Shown in pieces: positions 1 to 64,000 of a stretch of 64,000 nt of DNA; the stretch's first letter is position 1; every line of letters starts with the position of its first letter. Under the pieces are notes generated by a model that searched no databases, was not told the origin of the DNA, and saw nothing but the letters and a program-made list of their open reading frames with translations. The translations under genes and the position numbers were made by a program. Origin of the DNA: Opitutaceae bacterium EW11 (GTDB lineage Bacteria > Verrucomicrobiota > Verrucomicrobiia > Opitutales > Opitutaceae); contig QAYY01000011.1 in the NCBI GenBank assembly GCA_003054665.1, positions 470,654 through 534,653 on the forward strand, in the 5' to 3' direction.

Positions 1-288
1 CGGCGCCTGTCTCGGTCGTGGCGCCATCCCGTTCGCAGCTAGCCCGCCGCTTCGGAGTGCGGCCCAGGTGCAGCCGGAGCATCCCTGTGGGGTGGATACC
101 CGCCGTTTTTTGATAATTATCTGCATTCAGCGATTGCGCTGTGGCGGTTCTCAGGTAGCTTCGCGTTCAGGAAGGAGGTTGTGTGGGTGGAGTTGGAAAA
201 CGTGCAGAGTGGTGTTCGGAGGTAGCTTGCGGCGGATCTGCGCGTAGGGTCGGGGTTTCACGTTCGCCCGCTTCCTCGTCCGCAAATC
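1..288. other. No gene recognised at the left edge
   Basis: I see no convincing reading frame here. The frame of the following gene is closed by a TAG at 223-225, so that gene cannot be extended far upstream. Any ExbB/TolQ-type partner would have to lie outside the window. Confidence 0.5.
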
Positions 289-639
289 ATGCAGCAGGAC
301 ATTCATAATCCTTGGGAGGCGATAAAGACCCCGTTCTTTCCGCTGGCATTTCCTGCCCTCTACGTTGCCCCCGCAGGAGCGGACTCCGCGGCGCTTGGCA
401 CGTTGATCCACATCAATCTCCACGGCGATGGAGGTCTGAGCGTCGAGGGGCAACGCACGACGCCGTCGACGTTGACGGTCGTGATGAGCCAACTGGTGAC
501 CGACAGGGATCACACCGCGGTGGAAATCAGTGTGCCGCAGGACGCCCCGAAGTCCGATGTGGAGCAGCTCATGGATTCCTGCCGAAAGGCGGGCATCTCT
601 CGTTTCTCGCTGGCGAAGAGGGCGGCGGAGAAAAACTAA
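289..639 (+). CDS. ExbD/TolR-like domain protein without a membrane anchor
   Basis: The 116-residue product resembles the C-terminal periplasmic domain of ExbD/TolR. It has a beta-strand segment around residues 40-60 (GGLSVEGQ), then TAVEISVPQDAP, a helix (VEQLMDSCRKAG) and a final strand (ISRFSLAKR), matching the usual order in which a small residue or G precedes 'I.R.sla'. Family members normally begin with a cytoplasmic stub and one transmembrane helix carrying a functional Asp. Neither is visible, because residues 1-30 are only mildly hydrophobic. The ATG at 289 is the first start after an in-frame stop at 223. The protein may be a stand-alone adaptor, a truncated relic, or secreted by an unrecognised signal. 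No TonB or ExbB gene is nearby. The family resemblance is from pattern only. Confidence 0.6.
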   Translation: MQQDIHNPWEAIKTPFFPLAFPALYVAPAGADSAALGTLIHINLHGDGGLSVEGQRTTPSTLTVVMSQLVTDRDHTAVEISVPQDAPKSDVEQLMDSCRKAGISRFSLAKRAAEKN

Positions 640-870
640 GCAGCGACGGGCAACGCCCGGGCTAGCGACCGGTTGAAAGAGCCGCTACCCCGTGGAGTGA
701 CGGCGGGCCGTCTCGTCGCACCAGGCGGACGGATTTCCCTCAAAGCCAGCGGCTTTCGGCCGATGAAATCCGCAGGTGACCGATCCTCTCTCGCTTTCCT
801 CGCACCTGTCCGGATTCCGGCCAGGAAGAGTTCCGGCTGAACGCAGTCCGGAAGTACGGATGCGGGGTAA

Positions 871-1299
871 ATGCTCCGCGCCGTCTTTCGGGCCGTGACC
901 GCGCCCGCCGCCAGACGTCGCTTCGCGTACGGCGCCGCTGTCGTGGCCGCGCTCCTCTTGGTGGGCGTCTTCGTTTGGAGGCGTCCGGGAACGTTGCGCC
1001 GCCTGACAGGCACCGCCGTTGCGCGGCTCGAAATCGTGAACCTCTGCGACCGCACGTGGAGCATCGCTGCGGCCAAACCGGGAAGCCGGCCTTCCGAGCC
1101 GTGGACGATCCCGCCGAAAGAAACGCGCACCTGGGAACTGCCAGAGGGAGAGTACGCGTTCGTCCAGGCGCTTGTCGGCCCGGACGACAAACCCGAATCC
1201 ACTCGGACGTTTTCGATGCAGTTGTCGGCCGACGAAACGTACCGCTGGAAGCTGGTCACGTTGCTCACGGACGATTCGGGCGGGAGGTCCGCGCCGTGA
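871..1299 (+). CDS. Small membrane-anchored protein of unknown function
   Basis: The 142-residue protein has a basic N-terminus (RRR around residue 15), one transmembrane helix at about residues 18-36, and an exported domain of about 100 residues rich in beta-strand-like segments (RLEIVNLCDRTWSI, TRTWELPEGEY). The type II topology (N-in, C-out) follows from the positive-inside rule. It ends 70 bp before the long Ala/Ser/Pro-rich membrane protein on the same strand, so the two may be co-transcribed. The 'W..P..E.R.W.LP.GEY.F' pattern looks like a small beta-sandwich, but I recognise no family. Confidence 0.6.
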   Translation: MLRAVFRAVTAPAARRRFAYGAAVVAALLLVGVFVWRRPGTLRRLTGTAVARLEIVNLCDRTWSIAAAKPGSRPSEPWTIPPKETRTWELPEGEYAFVQALVGPDDKPESTRTFSMQLSADETYRWKLVTLLTDDSGGRSAP

Positions 1300-1369
1300 A
1301 CGCGCTCTGGCCAACCGTTCCGGCTGAACCGCCGCCCCTCCCTGCGATTTCCAGAATCGGAGGATTCGC

Positions 1370-4300
1370 GTGAGCGCGCCGTCCAGTTCGGGAAAACTGA
1401 TGGCCGAAATCCGTTACGCGGACGATCGGTCCGCCGTCAGCCGCGTATGGAATCGCCCGATACACCAGTTCTGGCACCTGCTCGAGCCGCATTTCGAAAA
1501 CCTCTGGCTCGCTCCCCATCGGCGAAGCGACGGGGCGGGAGTCTTCTGGCTCTGGAAGCCGCCGTCGGATTCCCGTCCGCCGTCCTCCTCGGAAATGGCG
1601 GACTTGAGAAAGAAACTGAACGACGCGAATCGCCGCCTTCTCGACGGGCCGGTGGGCATCAGCGACGATGAGCGGCGCGCCGGCGGCGCGACGGACGAGA
1701 TGGTGAAGGAACTCGCCGCGCAGGCTTCGCGCATCGTGGCTCACCTTGTCGGAAAATCGGATTCCGACCTGGCTGCCTACGTCTGCCGCACCGACGCGGG
1801 CATCCGCATTCACAGCTGGGGTTCCTCCATTCCCGCGCAGCCCTACGACCCGGCTTCTCAGCGATGGGAGGTGAGCGGGACGGTCCTTGTTTCCGGAAAA
1901 CCGTCGGCGGGGCACGTCGTTCGCCTGGAGAACCGGAAGGGTCTGCGTTTCGGCGAAACGCGCTCCGATGCCCAGGGACAGTTCGTTTTCGAGGACGTAT
2001 CCGCCGGCAACTACCGCGTGAGGGTTCTGGCCGACCGCGTTCCTTTTCCGTCAAAGGGGCAGAACGTCCGCATCGAAAACGAATCCGTCACGGGCCTGGA
2101 ACTCCACAGCAGTTCCATCATCGACGAGCCGGAGGACGAGGACCCCGACGACGCGGAGTCGTCCGAAGACCGCGACGAGGGAACACCACCCGATGCGGCT
2201 CCGGCTGCTGTTCCCCCGCAGGCCGCGGCGTCCGCCCCCGACCCTGGGCAGTCAGGAGGGAAGTCCCGGCGCGTGGCGTTATGGGCGCTCCTGCTGCTCT
2301 TGCTGCTCGCGGGCGGTGTGGGAGGGATTTGGTACGGTGTATATCACGGGCATCCGAGGGGACCGCAGCGCGACGAGCGGATCAGCACGATCACCGTGGC
2401 GGGCGACCTCGCGCCCGAAAAGGCGACGCCGGTTTCGGAAGTACATCGAACAGGAGCGGGAGTCGGGGAGGGCTCTTCGGCTGCCGGTTCCGGCGCATCG
2501 AGCTCCGGCCGGGACGTTCAGGCCGTGGCCGAACCCGAAGCGCATGTCGGCCGAGTCGCGTTGCACGTCCCCCGCGTGACCGCTCCTCTGGGAGTCCAGC
2601 CTGCCGTGATGCCCAGCGGTATTCCAGGCGCGCCGGGCAATGCGGTGCCGCTGGCCGGAGCGCCCAGCGGGGTGGCGCCTGCATCGGCTGCTCCGACGCC
2701 TGTATCGAAGAAAGCAGGACAACTCTCAAAGTCCGGCGTCGTGCCCGAGAAGAAAACGGCGCGTCCGCAGCCGGTCGCTGTCGTTGCACAGCCGCCGGCC
2801 GCGAAAGAATCCGAGGAGGACGAGGAAAGCCACGCGGACGCTCCCGCCGCCGAGACTCCCGTCACAAGGGAGCAGAAAACCGTTGCCGAGAAAGACCGCG
2901 CGACCGCGACGGCCAAGACACAGAAGACGTCGCCGAAGGATTCGCCGGTGCGTGCCGACCCGGCTTTGCCGGAGCCCGAAAAACGAGGACTGAAGCCGAC
3001 GTTGGCGGCGAAGAAACCGGGACGGAGTCGTCCCGCCGCCGCAGCCCCGGCGACATCGATTGTTTCCCCCTCTGCTGATCGCTCGTCGTCCGATGCGGGC
3101 GCGGCCGCAGAGCAGCAGGACGCGCTCTCTGGCCACGGAAAACAGGGAGGAGATGGGCTGGGCATTCAAGCGATCGACGACGCTCTTCCTGGAAGCGAGC
3201 GTCCCGTCGGCCCCAACTCGCCGCCGCCTCCGCCCAGCGCTGCACGTTCGAAGGCCGCCCGTCCGAGTTCGGCATCGGCACCGACGACGGCTGCGGACAT
3301 CAGTCCCGATCCGGAACCTTCCACCGAGACAATCGCTCGCACCGCATCCCCGGCACGCGCGACCCTCGCTCCGGCGAAGCGCACTCGGGGCTCCGCGTCC
3401 GCTGGGTCAGCCCCGGGAGGCTCCTCGGGCAATCCATCCGACGCAGTCAGTGGTTTGGGGGCAGCGGTGCCGGCTGCATCCTCCGCCGTCGCGGCTGCGT
3501 CTGGCGAAACGGCTAGTGCCGAACCCGTCGTCGAAGCTGCTGCCGAAACCGACGATCCCACCGCGACACCCGGCGACACTTCGGCAGCCGCTGCAGCAAA
3601 AAGGAACGGTTCGACGAATTCCGCCGGCGAAGGAGGCACGCCCGGCACCGCTGCCGGATCTATCGCGAACAACGGCGGTGCGCCGTCGCCTGCAGCCGCG
3701 ACAGCACCGTCGACCGTTCACACCGATTCCCAACGCACTTCCGCTTCGAAATCCTCCGGTGCCCGCGGTGAGGGCGGTGCGGCGTCTGCCGCTGGCGACG
3801 CTTCCGCGGGTGCTTCCGTATCCGAAACGTCCGGACATTCCTCCGGAATGTCGGAGCCGACGGATTCCAGCCCTGCGGATGCGGAGCACACCGGAACGCC
3901 GGGAGCTGGTGCGTCGCCCGCCGCAAGCCCAGGCGGCGCCGACTCCCGCGCTTCGTCTGACGCCGTGAGCGGCGCTTCCTCCGCCGGGCTGGCTGATGCG
4001 TCCGGTTCGTCCGCGGATGCGGGCAGCACCGGTCCCGGCACGGCTTCGAAGGGCGCGCAGAGCGGATCGATGCCGAGAGGCGTTCAACCAGGGCAAGCCG
4101 CCGGCCGCTCCGCCGCGGCACCGTTAAGCGCGGAGCTGTATTTCGGCGGGTGGAAGCCGAAAATCGCGCGAGACGTGATCCTGCCGACGTTGCCCACGCG
4201 GACCGGCGAAGACGACGCGGTGGACGCGGTTCGGCGCGAGACGCAGAAAGCAGAGGAACTCCGTTTGCCGATCCTCTTCAGAAACCCGCGTGGACATGGC

Positions 4301-4810
4301 GGAATCGTTTTCACGCTGGACTCGGGCGACACGTCGACGGCAGCGCGTCTGCAGTGGACCGATGAAAAAGGCACACCGCTGGCGGCGGGCAGCGTCGAAG
4401 GCGCCCGTGCGGAGCTTGGCTGGAGAGGCGAAGTGCCCCGACTGGCGAGTTGCGTCCTTCGCACCGAGAGCGGAGCGGAACTTGCCCGTGTGGCATCCGA
4501 CGCCGAAGGGCATCTCTCGTTGTGCGCCTCGCCCGGCGTGCAGGCCTGGCTGTGGGTCGGCCTGGAACGGCCGTCGACCGAATACGAGGAGCCTGCCCGC
4601 GTGCTGTGGACCAACCGGCTTGGCTGGCGTGCGAACGGAAATCGGCCGGTACCGCCCACCTGGATACGCGACGATCGCTGGATGAGCGGCCGAGGCCATC
4701 GCCTGACGATTCCCATCACCGCCGTCGCCGAAGACGCCCCACCGATCTCCCTCTCACTGGTCGATCGTGAAACCGGCTGGTCCCTCTCCTGCACCCTCGT
4801 GGTGCACTGA
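1370..4810 (+). CDS. Long Ala/Ser/Pro/Gly-rich single-pass membrane protein with Cna/carboxypeptidase-regulatory-like domain
   Basis: The product has 1146 residues, starting at a GTG preceded by a GGAGG ribosome-binding site (1359-1363). Residues 1-160 form a cytoplasmic region with a helical stretch. Residues about 165-245 look like a carboxypeptidase-regulatory/Cna-B fold (VSGTVLVSGKP, then DAQGQFVFEDVSAGNYRVRV). An acidic linker (EDEDPDDAESSEDRDE) precedes one transmembrane helix at about 303-325. Residues about 330-915 are low-complexity, dominated by Ala, Ser, Gly, Pro and Thr, and probably a disordered or cell-wall-spanning stalk. Residues about 919-1146 form a compact domain with another Cna-like pattern (LARVASDAEGHLSLCASPG). 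The topology places the stalk and C-terminal domain outside. I infer a surface or periplasmic stalk protein; the function is unknown. Confidence 0.7.
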   Translation: MSAPSSSGKLMAEIRYADDRSAVSRVWNRPIHQFWHLLEPHFENLWLAPHRRSDGAGVFWLWKPPSDSRPPSSSEMADLRKKLNDANRRLLDGPVGISDDERRAGGATDEMVKELAAQASRIVAHLVGKSDSDLAAYVCRTDAGIRIHSWGSSIPAQPYDPASQRWEVSGTVLVSGKPSAGHVVRLENRKGLRFGETRSDAQGQFVFEDVSAGNYRVRVLADRVPFPSKGQNVRIENESVTGLELHSSSIIDEPEDEDPDDAESSEDRDEGTPPDAAPAAVPPQAAASAPDPGQSGGKSRRVALWALLLLLLLAGGVGGIWYGVYHGHPRGPQRDERISTITVAGDLAPEKATPVSEVHRTGAGVGEGSSAAGSGASSSGRDVQAVAEPEAHVGRVALHVPRVTAPLGVQPAVMPSGIPGAPGNAVPLAGAPSGVAPASAAPTPVSKKAGQLSKSGVVPEKKTARPQPVAVVAQPPAAKESEEDEESHADAPAAETPVTREQKTVAEKDRATATAKTQKTSPKDSPVRADPALPEPEKRGLKPTLAAKKPGRSRPAAAAPATSIVSPSADRSSSDAGAAAEQQDALSGHGKQGGDGLGIQAIDDALPGSERPVGPNSPPPPPSAARSKAARPSSASAPTTAADISPDPEPSTETIARTASPARATLAPAKRTRGSASAGSAPGGSSGNPSDAVSGLGAAVPAASSAVAAASGETASAEPVVEAAAETDDPTATPGDTSAAAAAKRNGSTNSAGEGGTPGTAAGSIANNGGAPSPAAATAPSTVHTDSQRTSASKSSGARGEGGAASAAGDASAGASVSETSGHSSGMSEPTDSSPADAEHTGTPGAGASPAASPGGADSRASSDAVSGASSAGLADASGSSADAGSTGPGTASKGAQSGSMPRGVQPGQAAGRSAAAPLSAELYFGGWKPKIARDVILPTLPTRTGEDDAVDAVRRETQKAEELRLPILFRNPRGHGGIVFTLDSGDTSTAARLQWTDEKGTPLAAGSVEGARAELGWRGEVPRLASCVLRTESGAELARVASDAEGHLSLCASPGVQAWLWVGLERPSTEYEEPARVLWTNRLGWRANGNRPVPPTWIRDDRWMSGRGHRLTIPITAVAEDAPPISLSLVDRETGWSLSCTLVVH

Positions 4811-4985
4811 GACAGCCCGACGCCTCAATGGTCCTATCGCGAAGCCTTCACGGACGTCAGGCGATACAGCGGTCCGGCGGTTAGTCGAAACGTCCGGTCT
4901 GCTGCGTGGGCTCCTTATTTGGCGCTTAAGGTTTCGGGCTTGGCGCCGATGATTAGCGAAACGACGCCCCAATCGCGCTTCTCGT

Positions 4986-6116
4986 ATGCAGGTTGAACAA
5001 CGTGTCCTGGATGGGACAGGTGAGTGGACAGCCGCCAGCCGTGAACTTCGCGGAGTACGGGCCCACCTTGTCTTCGCGTTTGGAGGCCGCCGGATACTCG
5101 CGGATCGCAAGATCTACGATCGGCTCCGCGCAACGTATCCGGCCGCGCGAATTCTCATGGCGTCTTCTGCCGGCGAATTCTCCGACACCGACGTGCTGGA
5201 CGAGAAACTGGTCGTCACCGCCGTCGCCCTGGAAAAAACACGGCTCTCCTCCGCCGTGCTGCCCATCGGGAACCAGCTCGAGAGCTATGCGGTGGGCAAG
5301 GAACTCGCGCTGCGGTTGAAGGCCGACCGCCTATCGCACGTCTTCGTGCTGTCCGACGGGCAGCGGGTGAACGGCACCGAACTCAGCCGCGGGTTCAACG
5401 AGGTGTTGCCAGCCGACGTGCGCATGACGGGTGGCCTCGCCGCTGACGGCCAACGATTCGAAAAGACGCTGGTCGGGCTCTCCGAGTATCCAGCTGAAGG
5501 CCGGGTCGCGGCCATCGGATTCTACGGCAAAAATTTCGTCACCGGATTCGGAACCTGCGGCGGTTGGACGCCGAACGACGTCGAACATACGATCACCTCT
5601 TCGGATGGAAGTATCCTCTTCAAGCTGGACGATATGCCGGCCCTCGACGTGTACCGTGAGTTCATCGGAAGGGATACCGAATGCACCCCGGCCACCTGTC
5701 TGGGGTATCCTCTTTGGGTGAAGATCCCGGGCCGAGAGACTCCCGTCGTCCGCTCTGTCCTGGGAATCGAAACCGGCACGAAGAGCCTGGTTTTTGCAGG
5801 CGATGTCCCGACCGGCTCTCAGGCCAGGTTGATGTACACTCGCCCTGGCGACCTCATTCGCGGAGCCGAAACGGCAGCGACGTCGGCCAACATTCAGAGT
5901 GGTGCGGAGCTGGCGATCTGCATCAGTTGCGTGGGAAGGCGGCTTGTCCTCGGGTCGACCGTCGGCGACGAGCTGACCACGATCCGCCGCACGCTGGGCA
6001 CGTCGTCAATGATCGCCGGTTTCTACTCGTACGGGGAACTCGCACCGAACGGGCACGAACGCGCCTGCCAGCTTCACAACCAGACGATGACCATCACTAC
6101 GTTCGCGGAAACGTAG
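4986..6116 (+). CDS. FIST-domain sensory protein (FIST_N + FIST_C)
   Basis: The 376-residue protein matches the FIST signal-transduction family. The N-terminal half (about 30-220) contains the typical GGRRI, ASSAGEFSDTDV and 'F.LSDG..VNGTEL..G' patterns and the MTGGLAADG motif. The C-terminal half (about 220-370) contains FGTCGGWTP, LDVYREFIG and the final 'MIAGFYSYGELAPNG' block with the conserved Y.YGE. FIST proteins are thought to bind small ligands such as amino acids and usually feed kinases, MCPs or diguanylate cyclases. This one is not fused to any output domain. The next gene on the same strand, 720 bp away, is a PAS histidine kinase, a plausible but unproven partner. Confidence 0.85.
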   Translation: MQVEQRVLDGTGEWTAASRELRGVRAHLVFAFGGRRILADRKIYDRLRATYPAARILMASSAGEFSDTDVLDEKLVVTAVALEKTRLSSAVLPIGNQLESYAVGKELALRLKADRLSHVFVLSDGQRVNGTELSRGFNEVLPADVRMTGGLAADGQRFEKTLVGLSEYPAEGRVAAIGFYGKNFVTGFGTCGGWTPNDVEHTITSSDGSILFKLDDMPALDVYREFIGRDTECTPATCLGYPLWVKIPGRETPVVRSVLGIETGTKSLVFAGDVPTGSQARLMYTRPGDLIRGAETAATSANIQSGAELAICISCVGRRLVLGSTVGDELTTIRRTLGTSSMIAGFYSYGELAPNGHERACQLHNQTMTITTFAET

Positions 6117-6835
6117 TTGGCCGGACCCGGCGCGCTGGAGGGCTCAATCCCGGTCTTGTGCGCGGGTACCGAACGCTGACAGCTGTATCCGAGAACCTGA
6201 TAACGAAGGCAGCACCGCGAGTTCGCTCGGACGAGCGGCCGTCGGTGATTTGCGGTGATGCTTCGCTGGTCGTTCGCCGGAGAAGATCAATGCTGGGAGG
6301 CATTGCGCTCCCGCCGCCCGCCATGAGGTCGGATTTGCGCCGAGATTTTGCGGTTCTGCCGAACGAGAACGGGGCCCGCGAAGTCCCGCAACGCTGCGAG
6401 CCATAAGCTTGATCGATACCTCCGCCGCGCGAAGTTCGCCGTTCCGGGGGGCGATCGCACCTCCTGAACGTGGCGGTGAGTCTCTTGCCCGGAAGCCTGC
6501 CCTGTCCCGTGTTATTGGGTACAGATCACAGGCGGTCGGATCGTCTTTGAGGCGGCGGCCGCAAATAGCGTGCTGGCGTTCGTCGCAGTATGTCGCCGCC
6601 TGCTAGGCGCGGCCGTGGTGAGAAGGACCCGTCATCTCAGGCAGCGGCCGTCTGATTAGGGCCAGTACTAATCGGCCTACCGACTATTCCGGAGAGGCAA
6701 CTGATTCAACTTTGGATACGGGGTCGTTGGGTGACTCTTTCGGCTAAGTGCTGCGCGCTCTTCCTCAAGCGTGTCCAATTGGCGCCGATACACAAAATAC
6801 AGGCGGTACACTGAACGATCTTCTTCCTCGGTTCC
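6117..6835. other. 719-bp intergenic region with no supported gene
   Basis: No frame here has a recognisable product or a good start. One small perfect inverted repeat is present (GATTAG at 6654-6659, CTAATC at 6668-6673, 8-base loop). The last 150 bp presumably carry the promoter of the PAS kinase gene. A decayed gene or a small RNA is possible but not visible. Confidence 0.4.
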
Positions 6836-8587
6836 ATGAGCATTGACGAGCAATTTGCCCGCCCCGCGGTATCCGACACGAATGACACGACAGGCAATGA
6901 GGCCTCTGCGGCGGGCGATTTCGCCGGGCAGGACAACAATGCCCTCATCGCTTCGATTGTGGAGGCGACGCCGAACATCATCGGCATCTTCGAACTATCG
7001 GGAGAGCGCGCTCGATTCATCAACCGTGCAGGTCTCCGCCGGCTGTCCCCGGATCGTCCTCCCCAGCTTTCCCGGTTGGGCCTCACGTCGATCATCGGGC
7101 CCGCCAGCCTGGATCGCTTTCAGGGAGAGATCCTCCCACGGGTCCACGTGCTCGGGAGTTGGTCGGGGATCGTGCACCTGCGGGATACATGGGGCACGGA
7201 CCTCCGGCTCTATGCCACGTTTCTGTCGGAGAAGATGCTCTCTCGGCAGAAGCTGGTGTTCATGCACGCGATGACCCCGATCGAGGGTCTCAATTCCGAC
7301 AGCTCCATTGCCGAGCACGAATTGCTCCGGGCGATCCTCGAAACCGTTCCCGACTGTGTCTATTTCAAGGATCTTTCCAGTCGGTTTATCCGTATCAGCC
7401 GCGCCATGGCCCGGAAGTTTCAGATCGGCGATCCGGCCGAAGCGATTGGGAAAACGGACTTCGACTTCTTTGCGATCGATCACGCCGGCCCCGCGCTGCA
7501 GAGCGAGCAGCAGGTCATCGCCACCGGAATGCCGATCCTCGATGTGGAGGAAAAGGAGGTGTTCGACGACGGCCGGATCGAGTGGGTGAATACCTGCAAG
7601 TTCCCCTTTCGCGATCTGCATGGAAAAGTCGTCGGGACGTTTGGGATTTCCCGAGACATCACGGCGAAAAAGCAGGCGGAGATCGAACACCGGCAGATGC
7701 AGACGCGACTTGAGCTCGCGCAGAAACTCGAATCGGTCGGACGGCTCGCGGCCGGCGTCGCGCACGAGATCAACACGCCGACGCAGTTCATCATGGACAA
7801 CGCCCGTTTCCTCACGAATTCGTTCGCGGAGCTGGAGCAGATCATCGGGGCGTATCGAGAACTCGGTGACAAATTGAAGAACGATCCCGCCTATGCCTCG
7901 GATCTTGCCCGGGTGCAGGAGATGGAGTCCGAGCGGGATCTCGACTATCTGCTCGAGGAGGTGCCGAAGACGTTGACCCAGTCGATCGAAGGTCTCGGAC
8001 GCATCGCCCGAATCGTCGGATCGCTCAAGGAGTTTTCCCATCCGAGCGGGACCGGCCGAAAGGCGGCGAACCTGAATCGCGCCATCGAAACGGCCGCCGT
8101 CGTGTCGCGCCACGAGTGGAAGTATGTGGCGGAGGTCACCATGGAGCTGGAGTCGTCGCTTCCGGACGTGCCTTGCGTGCTCGATGAACTCTCCCAGGCG
8201 ATCCTCAATCTCATTGTCAACGCGGCCCACGCCATCGCGGATCAAATCAAGCGATCCCCCGACTCCAAAGGACGCATCACGCTCCGTACGCGACGGGACG
8301 GGGAATGGGCGGTGATCGAGGTCGAGGATACGGGGACCGGAATCACGCCGGAGGTGAGCGCGCACATGTTCGAGCCGTTCTTTACGACGAAACCGTTGGG
8401 CAAAGGGACCGGGCAGGGACTGGCGATCGTCCACTCGGTGGTCGTGAAGGGCCATGGCGGGCAGGTCGACTGCCGAAGCGAACCGGGACACGGGGCCACG
8501 TTTATCCTGCGGCTTCCCCTGCAGGGGCCCGTCGATCCGCCCGAGGACGACGAGGTGGAGCGTTCGGCGGGACCGGATTCGCAATGA
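6836..8587 (+). CDS. Soluble PAS-PAS sensor histidine kinase
   Basis: The 583-residue protein has no transmembrane segment. Two PAS-like sensor domains lie at about residues 37-145 and 155-280; the second ends in the typical 'VVGTFGISRDIT..K'. The dimerisation/phosphoacceptor helix carries His310 in VAHEINTPTQF, and the HATPase domain has DTGTGI and GKGTGQGLAIV glycine boxes and a FEPFFTTK motif. The variant 'HEINTP' H-box and long connecting helix are like kinases that signal to stand-alone regulators. The stop codon lies 16 bp before the start of the response regulator, so they form a two-component pair. The stimulus is unknown; cytoplasmic PAS domains usually bind a cofactor or small ligand. 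Confidence 0.9.
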   Translation: MSIDEQFARPAVSDTNDTTGNEASAAGDFAGQDNNALIASIVEATPNIIGIFELSGERARFINRAGLRRLSPDRPPQLSRLGLTSIIGPASLDRFQGEILPRVHVLGSWSGIVHLRDTWGTDLRLYATFLSEKMLSRQKLVFMHAMTPIEGLNSDSSIAEHELLRAILETVPDCVYFKDLSSRFIRISRAMARKFQIGDPAEAIGKTDFDFFAIDHAGPALQSEQQVIATGMPILDVEEKEVFDDGRIEWVNTCKFPFRDLHGKVVGTFGISRDITAKKQAEIEHRQMQTRLELAQKLESVGRLAAGVAHEINTPTQFIMDNARFLTNSFAELEQIIGAYRELGDKLKNDPAYASDLARVQEMESERDLDYLLEEVPKTLTQSIEGLGRIARIVGSLKEFSHPSGTGRKAANLNRAIETAAVVSRHEWKYVAEVTMELESSLPDVPCVLDELSQAILNLIVNAAHAIADQIKRSPDSKGRITLRTRRDGEWAVIEVEDTGTGITPEVSAHMFEPFFTTKPLGKGTGQGLAIVHSVVVKGHGGQVDCRSEPGHGATFILRLPLQGPVDPPEDDEVERSAGPDSQ

Positions 8588-8603
8588 CCCCTTTCCCCAT
8601 GCC

Positions 8604-9758
8604 ATGAGCAAGCGAGGGCGCATCTTGCTGGTGGACGACGAGCCGAGCGTACTGGCCGCTCTCCAGCGGAATTTCCGGAGGATCTTCGAGATGGACACGG
8701 CGGAGAGCGCCACCGCGGCGCTTCAGCTGATGCAGCGAAACGGTCCGTACGCGGTGCTCGTTGCCGACATGCAGATGCCGGGAATGAACGGCATCGAACT
8801 TCTCATCCGCGCCAAAGAGATGGCGCCCGACACCGTCCGGCTGATGCTGACGGGAAACGCGGACCAGGAAACGGCGGTCGAGGCCGTGAATCGCGGACAG
8901 ATTTTTCGGTTTCTCTCCAAGCCGTGCGATACGTCGGTGTTTCAAGCCGCGGTCGAGGCCGCTTACCGCGAACACAATCGTCTGCGCACCGAGCGCGCTC
9001 TTCTCGAGAGCACGGTGGTGGGCTCGGTAAGGGTGCTCGCGGAGGTGCTGGCGATGATCGAGCCGAGTTCGTTCGGCCTAGGCCAGCGGCTGCGCGACTC
9101 GGCGCGCGCTTTTGGGGAGTGGATGAACCTTCCCTCGACGTGGGAGCTCGAGACGGCCGCCGCGCTGCTGCATCTCGGGTATGCGGCGATCCCGACCTCG
9201 GTCATTCGAAAGATGGACAGCCAAGTCCCGCTTCTTTCCGAGGAACTGGAGCTGGTGGAGCGCACGCCGCAGGTGGGCTACGAACTGCTGGCGCAGATCC
9301 CCCGGCTGGAGACGGTGGCGAAGAACGTATTGTATGTGAATAAACGCTACGCCGGCGCAGGATTTCCGGACGACGGCCTGGCCGGCGATTCCATTCCGTT
9401 TGGCGCCCGCGTGCTTCGGATCCTGCGGGACCGTCTGCTCCTGGAAGGCGACGGCGTGGTGAAGGGCAAGGCGTACGCGGAAATGCACGGTAGAACGGGG
9501 TGGTACGACGTTCGGCTCCTCGAGAAATGTTTCCTCTGTTTTCCGGAGTTCATGGCCAATGCGATTGTCGCGGAAACGCCCGTGCGCGCCGTTCCGGTCG
9601 AAGAATTGAAGCCGGGAGAGGTCCTGGTGTCCGACGTGCGAACGGCCGGCGGGCACTTGCTAGTCAGCGCCGGCAACCGGCTGCCCGAGTCCTTGATCAA
9701 GCGCCTGAGGAACTACGCCGGGTTCCACGACGTGAAAGAGCCGATCTACGTGCAGTGA
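8604..9758 (+). CDS. Response regulator with a degenerate HD-GYP-type output domain
   Basis: The 384-residue protein has an intact receiver (residues 6-120; acidic DD at 11-12, phosphoacceptor Asp55, Lys in LSKP). Residues about 140-320 have the helical pattern of an HD-GYP domain (AAALLHLGYAAIP, VGYELL, YAGAGFPDDGL, IPFGARVLRI). The metal ligands are missing: the HD pair is His190-Leu191, the HHE-like triad is VNK, and GYP has become GFP. Hydrolysis of cyclic di-GMP by the normal mechanism is therefore unlikely, and the domain may act by binding. A small C-terminal domain (about 320-384) remains unassigned. The ATG at 8604 was chosen because the receiver starts directly after it; an in-frame upstream extension overlaps the kinase gene. 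Confidence 0.85.
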   Translation: MSKRGRILLVDDEPSVLAALQRNFRRIFEMDTAESATAALQLMQRNGPYAVLVADMQMPGMNGIELLIRAKEMAPDTVRLMLTGNADQETAVEAVNRGQIFRFLSKPCDTSVFQAAVEAAYREHNRLRTERALLESTVVGSVRVLAEVLAMIEPSSFGLGQRLRDSARAFGEWMNLPSTWELETAAALLHLGYAAIPTSVIRKMDSQVPLLSEELELVERTPQVGYELLAQIPRLETVAKNVLYVNKRYAGAGFPDDGLAGDSIPFGARVLRILRDRLLLEGDGVVKGKAYAEMHGRTGWYDVRLLEKCFLCFPEFMANAIVAETPVRAVPVEELKPGEVLVSDVRTAGGHLLVSAGNRLPESLIKRLRNYAGFHDVKEPIYVQ

Positions 9759-9815
9759 GATCCCGTGTGCCTGAGGCATGAGCTGCGGGCGCCCTCGGCA
9801 CGCTTCGCCGCGACG

Positions 9816-10712
9816 CTACTGCAGGCGTGCGAGCAGTTCTCCAGTGTCGAGGTGGTCCGGATACCGCGGGCGCGAGGGGTTCGGATGGACGCGGCGGATG
9901 TAGATGCCGGCGACTTGTCTTGGGCGAAGCGCCTGGATCGAGGCGTAGACTTCCGGATCGGTTTCCCCGTCGTCCCCGAAAAGGGCGAAACGAACGTTCG
10001 GATACGAAGCGAGCACGGATTCGATGCGTGCGCACTTGTAGGTCGTGTGGTCGCGCTCGGGTTCGCGGCGCTTTGAAACGATCTGGCGCAACTGCAGGAC
10101 GCCGCGCGGAAAACCATGGCTGTGCAGGAAGCGGCGCAGATTGTCCGTGAGCTGGCGGGGCGACGACGAAATGTAGAAGACCGGCGACGACTCGGGCGCC
10201 GCGTTCTGCTGGAGGAGACGGCGATAGAGATCCGGCATGCCGTCGACGCACATCCGCTTCTCCGCCGGGAGCGTGAGGCTGTTGGCGAGGAGGTCGCGTT
10301 TGCTCAGCACGTGAGTGACGAGAATGGTGTCGTCGACGTCGGAGATGATTCCGAAGGCGTTTCTCGCGTCCGGGACGAGCAGGCCCGCGGGAGTGGAGGC
10401 GGCCGGGTCCGCCGAAATGTCATGCCAGCCGGCGGCCAACGGGAGGGGCGCCGGTGCGACGTGTTGCCAGTAGCCACGGGCGTCGGCTCGAGTCGTCCAG
10501 CGATGCGAACCGACACTCAACGCGACTTCGCCCACGGCGCCGGCGGTGAGAAGCATGCGTGTGGTTCGCCGCAGCGAACGCCAGCGTCCCGCTTCTTCGG
10601 CCGGTGCGGCGCGCGCGTGCGTGAGTCGGCCGGAAAACACGCAACCCTGCGCGCCGAGCCATGCGTCGTCGACGACAGTGTGAAACCTGCGGCGCGGTTG
10701 GTGCGCGGGCAT
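9816..10712 (-). CDS. App1-family (DUF2183) phosphatidate phosphatase-like protein
   Basis: The C-terminal half carries the App1 catalytic signature: ISDVDDTI (DxDxT), then VFYISSSP with a conserved Ser, and a late FGDDGETDPEVY block with the Asp pair. App1 enzymes are HAD-like phosphatases that remove phosphate from phosphatidate in eukaryotes; bacterial members are poorly studied. No signal peptide is visible. The ATG at 10712 has a GGAAGG site just upstream and lies 20 bp after the preceding gene's stop. An alternative ATG at 10763 would overlap that gene by 32 bp. It directly follows the glycosyltransferase gene on the same strand, so a shared role in membrane lipid turnover is likely. 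Confidence 0.85.
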   Translation of the reverse strand: MPAHQPRRRFHTVVDDAWLGAQGCVFSGRLTHARAAPAEEAGRWRSLRRTTRMLLTAGAVGEVALSVGSHRWTTRADARGYWQHVAPAPLPLAAGWHDISADPAASTPAGLLVPDARNAFGIISDVDDTILVTHVLSKRDLLANSLTLPAEKRMCVDGMPDLYRRLLQQNAAPESSPVFYISSSPRQLTDNLRRFLHSHGFPRGVLQLRQIVSKRREPERDHTTYKCARIESVLASYPNVRFALFGDDGETDPEVYASIQALRPRQVAGIYIRRVHPNPSRPRYPDHLDTGELLARLQ

Positions 10713-10731
10713 GGACCTTCCGTGGCGGCGC

Positions 10732-11883
10732 TCAGCGATTCGGGTGGCACCGACCGGCGACAAGCGCGCTGGCGATGTCGCGCGCCGCGTTCGGTTTCGC
10801 GATCGCGCGGGCGGCTTTGCGCATGCGCTCCATCCTGGTCGTGTCGTTCAGCCAACCGACGAGGTAGTGGGCCGCGTCAGTCACGTCGTACAGGCGCACG
10901 GCGGCGCCTTCTTCGAGCAGGTATTCACAGTTGCGCTGTTCTTGTCCGGGGATCGGCGCCACCAGCGCCATCGGTTTCCCCTTGGCGAGAATCTCGGTGG
11001 TCGTGAGCCCGCCCGGCTTGGTGACGATCAGGTCCGCGGCGTCCATCCACTCATGCATGTTTCCCACGAAACCGTTGACGCGGACCGGCACCGGCAGACT
11101 CGCGGCCACGTGCCGGCACTCCTTTTCGAGGTCGGCGTTTTTGCCGGCGACGACGACGAGCGAGATCTCGGCGGTGCAGTCCCGGAAGGACTCGAGCAAT
11201 TTCACCATCGGACCGACGCCGAAGCCGCCCGAGAGCAGGAGGGCCGTGGGCCGCTCCGGAAGTCCGAGGCGGGCACGGGCGGTCGCGGCAGGGGAGCGCT
11301 CCGCGAAGACGGGGTCGACGGGAATGCCGGTGACGCTGATGCGCTCCGCCGGGAAACCCTTGCGCATGAGTTCGCGCGCGGCCGTCGGCGTCGCGACGTG
11401 GTAGTGCTCGATATGCGGATACACCCAGAAGGCGTGGGGGCTGACGTCCGTCACGACGGCGTGCACCGGCGTCGCCAGCTTTCCGCGGCCCTTTAGGTCG
11501 GAGAGCAACTCCAGGGGAAGGAAGTGGGTGCAGACGATGACGCCCGGCGACGTTTCCTTCAGGAGATCCAGAAAAGCGCGGCTGTTGAGTTTGTCGAAGG
11601 CGAGGCGGGCGCGGCTTCGTTTGCTGTGCGCGGGGCGGACGACGTCGGACTTGTCGTAAAGGTAGCCCCAGAGTTCCGGAGCCCGCTGCACGAGTTCGAT
11701 GTAGGCCTTGGCGTACATCTTCCGGAAGAGCGCGGGCGTGCAGTCGAGAATGTCGACGAGCCGGTGCGGTTCCTGTGCCGATTTCAGCGCGGCGGCGATG
11801 GCTTGCGCGGCGCGGGTGTGGCCCGCTCCCGCCGTGGCGTGGAGGATGAGGATGGGGGCGGATTCGCCGGTGGGGGTAGGCAT
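10732..11883 (-). CDS. MGDG synthase/UgtP-like diacylglycerol glycosyltransferase
   Basis: The 383-residue protein has the GT28/MGDG-synthase layout. The N-terminal domain starts with the nucleotide-type loop LHATAGAGHTRAAQAI (GxGH) and the 'Y..LVQRAPELWGYLYD' segment typical of the MGDG_synth family. The C-terminal domain contains LLSGGFGVGP and the sugar-nucleotide signature KPGGLTTTEILAKGKPM. Such enzymes transfer galactose or glucose from UDP-sugar to diacylglycerol at the cytoplasmic face of the membrane. Pairing with an App1-like phosphatase downstream suggests a phosphate-saving pathway (phosphatidate to diacylglycerol to glycolipid); this is inference. The sugar specificity cannot be told from sequence alone. 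Confidence 0.88.
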   Translation of the reverse strand: MPTPTGESAPILILHATAGAGHTRAAQAIAAALKSAQEPHRLVDILDCTPALFRKMYAKAYIELVQRAPELWGYLYDKSDVVRPAHSKRSRARLAFDKLNSRAFLDLLKETSPGVIVCTHFLPLELLSDLKGRGKLATPVHAVVTDVSPHAFWVYPHIEHYHVATPTAARELMRKGFPAERISVTGIPVDPVFAERSPAATARARLGLPERPTALLLSGGFGVGPMVKLLESFRDCTAEISLVVVAGKNADLEKECRHVAASLPVPVRVNGFVGNMHEWMDAADLIVTKPGGLTTTEILAKGKPMALVAPIPGQEQRNCEYLLEEGAAVRLYDVTDAAHYLVGWLNDTTRMERMRKAARAIAKPNAARDIASALVAGRCHPNR

Positions 11884-12176
11884 GAGACCCCGCGAGGCTG
11901 ACGGAAAGCGGTCGGGCGAGAAAGAAAATTGGCGCTGGCCCGCGGCGGGGGCATCCTGGGACGCGCATTGTGCAGATGAATACGGTCAAGGGTCGTTTCC
12001 TCCCATGGACACCGATGCCTCCTCGGCCGGGCTTCGAATCTCGGTGCGCAGATTCAGCCGCGGGCGTGAAACTGGAGGGTTTTCGCCGGCGCGCGGTTGC
12101 AGCCGCGCGCTGTTTCTTTTCTGTTTCGGTGAGACCGCCTCTCCTCGGCCGAGCTGATACCCCTCTTGTTACCCCC

Positions 12177-12977
12177 GTGAAAACTCCCTTCCTGCTCCTG
12201 TTTCGTCTAGCTGCGCTCGCTCTCCCTTTTGCCCTTCCGTCGTCGGCGTCGCCGGAATCGACGGCCGAATCCGGCTGGATTTCGCTCTTCAACGGCAAGG
12301 ACCTCGACGGCTGGACCGTGAAAGTCGCCAAGCATCCCGTGGGTGAGAACTTCGCGGATACGTTTCGCGTCGAGGACGGTGTGATCAAAGTTGCCTACGA
12401 CAAGTACGGGAAATTCGACGAGCAGTTCGCGCATCTCTACAGCAACCTCGCTTATTCCCGGTACATTCTCCGGCTCGAATACCGGTTCACCGGGACCGCC
12501 GTGGCCGACTCGCCGTCCTGGTCGAAGCTCAATAGCGGGGTGATGATTCATTCGCAGTCGCCGCTTTCGATGCGACTCGACCAGCTGTGGCCCGCCGCGA
12601 TGGAGGTGCAGTTCCTGGCGGAGGGAACGACGGCGGGCCGGCAGACCTGCAATGCCTGCACGCCGGGCACCAACCTCGTGCGCGGCGGAAAACTCACGAC
12701 CGATCACATCGTCGAGGCGGTAGGAAGCCTCTCGCCGCTGAACGAGTGGGTCTCCGTCGAAGTGGAAGTGCACGGCAACGATCTCGTCATTCACCGGGTG
12801 AACGGCGTCGAGGTGTTGCGTTACGAGCATCCCCAGTTGGATCCGCGCGATCCGGACGCAAAGCGCCTGCTTGCCCTCGGCGCGCCGCTTCAGCTGAGCA
12901 GCGGGCACATCGCGCTGCAGGCGGAATCCCAGCCAGTCTGGTTTCGCAACATCCGGATCAAACTGCTCGAGCCGTGA
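12177..12977 (+). CDS. Secreted DUF1080 (3-keto-disaccharide hydrolase-like) protein
   Basis: The 266-residue product starts at a GTG followed at once by a clear signal peptide (MKTPFLLLF..., cleavage near residue 24-26, ASP). An upstream in-frame ATG at 11970 would bury this signal behind 69 residues, so I prefer the GTG. The mature part shows the DUF1080 pattern: 'SGWISLFNGKDLDGW' at the start, 'FRVEDGVIKV' and a 'NIRIKLLEP' end, a concanavalin-like beta-jellyroll. Two cysteines (TCNACTPG) may form a disulfide. Some family members hydrolyse 3-keto-glycosides after sugar oxidation; others are uncharacterised sugar-binding lectin-like proteins. No 3-dehydrogenase gene is visible nearby. Confidence 0.88.
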   Translation: MKTPFLLLFRLAALALPFALPSSASPESTAESGWISLFNGKDLDGWTVKVAKHPVGENFADTFRVEDGVIKVAYDKYGKFDEQFAHLYSNLAYSRYILRLEYRFTGTAVADSPSWSKLNSGVMIHSQSPLSMRLDQLWPAAMEVQFLAEGTTAGRQTCNACTPGTNLVRGGKLTTDHIVEAVGSLSPLNEWVSVEVEVHGNDLVIHRVNGVEVLRYEHPQLDPRDPDAKRLLALGAPLQLSSGHIALQAESQPVWFRNIRIKLLEP

Positions 12978-13060
12978 TCGATTGGACGGTACCCGCGTCG
13001 ACGAACTGCAGCGGCGAATAGAATCGGCGCGGTTGGGAGGCCCTGCTTCGCCAAGCCGGC

Positions 13061-13085
13061 CCAGCGCCCCGGCCCGGGGCGCTGG
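13061..13085. terminator. Perfect 12-bp inverted repeat between convergent genes
   Basis: CCAGCGCCCCGG and CCGGGGCGCTGG are perfect complements separated by one base, between the ends of the DUF1080 gene (12977) and the AraC-type gene (13107). The location suggests a two-way transcription terminator. No U-tract follows on either side, so it could also be a repeat element. Confidence 0.55.
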
Positions 13086-13106
13086 ACCTCTTGCGGAGGG
13101 AGGGAC

Positions 13107-13973
13107 CTATTTCAACGGCACCCAGATTTCGGTGCGCAGTTGATCGGGCGGAGTGCGATCGGGAGGCGTGACGTAGACTTCGAACGCCGGCTGATCGCGC
13201 AGGGTTTCGCCGCTGCCGGGCAGCCAGTCGCGGAAGATCCTGTCGTAGGTTTCGGAGAGCCGGTCGTAAGGGCCTTGGTGAACGAACACGGCGTAGCGGC
13301 CGCCGGGGATCGTCTGGACGCCGATCTCGCCTTCGGGCTTGAAGGCGTCGTTGACGGTAAGGCAGGCGTCGTAACGGGTCCGATCCTCCGCGGTGACTTT
13401 CGGGGCGTCGTGACCGATGCCGATCATCGCTGTATTCGGTCCGAAGAGACGATGTGCGCCGGCGTAGGCGCAGAGCTTGTCCCAGGCGGCGCCCACTTTG
13501 GCGTAGGGCCCGGTGTGGCGGACAAAAGCGACCCGGGTGTCGGGCCGCTGGCGGATATCGGGAGCAATCGAGGCGATCATGGCTTGGGTTTTCAGTTGCG
13601 CCGAGCGCACCTGCAGTTCGAGCCGGTGCGCCTTGCGGCATTCGGTGGGCGCCATGCCGAACCGTTCCTCGAAGGCCCGGCTGAAACCGGCCGCGCTCTC
13701 GTAACCGGCGTCGAGCGCGATGTCGGTCACGCTCTTGGCGGTGGTCTGAAGCTGCACGGCGGCGGTTTCGAGCCGGACGCGTTGCACGTAGCGTCCCAAC
13801 GTTTCTCCCACGAAGGCGCGGAAGATCCGGTGGAAGTGGTACGGCGAGAGGCACGCGATCCCGGCGAGTTCGTCGAGCGAGAGGCTCTCGCTGCGGTGCT
13901 GGTCGATGTGGAGCAGCACGCGGTAGAGTCGCTCGTGATAATCCTGCAGGGTCTCGTGTCGGACGGTGGGCAT
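13107..13973 (-). CDS. AraC-family regulator with GyrI-like effector domain
   Basis: The 288-residue protein has two AraC-type helix-turn-helix motifs in residues about 10-110 (DELAGIACLSPYHFHRIFRAFVGETLGRYVQRVRLE and the second helix pair around SVTDIALDAGYESAAGFSRAF, both matching the canonical consensus). Residues about 125-288 form a GyrI-like small-molecule-binding domain, recognisable by 'DTRVAFVRHTGPY', 'GIGHDAPKVT' and 'PGGRYAVFVHQGPYD'. This is the reverse of Rob and SoxS-type arrangements that lack GyrI, and is like BmrR-type ligand sensors for multidrug or toxic compounds. No efflux pump is adjacent. Its target is unknown. Confidence 0.92.
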   Translation of the reverse strand: MPTVRHETLQDYHERLYRVLLHIDQHRSESLSLDELAGIACLSPYHFHRIFRAFVGETLGRYVQRVRLETAAVQLQTTAKSVTDIALDAGYESAAGFSRAFEERFGMAPTECRKAHRLELQVRSAQLKTQAMIASIAPDIRQRPDTRVAFVRHTGPYAKVGAAWDKLCAYAGAHRLFGPNTAMIGIGHDAPKVTAEDRTRYDACLTVNDAFKPEGEIGVQTIPGGRYAVFVHQGPYDRLSETYDRIFRDWLPGSGETLRDQPAFEVYVTPPDRTPPDQLRTEIWVPLK

Positions 13974-14110
13974 GGCGCTGCCGAGTCTGCCAGAACGCGC
14001 GCTCGGATTGCTTTGCCGATCTTGCGAAGTTGCCGGTCCGGCGCAAGCGGGCGGCTCGTTCCCGAAGAAATCCGGAGCCGTTTCGCCCGGACCTGGTATC
14101 GGAGCGCTAA

Positions 14111-14716
14111 CTACGGCTGCCGCGTACTGGCGATCAGCTGTGCCCGCGCATCGACGTCCCGCAGGATCTGCACGAGGCAGTCATCGAACGCGAGCTGCAG
14201 CGCCTGCGTCAGCTCCGCGTCGCTGTTCCACCAATTCATGCTCGTGTGGCGGCCGCGGTAGACACGGCTGCCCGCGGGTTTTCCCAGGTGCTGGAAGGCG
14301 ACTTCGACAACCACCACCGCGGCCTTGGTGACGTCGACATTGGATACATAGCACTTCCGGAGGCTTGGCTGGAGCACGAGCTCACCCGCCGCGGGGGTCT
14401 CCGCCAAGGTCATGCGTTGTCGGAGCGAAGCTCGGAGAGCGGCCTCGATCCACTGCGGGACGGAGTGCGCGGCGAACGTGCGGTTGCCCACCTGACCGAG
14501 CGATTCGGCATCGAGGCGCAGGTCCTGGACCGCGGCCACGTAAACCTGGACCGGAAGGATCGGAACCGGAGCGGCGTGCGGCGCGACCGGGGCAGCCACC
14601 GCTCTCGGCTGAACCTTCAGCTCCGTCGTTGGGCCCGCGCATCCGGCGAAGGAGAGCGCGACAACGACGCACGCGACGGATATGCCGGTCTCGAGTCTCA
14701 CAGGGGAAGGCCGCAC
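14111..14716 (-). CDS. Lipoprotein of unknown function (YajG-like pattern)
   Basis: The 201-residue product has a signal with lipobox FAGC (Cys near residue 26). The mature part has a Pro/Ala linker, then alternating strands and helices: VYVAAVQDLRLD, a helix SVPQWIEAALRASL, and the C-terminal 'AELTQALQLAFDDCLVQIL' helix. This pattern is like YajG-type lipoproteins, but the match is weak. It starts 19 bp inside the end of the upstream lipoprotein gene, so both are probably translated together. Confidence 0.6.
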   Translation of the reverse strand: MRPSPVRLETGISVACVVVALSFAGCAGPTTELKVQPRAVAAPVAPHAAPVPILPVQVYVAAVQDLRLDAESLGQVGNRTFAAHSVPQWIEAALRASLRQRMTLAETPAAGELVLQPSLRKCYVSNVDVTKAAVVVVEVAFQHLGKPAGSRVYRGRHTSMNWWNSDAELTQALQLAFDDCLVQILRDVDARAQLIASTRQP

Positions 14717-15633
14717 AACTCACCGCGCGGGCAACGCACCCAGACCCGGTCTTCCGCGCTTTTTTCGACAAAGGCTTGGACGAGTACGGTCGGCCCGCCG
14801 GGAACCTCCACTGCGCGCTTTTGCGCGGTGTTCGGCGCTTTGTAGAGGGCGTTCTCCGCCGGTGCGGCGACGTCGAGATCGTATGCGATCATCGCGGCGA
14901 TCTCGGTGAACGAGCGATCCAGGACCTCCTTGGCCAGTCGGCCTTCCGTGCTCGACCACACCTTGGCGGCCTCTTCCGGCTTGGTGCCTGCGGCGAAGGG
15001 GAAACGGTACGTCGACGAAAACACGTTGAAGTAGCAGAGGGGCGGAAGCTTCCCGCGCGTCTCGGAAGAAGGCGCGGGCTTGCCGTTCGCGGGGTGCGCC
15101 GATGCGGTCACGACGACGCGGGTGCCGCCGAAATCGGGCTGGAGCTCGTACGTCATGTCGAGCACCACGACGGACTTGTTCGGCGTGGCCTTCACGCGCT
15201 CCGGCAACGTCGAGACGTCCTTGATCTGGACGACCTGCACGTCCTCGAGTGTGACCGATGTCTGCGAGGCGAGCGCAGTCTTGAGCGCCTGGGCGAGGAC
15301 GTCGGCCGGACGGTAGTCGATCAGTGAATCCCGGATGGAGGAGGCCGCGCCTTCCGCGCGCTTCGCGCGGGAGTTGTTCACGCCGGCATCGATGAGGGCC
15401 AAGATCAGGCCTCCACCTGCCGCGGTGAGGTTGGAGCGGTTGATCGAGGTGCCGATTTCCTGCTGACGCATGCCGATGACGCCCACCGCAGGAGAAAGCT
15501 CGGCCTTTTTCCCGACGGGAAGCGCCACGCGGTTGGGACTCGCGCAACCACCGGCAAAAAGGGCGCACAGAACGGCCAGCGCTGCACCTTGTTTCGACAC
15601 CCATCCACCCACCGACGCCAATTGAGAAAGCAT
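14698..15633 (-). CDS. Lipoprotein of unknown function
   Basis: The 311-residue protein starts at an ATG with AGGA 7 bp upstream; an ATG five codons earlier has no such site. It has a hydrophobic signal and lipobox (FAGGC). The mature region has a short GMRQQEIGTSINRS segment, a glycine-rich hydrophobic stretch (AAGGGLILALIDAGVN) that may be membrane-active, and a 200-residue domain of strands and helices. I recognise no family. The last 19 bp overlap the next lipoprotein gene. The pair probably acts in the same envelope complex. Confidence 0.65.
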   Translation of the reverse strand: MLSQLASVGGWVSKQGAALAVLCALFAGGCASPNRVALPVGKKAELSPAVGVIGMRQQEIGTSINRSNLTAAGGGLILALIDAGVNNSRAKRAEGAASSIRDSLIDYRPADVLAQALKTALASQTSVTLEDVQVVQIKDVSTLPERVKATPNKSVVVLDMTYELQPDFGGTRVVVTASAHPANGKPAPSSETRGKLPPLCYFNVFSSTYRFPFAAGTKPEEAAKVWSSTEGRLAKEVLDRSFTEIAAMIAYDLDVAAPAENALYKAPNTAQKRAVEVPGGPTVLVQAFVEKSAEDRVWVRCPRGELCGLPL

Positions 15634-15977
15634 GGAGCCGTCCTGCATATACGGTCGGCTGCGGCGGGAAATCTTTTTTTTGAGCGACGTATTCGAACCG
15701 TACGGACCGATCGGGGCATTCCGGCTATTTCGGGGGAAGCACCCAGGAAGCCGGTCGGTTGCCGCTGCAGAGATGGATGCTTCTGGGTGGTGCAACGAGT
15801 CACCGCGGCGCGGAATCACCGCGGATCTGCGCCACGGGAGGACCGGAGCGGAGACGTCAGCGCGGGGAACGCACCGGGCAGCCCGTGAACGTGGCCAACC
15901 GAGGCGAAGGGCTTATGAGTTTTAGGCGCCTAGATTCTTGAAGAAGTCAGGCGAAGCGGTAGCGTGCCGGGACCCCC
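15634..15977. other. Divergent intergenic region
   Basis: It separates a minus-strand lipoprotein gene from a plus-strand exported-protein gene and should hold both promoters. One imperfect inverted repeat is seen: CACCCAGGAAGC (15740-15751) against GCTTCTGGGTG (15779-15789). I find no gene or RNA. Confidence 0.4.
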
Positions 15978-16751
15978 ATGAAGTCCCCCGCGGCAGGTGC
16001 GGCTTTGGCCGTTCTCTTTTGGTTGTTGAGTGCCCCGCTTCCTTGTCGAGCTGGGTTCTTTTCCAGCGTTTGGGGCGACGTCGTCGTCACCACGGATACG
16101 ACGGACGCCGGTCGGAAGGTTGTCCATCCGACGCCGCAGAAGCCGGTTTACTACCGCGGCATATCTCTCGGCTGCAAATTCGGCTCCATCCCTGGCGACG
16201 AAATGCCGGATGTGCACGAGATGGATCGTTATGTCGGAAAGGTCCTCGCGAAAGAGGGGTATCTTCCCGCCAAGCCGGGAAGCCACGACCCAACACTTTT
16301 TCTTGTGCTTCAGTGGGGGTATTTGAGACCCGGGTCGGACGATCTGTATTGGTTTCTTGGTTATGACCCCGCTCAAGACATTGCCGCACCCGTGATGCCG
16401 GGCAAGCTCGGCCCCGAGGTGTTCCGGCGCGGGATGCGCTCGCGCATGACCGAAACGATCCTGGAGAGCGCCAGCGGTCCGATTTACGGGATCATTGTCA
16501 GCGCTTTTGAATACAGCTCGGCCAACTCCAGCGCGCCCGTCATCTACTGGCAGACGCGGATCGGAATCCCGGCGAACGGAAAATCGATGGCCGAGGCCCT
16601 GCCGGTGATCGCGCTCGCCGCGGGGCCGAACATCGGACGCGAAATGAAAACTCCGGCGCTCGTCAGCGCGGATGACGTCCGAAAGGGCGACGTCAAACTG
16701 GGCGAGCTCCAGGTGATCGATTACTACGAAGAGCCGTCGCCGTCGAAGTGA
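15978..16751 (+). CDS. Exported protein of unknown function
   Basis: The 257-residue product begins with a signal peptide (MKSPAAGAAL...CRAG, cleavage near residue 25). The mature protein contains YYRGISLGCKFGSIPGDE, LVLQWGYLRPGSDDL and a C-terminal FEYSSANSSAPVIYWQTRIGIPANG stretch, suggesting an alpha/beta fold. The repeated 'W.G..RP' motif is typical of proteins in this lineage that have no assigned role. No partner is obvious; the gene stands alone on the plus strand facing PBP2. Confidence 0.65.
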   Translation: MKSPAAGAALAVLFWLLSAPLPCRAGFFSSVWGDVVVTTDTTDAGRKVVHPTPQKPVYYRGISLGCKFGSIPGDEMPDVHEMDRYVGKVLAKEGYLPAKPGSHDPTLFLVLQWGYLRPGSDDLYWFLGYDPAQDIAAPVMPGKLGPEVFRRGMRSRMTETILESASGPIYGIIVSAFEYSSANSSAPVIYWQTRIGIPANGKSMAEALPVIALAAGPNIGREMKTPALVSADDVRKGDVKLGELQVIDYYEEPSPSK

Positions 16752-16840
16752 GGCGAGGGCTCGGGCGGCAAGACATCGGGTGCGGCGAGCCGTGGCCCGC
16801 CGTCGAGGGCGTCGCCGCAATCCCAGGGCGACGTTTGCCA

Positions 16841-16876
16841 GAGGAGCGGAGGTGTCGTCGCAGGAATTCGCCGACC
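16841..16876 (+). repeat. Dispersed intergenic repeat, partial copy D
   Basis: The stretch from GAGGAGCGGAGG through GTCGTCGCAGG to CGCCGACC matches the copy at 63.5 kb almost base for base. It lies in the gap between the exported protein and PBP2. Only the left part of the repeat is kept. Confidence 0.5.
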
Positions 16877-16902
16877 GATCTCAGTCGTGGCGACTCCGCG
16901 AA

Positions 16903-18903
16903 CTATCTCGCGTGCTTGTCGAAATACGCGCCGAGGATTTCGCGGGCCACCGGCGCGGCGTAGTGCCCGCCGGCGAACTCGACTCCGGGTTCGGAGCCCT
17001 GCAGCGCAACGGCCACGGCGATCTCCGGATGCTCGAGCGGTGCGAACCCGACGAACCAGGCCACGTTGAACATGCCTTCGGCGCCCTGGACCTGGGCCGT
17101 CCCGGTTTTTCCCGCCACACGCACGCCGGGTACCTGCGCTTCGCGGCCGATTCCTGTTTCCACCACCTCACGAAGGCCGTCGATCAGGGCCGCATAGGCC
17201 GGTTCATTGATCGCCAGCGGCTCCGGTTTACATCCGCCGGTGGCCAGCCGTCCCGGTTGATGAAGCAGGGTGGGAACGGTGAGTGTTTCCCGGCGCGCCA
17301 GCGAAGCGATCGCGCAGGCGGCCTGAAGCGGGGTGATGCGGAGATAACCCTGGCCGATGGAAAGATTCGCCGTGTCGCCGGGAGTCCACTCGGAACCGAC
17401 GACTGCCTTCTTCCACGACGGATCCGGCACGAGCATCCGGAAGGACTCGCCAGGCAGTTGAACGCCGCTGGGGCGGTCGAAATGGAAAAGTCGCGCTTCG
17501 GCCGCGATGGCTTCCGGACCGGCGGCGAGCCCCACCTGCACGGCGTAGACGTTGCAGCTGTGGGCGAGCGCGTCGCGGAGAGTCAGGCTGCCGTGGCCTT
17601 CGAGTTGGTGGCAAGAATAGCGGCGACCGCCGATCTCCAGGAATCCGTCGCACCGATACACCGTGTCCGGCTGCAGCGTGCCTCTCCGAAATCCGGCGAG
17701 GGCGGTGAAAATCTTGAATGTGGACCCGGGCGGATACAGCCCTTGCGTGGCGAGGTTGAACCACGCGCCGTCTGATTCGGCGCGACGGGCGGCGTCCTCG
17801 CTGAGCTGCGGCGAAACGGCGTTCAGGTCGAAGTCCGGCTTGCTGATCAGCGCCAGCACCTCGCCCGTTTGAACGTCGATCGCTACCGCGGCTCCGCGGG
17901 CGCGGCCCGGGATTTCGGCCAAGGCCCGTTCCGCGGCCCGGTGGAGATCCAGATCGAGGCTGAGCGTCACGTCCTCGCCCGGCGTCGCGGCGAGTGTGAC
18001 GGTCGGTGAGCCCGCTGCATACCCGAGCGCGTCGACGCGGAGGAGCGCCTCGCCGGGAGTTCCCGCGAGTCGGTCGTCGAACTGAAGCTCGATGCCGGAG
18101 ACTCCGGTTTCCCGCTCGGTGGAAAGAACCCTCGGAAGGCCGGAGGCCTCGGACGGGACGGCACCCACGTCGTCGGGAGGGCGGGTGCCGGAAACGTTCG
18201 CGAAGGCGCTGAGCGCCGGGCGCTGCCGGATCGGTTCCCACCGGACGCGCCCCAGCACGTGAGCGGCGACGTTGCCCTGTGGATACCAACGTTGTTCCGA
18301 GCGCTGGATTTCGACGGCGGAGCCGGCGGGAAAATGGCCGGCGAGTTTTTCGGCCTCCGCTGGGTCCAGGTCCTTCACCAACACGTAGGGCAGGGCGCGT
18401 TCCCGGGCGAAGTGGCGTTCGAACCCGGGCTGATCGAGGGCCTCGTGTCGCCCCGTGAGCGTGTTGATGCGGTCGAGGTAGTCGCGAACGTGGGCAAGGC
18501 GGTGGGCGGCAGAACCTCGCACGACGTGGTCGCGGAGCGGCCTTCGTCCTCGAAGCAGCTCGTCGCGGAGCGCTCCGAGGTGCAGGACCGCGTCGAAGCG
18601 CGTGCGGTTGCCTGCGAGGAGGCGGTGTTCCCGGTCGTAGATCGCGCCGCGGGGGGCGGGAAGGTGCAAGCGCCGTTCGATCTGACGGCGTTCGAGCGCG
18701 GAATAGTCCTCGGAACGGACGAGCTGTTCGTAGGCGAAGCCCGCTGCCAGCAGGAGCAGTCCGGCGAGGATCGTCCCGTTGACCGCGCGGAGGCGCGAGT
18801 CGAGAGGCGAGCGTGCGGCAGGGCGGTCGCCGTGCGGCGTGTCCTGCGCGGACTCGGACGGGGCCGCGGGTGTCGAAGAAGGACGGCCTGCCTCCGCCGG
18901 CAT
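16903..18903 (-). CDS. mrdA: Penicillin-binding protein 2 (elongation transpeptidase)
   Basis: The 666-residue protein has a short cytoplasmic tail, one transmembrane helix (about 42-58), a dimerisation/pedestal domain (about 75-250) and the transpeptidase domain. The catalytic motifs are intact: STFK (Ser394, Lys397), SCN (449-451) and KTGT (599-602). It cross-links peptidoglycan during elongation with RodA and MreBCD, which are not in this window. The ATG follows the stop of the upstream gene by a single base, so it is translated with the large exported protein. It lies outside the usual mreBCD-mrdA-rodA cluster, unlike in many Gram-negatives. Confidence 0.95.
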   Translation of the reverse strand: MPAEAGRPSSTPAAPSESAQDTPHGDRPAARSPLDSRLRAVNGTILAGLLLLAAGFAYEQLVRSEDYSALERRQIERRLHLPAPRGAIYDREHRLLAGNRTRFDAVLHLGALRDELLRGRRPLRDHVVRGSAAHRLAHVRDYLDRINTLTGRHEALDQPGFERHFARERALPYVLVKDLDPAEAEKLAGHFPAGSAVEIQRSEQRWYPQGNVAAHVLGRVRWEPIRQRPALSAFANVSGTRPPDDVGAVPSEASGLPRVLSTERETGVSGIELQFDDRLAGTPGEALLRVDALGYAAGSPTVTLAATPGEDVTLSLDLDLHRAAERALAEIPGRARGAAVAIDVQTGEVLALISKPDFDLNAVSPQLSEDAARRAESDGAWFNLATQGLYPPGSTFKIFTALAGFRRGTLQPDTVYRCDGFLEIGGRRYSCHQLEGHGSLTLRDALAHSCNVYAVQVGLAAGPEAIAAEARLFHFDRPSGVQLPGESFRMLVPDPSWKKAVVGSEWTPGDTANLSIGQGYLRITPLQAACAIASLARRETLTVPTLLHQPGRLATGGCKPEPLAINEPAYAALIDGLREVVETGIGREAQVPGVRVAGKTGTAQVQGAEGMFNVAWFVGFAPLEHPEIAVAVALQGSEPGVEFAGGHYAAPVAREILGAYFDKHAR

Positions 18904-18904
18904 G

Positions 18905-21511
18905 CTACTTGTTTTTCGGCGGAGGATTGTTCTTCCAGAGCCGGTAGTTGATCGTCACCTGCACGTCGAAGCTCGGGACGTACGGAAGGTTGCCGCGGTA
19001 GTCGAAGGTCTTGGAGCCCTCCACGTAGTCCTGCTTCCCGTCGTTCGGCTCGATGATGGTGAAGCTCGAGGGCGAAATGTCGCCGAGCAGGCTCAGGTAT
19101 TCGGCGCCCGACTTGTTCGAGGAACGTTTCGCGTTCTGCTCGGAACGAGAGACCAGGCACTCTGCGCCGAAGAACGGCTCGAGATCGAGGGTCATGAAGC
19201 CGCCGTTGAACATGAGCGACGCGTTTCCGCTCGGCTCGGCGCGCGAGTAGCGCGCGAGCTGATTGTAGCCCGGCGGCTGAATCTGGAGCGGGCCCGAGGC
19301 GTCGTAGCGGTTGTTGCTGTTCTTGGTGCGGGCGCTGGAGGAGTCGTTGAGGCGGAAATACCGCGAGTCGCCGTCGACCTCGAGGCGATGACGACCGTCG
19401 TTCGCGTAGTCCTTCTGCTCCTCTTTTTCCTCGTCCCAATCGGGGGTGTGCAGGCGGCCTTCCATCTTGCGATCCATCTTCCAGGCATAATCGGCGTCAG
19501 GGCCGCCTTTTTCCCCTTTCTCGTGCTTCGAGCCGGAGGCTTTCACGACAATTTCGAATTCCCCCTCCCAAGCCGGCTCTTTCCAGTCGGTGACTTCGAA
19601 CACGCGGCCTTTCTGGAAGAAGAACGACGTCCGCATGATCATGTCGGCGATGAAGCCGAGCGTGCCGTTCACCGGCCCGCCCATCGCGGTGTTGATCGCG
19701 TCGTTCAGGTCCTGCGTGAGATTGCCGACCTTCATCGTGACCTCCACCGCGATGACGGCGCGGCGCGGATACGGGCGGACGGAGGCCGAGAGCTGTTTTC
19801 GCTGGGGAACGCCTTCAATCTGGATCGTGGCTTCGCCTGCGTCGTCGGTGCTCGAAACATAGCCCGCTCCCTGGGCGAACTGCACCACGGCGAGCTCGGG
19901 CTTGTATTCCCAACCGCCTTTCGAGGTCTGGTATTTCGTGTTGTAGCTGCCTTCCGGCAAACGCCAGACGACCTTCGCGCCGCTGACGGGACCGCCGTCC
20001 GGCATCTGGAGGTCGATGGTGGTGAGGTTGCCGGCGGCACGGATCGCCTTCAGGACATCGCTCTTCGGAAAGTCGATCGCGACCTTTGCGCGCGCCGTGC
20101 GCTGTTCGCCGGGCGAACGCGTTTTGGTTCGGACGAGCGGAGCGTTTTCCACCTCGACGGTGATGTTCTGCCGGGCGACCGACATGATCGTTTTGAACCA
20201 GGCGATGATCGTGTTCGCGATGCCCACGCCCTCGCTGAACTTGCTGTCCGGCAGGTGATGCTCGAGGAGCTTGCCGGTGTAGGCGCCCCAGCCGGTGGCC
20301 CAGATGTCGCCGGCGGCGCCGGAGAACTGGTCGGAAAACGACGACGGCGCCGGCCCGGAAATCTGGGCGAGGCCGATCACGGCGACGGGAAAGAAAGGAG
20401 AGGAATTCAGGCTGACCGGACGTCCCTTGGTCCGAAGTCCCTGCTGTGCGGCGAGGCGGATGTCGGCGGCGAATACGCGCGAAATCAGGGCGACCTGGAG
20501 CAGCGAGAGCGGCTGGTCGCGCCATTCCGCGGTGAAACGAGCGCCGTCGGCCTCGCCCGAGTCCTCCTCGTCCGAAGCGTCACCGTCCTGGGATTTCTGA
20601 TACCGCTGCATCGCGGCCGACATCTGTTGCATCTGCGCCGCTTGCAGGCGCTGGGAGAGGGCGGACATCTCGGCGGTGAGCTTCGCCATTTTGTCCTTCG
20701 CAGCCTGCAACCGGGCCTTGTCCTGGCTGCCGAGGTCGGCGCTGAGTTGTCCCATCTCCTGGGAAATCTCGCCGAGGCGCTTCTGGTCCCTCTCGAGCGT
20801 GCTTTCTCGGGTGTCGTTCTCGGAGCGCTTGGGTTTGGGCGAGGGTGCGAGGACCGGATCGTCTTTGGCCCAGACGGGCGTCGGCCTCATCGCCGCCATC
20901 AGGGCGAAGGGATTCTGCGCGGCTTGTTTCTCCAGTTGCTTCAGCCGGCTCTTGCTCGGCGGAATCGCCGACGGTGGTGCGGGCGAAAGGAGATCGTAGT
21001 TCGCCGGGGAAACGCGTCCGAGGGCGGCGACGAAGCGCGCCCAGAAACGCTGCTGGGGCTGGGAGCTTTCGGCGGATTTCCGAAGCGTTTCCACGAGATC
21101 CTGCGCGAGTTCCTCCGGGTCCGCGTCCTTGAAAGGCACCGCGAGCGCCTGCGCGTACGAGATGAACCGGATGGCAGGTTGTTCGCTCGGTTTCCAGAGG
21201 AGCTCCTCCAACTCGTAATCCCGCATGGCCAGACCCGTATCCGCTCCGGCCGGCGGAGCTTCGAGCACGGCTCCCTTTGCATCGCGGATACCCCAGCCCA
21301 TCCGGCGGAGCGCTTCGTGCAGCGCCTCTTTCGAGCCGTTTCCACCTTCCAGGTACCGGCGAGCCAATACCAGCGCCACGGAGTCGGAATCGTCGGGCAG
21401 CGAAGCGGCTGGAGCGGCGGGGGGCTCTTGCGCGAAGAGAGTCGCGGCGGCGAAAAACGCGGCGAAAAAACACCGGGAAACGGCGCGGAAACGGAGGGGC
21501 AGGCGAGACAT
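18905..21511 (-). CDS. Large exported protein with coiled coil and Ig-like segments, unknown function
   Basis: The 868-residue product has a signal peptide (MSRLPLRFR..., cleavage after LFAQ near residue 27). Residues about 220-320 form a predicted coiled coil (QKRLGEISQEMGQLSADLG, then LTAEMSALSQRLQAAQMQQM). About residues 430-640 include Ig-like strands (LQMPDGGPVSGAKVVWRLPEG, DDAGEATIQIEGVP). The C-terminal 150 residues contain Asn/Ser-rich stretches and a final strand series ending in YRLWKNNPPPKNK. No enzymatic motif is seen. Its stop is one base before PBP2, and the rhombosortase gene lies 107 bp upstream, so it may be a cell-envelope protein tied to wall growth. Confidence 0.7.
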   Translation of the reverse strand: MSRLPLRFRAVSRCFFAAFFAAATLFAQEPPAAPAASLPDDSDSVALVLARRYLEGGNGSKEALHEALRRMGWGIRDAKGAVLEAPPAGADTGLAMRDYELEELLWKPSEQPAIRFISYAQALAVPFKDADPEELAQDLVETLRKSAESSQPQQRFWARFVAALGRVSPANYDLLSPAPPSAIPPSKSRLKQLEKQAAQNPFALMAAMRPTPVWAKDDPVLAPSPKPKRSENDTRESTLERDQKRLGEISQEMGQLSADLGSQDKARLQAAKDKMAKLTAEMSALSQRLQAAQMQQMSAAMQRYQKSQDGDASDEEDSGEADGARFTAEWRDQPLSLLQVALISRVFAADIRLAAQQGLRTKGRPVSLNSSPFFPVAVIGLAQISGPAPSSFSDQFSGAAGDIWATGWGAYTGKLLEHHLPDSKFSEGVGIANTIIAWFKTIMSVARQNITVEVENAPLVRTKTRSPGEQRTARAKVAIDFPKSDVLKAIRAAGNLTTIDLQMPDGGPVSGAKVVWRLPEGSYNTKYQTSKGGWEYKPELAVVQFAQGAGYVSSTDDAGEATIQIEGVPQRKQLSASVRPYPRRAVIAVEVTMKVGNLTQDLNDAINTAMGGPVNGTLGFIADMIMRTSFFFQKGRVFEVTDWKEPAWEGEFEIVVKASGSKHEKGEKGGPDADYAWKMDRKMEGRLHTPDWDEEKEEQKDYANDGRHRLEVDGDSRYFRLNDSSSARTKNSNNRYDASGPLQIQPPGYNQLARYSRAEPSGNASLMFNGGFMTLDLEPFFGAECLVSRSEQNAKRSSNKSGAEYLSLLGDISPSSFTIIEPNDGKQDYVEGSKTFDYRGNLPYVPSFDVQVTINYRLWKNNPPPKNK

Positions 21512-21618
21512 CCGCAGACCATGATCGGCGATGTTCCGTCCGCAAGAGCAGGCGGGAGAAAAGCGGCGTCACGCCTGCGTTTACTTTGAACCGTGGAGCG
21601 ACGCGACGCGTGTGCGGT

Positions 21619-22275
21619 TCAGCTCGCGTTGCTCTCGCGTGCCGGGACATTGCGGGCCGCCCGCATGCGTGGCAGAGGTAAAGCGGCACCGGGGACGAGC
21701 ATCGCGACCAGACCCGTCACCGCGCCGAGAAGATGAGCCAGCGGAACAGGACGGAAGCCGGCGGCGCCGGAGTCGACGAATACGGTGGCGCCCGTGTGCA
21801 GTTCGAAACCGCATTTGGCGAGAAACCCGAGCAGCGCGGCGCTGGCCAGCAGACCAAGCTTCAGGTCGCCTCGCCGCCGGGACAGCGCGAGGAGGTGGGC
21901 GCAAACCATGGCGAAGAGTGTCGAGTCGAGGCCGGAGAGCCCGCGGTACGTCGCGAGATCCGGTTGAAACCAGATCACGCCGAGCGAAATGACCACGGCG
22001 CTCATCCCGAGCGAAACGAGATAGCGGGTTCGGCCCAGGCGCTCGACGAAAACGCCGAGCCCGACAAACGCGGCGAGATCCCAGACGAGGTGATTCCAGC
22101 CGAAATGGGTGAGATGACCCGTGGCGAGGCGCCAGGCCTCGCCGGTCGAGAACGCGTGTCGTTCCCACTCCAGGAGCGAATCGGCGCCCGGAACGACTGC
22201 GACAGCGAGCACGGCTGCGGCGATCAGAAACGTGGCCCAGGGCAGGGGGCGGTGTGGGATGGACGAGGCGGGCAT
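21619..22275 (-). CDS. rrtA: Rhombosortase-type rhomboid intramembrane serine protease
   Basis: The 218-residue polytopic protein has about six hydrophobic segments. It has the rhomboid layout: TGHLTHFGWNHLVWDL (His54, Asn61, His62), the nucleophile motif RGLSGLDS (Ser114) and a late catalytic His181 in PLAHLLGAVTG. The short length, GLSG in place of GASG, and lack of extra domains match the rhombosortase (RrtA) subfamily, which processes GlyGly-CTERM proteins. The neighbour transcribed just before it encodes a protein with just such a tail. I infer that it cleaves that protein; other rhomboid roles are possible. The start ATG has no clear Shine-Dalgarno site. Confidence 0.8.
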   Translation of the reverse strand: MPASSIPHRPLPWATFLIAAAVLAVAVVPGADSLLEWERHAFSTGEAWRLATGHLTHFGWNHLVWDLAAFVGLGVFVERLGRTRYLVSLGMSAVVISLGVIWFQPDLATYRGLSGLDSTLFAMVCAHLLALSRRRGDLKLGLLASAALLGFLAKCGFELHTGATVFVDSGAAGFRPVPLAHLLGAVTGLVAMLVPGAALPLPRMRAARNVPARESNAS

Positions 22276-22472
22276 GGGAGTCGGAGAAGTTCGAGTCGCG
22301 ACGGGAGCGACAGAGGGAGCGTTTCGTTCGGCCGAGGGTGGCTTTCGACTTGCGAGCGCCCTGGGAAATCGGAGCGGAGGAGACCTCGTGCAGAACTCCT
22401 CCCCGTGCGAGGGCTGGAATACCGGGACGCACGAGGAGGAGAGGTTGGGCGAGGCGAGGGCGTTGGCGATTG

Positions 22473-24500
22473 TCAGTTCTTGCCGTCGACCGTCGGTTTC
22501 GTCGCGGCGGCGCGGCTCAAGTACACGCCGAGGATGAGAAGGCCGAACAGCGCGAGGTTGATCGCATCGAGTTCAATCGCGCCGCCGCCGCCGCCGCTCG
22601 AGTGGCTGACATGCGGCGCCGGAGCCGAGTAGGTCGGCTGGGCGGTATCGACGCGGTAGTTCTTCACCGGTTGGGCGGCGCGGACGGCCTGAGCCTGGTG
22701 TTCCGCGGCGACGCGCTTCTGGTTCTCGCGGGCGATGCCGCGGCGGGCGAACGAGGCGTCGTCGAGCATGATCATCGAGGTGTGATCGGTCACCAGTTGG
22801 TATTTCACGCCGAGGTCCTGGATCGCGTCCTTCGTTTCGCTCGGAGGCATTTGTCCGATGCTTTCAAGGAGTTCGATCCGCTCGATGCGGGCGAGGGCCC
22901 AGAGGCGTTCGATCTCGGGATTGTCGGTATCGGTCTCCGGGAACTCGAAGTTCGTCGTGTAGGTTTTGTCCTCGCCGGTGAGCTTGGCGTTGAGCGTCAC
23001 CGTGGCTTTGCCGGCGCCTTCGTAGCGGCCGAAGACCACGAGCTGCTGACCGCGGTAGATCTTGTTCGGCACGTCGCCGGTGGTGTCGAAAACGCGGGCG
23101 CCGGTGAACTTGAACGAGGCGTCGTGCAGCGATTCGTAGGCGATCTTGGATTTCGCGAGCAGGATCTGGCCGATGATGTCGTCGTCGTTCGAGACGCCCG
23201 CGTAGAAACCGCCGGACGCGTCGGCCATCGTGCGCATCAGCGGCCAATTGGCGTTGTTGCCCATGAGGAAGCCGAAGACGCGAACGTCGGCGGTCTTGAG
23301 CAGCTTGTGGAAAGCGACGGGGTCAACGACGCCCTGGTTGGCGACGCCGTCGGTGACGAGCACGACGCTCGTGGCGCGGTCGGCGTCGACGCTCTGGAGC
23401 GCGAGTTGGAGACCGGCGAAGAGATTGGTGCTGCCGCTGGAGGCGAGACCCTTCACGAGTCCGATGGCGTTCTGGACGTTTTCCGGGGTGGCCGGAGTCC
23501 AGCCGACGACCTGGCGGGCGTTGTCGTTGAAGCAGACGATGCGGAAGCGATCTTCGGGCCGCATCGTGCCGAGCGCCTTCTCGACGCCCGAGGCGAGCGT
23601 CTGGATCTTGCCCTGCATCGAGCCGGAGACGTCGAGCACGTAGACGTAGTCCGCACCGTGCGTGATCGGCTTCAGGTCGAGGCCCGGCGTTACGACCATC
23701 ATGAAGGTGCCGGGTTTGTCCTTGGATTCACGATACGGAACGACTTCGACGCGGCCCGGGAGATTCTCGGCGAGCCGGTAATAAAACACGAAGTCGCGAT
23801 CCAGCTTGGCGCCCTGACGGTCGAGGGTGACGAGGTAGTCGCCTTCGCCGTTCTTCTTCACGACGGCGGACGACTCGAAGCTCGGGACGCGCACGTCGTT
23901 CACCGGCCAGACCGACTTCAGGTGAACGTTGATCGAAAACGTGCCCTCGACGGTGTTGTTGGCCGTCCAGAAGCTCTTCGCGACCTCGTCGGTGCCGCCG
24001 TCCTCGAGCGGATACAGATAGCGGCCGACGCCGGTGTCGATTTCCAGCGGTTGGAAATAAACGAAACGCAGCTTTACCTCCGAATTCGCCCGGACGGGCG
24101 CGACGCGAAACTCGTAGGTCTGGTAGCCGTTTTTCGTCGCGAGGCCGGTGTCGTTGCCCGCGGCTTTCTCCTCGGCGTACACGGTCTCGGCGTCCTTCTT
24201 CGGCAGAACCTCGCCGTTGAGCGTCTTCTCGCCCGTCACGATCGTGACCTCGGACAAGCTCGCGCTCTTCGGCACAGGAAACGCATAGACCGCTTCCAGG
24301 TCGGTGCCGTTGGGATTGAAGAACGTCTGCAGGACCTCGGTTTGCGCGAAGCCGTTGTTGATCGTGACGTTCACCTGATGATCGCGGATTTGAATCGCGG
24401 CGTGCGGCGAGCCCGTCGGAGTCAGCGTGCCACCCGCCCAACTGAGCGTGGCGGCGGCGACGAAGGCGACCGCGGAAAGGAAGAGCGTTCGGAGTTTCAT
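22473..24500 (-). CDS. VIT and VWA domain protein with GlyGly-CTERM-like tail
   Basis: The 675-residue product starts at the ATG of a good signal peptide (MKLRTLFLSAVAF..., cleavage after SWA). A VIT domain (about 25-150) is followed by a VWA domain (about 283-460) with an intact MIDAS motif, Asp290-x-Ser-x-Ser. Later residues form a mixed domain with helices. The tail has five Gly (636-640), AIELDAINLA, a hydrophobic stretch and a weakly basic end (SRAAATKP), which is the GlyGly-CTERM layout. This family of VIT/VWA proteins is often a target of sorting enzymes. It is probably cut by the adjacent rhombosortase and released or anchored at the surface. The gene has no strong Shine-Dalgarno site. 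Confidence 0.88.
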   Translation of the reverse strand: MKLRTLFLSAVAFVAAATLSWAGGTLTPTGSPHAAIQIRDHQVNVTINNGFAQTEVLQTFFNPNGTDLEAVYAFPVPKSASLSEVTIVTGEKTLNGEVLPKKDAETVYAEEKAAGNDTGLATKNGYQTYEFRVAPVRANSEVKLRFVYFQPLEIDTGVGRYLYPLEDGGTDEVAKSFWTANNTVEGTFSINVHLKSVWPVNDVRVPSFESSAVVKKNGEGDYLVTLDRQGAKLDRDFVFYYRLAENLPGRVEVVPYRESKDKPGTFMMVVTPGLDLKPITHGADYVYVLDVSGSMQGKIQTLASGVEKALGTMRPEDRFRIVCFNDNARQVVGWTPATPENVQNAIGLVKGLASSGSTNLFAGLQLALQSVDADRATSVVLVTDGVANQGVVDPVAFHKLLKTADVRVFGFLMGNNANWPLMRTMADASGGFYAGVSNDDDIIGQILLAKSKIAYESLHDASFKFTGARVFDTTGDVPNKIYRGQQLVVFGRYEGAGKATVTLNAKLTGEDKTYTTNFEFPETDTDNPEIERLWALARIERIELLESIGQMPPSETKDAIQDLGVKYQLVTDHTSMIMLDDASFARRGIARENQKRVAAEHQAQAVRAAQPVKNYRVDTAQPTYSAPAPHVSHSSGGGGGAIELDAINLALFGLLILGVYLSRAAATKPTVDGKN

Positions 24501-24530
24501 AGGAGTGATCGTTGGGATCGCCTCCTCCTT

Positions 24531-24546
24531 TGCTGGACCGATGCCA
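24531..24546 (-). promoter_or_regulatory. Candidate sigma-54 (-24/-12) promoter of the VIT/VWA gene
   Basis: On the minus strand the sequence TGGCATCGGTCCAGCA has the invariant GG and GC doublets 11 bases apart, as in TGGCAC-N5-TTGC. The -24 half matches TGGCA; the -12 half keeps only the GC (AGCA instead of TTGC). Transcription would begin near 24520, leaving a 20-base leader before the ATG at 24500. The adjacent divergent gene encodes a sigma-54 activator, which supports this assignment. Confidence 0.4.
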
Positions 24547-24624
24547 GCCAGGTTCATTGTTTCATAAGCAAAAGGGGGACAACGAAAAAGGGATGTCCGT
24601 CTGTTTTGATCCGTGACAAGGCAA

Positions 24625-24639
24625 GTACATCCGATGTAC
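24625..24639. promoter_or_regulatory. Perfect palindrome, candidate enhancer (UAS) of the sigma-54 activator
   Basis: GTACATC-C-GATGTAC is a perfect 7-bp inverted repeat with a one-base centre, flanked by direct repeats GTGACA (24613-24618 and 24641-24646). Its centre lies about 110 bp upstream of the predicted start site of the VIT/VWA gene, within the usual range for enhancer-binding sites. It also lies just upstream of the activator's own start, so it may serve for autoregulation. Confidence 0.5.
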
Positions 24640-24654
24640 GGTGACATACATTCA

Positions 24655-26205
24655 ATGGCTATCACTGCTCCTCTGCTGCAGCCGGACGATCGCGCGTTCG
24701 CGGAGGCGATTCTCCGAGTAAACGCCTCAAATCCCTTTCTGCCGGAGCGGATCGAGGCGGAGCGGGAGGCACTGGGTTCCGCGTTTGAGACCCAGGAGGC
24801 AGACTGGAACGCGCGGCCGCCGCTTCCGGAATCGCCGCCGAACGTGAGCAAAATCACGGAGCGGTGCCGTGCGTTGATCGAAGGAGCGCGGACCCGCTGG
24901 CCTCGCGACGGCAAGGTGTCGCGCCGGGATGCCGAGCTCTACGAGGAAGTGGTCGGGTACTGGTTGTACCAGACCTACTCGGCCGGCTTTGACCGCATCA
25001 TCCTCGCCTCGCTGGAAGGACGGGGCGACGGCGGGCGGGTGGACTTGTTTCCCACGTTCCGGGCGGAGGTGGAGCGGTACTACGGCCTGCCGGGACTGCA
25101 GACGCTGAAAGCCGAGCCCGCGGCGCATCTGTTCGCCTGCGCGTTTCAGATCCGGCGCGCGTTTCACAACATCTTCCGCTTCCTGATCGGCGGATCGGCA
25201 CCGATGGCGAGGCTTCGCGCGGCGATCTGGGAATCGATCTTCACCCACGACCTGAGGCGGTATCGGAGAAGTTTATACGCACGGATGGGCGACTTTTCGA
25301 CCCTCATCACCGGTCCGTCCGGCACCGGCAAGGAGTTGGTTGCCCGCGCGGTGGCGTTTTCCCGCTACATCGCGTACCAGCCGAAGCAGGCCGGCTTCGC
25401 GCAGGATTTCTCGAAAGGTTTTTTCCCTCTCAACCTCGCCGCGCTTTCGCCGACGCTGATCGAGTCGGAACTCTTCGGACACCGACGCGGCGCCTTCACC
25501 GGAGCCTTGGTCGACCGTCCCGGCTGGATGGAAATCTGCCCTCCGACTGGGGCGGTGTTTCTGGACGAGATCGGCGAAGTGGAACCGTCGATCCAGGTGA
25601 AATTGTTGCGCGTGCTGCAGTCCCGGACTTTTCAGCCGCTCGGGAGCACGGAGTACCGGCGGTTCGAGGGGAAAATCATCGCGGCGACGAATCGGGACCT
25701 TCCAAAGCAAATTCGCGCCGGACTTTTCCGGGAGGATTTCTACTACCGGCTTTGCTCCGATCAGATCGCGACGCCGTCGCTGCGAGAGCAACTGGACGAC
25801 GCGCCCGGCGATCTCGCGATGCTCGTGCTTCACGTTGCGACGCCGCTCATCGGCGCTGACTCGGCGGGCGGTTTCACGGACGAGGCTGTCGCCTGGATCG
25901 GAAAACACCTGGGACAGGCCTACGCTTGGCCGGGGAATTTCCGCGAATTGGAGCAGTGCGTGCGCAGCCTTCTGCTCCGGCGCGAGTACCGGCCTCCGAG
26001 CTCGTTGGCGGCGGCCGACGAAAGCGACTGGAATCGCCTGATCGAACGCGGCGAACTGACCGCGGACGAACTCGTCACGCGCTACGCCAAGGCGGTGTAC
26101 GGGCGGACGCACACCTACGAAGAGACCGCGCGTCGTCTCGGCCTCGATCGGCGCACGGTGAAGTCGCGCGTATCCAAGTCGACGGATACACCCGATCGGG
26201 CCTAG
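24655..26205 (+). CDS. Sigma-54-dependent enhancer-binding protein (transcription activator)
   Basis: The 516-residue protein has an N-terminal region (1-205) of unknown fold, rich in helices, that matches no receiver, GAF or PAS pattern. The AAA+ domain has a Walker A GPSGTGKE (220-227), the sigma-54 contact loop GAFTGA (279-284), a Walker B VFLDEIGE and an arginine finger in FREDFYYRL. The C-terminus has a helix-turn-helix (TYEETARRLGLDRRTVKSRV), which should bind the palindrome upstream. The ATG at 24655 was preferred over the GTG at 24613 because the latter would place the palindrome inside the gene. It is divergent from the VIT/VWA gene, which is its likely target. The signal sensed by the N-terminal domain is unknown. 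Confidence 0.9.
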   Translation: MAITAPLLQPDDRAFAEAILRVNASNPFLPERIEAEREALGSAFETQEADWNARPPLPESPPNVSKITERCRALIEGARTRWPRDGKVSRRDAELYEEVVGYWLYQTYSAGFDRIILASLEGRGDGGRVDLFPTFRAEVERYYGLPGLQTLKAEPAAHLFACAFQIRRAFHNIFRFLIGGSAPMARLRAAIWESIFTHDLRRYRRSLYARMGDFSTLITGPSGTGKELVARAVAFSRYIAYQPKQAGFAQDFSKGFFPLNLAALSPTLIESELFGHRRGAFTGALVDRPGWMEICPPTGAVFLDEIGEVEPSIQVKLLRVLQSRTFQPLGSTEYRRFEGKIIAATNRDLPKQIRAGLFREDFYYRLCSDQIATPSLREQLDDAPGDLAMLVLHVATPLIGADSAGGFTDEAVAWIGKHLGQAYAWPGNFRELEQCVRSLLLRREYRPPSSLAAADESDWNRLIERGELTADELVTRYAKAVYGRTHTYEETARRLGLDRRTVKSRVSKSTDTPDRA

Positions 26206-26372
26206 CGCGTCTAGGTCCGATCAGCTTGCTATAAAAAGACTTGGGCGTGTCCTTTGTCCTAAGTCAGCGAGGGGCTGTTTCTTGCGGGACGCCGCCGCGG
26301 CCGGGGCTCACATAAGTGTAAAGCCGAGCTTGTTGCGACCGATTTGAGCGAAAGGAAATCCAGTCCTCCGCA

Positions 26373-28535
26373 ATGACAATCCGCAGCAAGATCATCGTCC
26401 TGGCGACGGGATGCGTCGCCGCCACTTCCCTCGTGTTCCTGGGCGCGATTCTCAAGGAACGCCGCGACCTCGGCAGGGAGTTCGGAGAACAGATTCTCTC
26501 GCGCAGTTACGAGGACACCGAACGAGCGGCGCAATCGGCACTCTTGATGTGCCAGCAGGCCGAGGCGCAGAACGAGCAGCGTCTGCTCCACAGCCTGGAG
26601 CTGATGCGCGAAGAGATCGCGAAAGCCGGTGCGCCGGGATTTGCGGCGCAGAACGTGGAATGGCAGGCGGTCAACCAATTCGACCAGAGCGCGCAGAAAA
26701 TCTCCCTCCCCAGAATGTCCCTGGGCAAGGTGTATCTTGGTGAAAACTACGACGCCGCGGTACCGGCCCCGGTGGTCGACGACATCCGGCGTTCGACGCT
26801 GGATGCGGCGACGATTTTCCAGCGGATGAACGAAGACGGCGACATGCTGCGAGTCTGCACGAGCGTGCTCACGACGTCGGGAAAACGTGCGGTCGGCACG
26901 TACATCCCGCACCGGAATCCCGACGGCTCGGCGAACCCGGTGATCGAGGCGATCCTGAGCGGGAAATCCTTCCGTGGACGCGCCTTCGTGGTGAACGAAT
27001 GGCACACCGCGGTCTACGAACCCCTTTTTGACGAGAAGAAGGAACGCGTGATCGGCATGACTTACGTCGGCGTGAGCCTGACCGCTTGCACCCAGGAACT
27101 CAGGACCAGCCTGCAGAAGCTGGTCGTGGGCAAGACGGGTTATGTCTACGTCGTCGGCACGAAGGGGGACGAGCGAGGCCGCTATATCCTTTCCTATAAG
27201 GGACAGCGCGACGGTGAGATGATTTGGGGTGCAAAGGACGCGGCAGGAAAGTTGTTCATCCAGGAAGCCATCCAGAAAGCGCTTTCGGCAAAACCGGGCG
27301 AAACGGCGTACGACACTTACTCCTGGCAGAATTCAGGCGAGTCGGTCGCCCGCGAGAAGCTGGTTGCGCTGAAGTATTTTGCACCCTGGGACTGGGTCAT
27401 CGGCGCGGGCGCCTACCGCGACGATTTCAACGACAGTATCCGCGTGGCGAATGCGACCATCGACCGGATGACGCGCTGGATGCTGCTGCTCTCCGGAATC
27501 GTGATCGCCGCGGTGGTCGTCGCCTCGGTGTTTTTCGCCCGCGGGATCAGCCGACCCATCGTGAAACTGATGGAGGAGCTTTCCCATTCGGCCGATCAGG
27601 TGACCGCCGCTTCGCTGCAGACTTCCAAATCCGGCGAATCGCTCGCGGCCGGCGCGACGGAACAGGCCGCCTCCCTCGAGGAGACGAGCGCCTCGCTGGA
27701 GGAGATGGCGAGCATGGCGACGCAGAATTCGAATAACGCCGAGAACGTGAAGCAGTTGGCAAACGCCGCCCGGCAGGCCGGCGATTCCGGCGCCGCCCGC
27801 GTCACCCAGCTGAACGAAGCGATGGAGGCGATCCGTTCCGCCAACGGCGAAGTCGCCAAGATCGTGAAGGCCATCGACGAAATCGCCTTCCAAACCAACC
27901 TTCTCGCGCTCAACGCCGCGGTCGAGGCGGCCCGCGCCGGCTCGGCCGGACTGGGCTTTGCCGTTGTGGCCGACGAAGTCAGGACACTCGCGCAGCGCAG
28001 CGCGGTCGCCGCGAAGGAAAGCTCCGAGCGTATCCAGGATGCGCTGACGAAGACGCATCAAGGTGTGGAGCTGAGCGGCTCGGTTGCGAAGGAACTTCAG
28101 CAGATCGTGGAAAAGATCCGCCAGGTGGACGCCATCGCGGTGGAACTCGCCACGGCCTCCAAAGAGCAGACCTCGGGCTTGTCCCAGGTCACGACCGCCG
28201 TGGCGCAGATGGACCAGGTCACGCAGTCGAACGCCGCCCATGCCGAGGAAAGCGCGAGCGCCGCAGTCGAGCTCAACGCGCAAGCGGTGGCGCTCCGCGA
28301 GATTGTCGGCGAGCTCTCTCGCGTCGTCGGACGGGTGAAAGCCAAGGTGGAGGACGGGGCCGACGCCGGCACTGTCGAGTCCGAGGCGGCCCAGCCGATC
28401 GAGCACCAAGCCGCGCCGGTGGAGACGGTTCACGTTTCAAACCCGGCGAAGACAACCCGGCGCGTCGGTGCCGTACGTCAGACGCCGCGTTTGAACGGAA
28501 AGATCGTCCAGCCGACCTCGGCAAAAAGGGGCTGA
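26373..28535 (+). CDS. Methyl-accepting chemotaxis protein with Cache sensor
   Basis: The 720-residue protein has transmembrane helices at about 8-27 and 369-392. The long periplasmic region between them (about 340 residues) has the Cache_3-Cache_2-like pattern ([22 protein letters not shown], then [14 protein letters not shown] before the second helix). A HAMP-like linker is followed by the signalling domain, with the highly conserved tip [23 protein letters not shown] and [14 protein letters not shown]. No CheR-docking pentapeptide is present at the C-terminus. It stands upstream of a CheB and a CheB-CheR fusion, but no CheA, CheW or CheY is adjacent. The ligand is unknown. Confidence 0.93.
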
Positions 28536-28537
28536 TG

Positions 28538-28553
28538 GTGGGTGCAAACCCAC
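28538..28553. terminator. Hairpin just after the MCP gene
   Basis: GTGGGT-gcaa-ACCCAC forms a perfect 6-bp stem with a tetraloop starting three bases after the MCP stop codon. No U-tract follows, so it is only a possible terminator. Confidence 0.35.
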
Positions 28554-28598
28554 GCCACGCCTCCTGATCCCGCGACGAAAAGCTGACGGTGTTCGAGC

Positions 28599-28641
28599 GT
28601 CGCAGGGACGCGTCGCTCCACCCGCAGGCGCTTCGTCGACG
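28599..28641 (+). repeat. Dispersed intergenic repeat, copy A
   Basis: GTCGCAGGGACGCGTCGC then CCACCCGCAGGCG and GTCGACG. It shares most of its bases with copies near 63.43 and 63.54 kb and lies between convergent genes. See the related finding. Confidence 0.6.
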
Positions 28642-28734
28642 GGGCTAGCCGTGGGCGGCAACTCGGGGTGGTGAATGAGGTGTGGTATCCGATGCCGGAG
28701 GATACGCTCCGTCAGCTCCGTCTGCCGACCGCGA

Positions 28735-29481
28735 TCACATCAGCGGCAAAGACGTTTGCACGGGTGTGGTCGGCGCCGGCACTGAAAGCTTCAGCGCCCG
28801 TCGGAGGGGACAATTCGCGGGGTCGGTCGGCTGACCTCGGCGATACTTCTCGAGCAGGGAGCGCGAGCGCTCGGCGAGCAACCGGCGCACTTCGCGGCGG
28901 CGTCCCTTCACCCGCGGAATGACCATATCGTCGTAGCCGGTGGTCTGATGTCGCAGCCAGGCGATCGTCGCGGCTTCGGCGCGTTGCTCGACGGGAATGC
29001 GCTCGGTGCGTGCAACCGTGCCGCTCCCGACCGGTACCGCGTGGTCGGAAATCAACCGCGCCAGGGCATGGGCTTCGGTGTCATAGCGGGAATGGAAGGC
29101 GAGAAAGGCGAGCACTGCCTGCTCGAACTCCCCCGCGTACGCCGCTTGCTCCTGGTCGCGGCGGCGACGTCCGGCCGCCAGTCGTTTTTCGTACGCCGGA
29201 TTGCGGCGCTCGATCTCCAGCTCGGCCCGGAGGGTTTCGATGCGGTCGGTCGGAGCCCAGATACCGCGCGAAAACCGTTTCCGGCCTTTCAGCTCGACGA
29301 CGGTCCAGCTCGGCCCGTCTTGCTTGATCCGACGACTCAGGGCCGCGTCGCCCGGCGGCAGCAGACTCCACCCAGCGGGCACGGCGAGCACGGCTCCGGC
29401 GTTGGTCACGACATGGCGCGGTTTGGAAAACGGGCGGACTTCGCGGGTCTCGTGCGGCATGCCGAAATGCGAGGGATGCAT
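28735..29481 (-). CDS. DUF2293-domain protein
   Basis: The product has about 248 residues. The C-terminal part carries the DUF2293 signature: HQTTGYDDMVIPRVKGRRREVRRLLAERSRSLLEKYR in the family order, of which the 'Y...I.R.KG.RREVRR.L...S..LL..YR' positions are diagnostic. The middle is a charged helical region (RRRRDQEQAAYAGEFEQAVLAFLAFH). The strongly basic character suggests nucleic-acid binding, but no activity is known for the family. The start is uncertain; a GTG at 29502 would add seven residues. It lies 90 bp downstream of the cheB gene on the same strand. Confidence 0.85.
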   Translation of the reverse strand: MHPSHFGMPHETREVRPFSKPRHVVTNAGAVLAVPAGWSLLPPGDAALSRRIKQDGPSWTVVELKGRKRFSRGIWAPTDRIETLRAELEIERRNPAYEKRLAAGRRRRDQEQAAYAGEFEQAVLAFLAFHSRYDTEAHALARLISDHAVPVGSGTVARTERIPVEQRAEAATIAWLRHQTTGYDDMVIPRVKGRRREVRRLLAERSRSLLEKYRRGQPTDPANCPLRRALKLSVPAPTTPVQTSLPLM

Positions 29482-29570
29482 CGCGGGGAACACAAGCTCC
29501 ACAAACTCGATACGCCGCGGCGTCCTCCCTCACTGCAGGCGCACAAAGCCGGTGCAAAGCAGTCCCTCCG

Positions 29571-30620
29571 TCAGGCCTGTCCAGGCGCGGCGCGCGGTGG
29601 GGGCGGGGAGTCTCCCGCTCCGCTTCCCGGGTCGGAGATCAACCTCTGCACACGTTCGCTCAGGCGAACGTTCTCGTCGGCGTTGCGGCGCAGTTCTCCC
29701 GCTTCCTCGGAACGACCGAGCCGTTCCAGCCGTTCCGCCATCCGGCGAAGGAGGAGCACGAGTTCGTTGCACGCCCGCATGGCGTTCCAAAGCATCGTTT
29801 CGGTTTTCTCCCGGTAGTCGTCCAGGAGCGTTTCCAGGGAATACGCGTGGCCGGTGTGGCAGCGAAAGCGGAGATTGCTCCCCTCGAGGACCTCGAGGAG
29901 GACACCGTGGCATTCTGGGCAGCTGAACAAGCTCGGTTTGCCCCAGGAAACGATCCCGCTGGACATGGGATCTTTCGCCGCCGCGATCCTGGTTTCCGCA
30001 TCCATCGCGGAAGGCACCGCCGGACTGGAAGAAGACGCGGGCGACGCGGGTTGAGACGTGAGCTTCACGAGCAGCGGCGCCAACTCGGCGATGCGGACAC
30101 AGTGGTTCACCTCCACGTTTTTCAGCGCAGTGAGCGGCATCGAGGGTGCGACGGCCTCCTCGGGATTCTGGATGATCGCGATGCCGCCCTGTTGCCGGAT
30201 CGCCCAAAGACCGGCCGTGCCATCGTCAAGCAGCCCGGTGAGAACGACGCCGACCACGTGCGGGCCGAAGGCCATTGCGGCTGAGCGGAAGAGGGGATCG
30301 ATCGCCGGCCGGACGCGGTTTTCCTTGGGGCCCCGCGTCGTAAGCAACCGGCCGGTCCCGTCGACGAGCAGGTGACGATCCGCCGGGGCAACGTAGATTC
30401 TGCCGGCCACGAGCGTGTCGCCGTTTTTTGCGACGACTGCGTCGAGCAGCCCCTCGCGCTCGAGGATGCAGGCAAGTGTATTGGGACTCTGCGCCGACGT
30501 GTGTTGGACGATCGCCAGCGGAGCCGGAAAGCCGGAGGGCAGTCCGGCCACGAGCGTTTTCAGCGCGTCGATCCCTCCGGTCGACGCCCCGATCACAACA
30601 ATGTTGGCTGATGAAACCAT
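29571..30620 (-). CDS. Stand-alone CheB-type methylesterase with zinc-ribbon-like C-terminal extension
   Basis: The 349-residue protein begins directly with the CheB catalytic domain and has no receiver. The triad is intact: Ser13 in GASTGG, His40 in VQHTS and Asp133 in LLDDGTAG. Residues about 190-215 are a Ser/Ala/Pro linker. The C-terminal region (about 225-349) has a CPECHG...CHTGHAYS pattern like a zinc ribbon, then a long helix (ETLLDDYREKTETMLWNAMRACNELV). This layout is known in CheB-like proteins outside chemotaxis clusters. Lack of a receiver means its activity is not switched by phosphorylation in the classical way. It is divergent from the CheB-CheR fusion gene. Confidence 0.9.
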   Translation of the reverse strand: MVSSANIVVIGASTGGIDALKTLVAGLPSGFPAPLAIVQHTSAQSPNTLACILEREGLLDAVVAKNGDTLVAGRIYVAPADRHLLVDGTGRLLTTRGPKENRVRPAIDPLFRSAAMAFGPHVVGVVLTGLLDDGTAGLWAIRQQGGIAIIQNPEEAVAPSMPLTALKNVEVNHCVRIAELAPLLVKLTSQPASPASSSSPAVPSAMDAETRIAAAKDPMSSGIVSWGKPSLFSCPECHGVLLEVLEGSNLRFRCHTGHAYSLETLLDDYREKTETMLWNAMRACNELVLLLRRMAERLERLGRSEEAGELRRNADENVRLSERVQRLISDPGSGAGDSPPPPRAAPGQA

Positions 30621-30821
30621 GGTGTGCCGGCCTCAGGCTTCGGGAGAGAACAAGGACCCAGCGCCTCGTTCCAGGCCGGGGATCAATTCGGAGGTGGGGC
30701 GCCTCCGAAACGAACAGGGGAGCACTCCGTCAGGAAACGCCCCGGAGTTTTCCCGGATCGTGTCGGGATTCTCTCCCTGCACGCTCGCCTTGGCCGGCCG
30801 TGCATCTACAAGCTGGAGCAC

Positions 30822-33716
30822 ATGGCCAATGCGTCCGAGTCTTCCCGCCCCGACGATGCTGCTTCGTCGCAACGCCAACCCGATCCGGACCGCGTCGAGC
30901 AGGAGGTGGCCGAGCACATCGACAACATCGTTCCGAGCTATGGATACAAGCAGGTGCCAATGATCGGAATCGGCGGCTCGGCCGGTGCCATCGCCGCCTT
31001 GCAGGCGTTTTTCCAGGCGCTGCCGAAAGACAGCGGCGTGGTGGTTGTCGTGGTCCTTCACCTTTCGCCCGATCACGAAAGCATCCTGCCGGAGATGATC
31101 CAGAAGTGGACGTCGCTGCCCGTGAAGCACGTGTCGGACGGCCAGAAGGCCGAGGTGAATCACGTGTATGTCATCCCCCCGGGAAAATATCTCACGACTC
31201 AGGATGGGAGATTCCGGCTGACGGAATTGGACCGGGAGCACGGGCGCCGCGTGGCGGTGGATCTGTTTTTCCGCTCCATGGCCGACACGTACGGTCCGCA
31301 CGCGGCCGCCGTCGTTCTGTCGGGGGCGGATGGGGACGGCCCGATCGGCATCAAGCGCATCAAGGAGCGCGGAGGACTGACGATCGCCCAGGATCCGGAG
31401 GAGGCGGAGCATCCCTCGATGCCCCGCGCCGCGATCGAGACGGGCATGGTCGACTGGGTGCTGCGCGCGGCGCAGATGCCGAAGCGGATTCTTGAATACG
31501 TCGAGCGGGAACGCCGCCTGAAGCTGCCGCCCGAGGAAGGTTCCCAACCGGCCGAGCCGTTTCGTGCAGCCGCGAACGAACCCGAGTCGGCGCTGCGCGA
31601 GATCCTGGTATTTTTGCGCACGCGGACGGGGCGCGATTTCACCTACTACAAGCGGGCCACGATCGTCCGCCGCATATCGCGCCGGATGCAGGTGAACGGC
31701 CTGGAGGACATGCCGAGTTACCTGAGTTTCCTCCGCACCCATCCGGGAGAAGCCGGAGCGTTGTTCAAGGACCTCCTGATTTCGGTCACGAATTTCTTCC
31801 GCGACCAGGAGGCGTTTTCCGCGCTCGAGACCCACATTCCCCAGCTCTTTCGCGACAAGGGGCCCAGCGACGCCGTGCGCGTATGGGTGCCGGCGTGCGC
31901 GACCGGGGAGGAGGCCTATTCCGTCGCCATCCTGCTGCTCGAGCATGCACGGACCCTCGAGGATCCCCCGGCCATCCAGGTGTTCGGATGCGACCTGGAC
32001 GACGATGCGATCCAGGCGGCGCGCGCCGGTGTCTTTCCCGAGGCGATTTCGGCCGACGTTTCGGAAGACCGCCTCCGCCGCTTTTTCATCAAAGAGCACC
32101 GCGGCTATCGGGTGCGCCGCGAGGTGCGCGAGACCGTTCTTTTTGCGGCGCACGATCTCTTGAAGGACGCGCCCTTCTCGCGCCTCGACCTCGTTTCCTG
32201 CCGGAATCTGTTCATCTATCTCAGCCGCGAGGCGCAGGCCCGCGTCTTCGAGATCTTCCATTTCTCCCTGAAGGCGGAAGGCCTGCTGTTTCTCGGCGCG
32301 TCGGAGTCGGTGGACGACGGCAGTCCGCTCTTCCGGATCGTCGACAAGCGCCACCGGATCTATGCCCGCAAACCGGCGATCGGAATCGGCCTGCCGGTGC
32401 CCGCCGGGCCGAGCACGGCGTTTATTCGACAGCTCGAACAAGAGCGAACCTCCGACGCCGCGGTCGCCGCGGCGCGCGTGCCGATCGTCGTGCCTCCTGC
32501 TCAGCCGAGCCAACTGACGGCCAGCGTGCTCAGCGGCGCGCGGGCGGCGCTGAGGCGCGAGCACGACCGCGTCTCCTGGGGAGAACTGCATTTCAAGCTG
32601 CTGGAGAGGTTCGCTCCGCCGTCGGTCCTCGTGAACGCCGAGTACGATATCCAGCACCTTTCGGAGAGCGCCGGCCGCTTTCTCCAGTTTATCGGCGGCC
32701 AGCCCACGATGAACCTGCTGCGGCTGGTCAATCCCGCCCTCCGGTTCGAGCTTCGTACCGCGCTGTTCCGCGCCGCCCAGAGCGGCGAAACGACGGTGGC
32801 TTCGCAAGTCCCGATGGAAATCGAGGGCAAGACCGTCGTGGTGAACATCCGCATCACTCCGGCGAAGGACGTCGCTCCGGATCTCCTGCTCGTCGTCTTC
32901 GAGGAGCTTCAAGCGGCGGCGCTTCCCGACGGCACCATGCCGGTGGCCGCCCAGCCCGAGCCCGTCGTCCAGCACCTCGAGCGGGAACTCGAGCAGATCA
33001 AGGGACATCTCCGGGACACCGTGGAGCAGTACGAGGCGAGCACGGAGGAGTTGAAGGCGAGCAACGAGGAACTCCAGGCGATGAACGAGGAGCTGCGTTC
33101 GGCCACGGAGGAATTGGAGACCAGCCGCGAGGAGCTGCAGTCGATCAACGAGGAGCTGACCACCGTCAACCAGGAGATGAAAAACAAGGTGGACGAACTC
33201 GGGCACGCCAACAGCGACCTCCAGAACCTGATGAGCGCGACCGCCATCGCGACCCTGTTTCTCGATCGGGAAATGCGCGTGATGCGGTTCACCGCCTCGG
33301 CCGCCCCCATCTTCAACCTGATCCCCGGCGACATCGGGCGACCGCTGAGCGATCTCCAGCACCGTATCGACTACCCGGATATGGCTGCCGACGCCTCCCG
33401 CGTCCTGGAAAAACTCACGCCGCTGGAGCGGCAGGTGACCGGAACCGGCGGCAGCTACTTTCTCGCGCGGATGCTTCCGTACCGGACGGTGGAGGACCGC
33501 ATCGCGGGCGTCGTGCTCACCTTCGTCGACATCACGGAGCGTTACCGCGTCCAGGAGGAGCTGCGCCGGCACGTCGAGGAGCTTACGCGCTTCAACCAAG
33601 TCGCCGTGGGGCGGGAGACGCGGATGATCGAACTCAAGAAAGAGATCAACGAACTCTGCGTGCGCCTCGGCGAACCGGAGCGTTACCCGCTCGAATTCGA
33701 ACAGGACAAGCCGTGA
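30822..33716 (+). CDS. CheB-CheR-PAS fusion protein
   Basis: The 964-residue protein starts at the ATG with GGAG five bases upstream; a 66-residue in-frame extension lacks such a site. Residues about 46-235 are a CheB methylesterase (Ser53 in GGSAGA, His80 in LHLSPDHE, Asp in SGADGDG). Residues about 250-510 are CheR (N-terminal helical part, then RVWVPACATGEEAYS, the SAM site, and SCRNLFIYL). A coiled coil (EELKASNEELQAMNEELRSA and on) leads to a PAS domain at about 790-920 and a final helix. No kinase domain follows. The histidine kinase and a receiver are separate genes directly downstream, so the usual CheB-CheR-PAS-kinase fusion is split here. Confidence 0.93.
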   Translation: MANASESSRPDDAASSQRQPDPDRVEQEVAEHIDNIVPSYGYKQVPMIGIGGSAGAIAALQAFFQALPKDSGVVVVVVLHLSPDHESILPEMIQKWTSLPVKHVSDGQKAEVNHVYVIPPGKYLTTQDGRFRLTELDREHGRRVAVDLFFRSMADTYGPHAAAVVLSGADGDGPIGIKRIKERGGLTIAQDPEEAEHPSMPRAAIETGMVDWVLRAAQMPKRILEYVERERRLKLPPEEGSQPAEPFRAAANEPESALREILVFLRTRTGRDFTYYKRATIVRRISRRMQVNGLEDMPSYLSFLRTHPGEAGALFKDLLISVTNFFRDQEAFSALETHIPQLFRDKGPSDAVRVWVPACATGEEAYSVAILLLEHARTLEDPPAIQVFGCDLDDDAIQAARAGVFPEAISADVSEDRLRRFFIKEHRGYRVRREVRETVLFAAHDLLKDAPFSRLDLVSCRNLFIYLSREAQARVFEIFHFSLKAEGLLFLGASESVDDGSPLFRIVDKRHRIYARKPAIGIGLPVPAGPSTAFIRQLEQERTSDAAVAAARVPIVVPPAQPSQLTASVLSGARAALRREHDRVSWGELHFKLLERFAPPSVLVNAEYDIQHLSESAGRFLQFIGGQPTMNLLRLVNPALRFELRTALFRAAQSGETTVASQVPMEIEGKTVVVNIRITPAKDVAPDLLLVVFEELQAAALPDGTMPVAAQPEPVVQHLERELEQIKGHLRDTVEQYEASTEELKASNEELQAMNEELRSATEELETSREELQSINEELTTVNQEMKNKVDELGHANSDLQNLMSATAIATLFLDREMRVMRFTASAAPIFNLIPGDIGRPLSDLQHRIDYPDMAADASRVLEKLTPLERQVTGTGGSYFLARMLPYRTVEDRIAGVVLTFVDITERYRVQEELRRHVEELTRFNQVAVGRETRMIELKKEINELCVRLGEPERYPLEFEQDKP

Positions 33717-33723
33717 CCCGAAC

Positions 33724-34683
33724 ATGGGGGAGCAATCCATCAACGGAAGAAAGTCCAGCTCGCCGGTCCATTCCGCGGCGGCCGAGCAGACGGAGCGGGA
33801 GATGCTCCGGCTCAAGAGCGAAAACGAAGAGCTGAAGCGCCGCCTCAACGAACTCGAAATCGCGAGCTTGTCCGTGCGCGAGGCACGGCGCGCCGCCCTC
33901 AATTTGATGGAGGACGCGGTCCTCTCGCACCGACGCGCCGAAAAGCTCAACGTCGAGCTGCGCGAGAGCGAGGACCGGCTCCGGGAAGTGGATCGGAGGA
34001 AAAATCATTTCCTCGCGATGCTGGGGCACGAGTTGAGGAACCCGCTCGCAGCCATCCGCGCCGGAGTGATGCTGCTGGGTTCGGACAAAGCGAAGGAGGA
34101 AACCAAGGCCGCCACGCTGCCGATCGTTGCGCAGCAGGTGATGCACATGGAGCGCCTGGTGGAGGATCTCCTGGAGGTTTCTCGGATCGCCCAGGGGAGG
34201 GTGCGGATTCACAAGGAGCCGGTCGGGGTCGAATCCGTCCTGCAGGGTGCGATCGACATGGCGCTGGCGGAGTGGGGGGCGGACGGTTTTCAGGTGCACG
34301 TCGCCCCCGGTTCGGAATCGCTGACGGTTTTTGCGGATCGGGTGAGACTGACGCAGGTGTTCGTCAACATTCTCACCAACGCGATGAAGTATTCCGGCGA
34401 AGCGAGGCGGATCGACGTTGCGATTGGCAGAGCGGACGGCGCCGCCGAGATCCGCATCCGTGACTACGGCCAGGGTATTTCGGCCGCTCTCCTGCCGCAC
34501 ATCTTCGAGCCCTTCGTTCAGGCGAAGCCGGGGCTCACCCTCGAGGGCGGTCTCGGTCTGGGGCTCACCGTGGTGCGGCAGCTCGTCGAGGCCCACGGCG
34601 GAAGGATCAGCGCCTCCAGCGACGGCGAGGGGAAGGGCAGCGAGTTTTCGATCCGGATTCCACTCTGCGCCGGTGCTCCATGA
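33724..34683 (+). CDS. Soluble histidine kinase linked to the CheB-CheR-PAS fusion
   Basis: The 319-residue protein has a long N-terminal coiled coil (about 20-90), His102 in LGHELRNPLAAI, an HATPase domain with 'FVNILTNAMKYS' (N-box), DYGQGI and GGLGLGLTVV. No sensor domain is present, so the input probably comes from the neighbouring PAS fusion through the coiled coils; this is inference. It starts 8 bp after the fusion gene and overlaps the receiver gene by 4 bp (ATGA). Confidence 0.93.
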   Translation: MGEQSINGRKSSSPVHSAAAEQTEREMLRLKSENEELKRRLNELEIASLSVREARRAALNLMEDAVLSHRRAEKLNVELRESEDRLREVDRRKNHFLAMLGHELRNPLAAIRAGVMLLGSDKAKEETKAATLPIVAQQVMHMERLVEDLLEVSRIAQGRVRIHKEPVGVESVLQGAIDMALAEWGADGFQVHVAPGSESLTVFADRVRLTQVFVNILTNAMKYSGEARRIDVAIGRADGAAEIRIRDYGQGISAALLPHIFEPFVQAKPGLTLEGGLGLGLTVVRQLVEAHGGRISASSDGEGKGSEFSIRIPLCAGAP

Positions 34684-35036
34684 GAATCCTCGTCGTCGAA
34701 GACCATCCTGCCGTGGCGCAGACTTCGAGCGCGCTTCTCCGCGAGGTTTACGGGCACGAGGTGGAGTGCTCGTCCACGGCGGCGGGCGCCTTCGAAGCAG
34801 CGCTGCGTTTTTGTCCGGACCTGATCCTGGTGGACTTGAATCTGCCCGATGCCGACGGCTACTCCTTGGCGCGCCGCCTGCGGTCGGAGGCCGGATTCGA
34901 TGCGACCCGCCTGGTGGCCCTTTCCGGCTGGGGCGGCCTGATCGATACCCACGCTGTCGATGAGTCCGGCTTCGACGCGTGGTTTCGAAAACCGATGGAT
35001 TTCGAGGAACTGCCCCGCGTTCGGAGACGGCGCTGA
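34680..35036 (+). CDS. Single-domain response regulator (receiver)
   Basis: The 118-residue receiver has the acidic pair ED at 7-8, phosphoacceptor Asp52 in LVDLNLPDADG, Ser in ALSGW and Lys in RKP. No output domain is present. It overlaps the kinase gene by four bases and is therefore its likely partner. It may work by docking to another protein, such as the CheB-CheR fusion. Confidence 0.9.
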   Translation: MRILVVEDHPAVAQTSSALLREVYGHEVECSSTAAGAFEAALRFCPDLILVDLNLPDADGYSLARRLRSEAGFDATRLVALSGWGGLIDTHAVDESGFDAWFRKPMDFEELPRVRRRR

Positions 35037-35095
35037 GTCTGTCGACCGGGGAAGCCGGAGCCGAGAGCCGCGCCCGGTCCGTTCCCGCACGGCTC

Positions 35096-35458
35096 CTAAT
35101 CGAGCCAGTCCTCGTCTCCGCCCTTCGCCGCCCCTATTTCCGGCATCTGATCCGTCTCCGATTCCGCGGCGGACACTGATCCTGGAATCAGCGCCCACGC
35201 GACGCCCCTTTCGGTTTTGGCGTCGGAATAGAGGCGCCGGAGTTCGGGATTTTCGGCGGCGCTCGGAGGGCAGACGGCGATGTGGAATTGCTCCAGATCG
35301 TCCACGATCCATCCGGCGACCTGCAGCGTATCGACGGTACGTTCGAGCGCCCGAAACAGATCGAGTGCGTTCACAACCACCTGGATTTGAGAGCAGTCGA
35401 ACGCTCCCTCCGGGCGATCGGCTGGATGGGCCGTGAGGCGTAGAAAGTGCATCGCCAT
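35096..35458 (-). CDS. Small protein of unknown function
   Basis: The product has about 120 residues starting at the ATG at 35458; a TTG 48 bp upstream is possible. It shows strands and helices (MHFLRLTAHPADRPEGAF, LDLFRALERTVDTLQVAGW) and an acidic end (GGDEDWLD), with no membrane segment. It has no family I recognise. Codon use looks like that of its neighbours, which is the main reason to accept it. Confidence 0.45.
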   Translation of the reverse strand: MAMHFLRLTAHPADRPEGAFDCSQIQVVVNALDLFRALERTVDTLQVAGWIVDDLEQFHIAVCPPSAAENPELRRLYSDAKTERGVAWALIPGSVSAAESETDQMPEIGAAKGGDEDWLD

Positions 35459-35751
35459 GTGCGGGACGATAACATCCGCCGGCACTGCCGAATATGGGGC
35501 CGGCAAATGACAGGAAATCCCTGGCGCCCTCGCGGAGCCGCCTGGGGATTATCCCGACGGCCATAACTTCGGCGACGCGCTGGTCGCCTCGGTCGCCCCT
35601 CGCAGCCTTGGCGGCGGCTTTTGGAAGTCGCCCGCCCTGCGTCCGATCTGCGCCCGATGGAAACCATGGGGAAAAACCGTAAAGGGTTTCGGATTTTCCC
35701 GACAAATCGGCGTTCGCTTGTCGGAACAGAGCGTACCTACTTTCGTCCGCC

Positions 35752-36513
35752 ATGCGGAATCCGTCTCTCGATTGCGCAACTCCGACCCCGGCGCTGCACG
35801 ATGACGAGTCCTCAAACGCGAGCCCTCTCGGGCCGAAGCCATCCGGCTTTTTCAGTGAAATCCTTGCGAGCCAGGAAACGGAAAAGGATTCCCTGGCGCG
35901 CCGTCTGCACGACGAAGTCGGCCAGTTGGTGACCGTGCTTCAACTCACGCTGACGCGCGTGCGGCTCCAGCCGCCGGATCGTCGGGAGGACGGCTTCGGC
36001 GAGCTGGAGAGAATCGCGCGGGAGCTGGGGCGGCAGGTGCACGATCTTGCGATGGATCTCCGTCCGGCCCCTCTCGGGAAGCTGGGCCTGAGCGGGGCGC
36101 TCGAAGACTACCTCGATGACGTGTCGGAGAGATCGCAGGTCCGCGTGCGCCGCTCGCTGGATACGTTCCGGCCCGGCCAGCTCCCCAGGGAGACGGAGGT
36201 GGGGCTGTTCCGCGGCGTGCAGCAGATCGTTCGCGGCTTGAGAGAAAGCGGCCGCGTTCGCGACGTATTCATTTCTTTGGCACAGGACGGGGACCAGATC
36301 GTTGCTCGGGTCGAGTTTGATCGCCCGGAGCAGTTTGGAGCCGAAGCCGGCCCGCGGTTGGAAGATCTGCGGCGAACGCTGATTCCGGGGAGAGGGACGG
36401 TGACCGCGCTGCCGATGCCCGACGGGCGTCTGATGCTCCAACTCAAGGCGCCCTGCCGCGTGCGGCGCGAGCCGGAGTTGGAAACTGAATTGGACCAGAA
36501 ACGGCAGCCGTGA
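35752..36513 (+). CDS. NarL-type (HisKA_3) histidine kinase with a decayed ATPase domain
   Basis: The 253-residue protein has the HisKA_3 phosphoacceptor motif RRLHDEVGQ (His53) and the following 'LAMDLRPAPLGKLGLSGALEDYL' helices. The region after this should be the HATPase domain, but the N-box Asn (here 'GLRESGRV') and the DxGxG and GxG boxes are absent. It is unlikely to bind ATP normally. It may accept phosphate from another kinase or act as a phosphatase or inhibitor of the next gene's product. It has no membrane or sensor domain. It is followed at 92 bp by a NarL-type regulator on the same strand. Confidence 0.8.
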   Translation: MRNPSLDCATPTPALHDDESSNASPLGPKPSGFFSEILASQETEKDSLARRLHDEVGQLVTVLQLTLTRVRLQPPDRREDGFGELERIARELGRQVHDLAMDLRPAPLGKLGLSGALEDYLDDVSERSQVRVRRSLDTFRPGQLPRETEVGLFRGVQQIVRGLRESGRVRDVFISLAQDGDQIVARVEFDRPEQFGAEAGPRLEDLRRTLIPGRGTVTALPMPDGRLMLQLKAPCRVRREPELETELDQKRQP

Positions 36514-36605
36514 GCGGACGTACAGGCAGGTCTCCCCGCGCCGAAACATGCACCGCTGCCCGGTGAAAGAGCCCTCAATTTGCGCGAGCGATTGAAATCA
36601 ACAGT

Positions 36606-37319
36606 GTGAAAACGATGCCCATGGGTGACGGGACAAATCTGGACACATCAGGTACGGTGCGAATCTTCCTTGCCGACGATCATACGCTGGTCCGGCAAGG
36701 ATTGATGCGCCTGCTGCAGGAGGAACCGGGTTTCGAGGTCGTGGGAGAAGCCTCGGACGGCCGTGAAGTGGTGGAATCGGTGCAGACCGTGCGACCCGAC
36801 GTCGTGGTCGTGGATATATCCATGCCCGGCCAGAACGGGATTCGCGTGGCGCAACAGCTTCGGCAGACAGTGCCTACGGCTGCGATTCTCGGACTCACCG
36901 TGCATGAGGAAAAAGGATACCTCCGCGAGTTCTTTGAGGCCGGTGCGGCGGGCTATCTGCTGAAACGCTCCGCGGCGGAAGACCTCGTGCGGGCCGTGCG
37001 CACCGTCGCGGCGGGTGGCTTCTACGTCGACCCGCATCTGCCGGCCAAGCTGATCAGCGCTTTCGTGCACGGGCGGGAGGATGTTCCCGGAAGCTACAGC
37101 GATCTCAGCGAGCGCGAGACCGAAGTCCTCCGCTTGATCGCGCTCGGCCACAGCAACAAGGAGGTCGCGGCGCAACTCGACGTGAGCGTGAAGACGGTGG
37201 AAACCTACAAGGCGCGAGCGATGGAGAAGCTTCAGCTCCGGAGCCGGGTCGACATCATCGCGGTCGCGGCGGAGCGCGGCTGGCTGCCGGTCCGCCCGTC
37301 ATCCCAGACGATGCTGTGA
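36606..37319 (+). CDS. NarL/LuxR-family response regulator
   Basis: The 237-residue protein has a receiver (phosphoacceptor Asp70 in VVVDISMPG, Lys in YLLKRS) and a LuxR-type helix-turn-helix (LSERETEVLRLIALGHSNKEVAAQL, then SVKTVETYKARAMEKL). It binds DNA as a dimer after phosphorylation. Start codon options are a GTG at 36606 or ATGs at 36615 and 36621. The partner is presumably the HisKA_3 protein upstream, but that protein lacks a normal ATPase domain, so another kinase may supply the phosphate. Confidence 0.95.
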   Translation: MKTMPMGDGTNLDTSGTVRIFLADDHTLVRQGLMRLLQEEPGFEVVGEASDGREVVESVQTVRPDVVVVDISMPGQNGIRVAQQLRQTVPTAAILGLTVHEEKGYLREFFEAGAAGYLLKRSAAEDLVRAVRTVAAGGFYVDPHLPAKLISAFVHGREDVPGSYSDLSERETEVLRLIALGHSNKEVAAQLDVSVKTVETYKARAMEKLQLRSRVDIIAVAAERGWLPVRPSSQTML

Positions 37320-37330
37320 AGCCGGAGCGC

Positions 37331-37350
37331 CCCGCCTGCAACCGGGCGGG
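37331..37350. terminator. Hairpin between convergent regulator genes
   Basis: CCCGCC and GGCGGG can pair across an 8-base loop between the stops of two convergent genes (37319 and 37356). No U-tract is present, so this is a tentative two-way terminator. Confidence 0.35.
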
Positions 37351-37355
37351 CGGCG

Positions 37356-37859
37356 TCAATCCCCAGAGTGAAGCTCGTGTCGAGCGGCGTGAAAACCCAG
37401 CCAGCCCGAGGTCGCGGGTTCCTCTGGCCAGGGCGCCTCGTGGGACGTGAGCAGTGCGGCGGCTTTTGCCCGGTTCATCGGCTTGATGATGTAGCCGTTG
37501 GCGCCGAAGGCCCGCGCCGCAGCAATGTCCGCGACGTGTGACGAACTGGATACGACGACCGTGCGAAGGCCGGCGAGCCGTGGATTCCGGCGTATCCAGC
37601 AGACGAGCTGAAGTCCGCTCACTCCGGGTAGTTTGAGGTCCGTCAGGACCAGGCTGGGCATCGGGAAAACGTCTCGGTTTTCGAAAGGCCCCTGGCCCGA
37701 GAGGTACGCGATCGCCTGTTCGGCCGAGGGCGTGACGAAGAGTGGGTGGGGTGAGGAAGCCAGCTTGAACGCTCGCCGGAGGAAAAACACATGATCATCG
37801 TCGTCTTCGACGTAGAGAATGGGGTCGGTCGGGGTAGGCACTCTTTCGAGTAGATCCAT
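37356..37859 (-). CDS. Single-domain response regulator (Rcp1-like)
   Basis: The 167-residue protein is a receiver with the YVEDDDDHVFFLRRAF start typical of Rcp1-type regulators, phosphoacceptor Asp74 in LTDLKLPGV, Ser/Ser in VVVSSSS and Lys in YIIKP. A short C-terminal tail (about 140-167) has no known domain. It has no neighbouring kinase. An upstream in-frame extension lacks receiver sequence, so I start at the ATG at 37859. Confidence 0.9.
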   Translation of the reverse strand: MDLLERVPTPTDPILYVEDDDDHVFFLRRAFKLASSPHPLFVTPSAEQAIAYLSGQGPFENRDVFPMPSLVLTDLKLPGVSGLQLVCWIRRNPRLAGLRTVVVSSSSHVADIAAARAFGANGYIIKPMNRAKAAALLTSHEAPWPEEPATSGWLGFHAARHELHSGD

Positions 37860-38073
37860 GGCGGGTGATCGGGTGTGGCGCCGACGGCAGAGATTGGCCG
37901 CCGCCCGCTCCGACGCCGAAGGTTGGTAAACGTTGCGCGACTGTCTTCTTGCTCGGCGCCTTCCGCCAGTCTGCCACTGCGTATTCCGTGTCAGGAGCTT
38001 CGGCGCCGAATTTCGGCTGTGTCGGGCAGTGGGGAGCCGCAACCGGTCGAGCGCGGCGTGAAACGCGACGACG

Positions 38074-40326
38074 CTACTGATTGAGTGCAGGCGTCGAAAC
38101 GACCTTGGAGCCTTTGTCTTCAGGTGCCCGACAGAGCAGCGTGTAGACGGAATTCCATTCCGGTCTGCCTTCGACCGAGACATGCAGGGTGAAGCGCCCG
38201 CCTGCCGATTCGGGCAAGAGTGCGCGGGCCACCGGACCGGCGATATTGTTGTTCGCCGGAGCCTCCGGGAAGCTCCACCTCAACAATTCGATTCGGCCGC
38301 TCTGCGTTTCGAGCCAGGCATGCACGAGGCCGGCGGCGATGCCGGCGTCGGCGTCCGCGGCCCGATCGTTGAGGAGCCAGAGCTCGGCGCAGAAGAGTTC
38401 GCCGGCGGTCCAGGCGAACTTTTCCAGCCGTGCACTGGCCAGAACCGGCCGGCACGCCGCGGCAACGGCGAAGTAGGCGGGCTTCGGCTCGTTCGGGTAG
38501 GCGATGATGCTGCAGTTCGCCGCGCACGGCCAGGGATCGGCGAGGCACCAGTTCATCGCCAGCGAGCAGTGCGGTTTCTGCCGCCGGGCCTCCTCGTAGA
38601 CGCACTTCAGCCCCTCCGCCTGCAACAGCTGCCCTCGCTCGATCAGCTCCTCGAGGTGAGCGGAGCTTCCGAAGTAACGTTCGATCACGGGCAGATCCAG
38701 CCACGTGTCGGGCGTCCAGGAATTGAACGCTGCGTGGGTTTCCCAGGCCGTTCCCGGGCGAGGCGGCCAGAGCTCCGCTTCCGGTAGGACCGATCGCAGG
38801 ACGTGGATCGGACTGGGACCCGGCACGCCGAACTCCGCGTAGGCGGTGGCGCGGACGTTCGCCATCAGCCGAAACACGTCTTCGCCCGTATCCGGATTGA
38901 GGAAACGGTAATAGCCGTGGCCCATGCCCTCGAGCGGCGAGGTGGCGAGGAAGGGCGTCGCAGGATCGAGTTCGAGGCAGATGGCGTTGAGCGCGCGCAG
39001 GGGCAGCGCCTGGTCGTTCATTCCGCTCCAGGAATTGAAGAGCTCGTTGCCGCCGCACCAGACCGCGACGCACGGATGGCGTCGGAGACCCAGGACGATC
39101 GCGCGAGCCTCCGGCACGAGCACCGACAGGTAGTCGGGGGAATCCGGATACAGATTGCAGGCGAGGGGAAACTCCTGCCAGACGAGCACGCCCTGCCGGT
39201 CGCACTCCCCGTAGAAGGCGTCGTGCGCCGGGCCGCCGCCGCCCCAGACGCGGAGCAGGTCGAGATTGGCGCCGAGCGCGCGCTCGATCAGTTCCGTGTA
39301 GCGGGCGGAGCCGATGCTCCCGGAGAACACTTCCGGCGGCACCCAGTTGGAGCCTTTCACGAAGATTCGGCGGCCGTTGATCTCGAACTGGATCGGCGCC
39401 GTGCTCCGCGATTTCGGAAAACCGGAGGGCTCTTTCCAGGAGCCTTCGTTCATCAACAGACGCACCCGGCGGAACCCCACCTGCCCTTCACGCCGGTCCT
39501 GTTCCGAGCCGTCGTCGGCGAGGAGGGAGAGCGTCCACGAATAAAGCGCGGGCGTGCCGTGGTGCCGCGGCCACCAGAGTGCGACGTTTTCCAACGTGCC
39601 CAGCGGGACGTCCGCGGTGTCGGCAGTCAGGACGGATTCCCAAACGCCCGCCTCCCGGCCCTGCGGTCCGAGCAGGCTGAGTCTGACTCGCCGGCCGGCC
39701 AGCTTCGCTCCGGAAACGAGACAACGCAGCCGGGCGGATCGGAGGTCGGCCGAGAGTTCGTAACGAAGCTCGGCGGCGTCCAGGCGACGTTCGGCACGTT
39801 TTTCGAGGCGGGCCGCTCTCCACATCCCGCTCGGGATCAGCCGAGGCTGAAAATCCCAGCCGTAGTTGACCGCCGGCTTGAAGACGTCCGAAGCCTGAGT
39901 GCGGTCGGGAGGGAAACCCGCGCGGCGCGGCACCGGTGCGATTTCGATACGAAGCTCGTTCTGCGCGGCCAGGTGCGGCGTGAGGTCCAGGTCGATCGGG
40001 CTGTACGGACCGACGTGCCGGGCGAGACGGACACCGTTGACGGCCAGCATTGCCTCGTAATCGATGCCGTCGGAGTGAAAGAAAAGCTGGGTTCCATCCG
40101 GAAGCTCCGGCCGCGAAAACCGCGCGCGGTAGACAAACGAGGAAGATTCGAGGGACGCCCAGAGCGTCACGTTCTTGCCGACGCGGAAATCGGGCAGGCC
40201 TTCCGCCGTGCCCACGTCCTGCTGCGCGCAGCCGGGGACATTGGCCGGGTGCCAGGAAGCGGGTTCTTGCTGGCCGGGGCGTAGGTGTCCGATTTCCCAA
40301 TACAGCCGGAGGGGGGCGCTGCTCAT
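38074..40326 (-). CDS. Glycoside hydrolase family 2, beta-mannosidase-like
   Basis: The 750-residue protein has the GH2 order: jelly-roll sugar-binding domain (about 1-185), Ig-like domain (about 190-290), TIM barrel (about 300-590) and a C-terminal beta domain. Acid/base Glu428 is in CGGNELF and nucleophile Glu498 in AYAEFG, in the beta-mannosidase/exo-glucosaminidase arrangement. 'LLRVWGGGGPAHDAFYGECDRQGVLVWQEF' matches the family's substrate-groove loop. No signal peptide is seen, so it is probably cytoplasmic and acts on imported oligosaccharides. Substrate (beta-mannoside or glucosaminide) is not decided by sequence. Confidence 0.92.
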   Translation of the reverse strand: MSSAPLRLYWEIGHLRPGQQEPASWHPANVPGCAQQDVGTAEGLPDFRVGKNVTLWASLESSSFVYRARFSRPELPDGTQLFFHSDGIDYEAMLAVNGVRLARHVGPYSPIDLDLTPHLAAQNELRIEIAPVPRRAGFPPDRTQASDVFKPAVNYGWDFQPRLIPSGMWRAARLEKRAERRLDAAELRYELSADLRSARLRCLVSGAKLAGRRVRLSLLGPQGREAGVWESVLTADTADVPLGTLENVALWWPRHHGTPALYSWTLSLLADDGSEQDRREGQVGFRRVRLLMNEGSWKEPSGFPKSRSTAPIQFEINGRRIFVKGSNWVPPEVFSGSIGSARYTELIERALGANLDLLRVWGGGGPAHDAFYGECDRQGVLVWQEFPLACNLYPDSPDYLSVLVPEARAIVLGLRRHPCVAVWCGGNELFNSWSGMNDQALPLRALNAICLELDPATPFLATSPLEGMGHGYYRFLNPDTGEDVFRLMANVRATAYAEFGVPGPSPIHVLRSVLPEAELWPPRPGTAWETHAAFNSWTPDTWLDLPVIERYFGSSAHLEELIERGQLLQAEGLKCVYEEARRQKPHCSLAMNWCLADPWPCAANCSIIAYPNEPKPAYFAVAAACRPVLASARLEKFAWTAGELFCAELWLLNDRAADADAGIAAGLVHAWLETQSGRIELLRWSFPEAPANNNIAGPVARALLPESAGGRFTLHVSVEGRPEWNSVYTLLCRAPEDKGSKVVSTPALNQ

Positions 40327-40416
40327 CCCCCAGGGCTAACAACCGCCGGGCGGAGCGCAACCCGCGGGGCGGCTCTTCCATGAGATCTCGCCGGACGGCG
40401 AAAACGAAGGCGCCGT

Positions 40417-42045
40417 TCAGTCCTCCCAGTCCGGGCGGAACCGGTTCTGCTGTGCGGCCCAGGCTTCGAGAAAAGCGCACGTCTCGGAGCTGAGGTTTTG
40501 CGACGCGATCAGCTGGCGGGCCTTCGTCGAATCCTTGCGGTACGTGCGCTCGAAGATGTCCATGGTTGCGGTGAGGCGAGACGACGAGGTCGCGATCAAC
40601 TGCAAGGCTTCGCCTGCGATATCGAGATCCCCATGCGCGGCCCAGTGCCGGGCGGCGGCCTCGAGCGCTCCGTCGCGGGCCTCTCCTCTCGGCAACCGTG
40701 CGATCCATTCCGCCGCGGCAGCGTCGTCTTGGGACAGGTACGCCCGCGCCACCTGCTCCGCCCAATCCGACTTCGCGCGTTCGGGGTTGCGCGTTACCCA
40801 GTCGGCGGCCTCCACGGGCGAGTTCTCGCTCATGCTGCGGAGCGTCGAGGCGACAAGTCGATCGGCCTTTTTGTCCGACGGCAGCTTGGCCAGTTCGGTG
40901 AGACGTTCGGCTGCGGGAAGATCTTCGATGCGCAGGCGGTTTCGCACGCCGGCGGAGATCGGGTCCGTCTGATTGGCTAGCCAAGCTGTTGCGCCCTTGC
41001 GATCGGAACGCATCCAGGTGCGCACGGCTTGCTCCATGGTGTCGAGCTGCGTGGCGACGGAGGAGAGCCGTCGGATGGCGGAGAGCGCGGCTTCGGGATC
41101 CGTCTCGCAATGGTAGATGGCCCAATCGGCGATGCTGCGGTTCCTCGCCTTTTCGGACATGAGACTCAGCAGGTCCTCGGGAGGCTCGGACCCTGGATCA
41201 ACGCCCTGCCAGTAAGCGGCGTCGAAGTCCTTGGTCGTAGCGCCGAGTTGTCGGCCGACGGCCGCGAGCTCCTTCGGGCGGTTCCGATAGACGTAGTCCA
41301 ACATCGCGGCCAACGCATTCGCCGCCCAGGGCTGGCCGTGCTGGTTGGCCGTCCACCTCATCGCGCTTTCGAGATCCTTGCCGGCAAGCACCCGCACGAC
41401 GCTGTCGACCGAGTAGGTCTTCGCCCCTTTGCCGAGCGATCCGAACAACTCGATCACCAGATCGGGATGGCCTTTCTCCAGCGCGTTCAGCGTCCTGGCG
41501 GCGACGTATTCGTTCACCGCATCGCCCGCCAACTGGAGTAATTTCGCCGCCTGAACCGGGTCCGCATCCGTCAAACCCTGCAATAACCGCTGCGTGAGAA
41601 TGTCGCCGTCGGGCTTGGCGGCGTGAGCGCGTATCCATGCCAGAGCGGCGACGGGGTCCGCTTTTGCCATGCGCTCGAGCGGGATGAGGAGCGCCCCGAG
41701 CCGATCCGGGAAGCGGGGAGCGTCGGAAACGAACCCGAGGGCCGCATAGGGATCGGCGTCGGCCCAGGCCTTAAGAATCTCGTCGATCTCCTGCCGCCGG
41801 AGGGCGGGGGGCTTGCCGGCAAGGCTGTCCTTCAGTCGTTGTATCCGCGCTTCGAAGCCTGTGACCGTTGTCGCAGCTGCGGAGGTGGGCGGCGTTTCAT
41901 GGGGGGCGCGCGCTGCCGTTGCGGAGTTGGCAGGCGGAGTGGCCGGGGCGGTCGGGCGCGAATCGAGGTGCTTCGGGTGGAGGCAGGTCACCAGCAGGGC
42001 GATGCCGGCGCAGACGCCGGCTCCAATCCATCGGGGTGTAGTCAT
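40417..42045 (-). CDS. Membrane-anchored helical repeat protein
   Basis: The 542-residue protein has an N-terminal hydrophobic anchor (about 8-25), a Pro/Ala linker and then a run of roughly 35-residue helical repeats. The repeats show the motif 'W....DP.AAL.W' (AWADADPYAALGFV, MAKADPVAALAWI, LTDADPVQAAKLL, ETDPEAALSAI, SDRKGATAWLANQ, AAAEWIARLPRGEARDGALEAAARHWA). This alpha-solenoid type is widespread in Verrucomicrobiota and Planctomycetota. It likely forms a scaffold in the periplasm. Function unknown. Confidence 0.75.
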   Translation of the reverse strand: MTTPRWIGAGVCAGIALLVTCLHPKHLDSRPTAPATPPANSATAARAPHETPPTSAAATTVTGFEARIQRLKDSLAGKPPALRRQEIDEILKAWADADPYAALGFVSDAPRFPDRLGALLIPLERMAKADPVAALAWIRAHAAKPDGDILTQRLLQGLTDADPVQAAKLLQLAGDAVNEYVAARTLNALEKGHPDLVIELFGSLGKGAKTYSVDSVVRVLAGKDLESAMRWTANQHGQPWAANALAAMLDYVYRNRPKELAAVGRQLGATTKDFDAAYWQGVDPGSEPPEDLLSLMSEKARNRSIADWAIYHCETDPEAALSAIRRLSSVATQLDTMEQAVRTWMRSDRKGATAWLANQTDPISAGVRNRLRIEDLPAAERLTELAKLPSDKKADRLVASTLRSMSENSPVEAADWVTRNPERAKSDWAEQVARAYLSQDDAAAAEWIARLPRGEARDGALEAAARHWAAHGDLDIAGEALQLIATSSSRLTATMDIFERTYRKDSTKARQLIASQNLSSETCAFLEAWAAQQNRFRPDWED

Positions 42046-42333
42046 GGGAGGGGCTCCTGGTTCAGCCGGCCGCTTTCCTGGTCCTCATCTCCGGCGGTGC
42101 GGCGGCGGTTTGCTAATAAAACGTGGAGAGTCCCGTATTATTATCATCCCGCGAAGATTATCGTCCCGAAGAACACTCCCGCCCCCATGAGTATTCAGAG
42201 GTCAACGACACGAAAGCCGTGTCCATCCAGGTTTGCAGGCTTCCGCATCTCCCGCCTCTGAAGCCGTCCGGCCCCGGTTCCCCACCCGGCGGTCTGTTCC
42301 CTTCCTGATTCGCACCGCCGTATTCCGCACCCC

Positions 42334-44742
42334 ATGCCCACCTCCCTGAAGTACGCTCTGCGTCAGCTCGGGCGCTCGCCCGGCTTTGCCTTGGTTTCCC
42401 TTGCGATGCTGGCGCTCGGCATCGGCATGAGCACGTCGACGTTCAGCATCGCCAACCTCCTTCTTCTCCGGAGCATGCCGTTTCCGGATGGCGAACGACT
42501 GGTGCGCATCTTCCGGACGGACGGAGGCTCGTCCTTTCTTCTGCACTCTCCGGGCACGTTCATGGACCTGCGGGAGCAGTCGGCGTCGCTCGAAAAGATC
42601 GCCGCGTTCAACCTGCATCCGGAGAACGTCTCCGAGACCGGGCAGACCCCGGAGCTGGTCGCCGGCTTCAACGCCACCGCCGATTTTTTCAACGCCCTCG
42701 GAGTGCAGCCGATGTTGGGCCGGGGCTTCGCTCCCGACGAGGATCAGCCGGGGAAGGGGACGAGCGTCATCCTCACGCACAGCTTCTGGATGAGGAAGTA
42801 CGGCGGCGATGCGGGCGTGCTGGGACGCACGCTGCGTATCGGTACGGACAACTACACCGTGATCGGCGTGATGCCGCCGGTGTTCGAGACGGCGCCGATC
42901 TGGGCGAACACCGGCTGGATCACGCCGATGACGCTCTGGCCGAATTTCCGCACGGAACGCGGGAGCAAGTGGTTCGACCTCGTCGCGCGGCTGAAGCCCG
43001 GCGTGCCCCTTCGGCAGGCTCAGAGCGAGCTGGACCTGATCGCCGCGCGTCTGGATCAGGCCTTTCCCAAGGAGAACGGGAACGACCGGTTTCGAGTGGT
43101 GGATCTGTATTCGTCGAGTTTCAACGCCGACAGCCGGAGGATCATCTGGCTCGTCACCGGACTGGCGGTGCTCGTGCTGGCGATCGCCTGCGCGAACCTC
43201 GCCAGCGTCCAGGTCGCGAGAGCGTTTGCCCGCACTCACCAGTATTCGATCTGTGCCGCGCTGGGAGCGAGCCGCTGGCAGCTGATAAGGCCGCTGCTGA
43301 CGGAGAGCCTGATCCTTTCGCTGGCGGGCGGGATGCTGGGATTGCTCGTCGCGTTTTGGAGCAATCGTCTGGTGGCGTTCATTTCCGGAGGGACGGCCAC
43401 GAATGCCGCGCCGCTCGACGGCTCCGTGCTGTTGTTCGCCGGCCTCATGTCGCTTCTGACCGGTCTGACGTTCGGTCTCGCGCCGGCCTGGCTGATCGGC
43501 CGCGCGTCGACGGCGGACGCCTTGAAACGATCCTCCGTGCGGACCGCGGGCGGCGGGCACACGCGCGTGAAGTTCGCGCTGATCGTCGGCCAAGTCGCGC
43601 TCGCCCTCGTGCTGGTGAGCGCTGCGGCGTCGTTTGGACTGGCGGTCAAGCGGACCATCGTGCGCGAACTGGGCTGGAGACACGACGGGCTTTTTTATGG
43701 CACGCTAAGCCTGCCGTACGCCCATTATCCCAACGACGAAGCGAAACTCGCCTATCGTCGGAAACTGCGGGAACGGCTGAGCCAGCTGCCGGGAGTCGGT
43801 CAATCGCTGCTCGCGACCGACATCCCGATGTATGCGTATTTCAACCACGCGGGCATCGTCGCCGAGGGTTCGACGCCCGTCGCAGCGGGGCAGGAGCCGA
43901 TCGCGCTCCTGAATTCGGTCGATCCGGGATATTTCGGGCTCCTGCGCATTCCGCTCAAGGAGGGCCGCGATTTCCCGGCCGACCTGAAGGCCGGCGAACC
44001 GCGGTTGGTCGTGATCAATGAGGCCGCCGCGCGACAGCTCTGGCCGAACCAGTCGGCCGTCGGCAAACGTCTGCGTTTCGCCGGCGAGGACGCCAGGGCC
44101 GAGGTGATCGGCGTCGTCGGCGACGTGCGCATGGCGGCGAACATCGGCAATCCCGGTTCGCGTCTTCAGGTGTACCGCTCGCTCGAGCAGTACGCGCTGC
44201 CCTACCTTCAGGTGGTGGCCCGGACGGAGATGTCGGGCGAAGCGCTTGCCCCCATGTTCCGGAAAGCGATCGCGGAGTTGGATCGCGACATGGTCGTCTA
44301 CGAGGCGGGCTCCATCCGAAACAACGTCGAGACGGTCTTGGCGCGGGGCAATCGGACCCTGATCGTGATTCTCAGCTCGTTTGCCGTCATCGGATTTCTG
44401 ATCGCACTGATCGGCCTCTACGCAGTGATCGCACAGCTGACCCATCAACGCGGGCGCGAACTCGGCATTCGTCTGGCGCTCGGCGCGACGACTCGAGGCG
44501 TGGTGTGGCTGGTCCTGAACCAAGGCGCGCGGCTGCTCGCAATCGGCGCCGTGCTGGGCTTGGCGGGCGCTTTCTGGGTGAACGCGATCTACCGGCAAGC
44601 GATGCCCGAGCTGGCGCTGCCGAGCCTGGGACTCCAGGCGACGATCGCTGCGCTGCTGATCGCGAGCGGGGTGAGTGCTTGTTTCATCCCCGCCCGCCGC
44701 GCCTCGAAGATCGATCCCGCCGTCGCGCTTCGCGAAGAGTAG
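42334..44742 (+). CDS. Orphan ADOP-type FtsX/MacB permease
   Basis: The 802-residue permease begins with the ADOP signature (LKYALRQLGRSPGFALVSLAMLALGIG) and a MacB-type periplasmic domain (about 45-270). Two FtsX membrane modules follow (about 270-400 and 670-795), each with a four-helix pattern and the 'LGASRWQLIRPLLTESL' / 'RELGIRLALGATTRGVVW' cytoplasmic loops. No ATPase gene lies beside it, as in many duplicated orphan permeases. The role may be in envelope remodelling or efflux. The substrate is unknown. Confidence 0.92.
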   Translation: MPTSLKYALRQLGRSPGFALVSLAMLALGIGMSTSTFSIANLLLLRSMPFPDGERLVRIFRTDGGSSFLLHSPGTFMDLREQSASLEKIAAFNLHPENVSETGQTPELVAGFNATADFFNALGVQPMLGRGFAPDEDQPGKGTSVILTHSFWMRKYGGDAGVLGRTLRIGTDNYTVIGVMPPVFETAPIWANTGWITPMTLWPNFRTERGSKWFDLVARLKPGVPLRQAQSELDLIAARLDQAFPKENGNDRFRVVDLYSSSFNADSRRIIWLVTGLAVLVLAIACANLASVQVARAFARTHQYSICAALGASRWQLIRPLLTESLILSLAGGMLGLLVAFWSNRLVAFISGGTATNAAPLDGSVLLFAGLMSLLTGLTFGLAPAWLIGRASTADALKRSSVRTAGGGHTRVKFALIVGQVALALVLVSAAASFGLAVKRTIVRELGWRHDGLFYGTLSLPYAHYPNDEAKLAYRRKLRERLSQLPGVGQSLLATDIPMYAYFNHAGIVAEGSTPVAAGQEPIALLNSVDPGYFGLLRIPLKEGRDFPADLKAGEPRLVVINEAAARQLWPNQSAVGKRLRFAGEDARAEVIGVVGDVRMAANIGNPGSRLQVYRSLEQYALPYLQVVARTEMSGEALAPMFRKAIAELDRDMVVYEAGSIRNNVETVLARGNRTLIVILSSFAVIGFLIALIGLYAVIAQLTHQRGRELGIRLALGATTRGVVWLVLNQGARLLAIGAVLGLAGAFWVNAIYRQAMPELALPSLGLQATIAALLIASGVSACFIPARRASKIDPAVALREE

Positions 44743-44779
44743 GCCGCGGGCGATTGGCGGATGGCGCCGGAGATCGAAT

Positions 44780-44838
44780 GGGAGCGCGGGCCTCTGGCCC
44801 GCCATCTAGAAGGATGCGGGCGGGACGCCCGCGCTCCC
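44780..44838. repeat. REPIN-like palindromic element
   Basis: An outer 8-bp stem (GGGAGCGC at 44780-44787 with GCGCTCCC at 44831-44838) encloses two hairpins: GCGGGCC-TCT-GGCCCGC (44786-44802) and GCGGGC-GGGAC-GCCCGC (44816-44832). This two-hairpin layout is that of REPIN/BIME elements. It lies between the permease and the hydrolase genes. It could also work as a terminator. Confidence 0.6.
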
Positions 44839-44966
44839 GGTGGATCGCATCGAGAAAGCATCCCACCGGCACCTGATTCCGATGCCGAGGCGCGGACAGC
44901 GTTGCGCCCCGCTTGCCGAGTCTCGGCGCTTTCCTTTGCGCGGAGGCAGCGGCTATCGTTGCGGGC

Positions 44967-45548
44967 GTGAACGTGGTCCTCGTGCACGGTTTTCTGAATC
45001 GCGGCAGCATCCTTCGCCGGCTCGCAGATCACCTTCGCGCGGAGGGTCACGTTTGTTTCGTGCCTTCGCTGAAACCGTGCGACGCGCGGTGCGGGTTGCC
45101 CAAGCTCGCGGAGGAACTCGATCGCTACATCCGTGCTTCGGTCCCCGACGGCACACGCTTCGCGCTCGTGGGGTTCAGCATGGGGGCGCTGATCTGCCGA
45201 TATTATCTCCAGGAGATGGCCGGCGTCGGCCGGGTGAACGCTTTCTTTTCCATTGCGGGCCCGCATACCGGCACGCTCTCGGCGTTTCTGTATCCGGGAA
45301 TTGGAGTGCGTCAGATGCGCCCGGGCAGCGCCTTTCTGAGGCAGCTGGAACTCGGCACTGATCGGTTGGCGGGACTGCCGCTGGTCTGTTACTGGACGCC
45401 GTTCGATCTGATGATCCGGCCGGTCAGCAGCACGCGATGGCCGCGGGCGGAACACGTGCGAATCCTGACGCCGCTGCACTCGCTGCTCGTTTTCTCCCCG
45501 ACGCTGCTCCGCGACGTGGCTCGGCGGATCGCAGCGCTGTCGTCGTAA
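44967..45548 (+). CDS. Alpha/beta hydrolase (lipase-like)
   Basis: The product of about 193 residues starts at a GTG and opens with the oxyanion strand VNVVLVHGF. The nucleophile elbow is GFSMGA, and a late His is expected in 'LTPLHSLL'; an acidic residue lies near 'PFDLM'. The sequence resembles small triacylglycerol lipase/esterase-like proteins (PGAP1-like family). No signal peptide is visible. A TTG 54 bp upstream is an alternative start. The substrate is unknown. Confidence 0.8.
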   Translation: MNVVLVHGFLNRGSILRRLADHLRAEGHVCFVPSLKPCDARCGLPKLAEELDRYIRASVPDGTRFALVGFSMGALICRYYLQEMAGVGRVNAFFSIAGPHTGTLSAFLYPGIGVRQMRPGSAFLRQLELGTDRLAGLPLVCYWTPFDLMIRPVSSTRWPRAEHVRILTPLHSLLVFSPTLLRDVARRIAALSS

Positions 45549-45554
45549 CGACGT

Positions 45555-47753
45555 CTACCGGGTGGCCGGCGACGAGGGCAGCTTCTCGCCTGGAGGCGGT
45601 TTCACGGCGGGAGACTCAAGCGCGCGGAGCACGGCGGCCGCGAGCGTCTGGGCACTGAAGGGCTTGGCGAGGAAGCCTCGGAAGCCGCTTGCCCGGACGG
45701 TCGTCTCGTCGAGCTGGCCGCCGAAACCCGCGGCGAGCAGGAGCGGCAGATCCGGGCGGGTGCCGTGGATCGCTTTTGCCAGATCGAGCCCGGTGAGCCG
45801 CGGCATGAGATAGTCCGTGATCACCAGATCGTAGTCGTTGGGGTGACTGAGCACCTCCTGCTGCGCCGAGACCGGATCGGTGATGGCGGTGGCCGAATAG
45901 CCGAGCTGCGAGAGGAGTTTGGTCGCGATTTTCGCCACGCTCGGCTCGTCGTCGACGAAGAGTATCCGTTGGCCGCTTCCACGGCTGGCGGCGAGAGGCG
46001 GTGTCGTGTCGCGCTTCGTCGCGGTTTCGTGAGCGGGAAGGTAGATGGTGAAACACGTTCCTTCGCCGACGGCGCTTTCGACCAGGATCACGCCCTTGTG
46101 CGAGTGCACGATCCCGTGCACCACGGCAAGGCCGAGGCCGGTTCCCTGGTCCGTGGGTTTTGTCGTGAAGAAGGGTTCGAAGATGCGCGGGAGGACGGTG
46201 GGCGGAATCCCGCTGCCGTTGTCGCGAACCTGAATCCGGACGTACCGGCCGGCACGAAGCATTGGACCCGAGGTGGGCGGTGGTCCGGCCGGGGATTCGT
46301 ACGGGGTGATCGAGACGGTGATCTGTCCCATTCTGCCCGACGGCATCGCGTGGGATGCGTTGGTGCAGAGATTGAGAATCACCTGGTGGAGCTGAGCCTC
46401 GTTGGCGAGGATGTTGGGCACCTGGCTGACTTCGGTGCGGAGCTCGATGGTCTTCGGGAGGGTCGAACGCAGCAGCTTCATCGCCTCCTGCACGACGGCC
46501 ACGGGTTGGATCGAGCTTCGCTCAACGACCTGGTTTCGGCTGAAGGAGAGGATCTGCTTCACGAGCTCCCGGGCGCGTCCGCCGGCGGTGAGGATCGCGG
46601 CGGCGTTCTCGCGGAGGTGGGCCGCCGAGCCGCTGGTTGGCAGCTCCATCTGGAGCATCTCGGCGTTGGCCAGGATGGCGGTCAGGACGTTGTTGAAATC
46701 GTGGGCGATGCCGCCGGCCAGATTGCCGATCGCCTCCATTTTCTGCGCCTGCAGAAGCTGGGTCTCGAGGCGGGAGCGCTGAAGCTCCGCCTCCTTGCGA
46801 CGGGAGACGTCCTGCACGACGCCGAGGTAGACAGGCGGGGCGCCGCGTCCGTCGGTGTAGGTCGCAAGCCGGACAAAGAGGTAACGCACTCCGCCGTCGC
46901 GCGCGAGGTAGCGGTGCTCGGCCTCGAAGTCCGAACCCTTCTCGGCGGCCGCGGAGTAGAGGCGCTCGAGCTTCTCGCGGTCTTCGCCGTGGATTCGCTC
47001 GAACACGGCGGCCAGCGGAACTTGGCGCGGTTCGTCCGGCAAATCGAAGATCCGGCACGCCTCGACGGAGCATTCGAGGTGCTGCCCGCCGGGCGCGAGT
47101 TGGAAGCTTCCGATCCGGCCGACGGCCTGCGCGCTGCGCAGGAGCTCCTCGCGCATACGGAGCGCCGCCTCGACGGAATTGCGTTCCGCGATTTCCCGTT
47201 CGAGCGCCAGGACGGTCTGCGAAAGCCGCTCGTTGAGCTGCCGCACCGACTGCTCGGAGTGCCGGAGGGACTCGTTGGACGCCTCGAGCTCGGCGACCTT
47301 GTTCTCGAGACGGATCGATAGCCGCTTGGAGTATTCCTCCAAAACTTCGACTCCCGTCCCATGCTTGCCCGGCATCGGGGCCGTCCGCGGACGCTTCAGC
47401 TCGCGCTCGACGCGCTGGAGAAGATCGCCGAGGTCGGATGGCTTGATGACGAAATCGTCGGCGCCGATCTTGCGCGCGAACTGCTCGTCGGCGGGATCGG
47501 TGTAGGTCGCGGTATAGAAGACGAAGGGAATCCGGAAGAAGTCCGAATGCTGTTTGACCAGCTGGCAGAACTGGAAGCCGTCGACCCTCGGCATGAGTGC
47601 GTCCGAGATGATCGCGTCGGGGCGCTGCGCCTGGACCGCGTTCCACGCCTCCTCGCCGTCGCAGGCTTGGATCACCTGATGGCCTTGGGCGGAGAGAAAC
47701 TGCTCGAGGAGGTGGCGGTTGGCTGCGTGGTCGTCTGCGACGAGGATTTTCAT
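45555..47753 (-). CDS. Hybrid histidine kinase: receiver-PAS-kinase-receiver
   Basis: The 732-residue protein has an N-terminal receiver (Asp51 in SDALMPR; Lys in VIKPSD), a coiled coil (about 130-200), a PAS domain (about 205-320), His351 in GGIAHDFNNVLTA, an HATPase domain (DNGSGI, TGLGLAVV) and a C-terminal receiver (ITDYLMPRLTG; Lys in LAKPF). It has no membrane segment. The start ATG overlaps the previous stop by 4 bp. It forms a phosphorelay with the two upstream products; the N-terminal receiver could accept phosphate from the large membrane kinase. Confidence 0.95.
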   Translation of the reverse strand: MKILVADDHAANRHLLEQFLSAQGHQVIQACDGEEAWNAVQAQRPDAIISDALMPRVDGFQFCQLVKQHSDFFRIPFVFYTATYTDPADEQFARKIGADDFVIKPSDLGDLLQRVERELKRPRTAPMPGKHGTGVEVLEEYSKRLSIRLENKVAELEASNESLRHSEQSVRQLNERLSQTVLALEREIAERNSVEAALRMREELLRSAQAVGRIGSFQLAPGGQHLECSVEACRIFDLPDEPRQVPLAAVFERIHGEDREKLERLYSAAAEKGSDFEAEHRYLARDGGVRYLFVRLATYTDGRGAPPVYLGVVQDVSRRKEAELQRSRLETQLLQAQKMEAIGNLAGGIAHDFNNVLTAILANAEMLQMELPTSGSAAHLRENAAAILTAGGRARELVKQILSFSRNQVVERSSIQPVAVVQEAMKLLRSTLPKTIELRTEVSQVPNILANEAQLHQVILNLCTNASHAMPSGRMGQITVSITPYESPAGPPPTSGPMLRAGRYVRIQVRDNGSGIPPTVLPRIFEPFFTTKPTDQGTGLGLAVVHGIVHSHKGVILVESAVGEGTCFTIYLPAHETATKRDTTPPLAASRGSGQRILFVDDEPSVAKIATKLLSQLGYSATAITDPVSAQQEVLSHPNDYDLVITDYLMPRLTGLDLAKAIHGTRPDLPLLLAAGFGGQLDETTVRASGFRGFLAKPFSAQTLAAAVLRALESPAVKPPPGEKLPSSPATR

Positions 47754-48124
47754 GGGGTCGCGGGCAGGAGTTTCAGCACCCGGGAAAGGAATTCGCCCGG
47801 GTCAAAGGGCTTTTCGATGTAGTCGGCGAAACCGATGCCGGCCGCGCGGGCGCGATCGCCGGGCATCGTGTAGGAAGTCGCCGCGAGGATCGGAATCTTG
47901 GCCGTGGCCGGATTCTTCAGCAGGTAGGTGGCGGCCTCGTAGCCGTCCATCTCCGGCATCTCGATGTCCATCACGATCAGCGCGGGCTGCTCGGTAATCG
48001 CCATCTGGATACCCTCGCGGCCGTTGCGGGCCTCCATGACCTGCAGGCCGCGGCTTTCCAGGAGGAACCGCGCGAGGTAGCGGTTCGAGTCGTTGTCCTC
48101 GATCAGCAAGACGCAGTAGCTCAT
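47750..48124 (-). CDS. Single-domain response regulator (receiver) between two kinases
   Basis: The 124-residue receiver has ED at 9-10, phosphoacceptor Asp53 in VMDIEMPEMDG, Thr/Ser in ATSYT and Lys in IEKPF. It overlaps both neighbours by 4 bp (ATGA at each junction), so all three proteins should be made in fixed ratio. It probably shuttles phosphate between the membrane kinase and the hybrid kinase. Confidence 0.93.
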   Translation of the reverse strand: MSYCVLLIEDNDSNRYLARFLLESRGLQVMEARNGREGIQMAITEQPALIVMDIEMPEMDGYEAATYLLKNPATAKIPILAATSYTMPGDRARAAGIGFADYIEKPFDPGEFLSRVLKLLPATP

Positions 48125-51100
48125 GAGCGGATGGGGCTGGTTGGAGGAGGCCTGCGAGGGAGAAAAACGGTGAAACACGAACCTTGCCCGAAGGTGCTCT
48201 GCACTTCCACTCGACCGCCTAGGAGGTCTAGCAGTTTTCGGCAGAGGTGCAATCCCAGGCCCGTGCCCTCGTAAACGCGCCTGGCCGAGCCGTCGAGCTG
48301 GCGGAACGCCTCGAACAGCATCGGCATCTGGTCGGCGCGGATGCCGATCCCCGTATCGCGCACGTCGATACGCACTCCCTCGCCCTCGGCGGACGAGGTG
48401 ATCTGCACGCTCCCCCGCTCGGTGAACTTGACCGCGTTGTTGGCCAGATTGAGCGCCACCTGGTAGACCCGCTTCCGGTCGGTGTGAAGGATCAGTCCGG
48501 GGCCGGGCTGCACGAGGAAGGCGAGTTTCTTCTGCGCCACCATCGGGGCGAGGGTCGCCTCCACCTCGCGCAGCACGTCGGCGACATCGAAGTCCTCGAG
48601 ATACAGCTCCACGCGGTCGGACTCGATCCGGGAGAGGTCGAGCAAATCGTTGATCAGGCCGAGAAGGTGGCGGGCGGAGGAGCGGACGAGCTCGATCTGC
48701 TTGTGCTGCTCGGGGTTGAGCGGGCCGGCGATGCCCTGGCTCAGGAGCGTGCTGAAACCGATGATGGAGTTGAGCGGAGTCCGGAGCTCGTGGCTCATGG
48801 TGGCGAGGAACTGCGACTTGAGCCGGTCCAGCTCCTTCAGCTTTTCGTTGGCCGACGCCAGTTCGACGGTCCGGTCCCGCACGCGCCGCTCCAGGGTGAG
48901 ATTCAGCTTCAGGACCTCCTCCTCCGCCTCCTTGCGGGCGGTGATGTCGGTGATATAGCCGACGAGGTACTCGACCGCCCCCTGGTCGTTCGTCACGCCT
49001 TCGCCGCGTTCCCACATCCAGCGGACCTCGCCGGTGCGGTGGATCAGACGGTATTCGTCGGAATAGGACCGCTCTCCTCCGGCGAGCGCTTCGGCGATGA
49101 TCTGCCGGCGGTGCTGCCGGTCGTCGGGAGGCAGGAGCGACCAGAGGCTGCGGTCCGCGCCGCTGACCAAGTCCCGCGAAACGTAACCGGTCAGCTCTTC
49201 GGCGCCGTCGCTGAGGAAGTTGATCGTGCTCTGCTCGTCGTTCTGGCACCGGTACACCATTCCGGGCAGGTGGCTGATCAGACTCGAGAGGAAGCGCTGC
49301 TGCTCGCGGAGCGCGGTCTCGGCGGCCTTGCGGTTCGTGTTGTCCACGATCGTCGTCATCAGGCAAAGCTCGCTGCCGAGCGGGAGAAGCCCGGTGGAGT
49401 GCAGGACGTCGAAGGTCCCGCCGTCGGGGCGGACGAAATGGCGTTCCCGGTCGCGCAGCATTCCCTCGCGTTCGATGGCCTGGAGGAATTCCGTGCGTTC
49501 CTCGGCGTTGCCCCAGAGCCCGAGTTCGATCGCCGTGTGGCCGACGACGTTTTCCCTGCGCTGCCCGAACATGGAGAGGAAGGCGTTGTTGACGTCGAGG
49601 ACCTCGCCGTCGGAGTACCGCGAGATCAGCTTGGCCACCGGACTGTCGCGGAAGGCGCTGACGAACCGCAGTTCGGACTCCTCGAAAAGCCGCTCGGCGC
49701 TGATCCGCTGGGTGACGTCGAGAACGAGCGACGAGACGCCGATGACCTTTCCCGCCTCGTCGGTAATAACCGTGTCGTACCACTCGCAGTCGATCGTGCG
49801 GCCGTCGCGGGTGACGTTTTTCGTGTAGTCCCGGAAGCCGCCGCGGCGCTGGAGCAAATCGTTCCAGCTGCGCAGAGCCGCGGGCTGATCCGGTGCGGGT
49901 ACGAGGAAGAGCCCGTGTTTGCCCAGCGCATCGGCGGCGGGCCAGCCGAAGACGGCTTCAGCGGCCGGGTTCCACGAGAGCACGGTGTAGTCGGTGCTCC
50001 AGTCGATCACCGCGAGCGGCGTGTTTTCGAGGTGGAGCTTCAGACGCTGCTGACTCTCGCGCAGGGCGTCCTCCGCACGGCGACGGTCGGTCACATCGAG
50101 GCTCACCCCCAGGGCCGAAGTGACCACGCCGTTGATGCGGATGGGTGCGAGGATCCAGTTGAAATAGCGGGTGCCTCCGCCGAGATCCTCCGACGATTCG
50201 CCCCGGATCGTCTCGCCGGCGAGGGCCCGGCGGTTGTTGGCGTCGTAGGACCCGGCGACCTCGGCCGGCAGCGTCGATTTGAGCGGGTGTTGCCCCCGCA
50301 GATCGCCGCAGCGGAGGCGCATGCCCTGGCTCATCATCGTGTAGTATCCGGCTTCGTTGACGGCCCACATTTCGATCGGGGCGTTGGCGAAGATCGCCTC
50401 GAGCTCGGCCTCGCGCAGACTGCGCTCCCGCACCTCTCCTTCGAGCCGCTTGTTGGCCGCGACGAGCTCGCGTTCGCGTTGGCTGACCGCCGTCGACATC
50501 GTGTTGAAGGCGCGAGAAAGCCGCAGGATCTCGACGGGCCCGGAAACCGGAACCGGCTCGATCGTGCCGTCGGACGTGTAGCGCTCGACCGCCGCGCGGA
50601 GACGCTCCACCGGGCGCGCGATCAGCCGCGAGAGCACGATGGCCAGCACCGCGCACGCGACCGCCGTGGCGAGGACGATGAGCAGGATCAGGTGGCTGCC
50701 GGCGAGGCTGCTGCGGGCCGAGGCCTCAGGAATGCTGGCGGCGAGAAGCCAGCGCGGAAAACGCTCGTTGGAGAGGTAAGTCCACGCGGCGAGCTGGCTG
50801 CTCTTTTCGACGTGAAACTCAAAGGTCCGGTGCTCTTTCGCGCGGGGGTTCTGATCGAGAGACTCGAGCAGGACGGACGCGGTGCGATCGGCGCGCGGAT
50901 CGTTTGGCTGGAGGAGGGGCGCCTGTTCGCCTTCGGTGAGCAGCGGATGCGCGATCAGCGTCCAGCGGCCGTCGGCCCCGCGCTCCACCACGAAGGCGTC
51001 GCCGCTACCGCCGAGCTGCGAGCGCAGGAAGGCGGAGAGGGAAAGCGTGTCGAGATCCACATCCCACACGCCTTGGAGGTTGTTCCGGGAGTCGTAGACC

Positions 51101-51729
51101 GGCACGGCGTGGCTGATGCCGCGCGCCGCCGCGCGGCGGTCGTTGGCCGGAAACGGATACGAGGCCGTCCAGGTTGCCTCCCCCGCGGTGCGCGCCAGCT
51201 GATAGAAGGGCCGCACGCGGGGATCGTAGTCGGTCCATGGAGACGTGCGCTCGAGGATGAACTTGTTGCGATCGTATCGATAGTCGCGGATCGCGCGGCT
51301 GCCGTCCGCCTGGACGGTGTAGGTGCGCAGCCGGAATTCCTTTCGCGAGAGACGCTCGAGCATCGCGTATTCGCCGGTCGTTTCACTGGCGTATCCGAGG
51401 TAGGTGAAGTCGGTCTGCTGCGCGAAGCTGGCGGCGAGCTGGGAAAATACTTCGAGAAACTGGTCCGCCCGCAGTCCGCCCTGCGGCGTGATCTCCAGGC
51501 AGACCTGGCCCTGGCGTTCGGCGGTGGTGAGGAGTTCGTTCACCCGGCCCTCGATGTGCGCGAGCTTTTGGGAGAGCAGGGCGTTTGCGAGCGCCTGGAC
51601 CTGCCTGCCGTTGTAGTAGTTCAGGAGGGCCGTGAGCACGACGACGACGCCGACGGCAAGGGACAAGGTGCCCAGCAGCACCACGGCACGAAACGACCAC
51701 CGCACGGGGTATGTGATCGCGGTCCGCAT
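48121..51729 (-). CDS. Membrane multi-PAS sensor histidine kinase with Cache domain
   Basis: The 1202-residue protein has transmembrane helices at about 14-36 and 343-365 around a dCache-like sensor (about 45-335; 'YDPRVRPFYQLARTAGEATWT' and 'GVWDVDLDTLSLSAFL' fit the family). A HAMP domain follows, then about four PAS domains (about 445-560, 565-690, 695-815, 820-945), a coiled coil, His980 in TMSHELRTPLNS and an HATPase domain (DTGIGI, GTGLGLHL). It senses an extracellular ligand plus internal cues. It leads the three-gene operon. Confidence 0.95.
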   Translation of the reverse strand: MRTAITYPVRWSFRAVVLLGTLSLAVGVVVVLTALLNYYNGRQVQALANALLSQKLAHIEGRVNELLTTAERQGQVCLEITPQGGLRADQFLEVFSQLAASFAQQTDFTYLGYASETTGEYAMLERLSRKEFRLRTYTVQADGSRAIRDYRYDRNKFILERTSPWTDYDPRVRPFYQLARTAGEATWTASYPFPANDRRAAARGISHAVPVYDSRNNLQGVWDVDLDTLSLSAFLRSQLGGSGDAFVVERGADGRWTLIAHPLLTEGEQAPLLQPNDPRADRTASVLLESLDQNPRAKEHRTFEFHVEKSSQLAAWTYLSNERFPRWLLAASIPEASARSSLAGSHLILLIVLATAVACAVLAIVLSRLIARPVERLRAAVERYTSDGTIEPVPVSGPVEILRLSRAFNTMSTAVSQRERELVAANKRLEGEVRERSLREAELEAIFANAPIEMWAVNEAGYYTMMSQGMRLRCGDLRGQHPLKSTLPAEVAGSYDANNRRALAGETIRGESSEDLGGGTRYFNWILAPIRINGVVTSALGVSLDVTDRRRAEDALRESQQRLKLHLENTPLAVIDWSTDYTVLSWNPAAEAVFGWPAADALGKHGLFLVPAPDQPAALRSWNDLLQRRGGFRDYTKNVTRDGRTIDCEWYDTVITDEAGKVIGVSSLVLDVTQRISAERLFEESELRFVSAFRDSPVAKLISRYSDGEVLDVNNAFLSMFGQRRENVVGHTAIELGLWGNAEERTEFLQAIEREGMLRDRERHFVRPDGGTFDVLHSTGLLPLGSELCLMTTIVDNTNRKAAETALREQQRFLSSLISHLPGMVYRCQNDEQSTINFLSDGAEELTGYVSRDLVSGADRSLWSLLPPDDRQHRRQIIAEALAGGERSYSDEYRLIHRTGEVRWMWERGEGVTNDQGAVEYLVGYITDITARKEAEEEVLKLNLTLERRVRDRTVELASANEKLKELDRLKSQFLATMSHELRTPLNSIIGFSTLLSQGIAGPLNPEQHKQIELVRSSARHLLGLINDLLDLSRIESDRVELYLEDFDVADVLREVEATLAPMVAQKKLAFLVQPGPGLILHTDRKRVYQVALNLANNAVKFTERGSVQITSSAEGEGVRIDVRDTGIGIRADQMPMLFEAFRQLDGSARRVYEGTGLGLHLCRKLLDLLGGRVEVQSTFGQGSCFTVFLPRRPPPTSPIRS

Positions 51730-51973
51730 GTCCTGAAACGACTATCGTTGGATACAGTCGCCGGGTCGAGATATTACAGCCGATACGCTGCCGCGTGCGA
51801 GCCCCGGGCGACCGTTGTGCGTATTCACGAAAGGCGAACTCGCGGTAGGGCGCCGAGGATTTGGCCTTGGATCGGAAGATGGCCCCTCCATGCTTTGCGC
51901 GCGCCACGGCGGCCGCGGCGCCGGATGGAGCCCGTCGCCCTCAACGCCGACCTGACAGATTCGGACAACTGCC

Positions 51974-52654
51974 ATGAAAGCCTCTGACTTCTTCACCCTG
52001 CCGGAATCGCTCAAGGCGTTTTCCCGGTCCTTCTCTCCGGACGCCGCGCCTTGGGAATGGCTCAAGGCCATCGGACCTGCGCTGAAGGCTCACGTTTTCC
52101 CGACCTCGCCGATGGAGCTTCCGCCGGGCGTGCACGTTTCGGGACCGGTGTTTCTCCACGCCACGGTCAAAATCGCCCAGTACGCGACCATCATCGGACC
52201 GGCTTGGATCGGGCCCGAGACGGAAATCCGACCCGGAGCGTTCATCCGGGGCAACGTGATCGTCGGCGGCGGCTGCGTGCTGGGCAACTCGTGCGAATTC
52301 AAGAACTGCCTCCTGATGGACGGCGTGCAGGTCCCTCATTTCAGCTACGTGGGCGACTCCATTCTCGGCAACAGATCGCACCTCGGAGCCGGCGTGATTC
52401 TATCGAACCTCCGCCTGGACCAGCATCCGATTTCCGTGCGCCTGCCAGAAGGCACCGCCGACACCGGGCTCCGGAAGTTCGGCGCGATTCTCGGCGACGA
52501 GGCCGAGGTCGGCTGCAACGCCGTGCTCCAACCCGGCACGCTTCTTGGGAAGCGGTCGCTGGTGATGCCCCTGACGCCCTTCGGCGGTTACCTCGCTCCG
52601 GCGACCATCGCCCGCGTCCGCATGCCGATCGTCACGGTGCCGCGGCGCGACTGA
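51974..52654 (+). CDS. Left-handed beta-helix (LbetaH) acyl/nucleotidyl-transferase-like protein
   Basis: The 226-residue protein has an N-terminal helical segment and hexapeptide repeats from about residue 55 (VFLHATVKIAQYATIIGPA, WIGPETEIRPGAFIRG, NVIVGGGCVLGNSCEFKNC). The repeats match the C-terminal domain of GlmU and UDP-N-acetylglucosamine diphosphorylase-like proteins, but the N-terminal pyrophosphorylase domain is missing. The final PGTLLGKRSLVMPL is typical of this family. It may act in nucleotide-sugar metabolism with an unknown partner. It lies just upstream of trpS on the same strand. Confidence 0.85.
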   Translation: MKASDFFTLPESLKAFSRSFSPDAAPWEWLKAIGPALKAHVFPTSPMELPPGVHVSGPVFLHATVKIAQYATIIGPAWIGPETEIRPGAFIRGNVIVGGGCVLGNSCEFKNCLLMDGVQVPHFSYVGDSILGNRSHLGAGVILSNLRLDQHPISVRLPEGTADTGLRKFGAILGDEAEVGCNAVLQPGTLLGKRSLVMPLTPFGGYLAPATIARVRMPIVTVPRRD

Positions 52655-52756
52655 GCGAACCGGCGGTCGCTGCGAAAAACGACTCGTTCTCCCGGCGGTT
52701 CTCCGTTTCAGTCGTGAGTTTCCGCCGCGGCAGAGGCTGCGGCGATCCGATCTCTC

Positions 52757-53722
52757 ATGCGCATTCTCACCGGCATCCAACCCTCGGGCACGCTCCACAT
52801 CGGCAACTACTTCGGCGCGATCAAACCCGCCGTCGAACTCCAGGAGCGCGGCGAGCCGTTTTATTTCATCGCCGACTACCATTCGATGACGACGCTGACC
52901 GACGCCGATCAGCGCCGGCAGAACACCCTCAACGTCGCGCTTGATTTTCTCGCCTGCGGCCTGGACCCGAAGAAGAGCGTTTTCTGGCGCCAGAGCGATC
53001 TGGCCGAGGTTTGCGAACTCCAGTGGATCCTCGGCTCGTTGACGCCGATGGGCCTCCTCGAACGCGCCCACAGCTACAAGGACAAGACCGCCAAGGGCAT
53101 CTCGCCGAACTTCGGGCTCTTCGCCTATCCGGTGCTGATGGCCGCCGACATTCTGCTCTACGACACCAACCTCGTGCCGGTGGGCCGGGACCAGAAGCAG
53201 CACGTCGAGATGACGCGCGACATCGCGATCAAGTTCAACCAGACCTACGGCGAGACCTTCGTGATTCCCGAGCCAGAGATCCGGGAGGAAGTCGCGGTGG
53301 TGCCCGGCCTCGACGGCCAGAAGATGAGCAAGAGCTACGGCAACACGGTCGATATTTTCGGCGACGAGAAAGCCACCCGAAAAAAGATCATGGGCATCGT
53401 GATGGACAGCCGCACGCCGGCTGAGCCGAAACCCGACGCGGACAAAAACATCGCCATCCAGCTCCTGAAGCTCGTGGCGCCCGCCAACGTCGCCCAGGAA
53501 TTCGAGGACCGCCTACGCGCAGGGGGACTTGGCTACGGCGATTTGAAGAAGGCGCTGTTCGAACACTACTGGAACTACTTCTCGGGTCCGCGCCAGCGCC
53601 GGGCCGAACTCGCGGCCAACCTCGACTACGTGAACCAGGTGCTGAACGACGGCGCCGCCCGCGCCCGCGAAAAAGCCCAGGTTGTCCTGACTCGCGCTCG
53701 GAAAGCCTGCGGCCTGCAGTAG
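52757..53722 (+). CDS. trpS: Tryptophan-tRNA ligase
   Basis: The 321-residue enzyme charges tRNA-Trp with tryptophan using ATP. It has the class I signature HIGN (14-17) and KMSKS (189-193), plus the YDTNLVPVGRDQKQHVEMTRDIA tryptophan/ATP-site block typical of bacterial TrpRS. Length is normal. It is the only housekeeping gene between the LbetaH gene and the AT-rich insert. Confidence 0.98.
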   Translation: MRILTGIQPSGTLHIGNYFGAIKPAVELQERGEPFYFIADYHSMTTLTDADQRRQNTLNVALDFLACGLDPKKSVFWRQSDLAEVCELQWILGSLTPMGLLERAHSYKDKTAKGISPNFGLFAYPVLMAADILLYDTNLVPVGRDQKQHVEMTRDIAIKFNQTYGETFVIPEPEIREEVAVVPGLDGQKMSKSYGNTVDIFGDEKATRKKIMGIVMDSRTPAEPKPDADKNIAIQLLKLVAPANVAQEFEDRLRAGGLGYGDLKKALFEHYWNYFSGPRQRRAELAANLDYVNQVLNDGAARAREKAQVVLTRARKACGLQ

Positions 53723-53984
53723 GTCGAGGTGGCATTTGATGTCGGCGTCGGATGCGCGGCATCAAGCACAGAGTTCTGCGAACTGGCTCGAATACTCTGC
53801 GCGGCGAAATTGGGGGACGGACCTAGCCAACTCGCTGCTCGCTCTACCTTGTGTTGGGTATTTTCGGCTCTTCAATAGATACTTGGCGTTTGGTGGTGTG
53901 TCTCCCACTGAGGCGTGGGGAAAACGAGGCAGTTGTGCTGAGTCCACGCAAATCAGCATCGTATAACTCGAATAACACTACAAA

Positions 53985-54451
53985 ATGACGATGCGGCATG
54001 TGCTGATCGTGGGTGCTTTCACCTGCATAGCTTCAATATCATTCGGCCAAGTGCAGGGCAAGTTGACGACTTCTACCCCGTCCTTTTCTGGATCTCTTAC
54101 GGTTGGGTCACAGATATCTATAACAGTCGTGACAACGTATTCCTTCACCAATCCGACGAACCAAACCGTCGGGATTACGATCTCGAGCGGGGTTACCATA
54201 ACTTCCGGTTCAGGGAGCCGGACAACACTTCCTGGGGGGCAAGTGGGATAGACGTTGGGCCCGGCCAGTCAGTCGACGGTTCGATAAAGTCCACCATTCC
54301 TTGGGTGCCGACTACCCCTGGCTCGAAATCAGTGGAGGGTATATCGCGTGGAGATGTGGAGGGTACCGACGCAGACGCCAACTCCTCGGCGTCTTCGTGC
54401 GTTTGGGTTGCACCTCGTGAAGTAGTTGTGGAAAAGGAGAAACAGAGTTAG
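53985..54451 (+). pseudogene. Frameshifted small secreted Ser/Thr/Gly-rich protein
   Basis: The first frame (53985-54251) has a signal peptide (MTMRHVLIVGAF..., cleavage after FGQ near residue 22) and a Ser/Thr/Gly-rich beta-type sequence, but stops early at 54249. Adding one G to the six-G run at 54234-54239 joins it to a second frame that continues in the same style (SGIDVGPGQSVDGSIKS, TIPWVPTTPG) and stops at 54451, abutting the next gene. The rebuilt product would be about 155 residues. Causes could be a true mutation, a sequencing error, or slippage in the G-run. Base composition is much lower in GC than the neighbours. Confidence 0.65.
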
Positions 54452-54463
54452 TTGAACCCTGCG

Positions 54464-55222
54464 ATGTCTTTAGGCCGTCGAGATTTCATCCTTTCGGCGT
54501 TCGCCTTTGTTCTCATCTTGATCGCCGTCTTTGTTGCTTTGGCGGGCAAGAGGGTAAGGCGGAGTGATCGCGAACCCACTGCCGTTCGCACCAATACCCA
54601 CGACAGTAATGCTCCATATGGTAGCGGTTCAGTGTTGGATCAGGTTGCTCCAATCAAAAATGTTGAGGCGGAGGAGAGCCCAAGGCGAAAAGTCCTTTCG
54701 TTTGAGGCGTTTAACCTTGGTTTGACTCGGCATTGGCTGGAGCAAGCAAGACAGGACGTCCCATTGACTGATGAAGAAGTTGAACGTCTTGTTGGCACAG
54801 TCTCTGAAGCGATATCAATCCTAGGCGCGTTCGAATTGTCGATTGCACGTATCAATGCCACTGCCGACCGGATTCACGTTGAGGTGCCGCCGTATCCGAA
54901 AGCAGGGGACAGGATCATCGAGATTCTGAAGGAGGGATTTAGCCAGGCAATTGGGGCTGAGCGTGCTGGGAGAATATGGTTGGCTCTTCAGGAGAACCTT
55001 TCGGCAGAGTTTAACCGGTTTGGTCAGGGGCAGCAGACGATCGATGCAACACTTGCGGATAGTGCTGGAAAGGGTCGACAGTACAGGATCGAGCGCCGCA
55101 TCGAATGGATATCGAGTGAGGGACCAAAGAGCACGGCCAGCCAGCTCTTGATCTCTGAGGATACACTCTCAGATATGGACTACATTGCGCTCGCGCCGTA
55201 CTTGAGAAGGCTGACGAAGTAG
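54464..55222 (+). CDS. Single-pass membrane protein of unknown function
   Basis: The 252-residue product has a positively charged start (SLGRRD), one transmembrane helix at about 8-27 and a mostly helical periplasmic domain (AFNLGLTRHWLEQARQDV, VERLVGTVSEAISILGAFELSIA, RIIEILKEGFSQAIGAERAG). An alternative TTG start at 54452, right after the previous stop, is preceded by AAGGAG at better spacing. I recognise no family. Like its neighbour it is AT-richer than the window average and may have been acquired with it. Confidence 0.6.
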   Translation: MSLGRRDFILSAFAFVLILIAVFVALAGKRVRRSDREPTAVRTNTHDSNAPYGSGSVLDQVAPIKNVEAEESPRRKVLSFEAFNLGLTRHWLEQARQDVPLTDEEVERLVGTVSEAISILGAFELSIARINATADRIHVEVPPYPKAGDRIIEILKEGFSQAIGAERAGRIWLALQENLSAEFNRFGQGQQTIDATLADSAGKGRQYRIERRIEWISSEGPKSTASQLLISEDTLSDMDYIALAPYLRRLTK

Positions 55223-55316
55223 GCGTGATATAGTCGGTGTCCGACCCATATTGCGTCTTCTATCGTAGCGGCCGAGCATGGCCCGAGAATGCTATCTGCC
55301 GCTGCACAGGCCTGAG

Positions 55317-55976
55317 TCACACTACCGGCGGCTCAGGTTTTTCCAGCTTGGCGATCGCTTCCATGATCCGTTCGGAAGCGCGTTGGTACCGTTCTTTGCC
55401 GTCGCCCGGATTGTCGTAGTCGGCAGGCTGCAGCGGCTTTCCGAACGCCACCGAGACGGGAGTGCCTAGCCGGAGTTTCCCGTCGCGTCCGAAGGCGGTG
55501 AAGGAGCCGAAAATGCGCGCGGGAATGACCGGCACCTGGGCCCGGCAAGCGAGCATGCCGACGCCGGGCTTCGGGCGCTGCAGTTTTCCGTCCGGAGAGC
55601 GGGTGCCCTCTGGAAACAAGATGACGGGGCGCTCCTTCTTCAGCGACTGAAGCACGCGCTTGATGGCTGTCACATCTGCGCCGCCGTCGCGATCCACGGG
55701 GATCGTGCCGACGCCGTCGAGCCACCAGGAGGCGATTCCCGGTTTCCAAAGGGTTTTTCGAGCGAAAAACGCCATTTGCAGCGGCACCTGGCAGCCGACG
55801 AACGGGGGATCGAGATGGCTGGCGTGGTTGGACGCGATCAGAAAACCGCCGCCGCGGGGGAGGTTCTCGGTCCCGGCGACCTCTCCGCGAAAAAACATCT
55901 GGTAGATCTGGCGGATCACGTAGTGGCACACGCCATACAACGGCTCCATTTTCAGGTGGTCGACGGGGCGGGTCAT
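55317..55976 (-). CDS. plsC: 1-acyl-sn-glycerol-3-phosphate acyltransferase
   Basis: The 219-residue enzyme acylates lysophosphatidate at the sn-2 position to make phosphatidate. It has the HX4D motif in NHASHLDPPF, the FPEGTRS substrate-binding motif and PVIPARIFGSF. It is membrane-associated. It is the last gene of the aroA-cmk-plsC operon, starting 10 bp after cmk. Confidence 0.95.
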   Translation of the reverse strand: MTRPVDHLKMEPLYGVCHYVIRQIYQMFFRGEVAGTENLPRGGGFLIASNHASHLDPPFVGCQVPLQMAFFARKTLWKPGIASWWLDGVGTIPVDRDGGADVTAIKRVLQSLKKERPVILFPEGTRSPDGKLQRPKPGVGMLACRAQVPVIPARIFGSFTAFGRDGKLRLGTPVSVAFGKPLQPADYDNPGDGKERYQRASERIMEAIAKLEKPEPPVV

Positions 55977-55986
55977 GGCGCGTGCG

Positions 55987-56658
55987 TCAGAGCCGGGGAA
56001 GCTTTGCCTCGATGAGGCCGGAGAGTTTTTCCACCACCTGTTCGAGCGTCAGATAGGTGCTGTCGATGTCGGTCGCGCCCGAGGGGATGGTGAGCGGCGC
56101 GGTCTTGCGCTGGCTGTCCATCCGGTCGCGCTCGGCGATCTGGTCGACGTGGCCTTGCTCGGCGCGGCGTCGGGCGCGCTCGGCCGGGTCGGCATGCAGG
56201 TAGAAACGAAAGTCCGCTTCCGGAAAGATCACCGAGCCGATGTCACGTCCTTCCATCACCAGCCCCCGGAAACCGTGGCTGCGCGCGACGTCGGCCTGGC
56301 CCCGTTGATACGCCAGAAGAAAGGTCCTCAGCTCCGGGATGGCGGCGAAATGGGAAACGGAGGCGTTCACCTCGGGGCTGCGGATCTCTTCGCCCGCGAT
56401 ATGCCCGCCGATTTCCATCGAAGCCGACCGGCCTTGCACACGCGTCGTCAGCTTGAGCTGCGGCAGGACGTGGTGGACCGCGGCGGTGTCGCTCGGCGCC
56501 ACGCCGCGGCGGAGAAGCTCGGCCGTGACGGCGCGGTAGAAGGAGCCGGTGTCGACGTGCAGGAGGTGAAAGCGCTCGCTGATCGCACGCGAGGTGGAGG
56601 ATTTGCCGGAAGCGGCGCCACCGTCGATCGCGATGATGATGAAGGGAGAGCTGGGCAT
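55987..56658 (-). CDS. cmk: Cytidylate kinase
   Basis: The 223-residue enzyme phosphorylates CMP and dCMP. It has the P-loop DGGAASGKSS (12-21), the NMP-binding insert, and the DIGSVIFPEADFRFYL block typical of CMP kinase. Its ATG overlaps the last base of the aroA stop codon, so the two are translationally coupled. In many bacteria cmk lies between aroA and rpsA; here plsC takes the place of rpsA. Confidence 0.97.
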   Translation of the reverse strand: MPSSPFIIIAIDGGAASGKSSTSRAISERFHLLHVDTGSFYRAVTAELLRRGVAPSDTAAVHHVLPQLKLTTRVQGRSASMEIGGHIAGEEIRSPEVNASVSHFAAIPELRTFLLAYQRGQADVARSHGFRGLVMEGRDIGSVIFPEADFRFYLHADPAERARRRAEQGHVDQIAERDRMDSQRKTAPLTIPSGATDIDSTYLTLEQVVEKLSGLIEAKLPRL

Positions 56659-58001
56659 TAAGGTTCGACGCTCCGTTTGCGGACCGCCTCCAGCAATTCA
56701 AAAAAGTGCGGGAATGTCTTCGCGCAGCAGCTGGGATCCTTGACCGTGAGCCAGGGCCGTCCGTTGCCCAGCAGGTCGTGCGAGCCGAGGATGCCGAAGC
56801 TCATCGCGAACCGGTGGTCCCGGTAGGTTTCGATGATCTGGCCGGACCGAAGGGGGCGGGGATCGATTTCGAGCGAGTCCTCAGTCTCTTTCACCGACTG
56901 GCCGAGTTTCGACAGTTCGCGCGCCATGCCGGAGACGCGGTCGGTTTCCTGCTTCCGCGTGTGGGCGATGCCGGTGATGCGCGTCTTGCCCTGGAGCAGG
57001 GGAGCGAGCGCCGCGAGCGTGAGGAACGTATCCGAAAAACCGCTAAAGTCCTGGTCGACGGCCTGGCGCGGCGCGCCCGGACGAAATTCCGCGACGAGGC
57101 CGCGCGCAGTTGTGGTGACCGTCAGGCCGACGCGCTGAAGCACGGCGGCAAACTGCGTGTCGCCCTGCAGTCCGCCTCCGGGCCCGCGAAGGTTCGGAAG
57201 CTCGAGCTTGCCGCCGCTGACCAGCGGCAGGGCGAGAAAATAACTGGCTGCGGTCGCGTCGGGTTCGATCGAATACATGCCGTCGACGTGAACGTACCCG
57301 TGGCCGCTCGGGACGCGGAAACGGTCTTCGGCCAGACGCACGATCGAAGGCTGGCCGAAGTCCTGCATCAGGCGCGTCGTCATCTGAACGAAGGGCCAGC
57401 GCACCCCGCCGACGAGGCGCACTTCCACCGCTTCGCTGGCGAGCGGGGCAACCATGAGCAGCGCGGAAAGCAGCTGGCTGCTTTCGGTCGCGTCGATCTC
57501 GACCACACCGCCGCGGAGCCCGCGGGCGCGGATCTCGATGGGAAAAAAGCCTTCCGCGCCGAGGCACCGGATGTCGGCGCCGAGCTGCCGCAGGGCGTCG
57601 ATCAGACCCTTCATCGGACGGCGCCGCATCTGTTCGACGCCGTCGAGCCGGTAGACGCCCCGGCGCGCTGCGGCACAAAGGGCGGTGAGGAAACGAGCGG
57701 CGGTGCCGGCGAGCCCGACGTAAAGATCGACCGCGCCGCCGGAAAAGGCCCGCGTTTGCCCGCTGATCCGCACGGTCTGGGCTTCCTCGTCGGCAGCGAC
57801 GGTGAAGCCGAGCTTCCGCAGCGCCTCGGCCATGAGGTGCGTGTCCTCGCTGGCGAGGGCGCCCGTGAGCGTGACCGGCCGATCGCAGAGTGCGCCGAGA
57901 AGCAGCGCGCGGTTGGTCAGGCTCTTGGAGCCGGGAATTCGCACGTCACCTCGCACGGGGCGGGTGAACGGCGGAAGAGGAAGCAGATCGGGCAGCGCCA
58001 T
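56658..58001 (-). CDS. aroA: 3-phosphoshikimate 1-carboxyvinyltransferase (EPSP synthase)
   Basis: The product of 447 residues joins phosphoenolpyruvate and shikimate-3-phosphate in the shikimate pathway. The start ATG at 58001 precedes the conserved IPGSKSLTNRALLL motif; a longer in-frame extension has no family sequence. Other conserved blocks are GLAGTAARFLTAL, RRRPMKGLIDALRQLGA and DHRFAMSFGIL near the C-terminus. It heads the aroA-cmk-plsC operon and is divergent from the GH1 gene. Confidence 0.97.
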   Translation of the reverse strand: MALPDLLPLPPFTRPVRGDVRIPGSKSLTNRALLLGALCDRPVTLTGALASEDTHLMAEALRKLGFTVAADEEAQTVRISGQTRAFSGGAVDLYVGLAGTAARFLTALCAAARRGVYRLDGVEQMRRRPMKGLIDALRQLGADIRCLGAEGFFPIEIRARGLRGGVVEIDATESSQLLSALLMVAPLASEAVEVRLVGGVRWPFVQMTTRLMQDFGQPSIVRLAEDRFRVPSGHGYVHVDGMYSIEPDATAASYFLALPLVSGGKLELPNLRGPGGGLQGDTQFAAVLQRVGLTVTTTARGLVAEFRPGAPRQAVDQDFSGFSDTFLTLAALAPLLQGKTRITGIAHTRKQETDRVSGMARELSKLGQSVKETEDSLEIDPRPLRSGQIIETYRDHRFAMSFGILGSHDLLGNGRPWLTVKDPSCCAKTFPHFFELLEAVRKRSVEP

Positions 58002-58223
58002 GGACGCCGAAATGGACGCCCAAACTCGGCTGCACGCCAAGCACGAAACCGGGATCGGGAGTCGAACTGGAGGCCGCTGGCCGTTGCTTGGTCTCAGCGC
58101 CCGTGGCGAATTCTCCAACGCACCTTCAGAGGAACTCTCCATGGCGCCTCGAAACGACGGCGGGAGCGCGCCTGCCGCCGGGCGCCCCATGGCGGCGCGG
58201 TTTCGCGACGGCTACGTTGTCCC

Positions 58224-59534
58224 ATGAAGCGGATTCCTCCATTCATGTTCGCCAGCGGGATCGAGAACAGCATCCCGAAAATCCAGAATGGCCGGGTGCG
58301 GGTGGACGAAATGGAGAAGTGCGGGCACTACCGGCACTGGCAGAAGGATTTCGATCTGGTGCAGGAACTCGGGATCGGCTTCCTGCGTTATGGCCCGCCG
58401 CTTCACCGCACCTGGCTCGGCCACGGGAAACACGATTGGGCGTTCGCCGACGAGACGCTCGCCGATCTTCGCCGCCGAGAGGTGATCCCCATCGTGGATC
58501 TCTGCCACTTCGGCGTGCCCGACTGGATCGGCGATTTCCAGAATCCGGATTTCCCCGCGCTCTTCGCGGGCTACGCCCGGGCTTTGGCCGAACGGTACCG
58601 CTGGATCCAGCTCTACACCCCGGTGAACGAGATGTTCATCTGCGCCACGTTCTCGGCGCTGTACGGCTGGTGGAACGAGCAGCTGACCAGCGATCGAGCG
58701 TTCGTCACCGCGCTGAAGCACATCGTGAAGGCCAACGTGCTTGCGATGCGCGCCATCCTGGGCGTCCGTCCGGACGCGCTCTTCATCCAGAGCGAGTCGT
58801 CGGAGTATTTTCACGCCGAGAATCCGAGGGCGATCAAGCCGGCCGAGGTGATGAACGCGCGGCGGTTTTTGTCGTTGGATCTCAACTACGGGAGGCGCGT
58901 GGACTCCGAGATGTACGAGTACCTCCTTGATAACGGAATGACCCGCGAGGAGTACCACTTCTTCCATCTGCACGACGTGAAGGGGCGGTGCATCATGGGA
59001 AACGACTACTACGTCACCAACGAGCACCGCGTGATGGACGACGGCCGCACCTATCCGTCGGGCGAGGTGTTCGGCTACGACGAAATCACCTGGCAGTATT
59101 ACGACCGCTACCGGCTGCCGGTGATGCATACCGAGACGAACGTGAACGAGGGCCCGAAGGGCGACGAAGCCGTTTCCTGGCTCTGGAAAGAATGGGCGAA
59201 CGTGCTCCGCGTGCGAAACAAGGGGGTGCCGATCCTGGGGTTCACCTGGTACTCGCTCACCGACCAGGTGGATTGGGACACTGCGCTGCGCGAGGACAAC
59301 GGCCGCGTGAATCCGCTCGGCCTGTACGACCTCGACCGACAGCCGCGCGCGGTGGGCAAGGCCTACAAGCAGCTGATCGCCGATTGGCGCGAGGTGCTGC
59401 CGACCCACAGCGACTGTCTCCGGCTGCCGCTGGTGCCGCCCGACGAATTCGATCAGCAGTGGGCGGCACGCGAACGCGCGACGGCGGAGGCAAAGGAGCA
59501 AAAGCCCTCGAGCGAGCCATCGCAGCCGGACTGA
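58224..59534 (+). CDS. Glycoside hydrolase family 1-like protein
   Basis: The 436-residue protein is a TIM-barrel of the GH1 type. Acid/base Glu136 is in YTPVNEM and the nucleophile Glu304 in MHTETN, with the expected spacing. It begins FASGIENSIP and has a 'LGFTWYSLTDQVDWDTAL' block near the end, as in GH1 beta-glucosidases. It lacks a signal peptide and is probably cytoplasmic. The C-terminal 25 residues are low-complexity. It forms an operon with the SDR gene 24 bp downstream, suggesting modification of a sugar or its aglycone. Confidence 0.9.
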   Translation: MKRIPPFMFASGIENSIPKIQNGRVRVDEMEKCGHYRHWQKDFDLVQELGIGFLRYGPPLHRTWLGHGKHDWAFADETLADLRRREVIPIVDLCHFGVPDWIGDFQNPDFPALFAGYARALAERYRWIQLYTPVNEMFICATFSALYGWWNEQLTSDRAFVTALKHIVKANVLAMRAILGVRPDALFIQSESSEYFHAENPRAIKPAEVMNARRFLSLDLNYGRRVDSEMYEYLLDNGMTREEYHFFHLHDVKGRCIMGNDYYVTNEHRVMDDGRTYPSGEVFGYDEITWQYYDRYRLPVMHTETNVNEGPKGDEAVSWLWKEWANVLRVRNKGVPILGFTWYSLTDQVDWDTALREDNGRVNPLGLYDLDRQPRAVGKAYKQLIADWREVLPTHSDCLRLPLVPPDEFDQQWAARERATAEAKEQKPSSEPSQPD

Positions 59535-59558
59535 AACGCTGCACGGGAAGAGAATTCT

Positions 59559-60296
59559 ATGAGCATGGAAAACAAAGTTGTCATCATCACGGGCGGGGCG
59601 GGCGGAATCGGGTTGGCGGTGGCGCGCCGGTTTGCGGCGGAGAAAACGCGCGTTGCCCTCGTCGATCTGCACGAAGACAAAGCGAAGAGCGCGGCGGAGG
59701 GCGTGAAGCACGCTGGTGCCGCCGACGCGATCGGCGTCGGATGCGACGTGTCGGACGAGAAGCAGGTCGAAGCCGCCGCCAAGACCGTCATGGAGCGGTT
59801 TGGCCGGATCGACGTGGTGGTCAACAACGCCGGCCTGATGACGTTCAAGGCGATCACGGACCTCACCGGCGACGACTGGAAGCGTATCCTGCACGTGGAT
59901 CTGCTCGGCGCTTTTTATTTCACCAAGCAGGCCTTCCTCGTGATGAAGGAGGGCGGCGCGATCGTGAACGTCTCGAGTGTGCACGCGGTGGAGACTGAGC
60001 CGCTGGTCGCGCCGTACGCCGCGGCGAAGGCCGCGCTTCTATCGTTCACGCGTTCGGCCGCCCTGGAAGGCGCGCCCCGCAAGATCCGGGTCAACGCCAT
60101 CCTGCCCGGCGCAGTGGATACGCCGATGCTCTGGGAGAACCCAAACGTGAAAGCCGGCGTGGAAAAGATCGATCCGAACGACATCGGAAAGCCGGCGGAA
60201 ATCGCCGAGGTGATCGCCTTCCTCGCATTCCCCGCCGCGAGTTTCGTCCAGGGCGCCGCCGTTCGCGTGGACGGCGGCCGCCTCAGCCGCCTGTGA
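59559..60296 (+). CDS. Short-chain dehydrogenase/reductase
   Basis: The 245-residue protein has the classical SDR motifs: TGGAGGIG for NAD(P) binding, NNAG, catalytic Ser in VSSVHA and YAAAK. Asp in VALVDLHE at the second strand favours NAD. It probably oxidises a hydroxyl group on a sugar, such as the product of the GH1-like enzyme upstream. The exact substrate is unknown. Confidence 0.95.
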   Translation: MSMENKVVIITGGAGGIGLAVARRFAAEKTRVALVDLHEDKAKSAAEGVKHAGAADAIGVGCDVSDEKQVEAAAKTVMERFGRIDVVVNNAGLMTFKAITDLTGDDWKRILHVDLLGAFYFTKQAFLVMKEGGAIVNVSSVHAVETEPLVAPYAAAKAALLSFTRSAALEGAPRKIRVNAILPGAVDTPMLWENPNVKAGVEKIDPNDIGKPAEIAEVIAFLAFPAASFVQGAAVRVDGGRLSRL

Positions 60297-60356
60297 ACCG
60301 CCCACCGGACAGGGCGCGTCGCTTTGCTTAACGAAAGCCGTTCTGGCGTACGGAGC

Positions 60357-60854
60357 CTAGAGCGGTCGTGAGGACGAACCTACTGAGTCAGAGTCCCGAA
60401 TGAGTCGCGCCTCGTGAGGTGAGACTCTCACCAACGCTGCCCCCGAACCCGCGAGAGCGAGCAACTCGTCGTCGTTGATGACTCTGAAGGACAGTTGGTC
60501 GGGCTCGGTGCGAATCATCACCACGTTGGCGCCGGGCTCCGTGCGAATGATCGCCTGCAAAGGGACGGTGCGGACGGTTTGGGAATCCGCGAGATGTTGG
60601 GTGAGAACGAGCGTGTAGGGGGGCTGGGGGACGGCAACGAGGGACGGCTTTTTCCCGTCGAACCAACGCCAGAAGAGACCTGCGGCAAACGCGAGCGCGA
60701 CTGCGGCGAGACCGGCGCGGCGTACGGTGCGCATCGCCCTGCGGCACCGGGCGCAGCGCACGGTTTCTCGGAGGATTTCGTCCCGGAAACCTGGGGATGT
60801 AGTTTCCGCCAGCACCTCGCTCAGAAGATCGTCGGACTCGGATTGCGGTGTCAT
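60357..60854 (-). CDS. Putative anti-sigma factor (single-pass membrane protein)
   Basis: The 165-residue protein has a cytoplasmic N-terminus of about 45 residues with CARCRR (a possible zinc or contact motif), one transmembrane helix at about 48-64 and a periplasmic domain of about 95 residues. This is the layout of anti-sigma factors that release an ECF sigma factor on an envelope signal. Its start overlaps the sigma factor stop by four bases (ATGA). Assignment is from position and topology. Confidence 0.7.
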   Translation of the reverse strand: MTPQSESDDLLSEVLAETTSPGFRDEILRETVRCARCRRAMRTVRRAGLAAVALAFAAGLFWRWFDGKKPSLVAVPQPPYTLVLTQHLADSQTVRTVPLQAIIRTEPGANVVMIRTEPDQLSFRVINDDELLALAGSGAALVRVSPHEARLIRDSDSVGSSSRPL

Positions 60855-61450
60855 TTTTTCAGATCGGCGACGAGCGCCGCTTTCAGCTTTTGACGGATGC
60901 GTCCGAGCCTCGACTCGACGGATGCTTCTGTCGTCTTCAGCCGCGCGGCGATTTCTTTGACGGGCATGCGATCAAAATACTTCCACTGCAGCAGCGTCCT
61001 CGCGTCGGGTTCGAGGGTTGCCAGATTCCGTTCCAGCGACTCGTTCAACGGGTCTTCGAAGCTTTCGGAGGCGAATTCGGTCTCGGGCGCCTTGGACTGC
61101 ATGAAACGCGTGAGCAGTGTGACGTAGCGCCGAGCTTTCTTGCGCTCGTCCAGTTCCGCGGTGCGCGCCACCGTCGTGAGCCAGCTCCAGAACACCGTTT
61201 CGTCATCGAACACGCGGATGTGTTTTGCGATTCGCCGGAACGTTTCCTGGAGCGCATCGCGCATTCGCTGCTCGTCGCCGCGGGTGACCACGAGCAGATA
61301 ACGGGCGAGGCGGCCGAAGTAGGCGGCCTGGAAGTCTCGGTACGCCGCTTCATCGGCTGCGAGCATGCCGCGAGTGAGTTGGGCGAGCTCGCAGGCGGCC
61401 GGAGAAGCTTCGGCGGCGCTTGGATGCTCTCTCGTCTCTTCGGTGTGCAA
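60851..61450 (-). CDS. ECF-type RNA polymerase sigma factor
   Basis: The 199-residue protein has sigma-70 region 2 (AYRDFQAAYFGRLARYLL, DALQETFRRIAKH, FWSWLTTVARTAELDE) and region 4 (LQWKYFDRMPVKEIAARLKTTEASVESRLGRIRQKL). The start appears to be TTG at 61450; a later ATG at 61366 would remove part of the first region-2 helix, so I prefer the TTG. It is co-transcribed with the STN-domain protein upstream (25 bp) and the anti-sigma downstream. Confidence 0.93.
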   Translation of the reverse strand: MHTEETREHPSAAEASPAACELAQLTRGMLAADEAAYRDFQAAYFGRLARYLLVVTRGDEQRMRDALQETFRRIAKHIRVFDDETVFWSWLTTVARTAELDERKKARRYVTLLTRFMQSKAPETEFASESFEDPLNESLERNLATLEPDARTLLQWKYFDRMPVKEIAARLKTTEASVESRLGRIRQKLKAALVADLKK

Positions 61451-61475
61451 GCGGAAGGACGACGACAGCAGGGAG

Positions 61476-62165
61476 TCAGTTCTTCTTGCCGTCGGATGCT
61501 GTGGCCGAGGGCTGGGCGACTTTTCGGAGCGGGTCGAGAGCCTGAAGCACGCGGTTAATTGCGGCCACCTGATCTGGATCTCCCACCGCGATCAGAAGCC
61601 CGGTCTCCTTGTGAAAGCTGAGCGAGGGGGCCTCCCTCGCCGGATTCATTCTCCAAGCGGTCTGAATTGCCGTTGTGATGTCGTCCACGGTCAATCCGGT
61701 ATCCACGTAGGGCTTGAGCAGATAGAATTGGGCTACGCTGGGCATCGGAGCAGCATCTCCGAAACTGGCTCCTGTCAGATAGAAATCCCAGATGGTATCG
61801 TCCGTCAGAGATGATCTCTCTTTTCCGGTACGAAAGCTGGCGGTGTATTGTCGTCTGGATGTGAAGACCTCGGATTGTCCAAGAGCAACGAAGAGGTCGT
61901 ACACATTCACGTGCCGCATTTTCAGAGGAGGAAGCTGGTGTTTGGAGTACTCGACCGGAATGATCACGTTGAGCGGACGTCCGCTGGCTTTCTCAATCGC
62001 AGCCACGAGTGCAGCGGGGGGGCCGCCAGGAAAATCCAGATCGAACAGCGTCAGTTGCGGAGAGGCGGCGGAGACGGGTTGCGCCTTGTTGGCCGGAACC
62101 TGGCCGGACACCGGGACGGCTGCCAGGAGCGCGGTCAAAAGGGCGAGCGATAGGTAGTGTTTCAT
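61476..62165 (-). CDS. Exported STN-domain-like protein of the sigma cassette
   Basis: The 229-residue product has a signal peptide (MKHYLSLALLTALL..., cleavage near VSG/Q). The mature part contains a short domain like the secretin/TonB N-terminal (STN) fold: LTLFDLDFPGGPPAALVAAIEKASGRPLNVII then MRHVNVYDLFVAL. The C-terminal part has a second similar domain (LTVDDITTAIQTAW, ... INRVLQAL). Such proteins, next to ECF sigma/anti-sigma genes, are common in this lineage. It may sense a periplasmic ligand, but its job is not known. Confidence 0.75.
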   Translation of the reverse strand: MKHYLSLALLTALLAAVPVSGQVPANKAQPVSAASPQLTLFDLDFPGGPPAALVAAIEKASGRPLNVIIPVEYSKHQLPPLKMRHVNVYDLFVALGQSEVFTSRRQYTASFRTGKERSSLTDDTIWDFYLTGASFGDAAPMPSVAQFYLLKPYVDTGLTVDDITTAIQTAWRMNPAREAPSLSFHKETGLLIAVGDPDQVAAINRVLQALDPLRKVAQPSATASDGKKN

Positions 62166-62420
62166 GGTGGATACATTCAGATACACGACAGCCGCGGCCA
62201 TTTCCTTCGCCTGTTCGTTCTGCCGGTATGGCTGGCTTGCCGCAGAGTCCAGTAGGCGGATCGGAGCATCGCTGGCCAGCGGTTCCTGACGAGGCTGTAA
62301 CCGCGCTGCGCTCCGCTCACCAGGGTATCCACCTCGCAGAATCTGAGGGATAGCCGATGTAAATCATTCACGAAGTTGGTCCGATGAAAAGGGCGCGGGT
62401 GGGATGTGCCCGCATACCCT

Positions 62421-63347
62421 ATGAACCTACTACGCCCCTTGTTGGTTGCGGTTGGCCTTGGCGTTGCAACATCGCTCCATGCGAGCCCCAAAATCGGGGT
62501 GCTCCTACGCGATCGGGATCTGTTCTACGGTGCCGTGGAGCAGGGAGCCCAGCAGGCGGGAACGCGGCTGGGCGCGGAGGTGGTGGTCAAGGCGCCGATG
62601 CGCGCCAATTCCACCGCACAGCAGCTCGCGTTGCTCGCCTCGTTTCAGAAGGAGCCATTCGACGCCCTTGTCGTCGCGCCGCTCACCGCGGCCGAGTTCA
62701 AACAACCACTCGCGGATCTTGCCGCGAAGGGCGTGAAGATCGTGCTGATCGAACTGCCGATCCCCGGAGCGGCGTATCCTACCGTCGAGTACGACCAGGC
62801 CGAGATGGCGGCCACGGCGGGACGCGAGATGGGAGCGTTGGTGAAGGACGGAGACGAGATCCTCCTCATGCGGGCCAATTCCCTCGACGGCGTGACGGTG
62901 CGCGAGAAGACGCTGCTCACGACGTTGAAAGCCACTCATCCGAAGTCCGCCGTCCATTCCGATTTCATGACCGGCCTCGAGCGCGGCGACGATCATCCCC
63001 AAATCGTGAAGGCGCTGGCCGCGCACCCGCAGAGCAAGCTCCTTTGCACGGCTTTTACCGCGGCGTCGCTCGCCGGCATCCAGGTCATTCAGGAGAAGGG
63101 CCTCGCGGGCAAAGTGCTGCATGCCGGTTTCGGCTCCGGATTGCCGGCGGAGGCAGTCCAAGCGCTCGAAAAAGGCGCGCTGCAGATTTGGGTGGCTCAG
63201 CAGCCGAAGCAGATCGGCGCCAAGGCGGTCGAGTTGGCGCTCGATTTGGTGAACGGCAAGACCCTCCCGGCCACAATACCCGCTCCTTACGCGATCGTTA
63301 CCAAAGCGAACCTCGGCTCGCCCGAAATCCAGGCCATCCGGCAGTAA
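62421..63347 (+). CDS. Periplasmic sugar-binding protein (ribose-type, Peripla_BP_4)
   Basis: The 308-residue product has a signal peptide (MNLLRPLLVAVGLGVATSLHA/S). The two-lobed fold is seen in KIGVLLRDRDLFYGAVEQGAQQAG, FDALVVAPLTAAEF, and the hinge. A conserved 'EKGALQIWVAQQPKQIGAKAVELALDLVNGK' near the end matches the family. It binds a monosaccharide or related ligand for an ABC importer, or serves a chemoreceptor. No ATPase or permease gene follows, so it is an orphan. The ATG at 62421 was chosen over an upstream GTG because it directly precedes the signal. Confidence 0.92.
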   Translation: MNLLRPLLVAVGLGVATSLHASPKIGVLLRDRDLFYGAVEQGAQQAGTRLGAEVVVKAPMRANSTAQQLALLASFQKEPFDALVVAPLTAAEFKQPLADLAAKGVKIVLIELPIPGAAYPTVEYDQAEMAATAGREMGALVKDGDEILLMRANSLDGVTVREKTLLTTLKATHPKSAVHSDFMTGLERGDDHPQIVKALAAHPQSKLLCTAFTAASLAGIQVIQEKGLAGKVLHAGFGSGLPAEAVQALEKGALQIWVAQQPKQIGAKAVELALDLVNGKTLPATIPAPYAIVTKANLGSPEIQAIRQ

Positions 63348-63413
63348 AGGCTGCCTTGCGAATCTGTCCGCAGGCGTGCTTTCGAAGAGAGACGGCACGC
63401 TTCGCGGACGTGA

Positions 63414-63456
63414 AGATCGGCACACGCCTGCGGGTGGCGCGACGCATCCCTGCGGC
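63414..63456 (-). repeat. Dispersed intergenic repeat, copy B
   Basis: On the minus strand: GCCGCAGGGATGCGTCGCG, then CCACCCGCAGGCG. It is the inverted copy of the element at 28599-28641 with a few substitutions, and pairs with copy C as an inverted repeat. Confidence 0.6.
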
Positions 63457-63523
63457 GCGATAGGAACTCGGGCCTGCGTTGAGCGCGAAATCGAGGTTCG
63501 GTTGGGGGCGGAGCGAAGGTGTC

Positions 63524-63567
63524 GTCGCAGGGACGCGCCGACCCACCCGCTGGCGTGCTGGTCGACG
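63524..63567 (+). repeat. Dispersed intergenic repeat, copy C
   Basis: GTCGCAGGGACGCGCCGAC, then CCACCCGCTGGCG and GTCGACG. The left flank (GGAGCGAAGGTGTC) is also shared with copy D at 16.85 kb, showing the element is longer than the core. Confidence 0.6.
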
Positions 63568-63788
63568 TCTAGAGCACCGTCAGTCGCTCCTCGTGATGGA
63601 TAGCCTGCCGATGCTCGTTGGGCATGCACGGGACATCATGTTTTGGGCATCACCGCGCGTGGAGCCGCGCGCCGGTGCGATCCCTCGTTTCGACGCGAAA
63701 ACCGGGCCCAATTCAGGGCCGTCTGGTGCCGAAGTTCTGCCGTGGCGCCGGTTTTCCGTCGGTCGAAGGCACAGCGGCAAGGGTGCGG

Positions 63789-63823
63789 AAAATAAAAAAC
63801 CGCTACCTTCTGTTTGGTAGCGG
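63789..63823 (-). terminator. Rho-independent terminator of tRNA-Val
   Basis: On the minus strand CCGCTACC pairs with GGTAGCGG around an 8-base loop (63800-63823), followed by a run of T (63795-63799) and TATTTT. This is a strong terminator about 13 bp after the tRNA 3' end. Confidence 0.9.
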
Positions 63824-63835
63824 CTTACGGCAGGA

Positions 63836-63912
63836 TGGTGGACCCTACTGGACTCGAACCAGTGACCTTTTCCATGTCAAGGAAACGCTCTAACCAACTG
63901 AGCTAAGGGTCC
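63836..63912 (-). tRNA. tRNA-Val (anticodon GAC)
   Basis: The minus strand has a full cloverleaf: acceptor stem GGACCCT with AGGGTCC, D-loop AGTTGGTTA, anticodon stem TTTCC/GGAAA around loop TTGACAT (anticodon GAC), T-loop TTCGAGT and discriminator A. The 3' CCA is encoded (63836-63838). Confidence 0.97.
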
Positions 63913-63930
63913 AAAAAACGAGAGCCGTGG

Positions 63931-63960
63931 AGTAAGCACGGTCCGGGGCCGGATCTGCAA
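63931..63960 (-). promoter_or_regulatory. Possible promoter of tRNA-Val
   Basis: On the minus strand a -35-like TTGCAG (63960-63955) and a weak -10-like GCTTAC (63937-63932) are 17 bp apart, placing transcription start about 10 bp before the tRNA. The -10 match is poor. Confidence 0.3.
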
Positions 63961-64000
63961 GAAAAATGTTCGGATTTACGGCTGGTCCAATCCGGCGGAA

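What the first reader, a model, noticed from the sequence alone, without database searches (positions are those of the whole stretch)
21619..24500. Rhombosortase beside its likely GlyGly-CTERM substrate
The VIT/VWA protein ends in five Gly (residues 636-640), a hydrophobic stretch and a weakly basic tail, the layout of GlyGly-CTERM signals. The next gene on the strand encodes a short rhomboid with the GLSG nucleophile motif and His181 typical of rhombosortases. Established knowledge: rhombosortases (RrtA family) process GlyGly-CTERM proteins. The weak point is the mildly basic, partly acidic end of the tail. A dedicated one-protease/one-substrate pair in a probable Verrucomicrobiota genome would be of interest.
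Basis: partly seen in the sequence, partly recalled or inferred. Interest (0 to 1): 0.75.

Follow-up and report, generated by a model that had tools for sequence, protein, structure and literature searches.

The report
Rhombosortase paired with one surface protein
A bacterial membrane protease sits beside the one surface protein it most likely trims and anchors, and the pair, often with a gene switch upstream, recurs in several bacterial phyla; the basic pairing was already known, but this branch of the protease has an altered active-site region and often its own switch.

Summary
Confirmed. The rhomboid (21619-22275, -) passes the rhombosortase model TIGR03902 (121.7 bits, cut-off 84). The VIT/VWA tail does not hit TIGR03501, but orthologues carry clear Gly-run/helix/basic tails. 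The pairing is not chance: in 288 genomes of the phylum, 25 of 27 VIT/VWA orthologues have a rhombosortase directly downstream; the other two lie at contig ends. The pair recurs in Planctomycetota, Acidobacteriota, Lentisphaerota and Myxococcota. Dedicated pairs, and VIT/VWA homologues with GlyGly-CTERM, LPXTG or PEP-CTERM tails, were published in 2011 (PMC3237569), so the core idea is not new. New here, as far as I searched: (1) these enzymes lack the hallmark His four residues after the catalytic Ser (mostly Asp-Ser instead); (2) a divergent sigma-54 activator lies upstream in 45 of 80 named loci, with a promoter-like site in 44 of 46 regions and a palindrome in 37 of 43, so the unit is often a regulated three-gene module; (3) in Pelagicoccus-type genomes, DG1235 included, the GlyGly-helix is internal, which probably explains a 2011 anomaly. 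Processing itself is inferred.

The parts
22473..24500 (-). ITIH-like VIT/VWA surface protein, 675 aa, signal peptide (by eye) and C-terminal GlyGly-type tail; predicted substrate
22476..22595 (-). C-terminal sorting tail: five Gly (residues 636-640), AIELD, helix (residues 645-667), mixed-charge end
21619..22275 (-). rhombosortase, 218 aa; catalytic Ser114 (21934-21936) and His181 (21733-21735); Asp117-Ser118 in place of the hallmark x-His
24531..24546 (-). sigma-54 type promoter-like site TGGCAT-N5-CAGCA reading into the VIT/VWA gene (good -24, poor -12 element)
24625..24639 (.). palindrome GTACATCCGATGTAC, probable activator binding site
24655..26205 (+). divergent sigma-54 activator, 516 aa, AAA+ domain with GAFTGA; homologues divergent from the pair in 45 of 80 named loci

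Best explanation
A dedicated surface-anchoring module under its own switch. The divergent sigma-54 activator binds palindromes between the genes and turns on a -24/-12 promoter for the VIT/VWA gene and the rhombosortase gene behind it (inferred from sequence). The VIT/VWA protein, folded like an inter-alpha-inhibitor heavy chain with an intact metal-site motif in its VWA domain, is exported by its signal peptide and held in the inner membrane by its tail. The rhombosortase, using Ser114 and His181, cuts within the Gly run and the new C-terminal Gly is joined to a lipid head group, as found for VesB in Vibrio cholerae (carried over by homology, not shown here). The protein then stays on the cell surface, where its VWA domain binds an unknown partner.
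For: TIGR03902 121.7 bits against a cut-off of 84, rhomboid fold closest to GlpG, Ser114 and His181 invariant in 36 of 36 aligned enzymes. Adjacency 25 of 27 in 288 genomes, Fisher p 3e-26 for co-occurrence. Enzyme within 0.84 kb downstream in 67 of 80 named loci; 6 of the 13 others have under 500 nt of sequence left. GGA-linked enzymes from several phyla lie in one branch of 52 rows, SH-aLRT 99. One rhombosortase over cut-off, one significant tail match and no rhombotarget lipoprotein in the window genome. Regulator divergent upstream in 45 of 80 named loci; promoter-like site in 44 of 46 regions against 5 of 46 on the reverse strand and 17.8% of shuffles; palindrome in 37 of 43 against a mean of 6.2 in shuffles; rpoN present. 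Heavy-chain fold: 6fpy, 600 alignment columns. Chemistry in V. cholerae: PMC6219818, abstract and passages.
Against: TIGR03501 does not recognise the tail: 0 of 23 tails hit it, 1 of 23 hit another GlyGly-CTERM model at E 0.09. The hallmark His at +4 is absent. The window tail ends TKPTVDGKN, only weakly basic. The window's own promoter-like site scores 12, a value that 17.8% of shuffles reach, with a poor -12 element. No secretin in the genome reaches the GspD cut-off (best 285.7 of 351.35), so the route to the surface used in Vibrio is not assured. The regulator is missing in 16 of the 52 GGA loci that could be judged, in 4 of 4 Pelagicoccus-type and in 4 of 4 judgeable gammaproteobacterial loci. 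L077 carries the tail while the only rhombosortase over cut-off in its genome belongs to another branch. G026, G069 and G099 have the VIT/VWA gene at a contig end and no TIGR03902 hit at E<=1e-12.
Confidence: 0.86

Rival explanations
1. The enzyme is a general rhombosortase that also serves further, divergent tails elsewhere in the genome; adjacency to the VIT/VWA gene does not make the system one-to-one.
For: TIGR03501 misses this class of tails (0 of 23), and the profile used was built from VIT/VWA tails only, so unrelated substrates could be missed. Four Alcanivorax-type genomes and one gammaproteobacterial genome have the protein with the rhombosortase elsewhere.
Against: One tail match in the genome at E 2.5e-24, next best 0.19. 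In 11 of 20 fetched loci around Opitutaceae rhombosortases not linked to VIT/VWA, my filter showed another Gly-tailed protein beside the enzyme. Of the 30 family loci returned for the best TIGR03902 matches, 4 of 4 Asp-Ser enzymes are VIT/VWA-linked and 0 of the 26 others.
Confidence: 0.2
2. The tail is an ordinary membrane anchor and the rhomboid has another job.
For: No GlyGly-CTERM model hit for the window tail and a weakly basic end.
Against: Conserved Gly run directly before the hydrophobic stretch and adjacency across phyla.
Confidence: 0.05
3. The altered active-site region marks a degenerate or inactive rhomboid.
For: Asp117-Ser118 replaces the hallmark x-His.
Against: Ser114 and His181 are invariant in 36 of 36 rows, and lack of the +4 His is shared by 52 of 52 rows of the branch and by the 24 other Opitutaceae-type rows, so it is not local decay.
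Confidence: 0.04

Closest known systems
Rhombosortase/GlyGly-CTERM dedicated systems (Haft and Varghese 2011, PMC3237569)
   Same: One enzyme beside one tailed target; VIT/VWA ('vault') homologues already listed among GlyGly-CTERM proteins; Opitutus terrae listed with an adjacent pair.
   Different: The O. terrae pair appears to be a different one: G003 (contig of 5,957,605 bases, which I take for O. terrae from its recalled size) has a rhombotarget lipoprotein (TIGR04179) pair and no VIT/VWA match at E<=1e-20. Hallmark His absent here. The words 'sigma' and 'RpoN' do not occur in the paper's main text.
Proteobacterial dedicated sortase system (TIGR03784/85/87/88)
   Same: Homologous VIT/VWA target (TIGR03788 218.8 bits, below its 551.65 cut-off), dedicated anchoring enzyme, dedicated regulators (model names).
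   Different: Sortase and LPXTG with a two-component system, instead of rhombosortase and Gly tail with a sigma-54 activator.
PEP-CTERM VIT/VWA protein with exosortase
   Same: Same protein family; a paralogue with a PEP-CTERM-like tail lies beside an exosortase-like gene in this very genome.
   Different: Different tail and unrelated enzyme.
V. cholerae RssP and VesB
   Same: Rhombosortase trims a Gly-type tail; C-terminal Gly joined to a glycerophosphoethanolamine moiety (PMC6219818).
   Different: Six GlyGly-CTERM proteins in the genome (PMC13393428 abstract); surface delivery by T2SS.

Membership tests
Rhombosortase (TIGR03902) | Score over the curated cut-off of 84 | tested here: met
   121.7 bits, residues 33-192
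Rhombosortase (TIGR03902) | Catalytic Ser in GxSG and His in TM6 motif AHxxGxxxG | tested here: met
   Ser114, His181, AHLLGAVTG
Rhombosortase (TIGR03902) | WRxxS/T motif in loop 1 | tested here: met
   WRLAT
Rhombosortase (TIGR03902) | His four residues after the catalytic Ser ('virtually all rhombosortases', PMC3237569) | tested here: not met
   Ser118. Also absent in 48 of 48 GGA-linked and 3 of 3 Pelagicoccus-type rows; present in 11 of 11 GPVG-linked, 4 of 4 Alcanivorax-type and 1 of 1 gammaproteobacterial rows (5 of 67 linked loci left out). Typical rather than strictly defining, since the model cut-off is passed, so filed as a divergent branch.
GlyGly-CTERM (TIGR03501) | Model score over 15.5 bits | tested here: not met
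   No hit at E<=10; none over cut-off in the genome; 0 of 23 orthologue tails
GlyGly-CTERM (TIGR03501) | Gly motif without Cys, transmembrane helix, basic end at the C-terminus; signal peptide at the N-terminus | tested here: met
   the basic end is weak in the window protein and clearer in relatives; signal peptide judged by eye
Dedicated rhombosortase system | Enzyme and target adjacent | tested here: met
Dedicated rhombosortase system | Only one target in the genome | tested here: inconclusive
   One significant tail match, but the profile is specific to VIT/VWA tails
Dedicated rhombosortase system | Enzyme cleaves the tail | not testable with these tools
   No experiment

The most novel reading that the evidence does not exclude
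An undescribed, widespread three-gene surface-display module: a sigma-54 activator, an inter-alpha-inhibitor-like surface protein and a rhombosortase branch with an altered active site (Asp-Ser for x-His) matched to its own tail motif, so that several rhombosortase/tail pairs can run side by side in one cell without crosstalk.
Probability: 0.5. Interest if true: 0.65.

Novelty: new variant of a known kind. Interest (0 to 1): 0.5.

Why it matters
It offers the simplest form of bacterial C-terminal sorting: one enzyme, one likely substrate, one switch. The same heavy-chain-like protein family has been given to three unrelated anchoring enzymes, and this genome holds two of the versions. Different tail and active-site motifs give a ready test of what sets rhombosortase specificity. 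The regulator suggests that surface display of this protein is switched on by a signal that can now be sought. It also offers an explanation of why DG1235 looked like a genome with an enzyme and no target.

Tried and rejected
Tail loss in Pelagicoccus: I first read these proteins as having lost the tail. Wrong: the tail profile hits inside the long ORF in 4 of 4; the GlyGly-helix is followed by a second hydrophobic stretch and an extension whose relatives are encoded between the pair in L109, L113/L061 (one genome) and L116.

Missing enzymes in G182, G104 and G081: one search listed no adjacent hit, but the enzyme is there with an insertion.

Repeated co-evolution of tail and active site: not shown. 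His-type and other enzymes are two sides of one branch, so the match of tail class to the +4 residue rests on one change, not on independent events. Asp117 as a third catalytic residue: not testable, as no model coordinates are given out.

Conservation of the 868-aa neighbour (18905-21511): no relative in the other loci searched, whose flanks reach at most 6 kb.

Rows dropped: from the 67 linked loci, L070, L074, L078, L101 and L119 (split domain, unread bases or frameshift) were left out; the first three show GLSGIDS and L119 GLSGLDS by eye. The palindrome pattern was taken from the same sequences it was counted in, and three upstream regions of 600 nt or more were left out there; the loci are related, so counts are not independent. 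In one search one promoter-like site lies 1226 nt from the start codon (L077).

Confidence lowered from 0.88 to 0.86 because G026, G069 and G099 are now told.

Full report
What is there. The VIT/VWA gene (22473-24500, -) and the rhomboid gene (21619-22275, -) are as described. The rhomboid scores 121.7 bits against TIGR03902, cut-off 84, and its model (mean pLDDT 91) is closest to GlpG. The VIT/VWA protein has both domains and invariant DxSxS, Thr358 and Asp384 in 16 of 16 aligned orthologues, which I read as the VWA metal site (recalled motif). Its model (mean pLDDT 79) best matches inter-alpha-inhibitor heavy chain 1, 6fpy, over 600 alignment columns, TM-scores 0.56 and 0.62. The tail is SGGGGGAIELDAINLALFGLLILGVYLSRAAATKPTVDGKN. 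TIGR03501 does not see it, nor any of 23 orthologue tails, yet the tails align as Gly run, mostly A-[IL], often an acid, a hydrophobic stretch and Arg/Lys. I take the organism for a member of Opitutaceae (Verrucomicrobiota) from its nearest named loci.

Pairing. In 288 genomes of the phylum, 27 hold an orthologue of the VIT/VWA protein at E<=1e-100 and 25 of these have a rhombosortase 56-772 nt downstream on the same strand; in the two others (G026, G362) the gene lies within 156 nt of a contig end. 26 of 27 genomes with the orthologue and 13 of 261 without it have a rhombosortase hit (Fisher p 3e-26). The one without is G026; G069 and G099, from the family sample, also hold the gene at a contig end and show no TIGR03902 hit at E<=1e-12. 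Among 80 named loci from several phyla, 67 have the enzyme downstream within 0.84 kb; of the 13 others, 6 have under 500 nt of sequence left and 7 have 5.6 kb or more without it: L077, L106, four Alcanivorax-type loci and L118. The genomes of all seven have a rhombosortase over cut-off elsewhere. The window genome has one rhombosortase over cut-off, one significant tail match and no rhombotarget lipoprotein.

Two tail classes, two active sites. Beside tails of the GGG-A-[ILFM] class the residue four after the catalytic Ser is never His (0 of 48 named rows). Over the 52 rows that include the window and three Pelagicoccus-type rows it is 34 Ser, 8 Cys, 4 Met, 3 Val, 2 Thr, 1 Ile, and the residue before it is Asp in 45 of 52. 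Beside GxGPVG tails it is His in 11 of 11, as in the Alcanivorax-type enzymes (4 of 4) and a gammaproteobacterium (1 of 1). The founding paper calls this His near-universal (SIMBAL section). On a quick tree of 92 enzymes the GGA-linked ones lie in one branch of 52 rows (SH-aLRT 99), the GPVG-linked ones in another (100), and the enzymes not linked to VIT/VWA (23 Opitutaceae rows and one from the genome of L077) in two more (98, 96). VIT/VWA linkage of the named rows is by construction; the check without that bias is the 30 family loci returned for the best TIGR03902 matches, where 4 of 4 Asp-Ser enzymes are VIT/VWA-linked and 0 of 26 others. Around the unlinked enzymes my filter showed another Gly-tailed protein beside the enzyme in 11 of 20 fetched loci and none in the other 9. 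Four of these proteins were run against family models: a rhombotarget lipoprotein (TIGR04179, 393.7 bits), a pectate-lyase-like Ig-domain protein, a matrixin-like protein and an NHL-repeat protein. The tail/active-site match reflects one change on the tree.

Regulation. A sigma-54 activator (PF00158, 151.5 bits) is divergent from the VIT/VWA gene in 45 of 80 named loci, in both tail classes, at 36-68% identity. It is missing in 16 of the 52 GGA loci that could be judged, in 2 of 9 GPVG loci that could be judged (in one more it lies elsewhere), in the four Pelagicoccus-type loci, in four of four judgeable gammaproteobacterial loci and in L119. In the 46 regions between the genes (window included) a -24/-12 site reading into the VIT/VWA gene scores 12 or more in 44, against 5 on the other strand and 17.8% of shuffles; the window's own site scores just 12. 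ACATNNNATGT with at most one mismatch occurs in 37 of 43 regions, mean 6.2 and at most 13 in shuffles; the window's copy is exact. The genome has rpoN. That the activator works on this promoter is inferred.

Fusion. In Pelagicoccus-type genomes, among them DG1235, the GlyGly-helix is internal: a second hydrophobic stretch and an extension follow, and relatives of the extension are encoded between the pair in L109, L113/L061 and L116. In L118 the enzyme is not adjacent but about 11.5 kb away. The 2011 paper listed DG1235 as having a rhombosortase and no GlyGly-CTERM (passages); the target was probably missed because its tail is not at the end.

Mechanism. By homology to V. cholerae RssP/VesB (PMC6219818, abstract and passages; PMC13393428, abstract): export, anchoring by the tail, cleavage in the Gly run, joining of the new C-terminus to a lipid head group, surface display. 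Shown here: gene content, linkage, conserved catalytic residues, conserved regulatory-site patterns. Inferred: cleavage, lipid attachment, surface location, activation. No secretin reaches the GspD cut-off (best 285.7 of 351.35), so the outer-membrane step is open.

What is known. PMC3237569 (outline, Results part 1 of 4, SIMBAL section and passages) already describes dedicated adjacent pairs, VIT/VWA homologues with three kinds of tail, and an O. terrae pair. G003, whose contig size I recall as that of O. terrae, has the rhombotarget pair and no VIT/VWA match. 'Sigma' and 'RpoN' do not occur in that paper's main text. My paper searches found no paper with both GlyGly-CTERM and sigma-54 or both 'dedicated sortase' and proteobacteria; 21 papers mention rhombosortase, of which I opened four (PMC3237569, PMC6219818, PMC13393428 and passages of PMC5300114). 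So: a known kind of system, in a divergent branch that often has its own regulator.

Noticed in passing
L220 (G000:C13:31500-37500), 2418-4466 and 1544-2464, both -: The window genome has a second VIT/VWA protein with a PEP-CTERM-like tail beside an exosortase-like gene (XrtQ 135.6 bits, below its cut-off of 270; exo_archaeo 34.2, over its cut-off of 23). In two relatives (L221, L223) a histidine kinase or response regulator lies near such a protein.
   Followed up: partly
L122 (DG1235), L125, L126, L118: VIT/VWA protein with an extension whose relatives are encoded separately elsewhere, making the GlyGly-helix internal; looks like a gene fusion.
   Followed up: partly
L180, L184, L196: Two rhombosortases in tandem in some Opitutaceae, of different branches; in L196 next to a matrixin-like protein with a Gly-rich tail.
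   Followed up: partly
window 18905-21511 (-): 868-aa protein downstream of the rhombosortase with no Pfam match at E<=0.01 and no relative in the other loci searched.
   Followed up: no
L077: VIT/VWA tail present with no Asp-Ser rhombosortase found; the only enzyme over cut-off in its genome belongs to the branch that holds the rhombotarget-linked ones.
   Followed up: no
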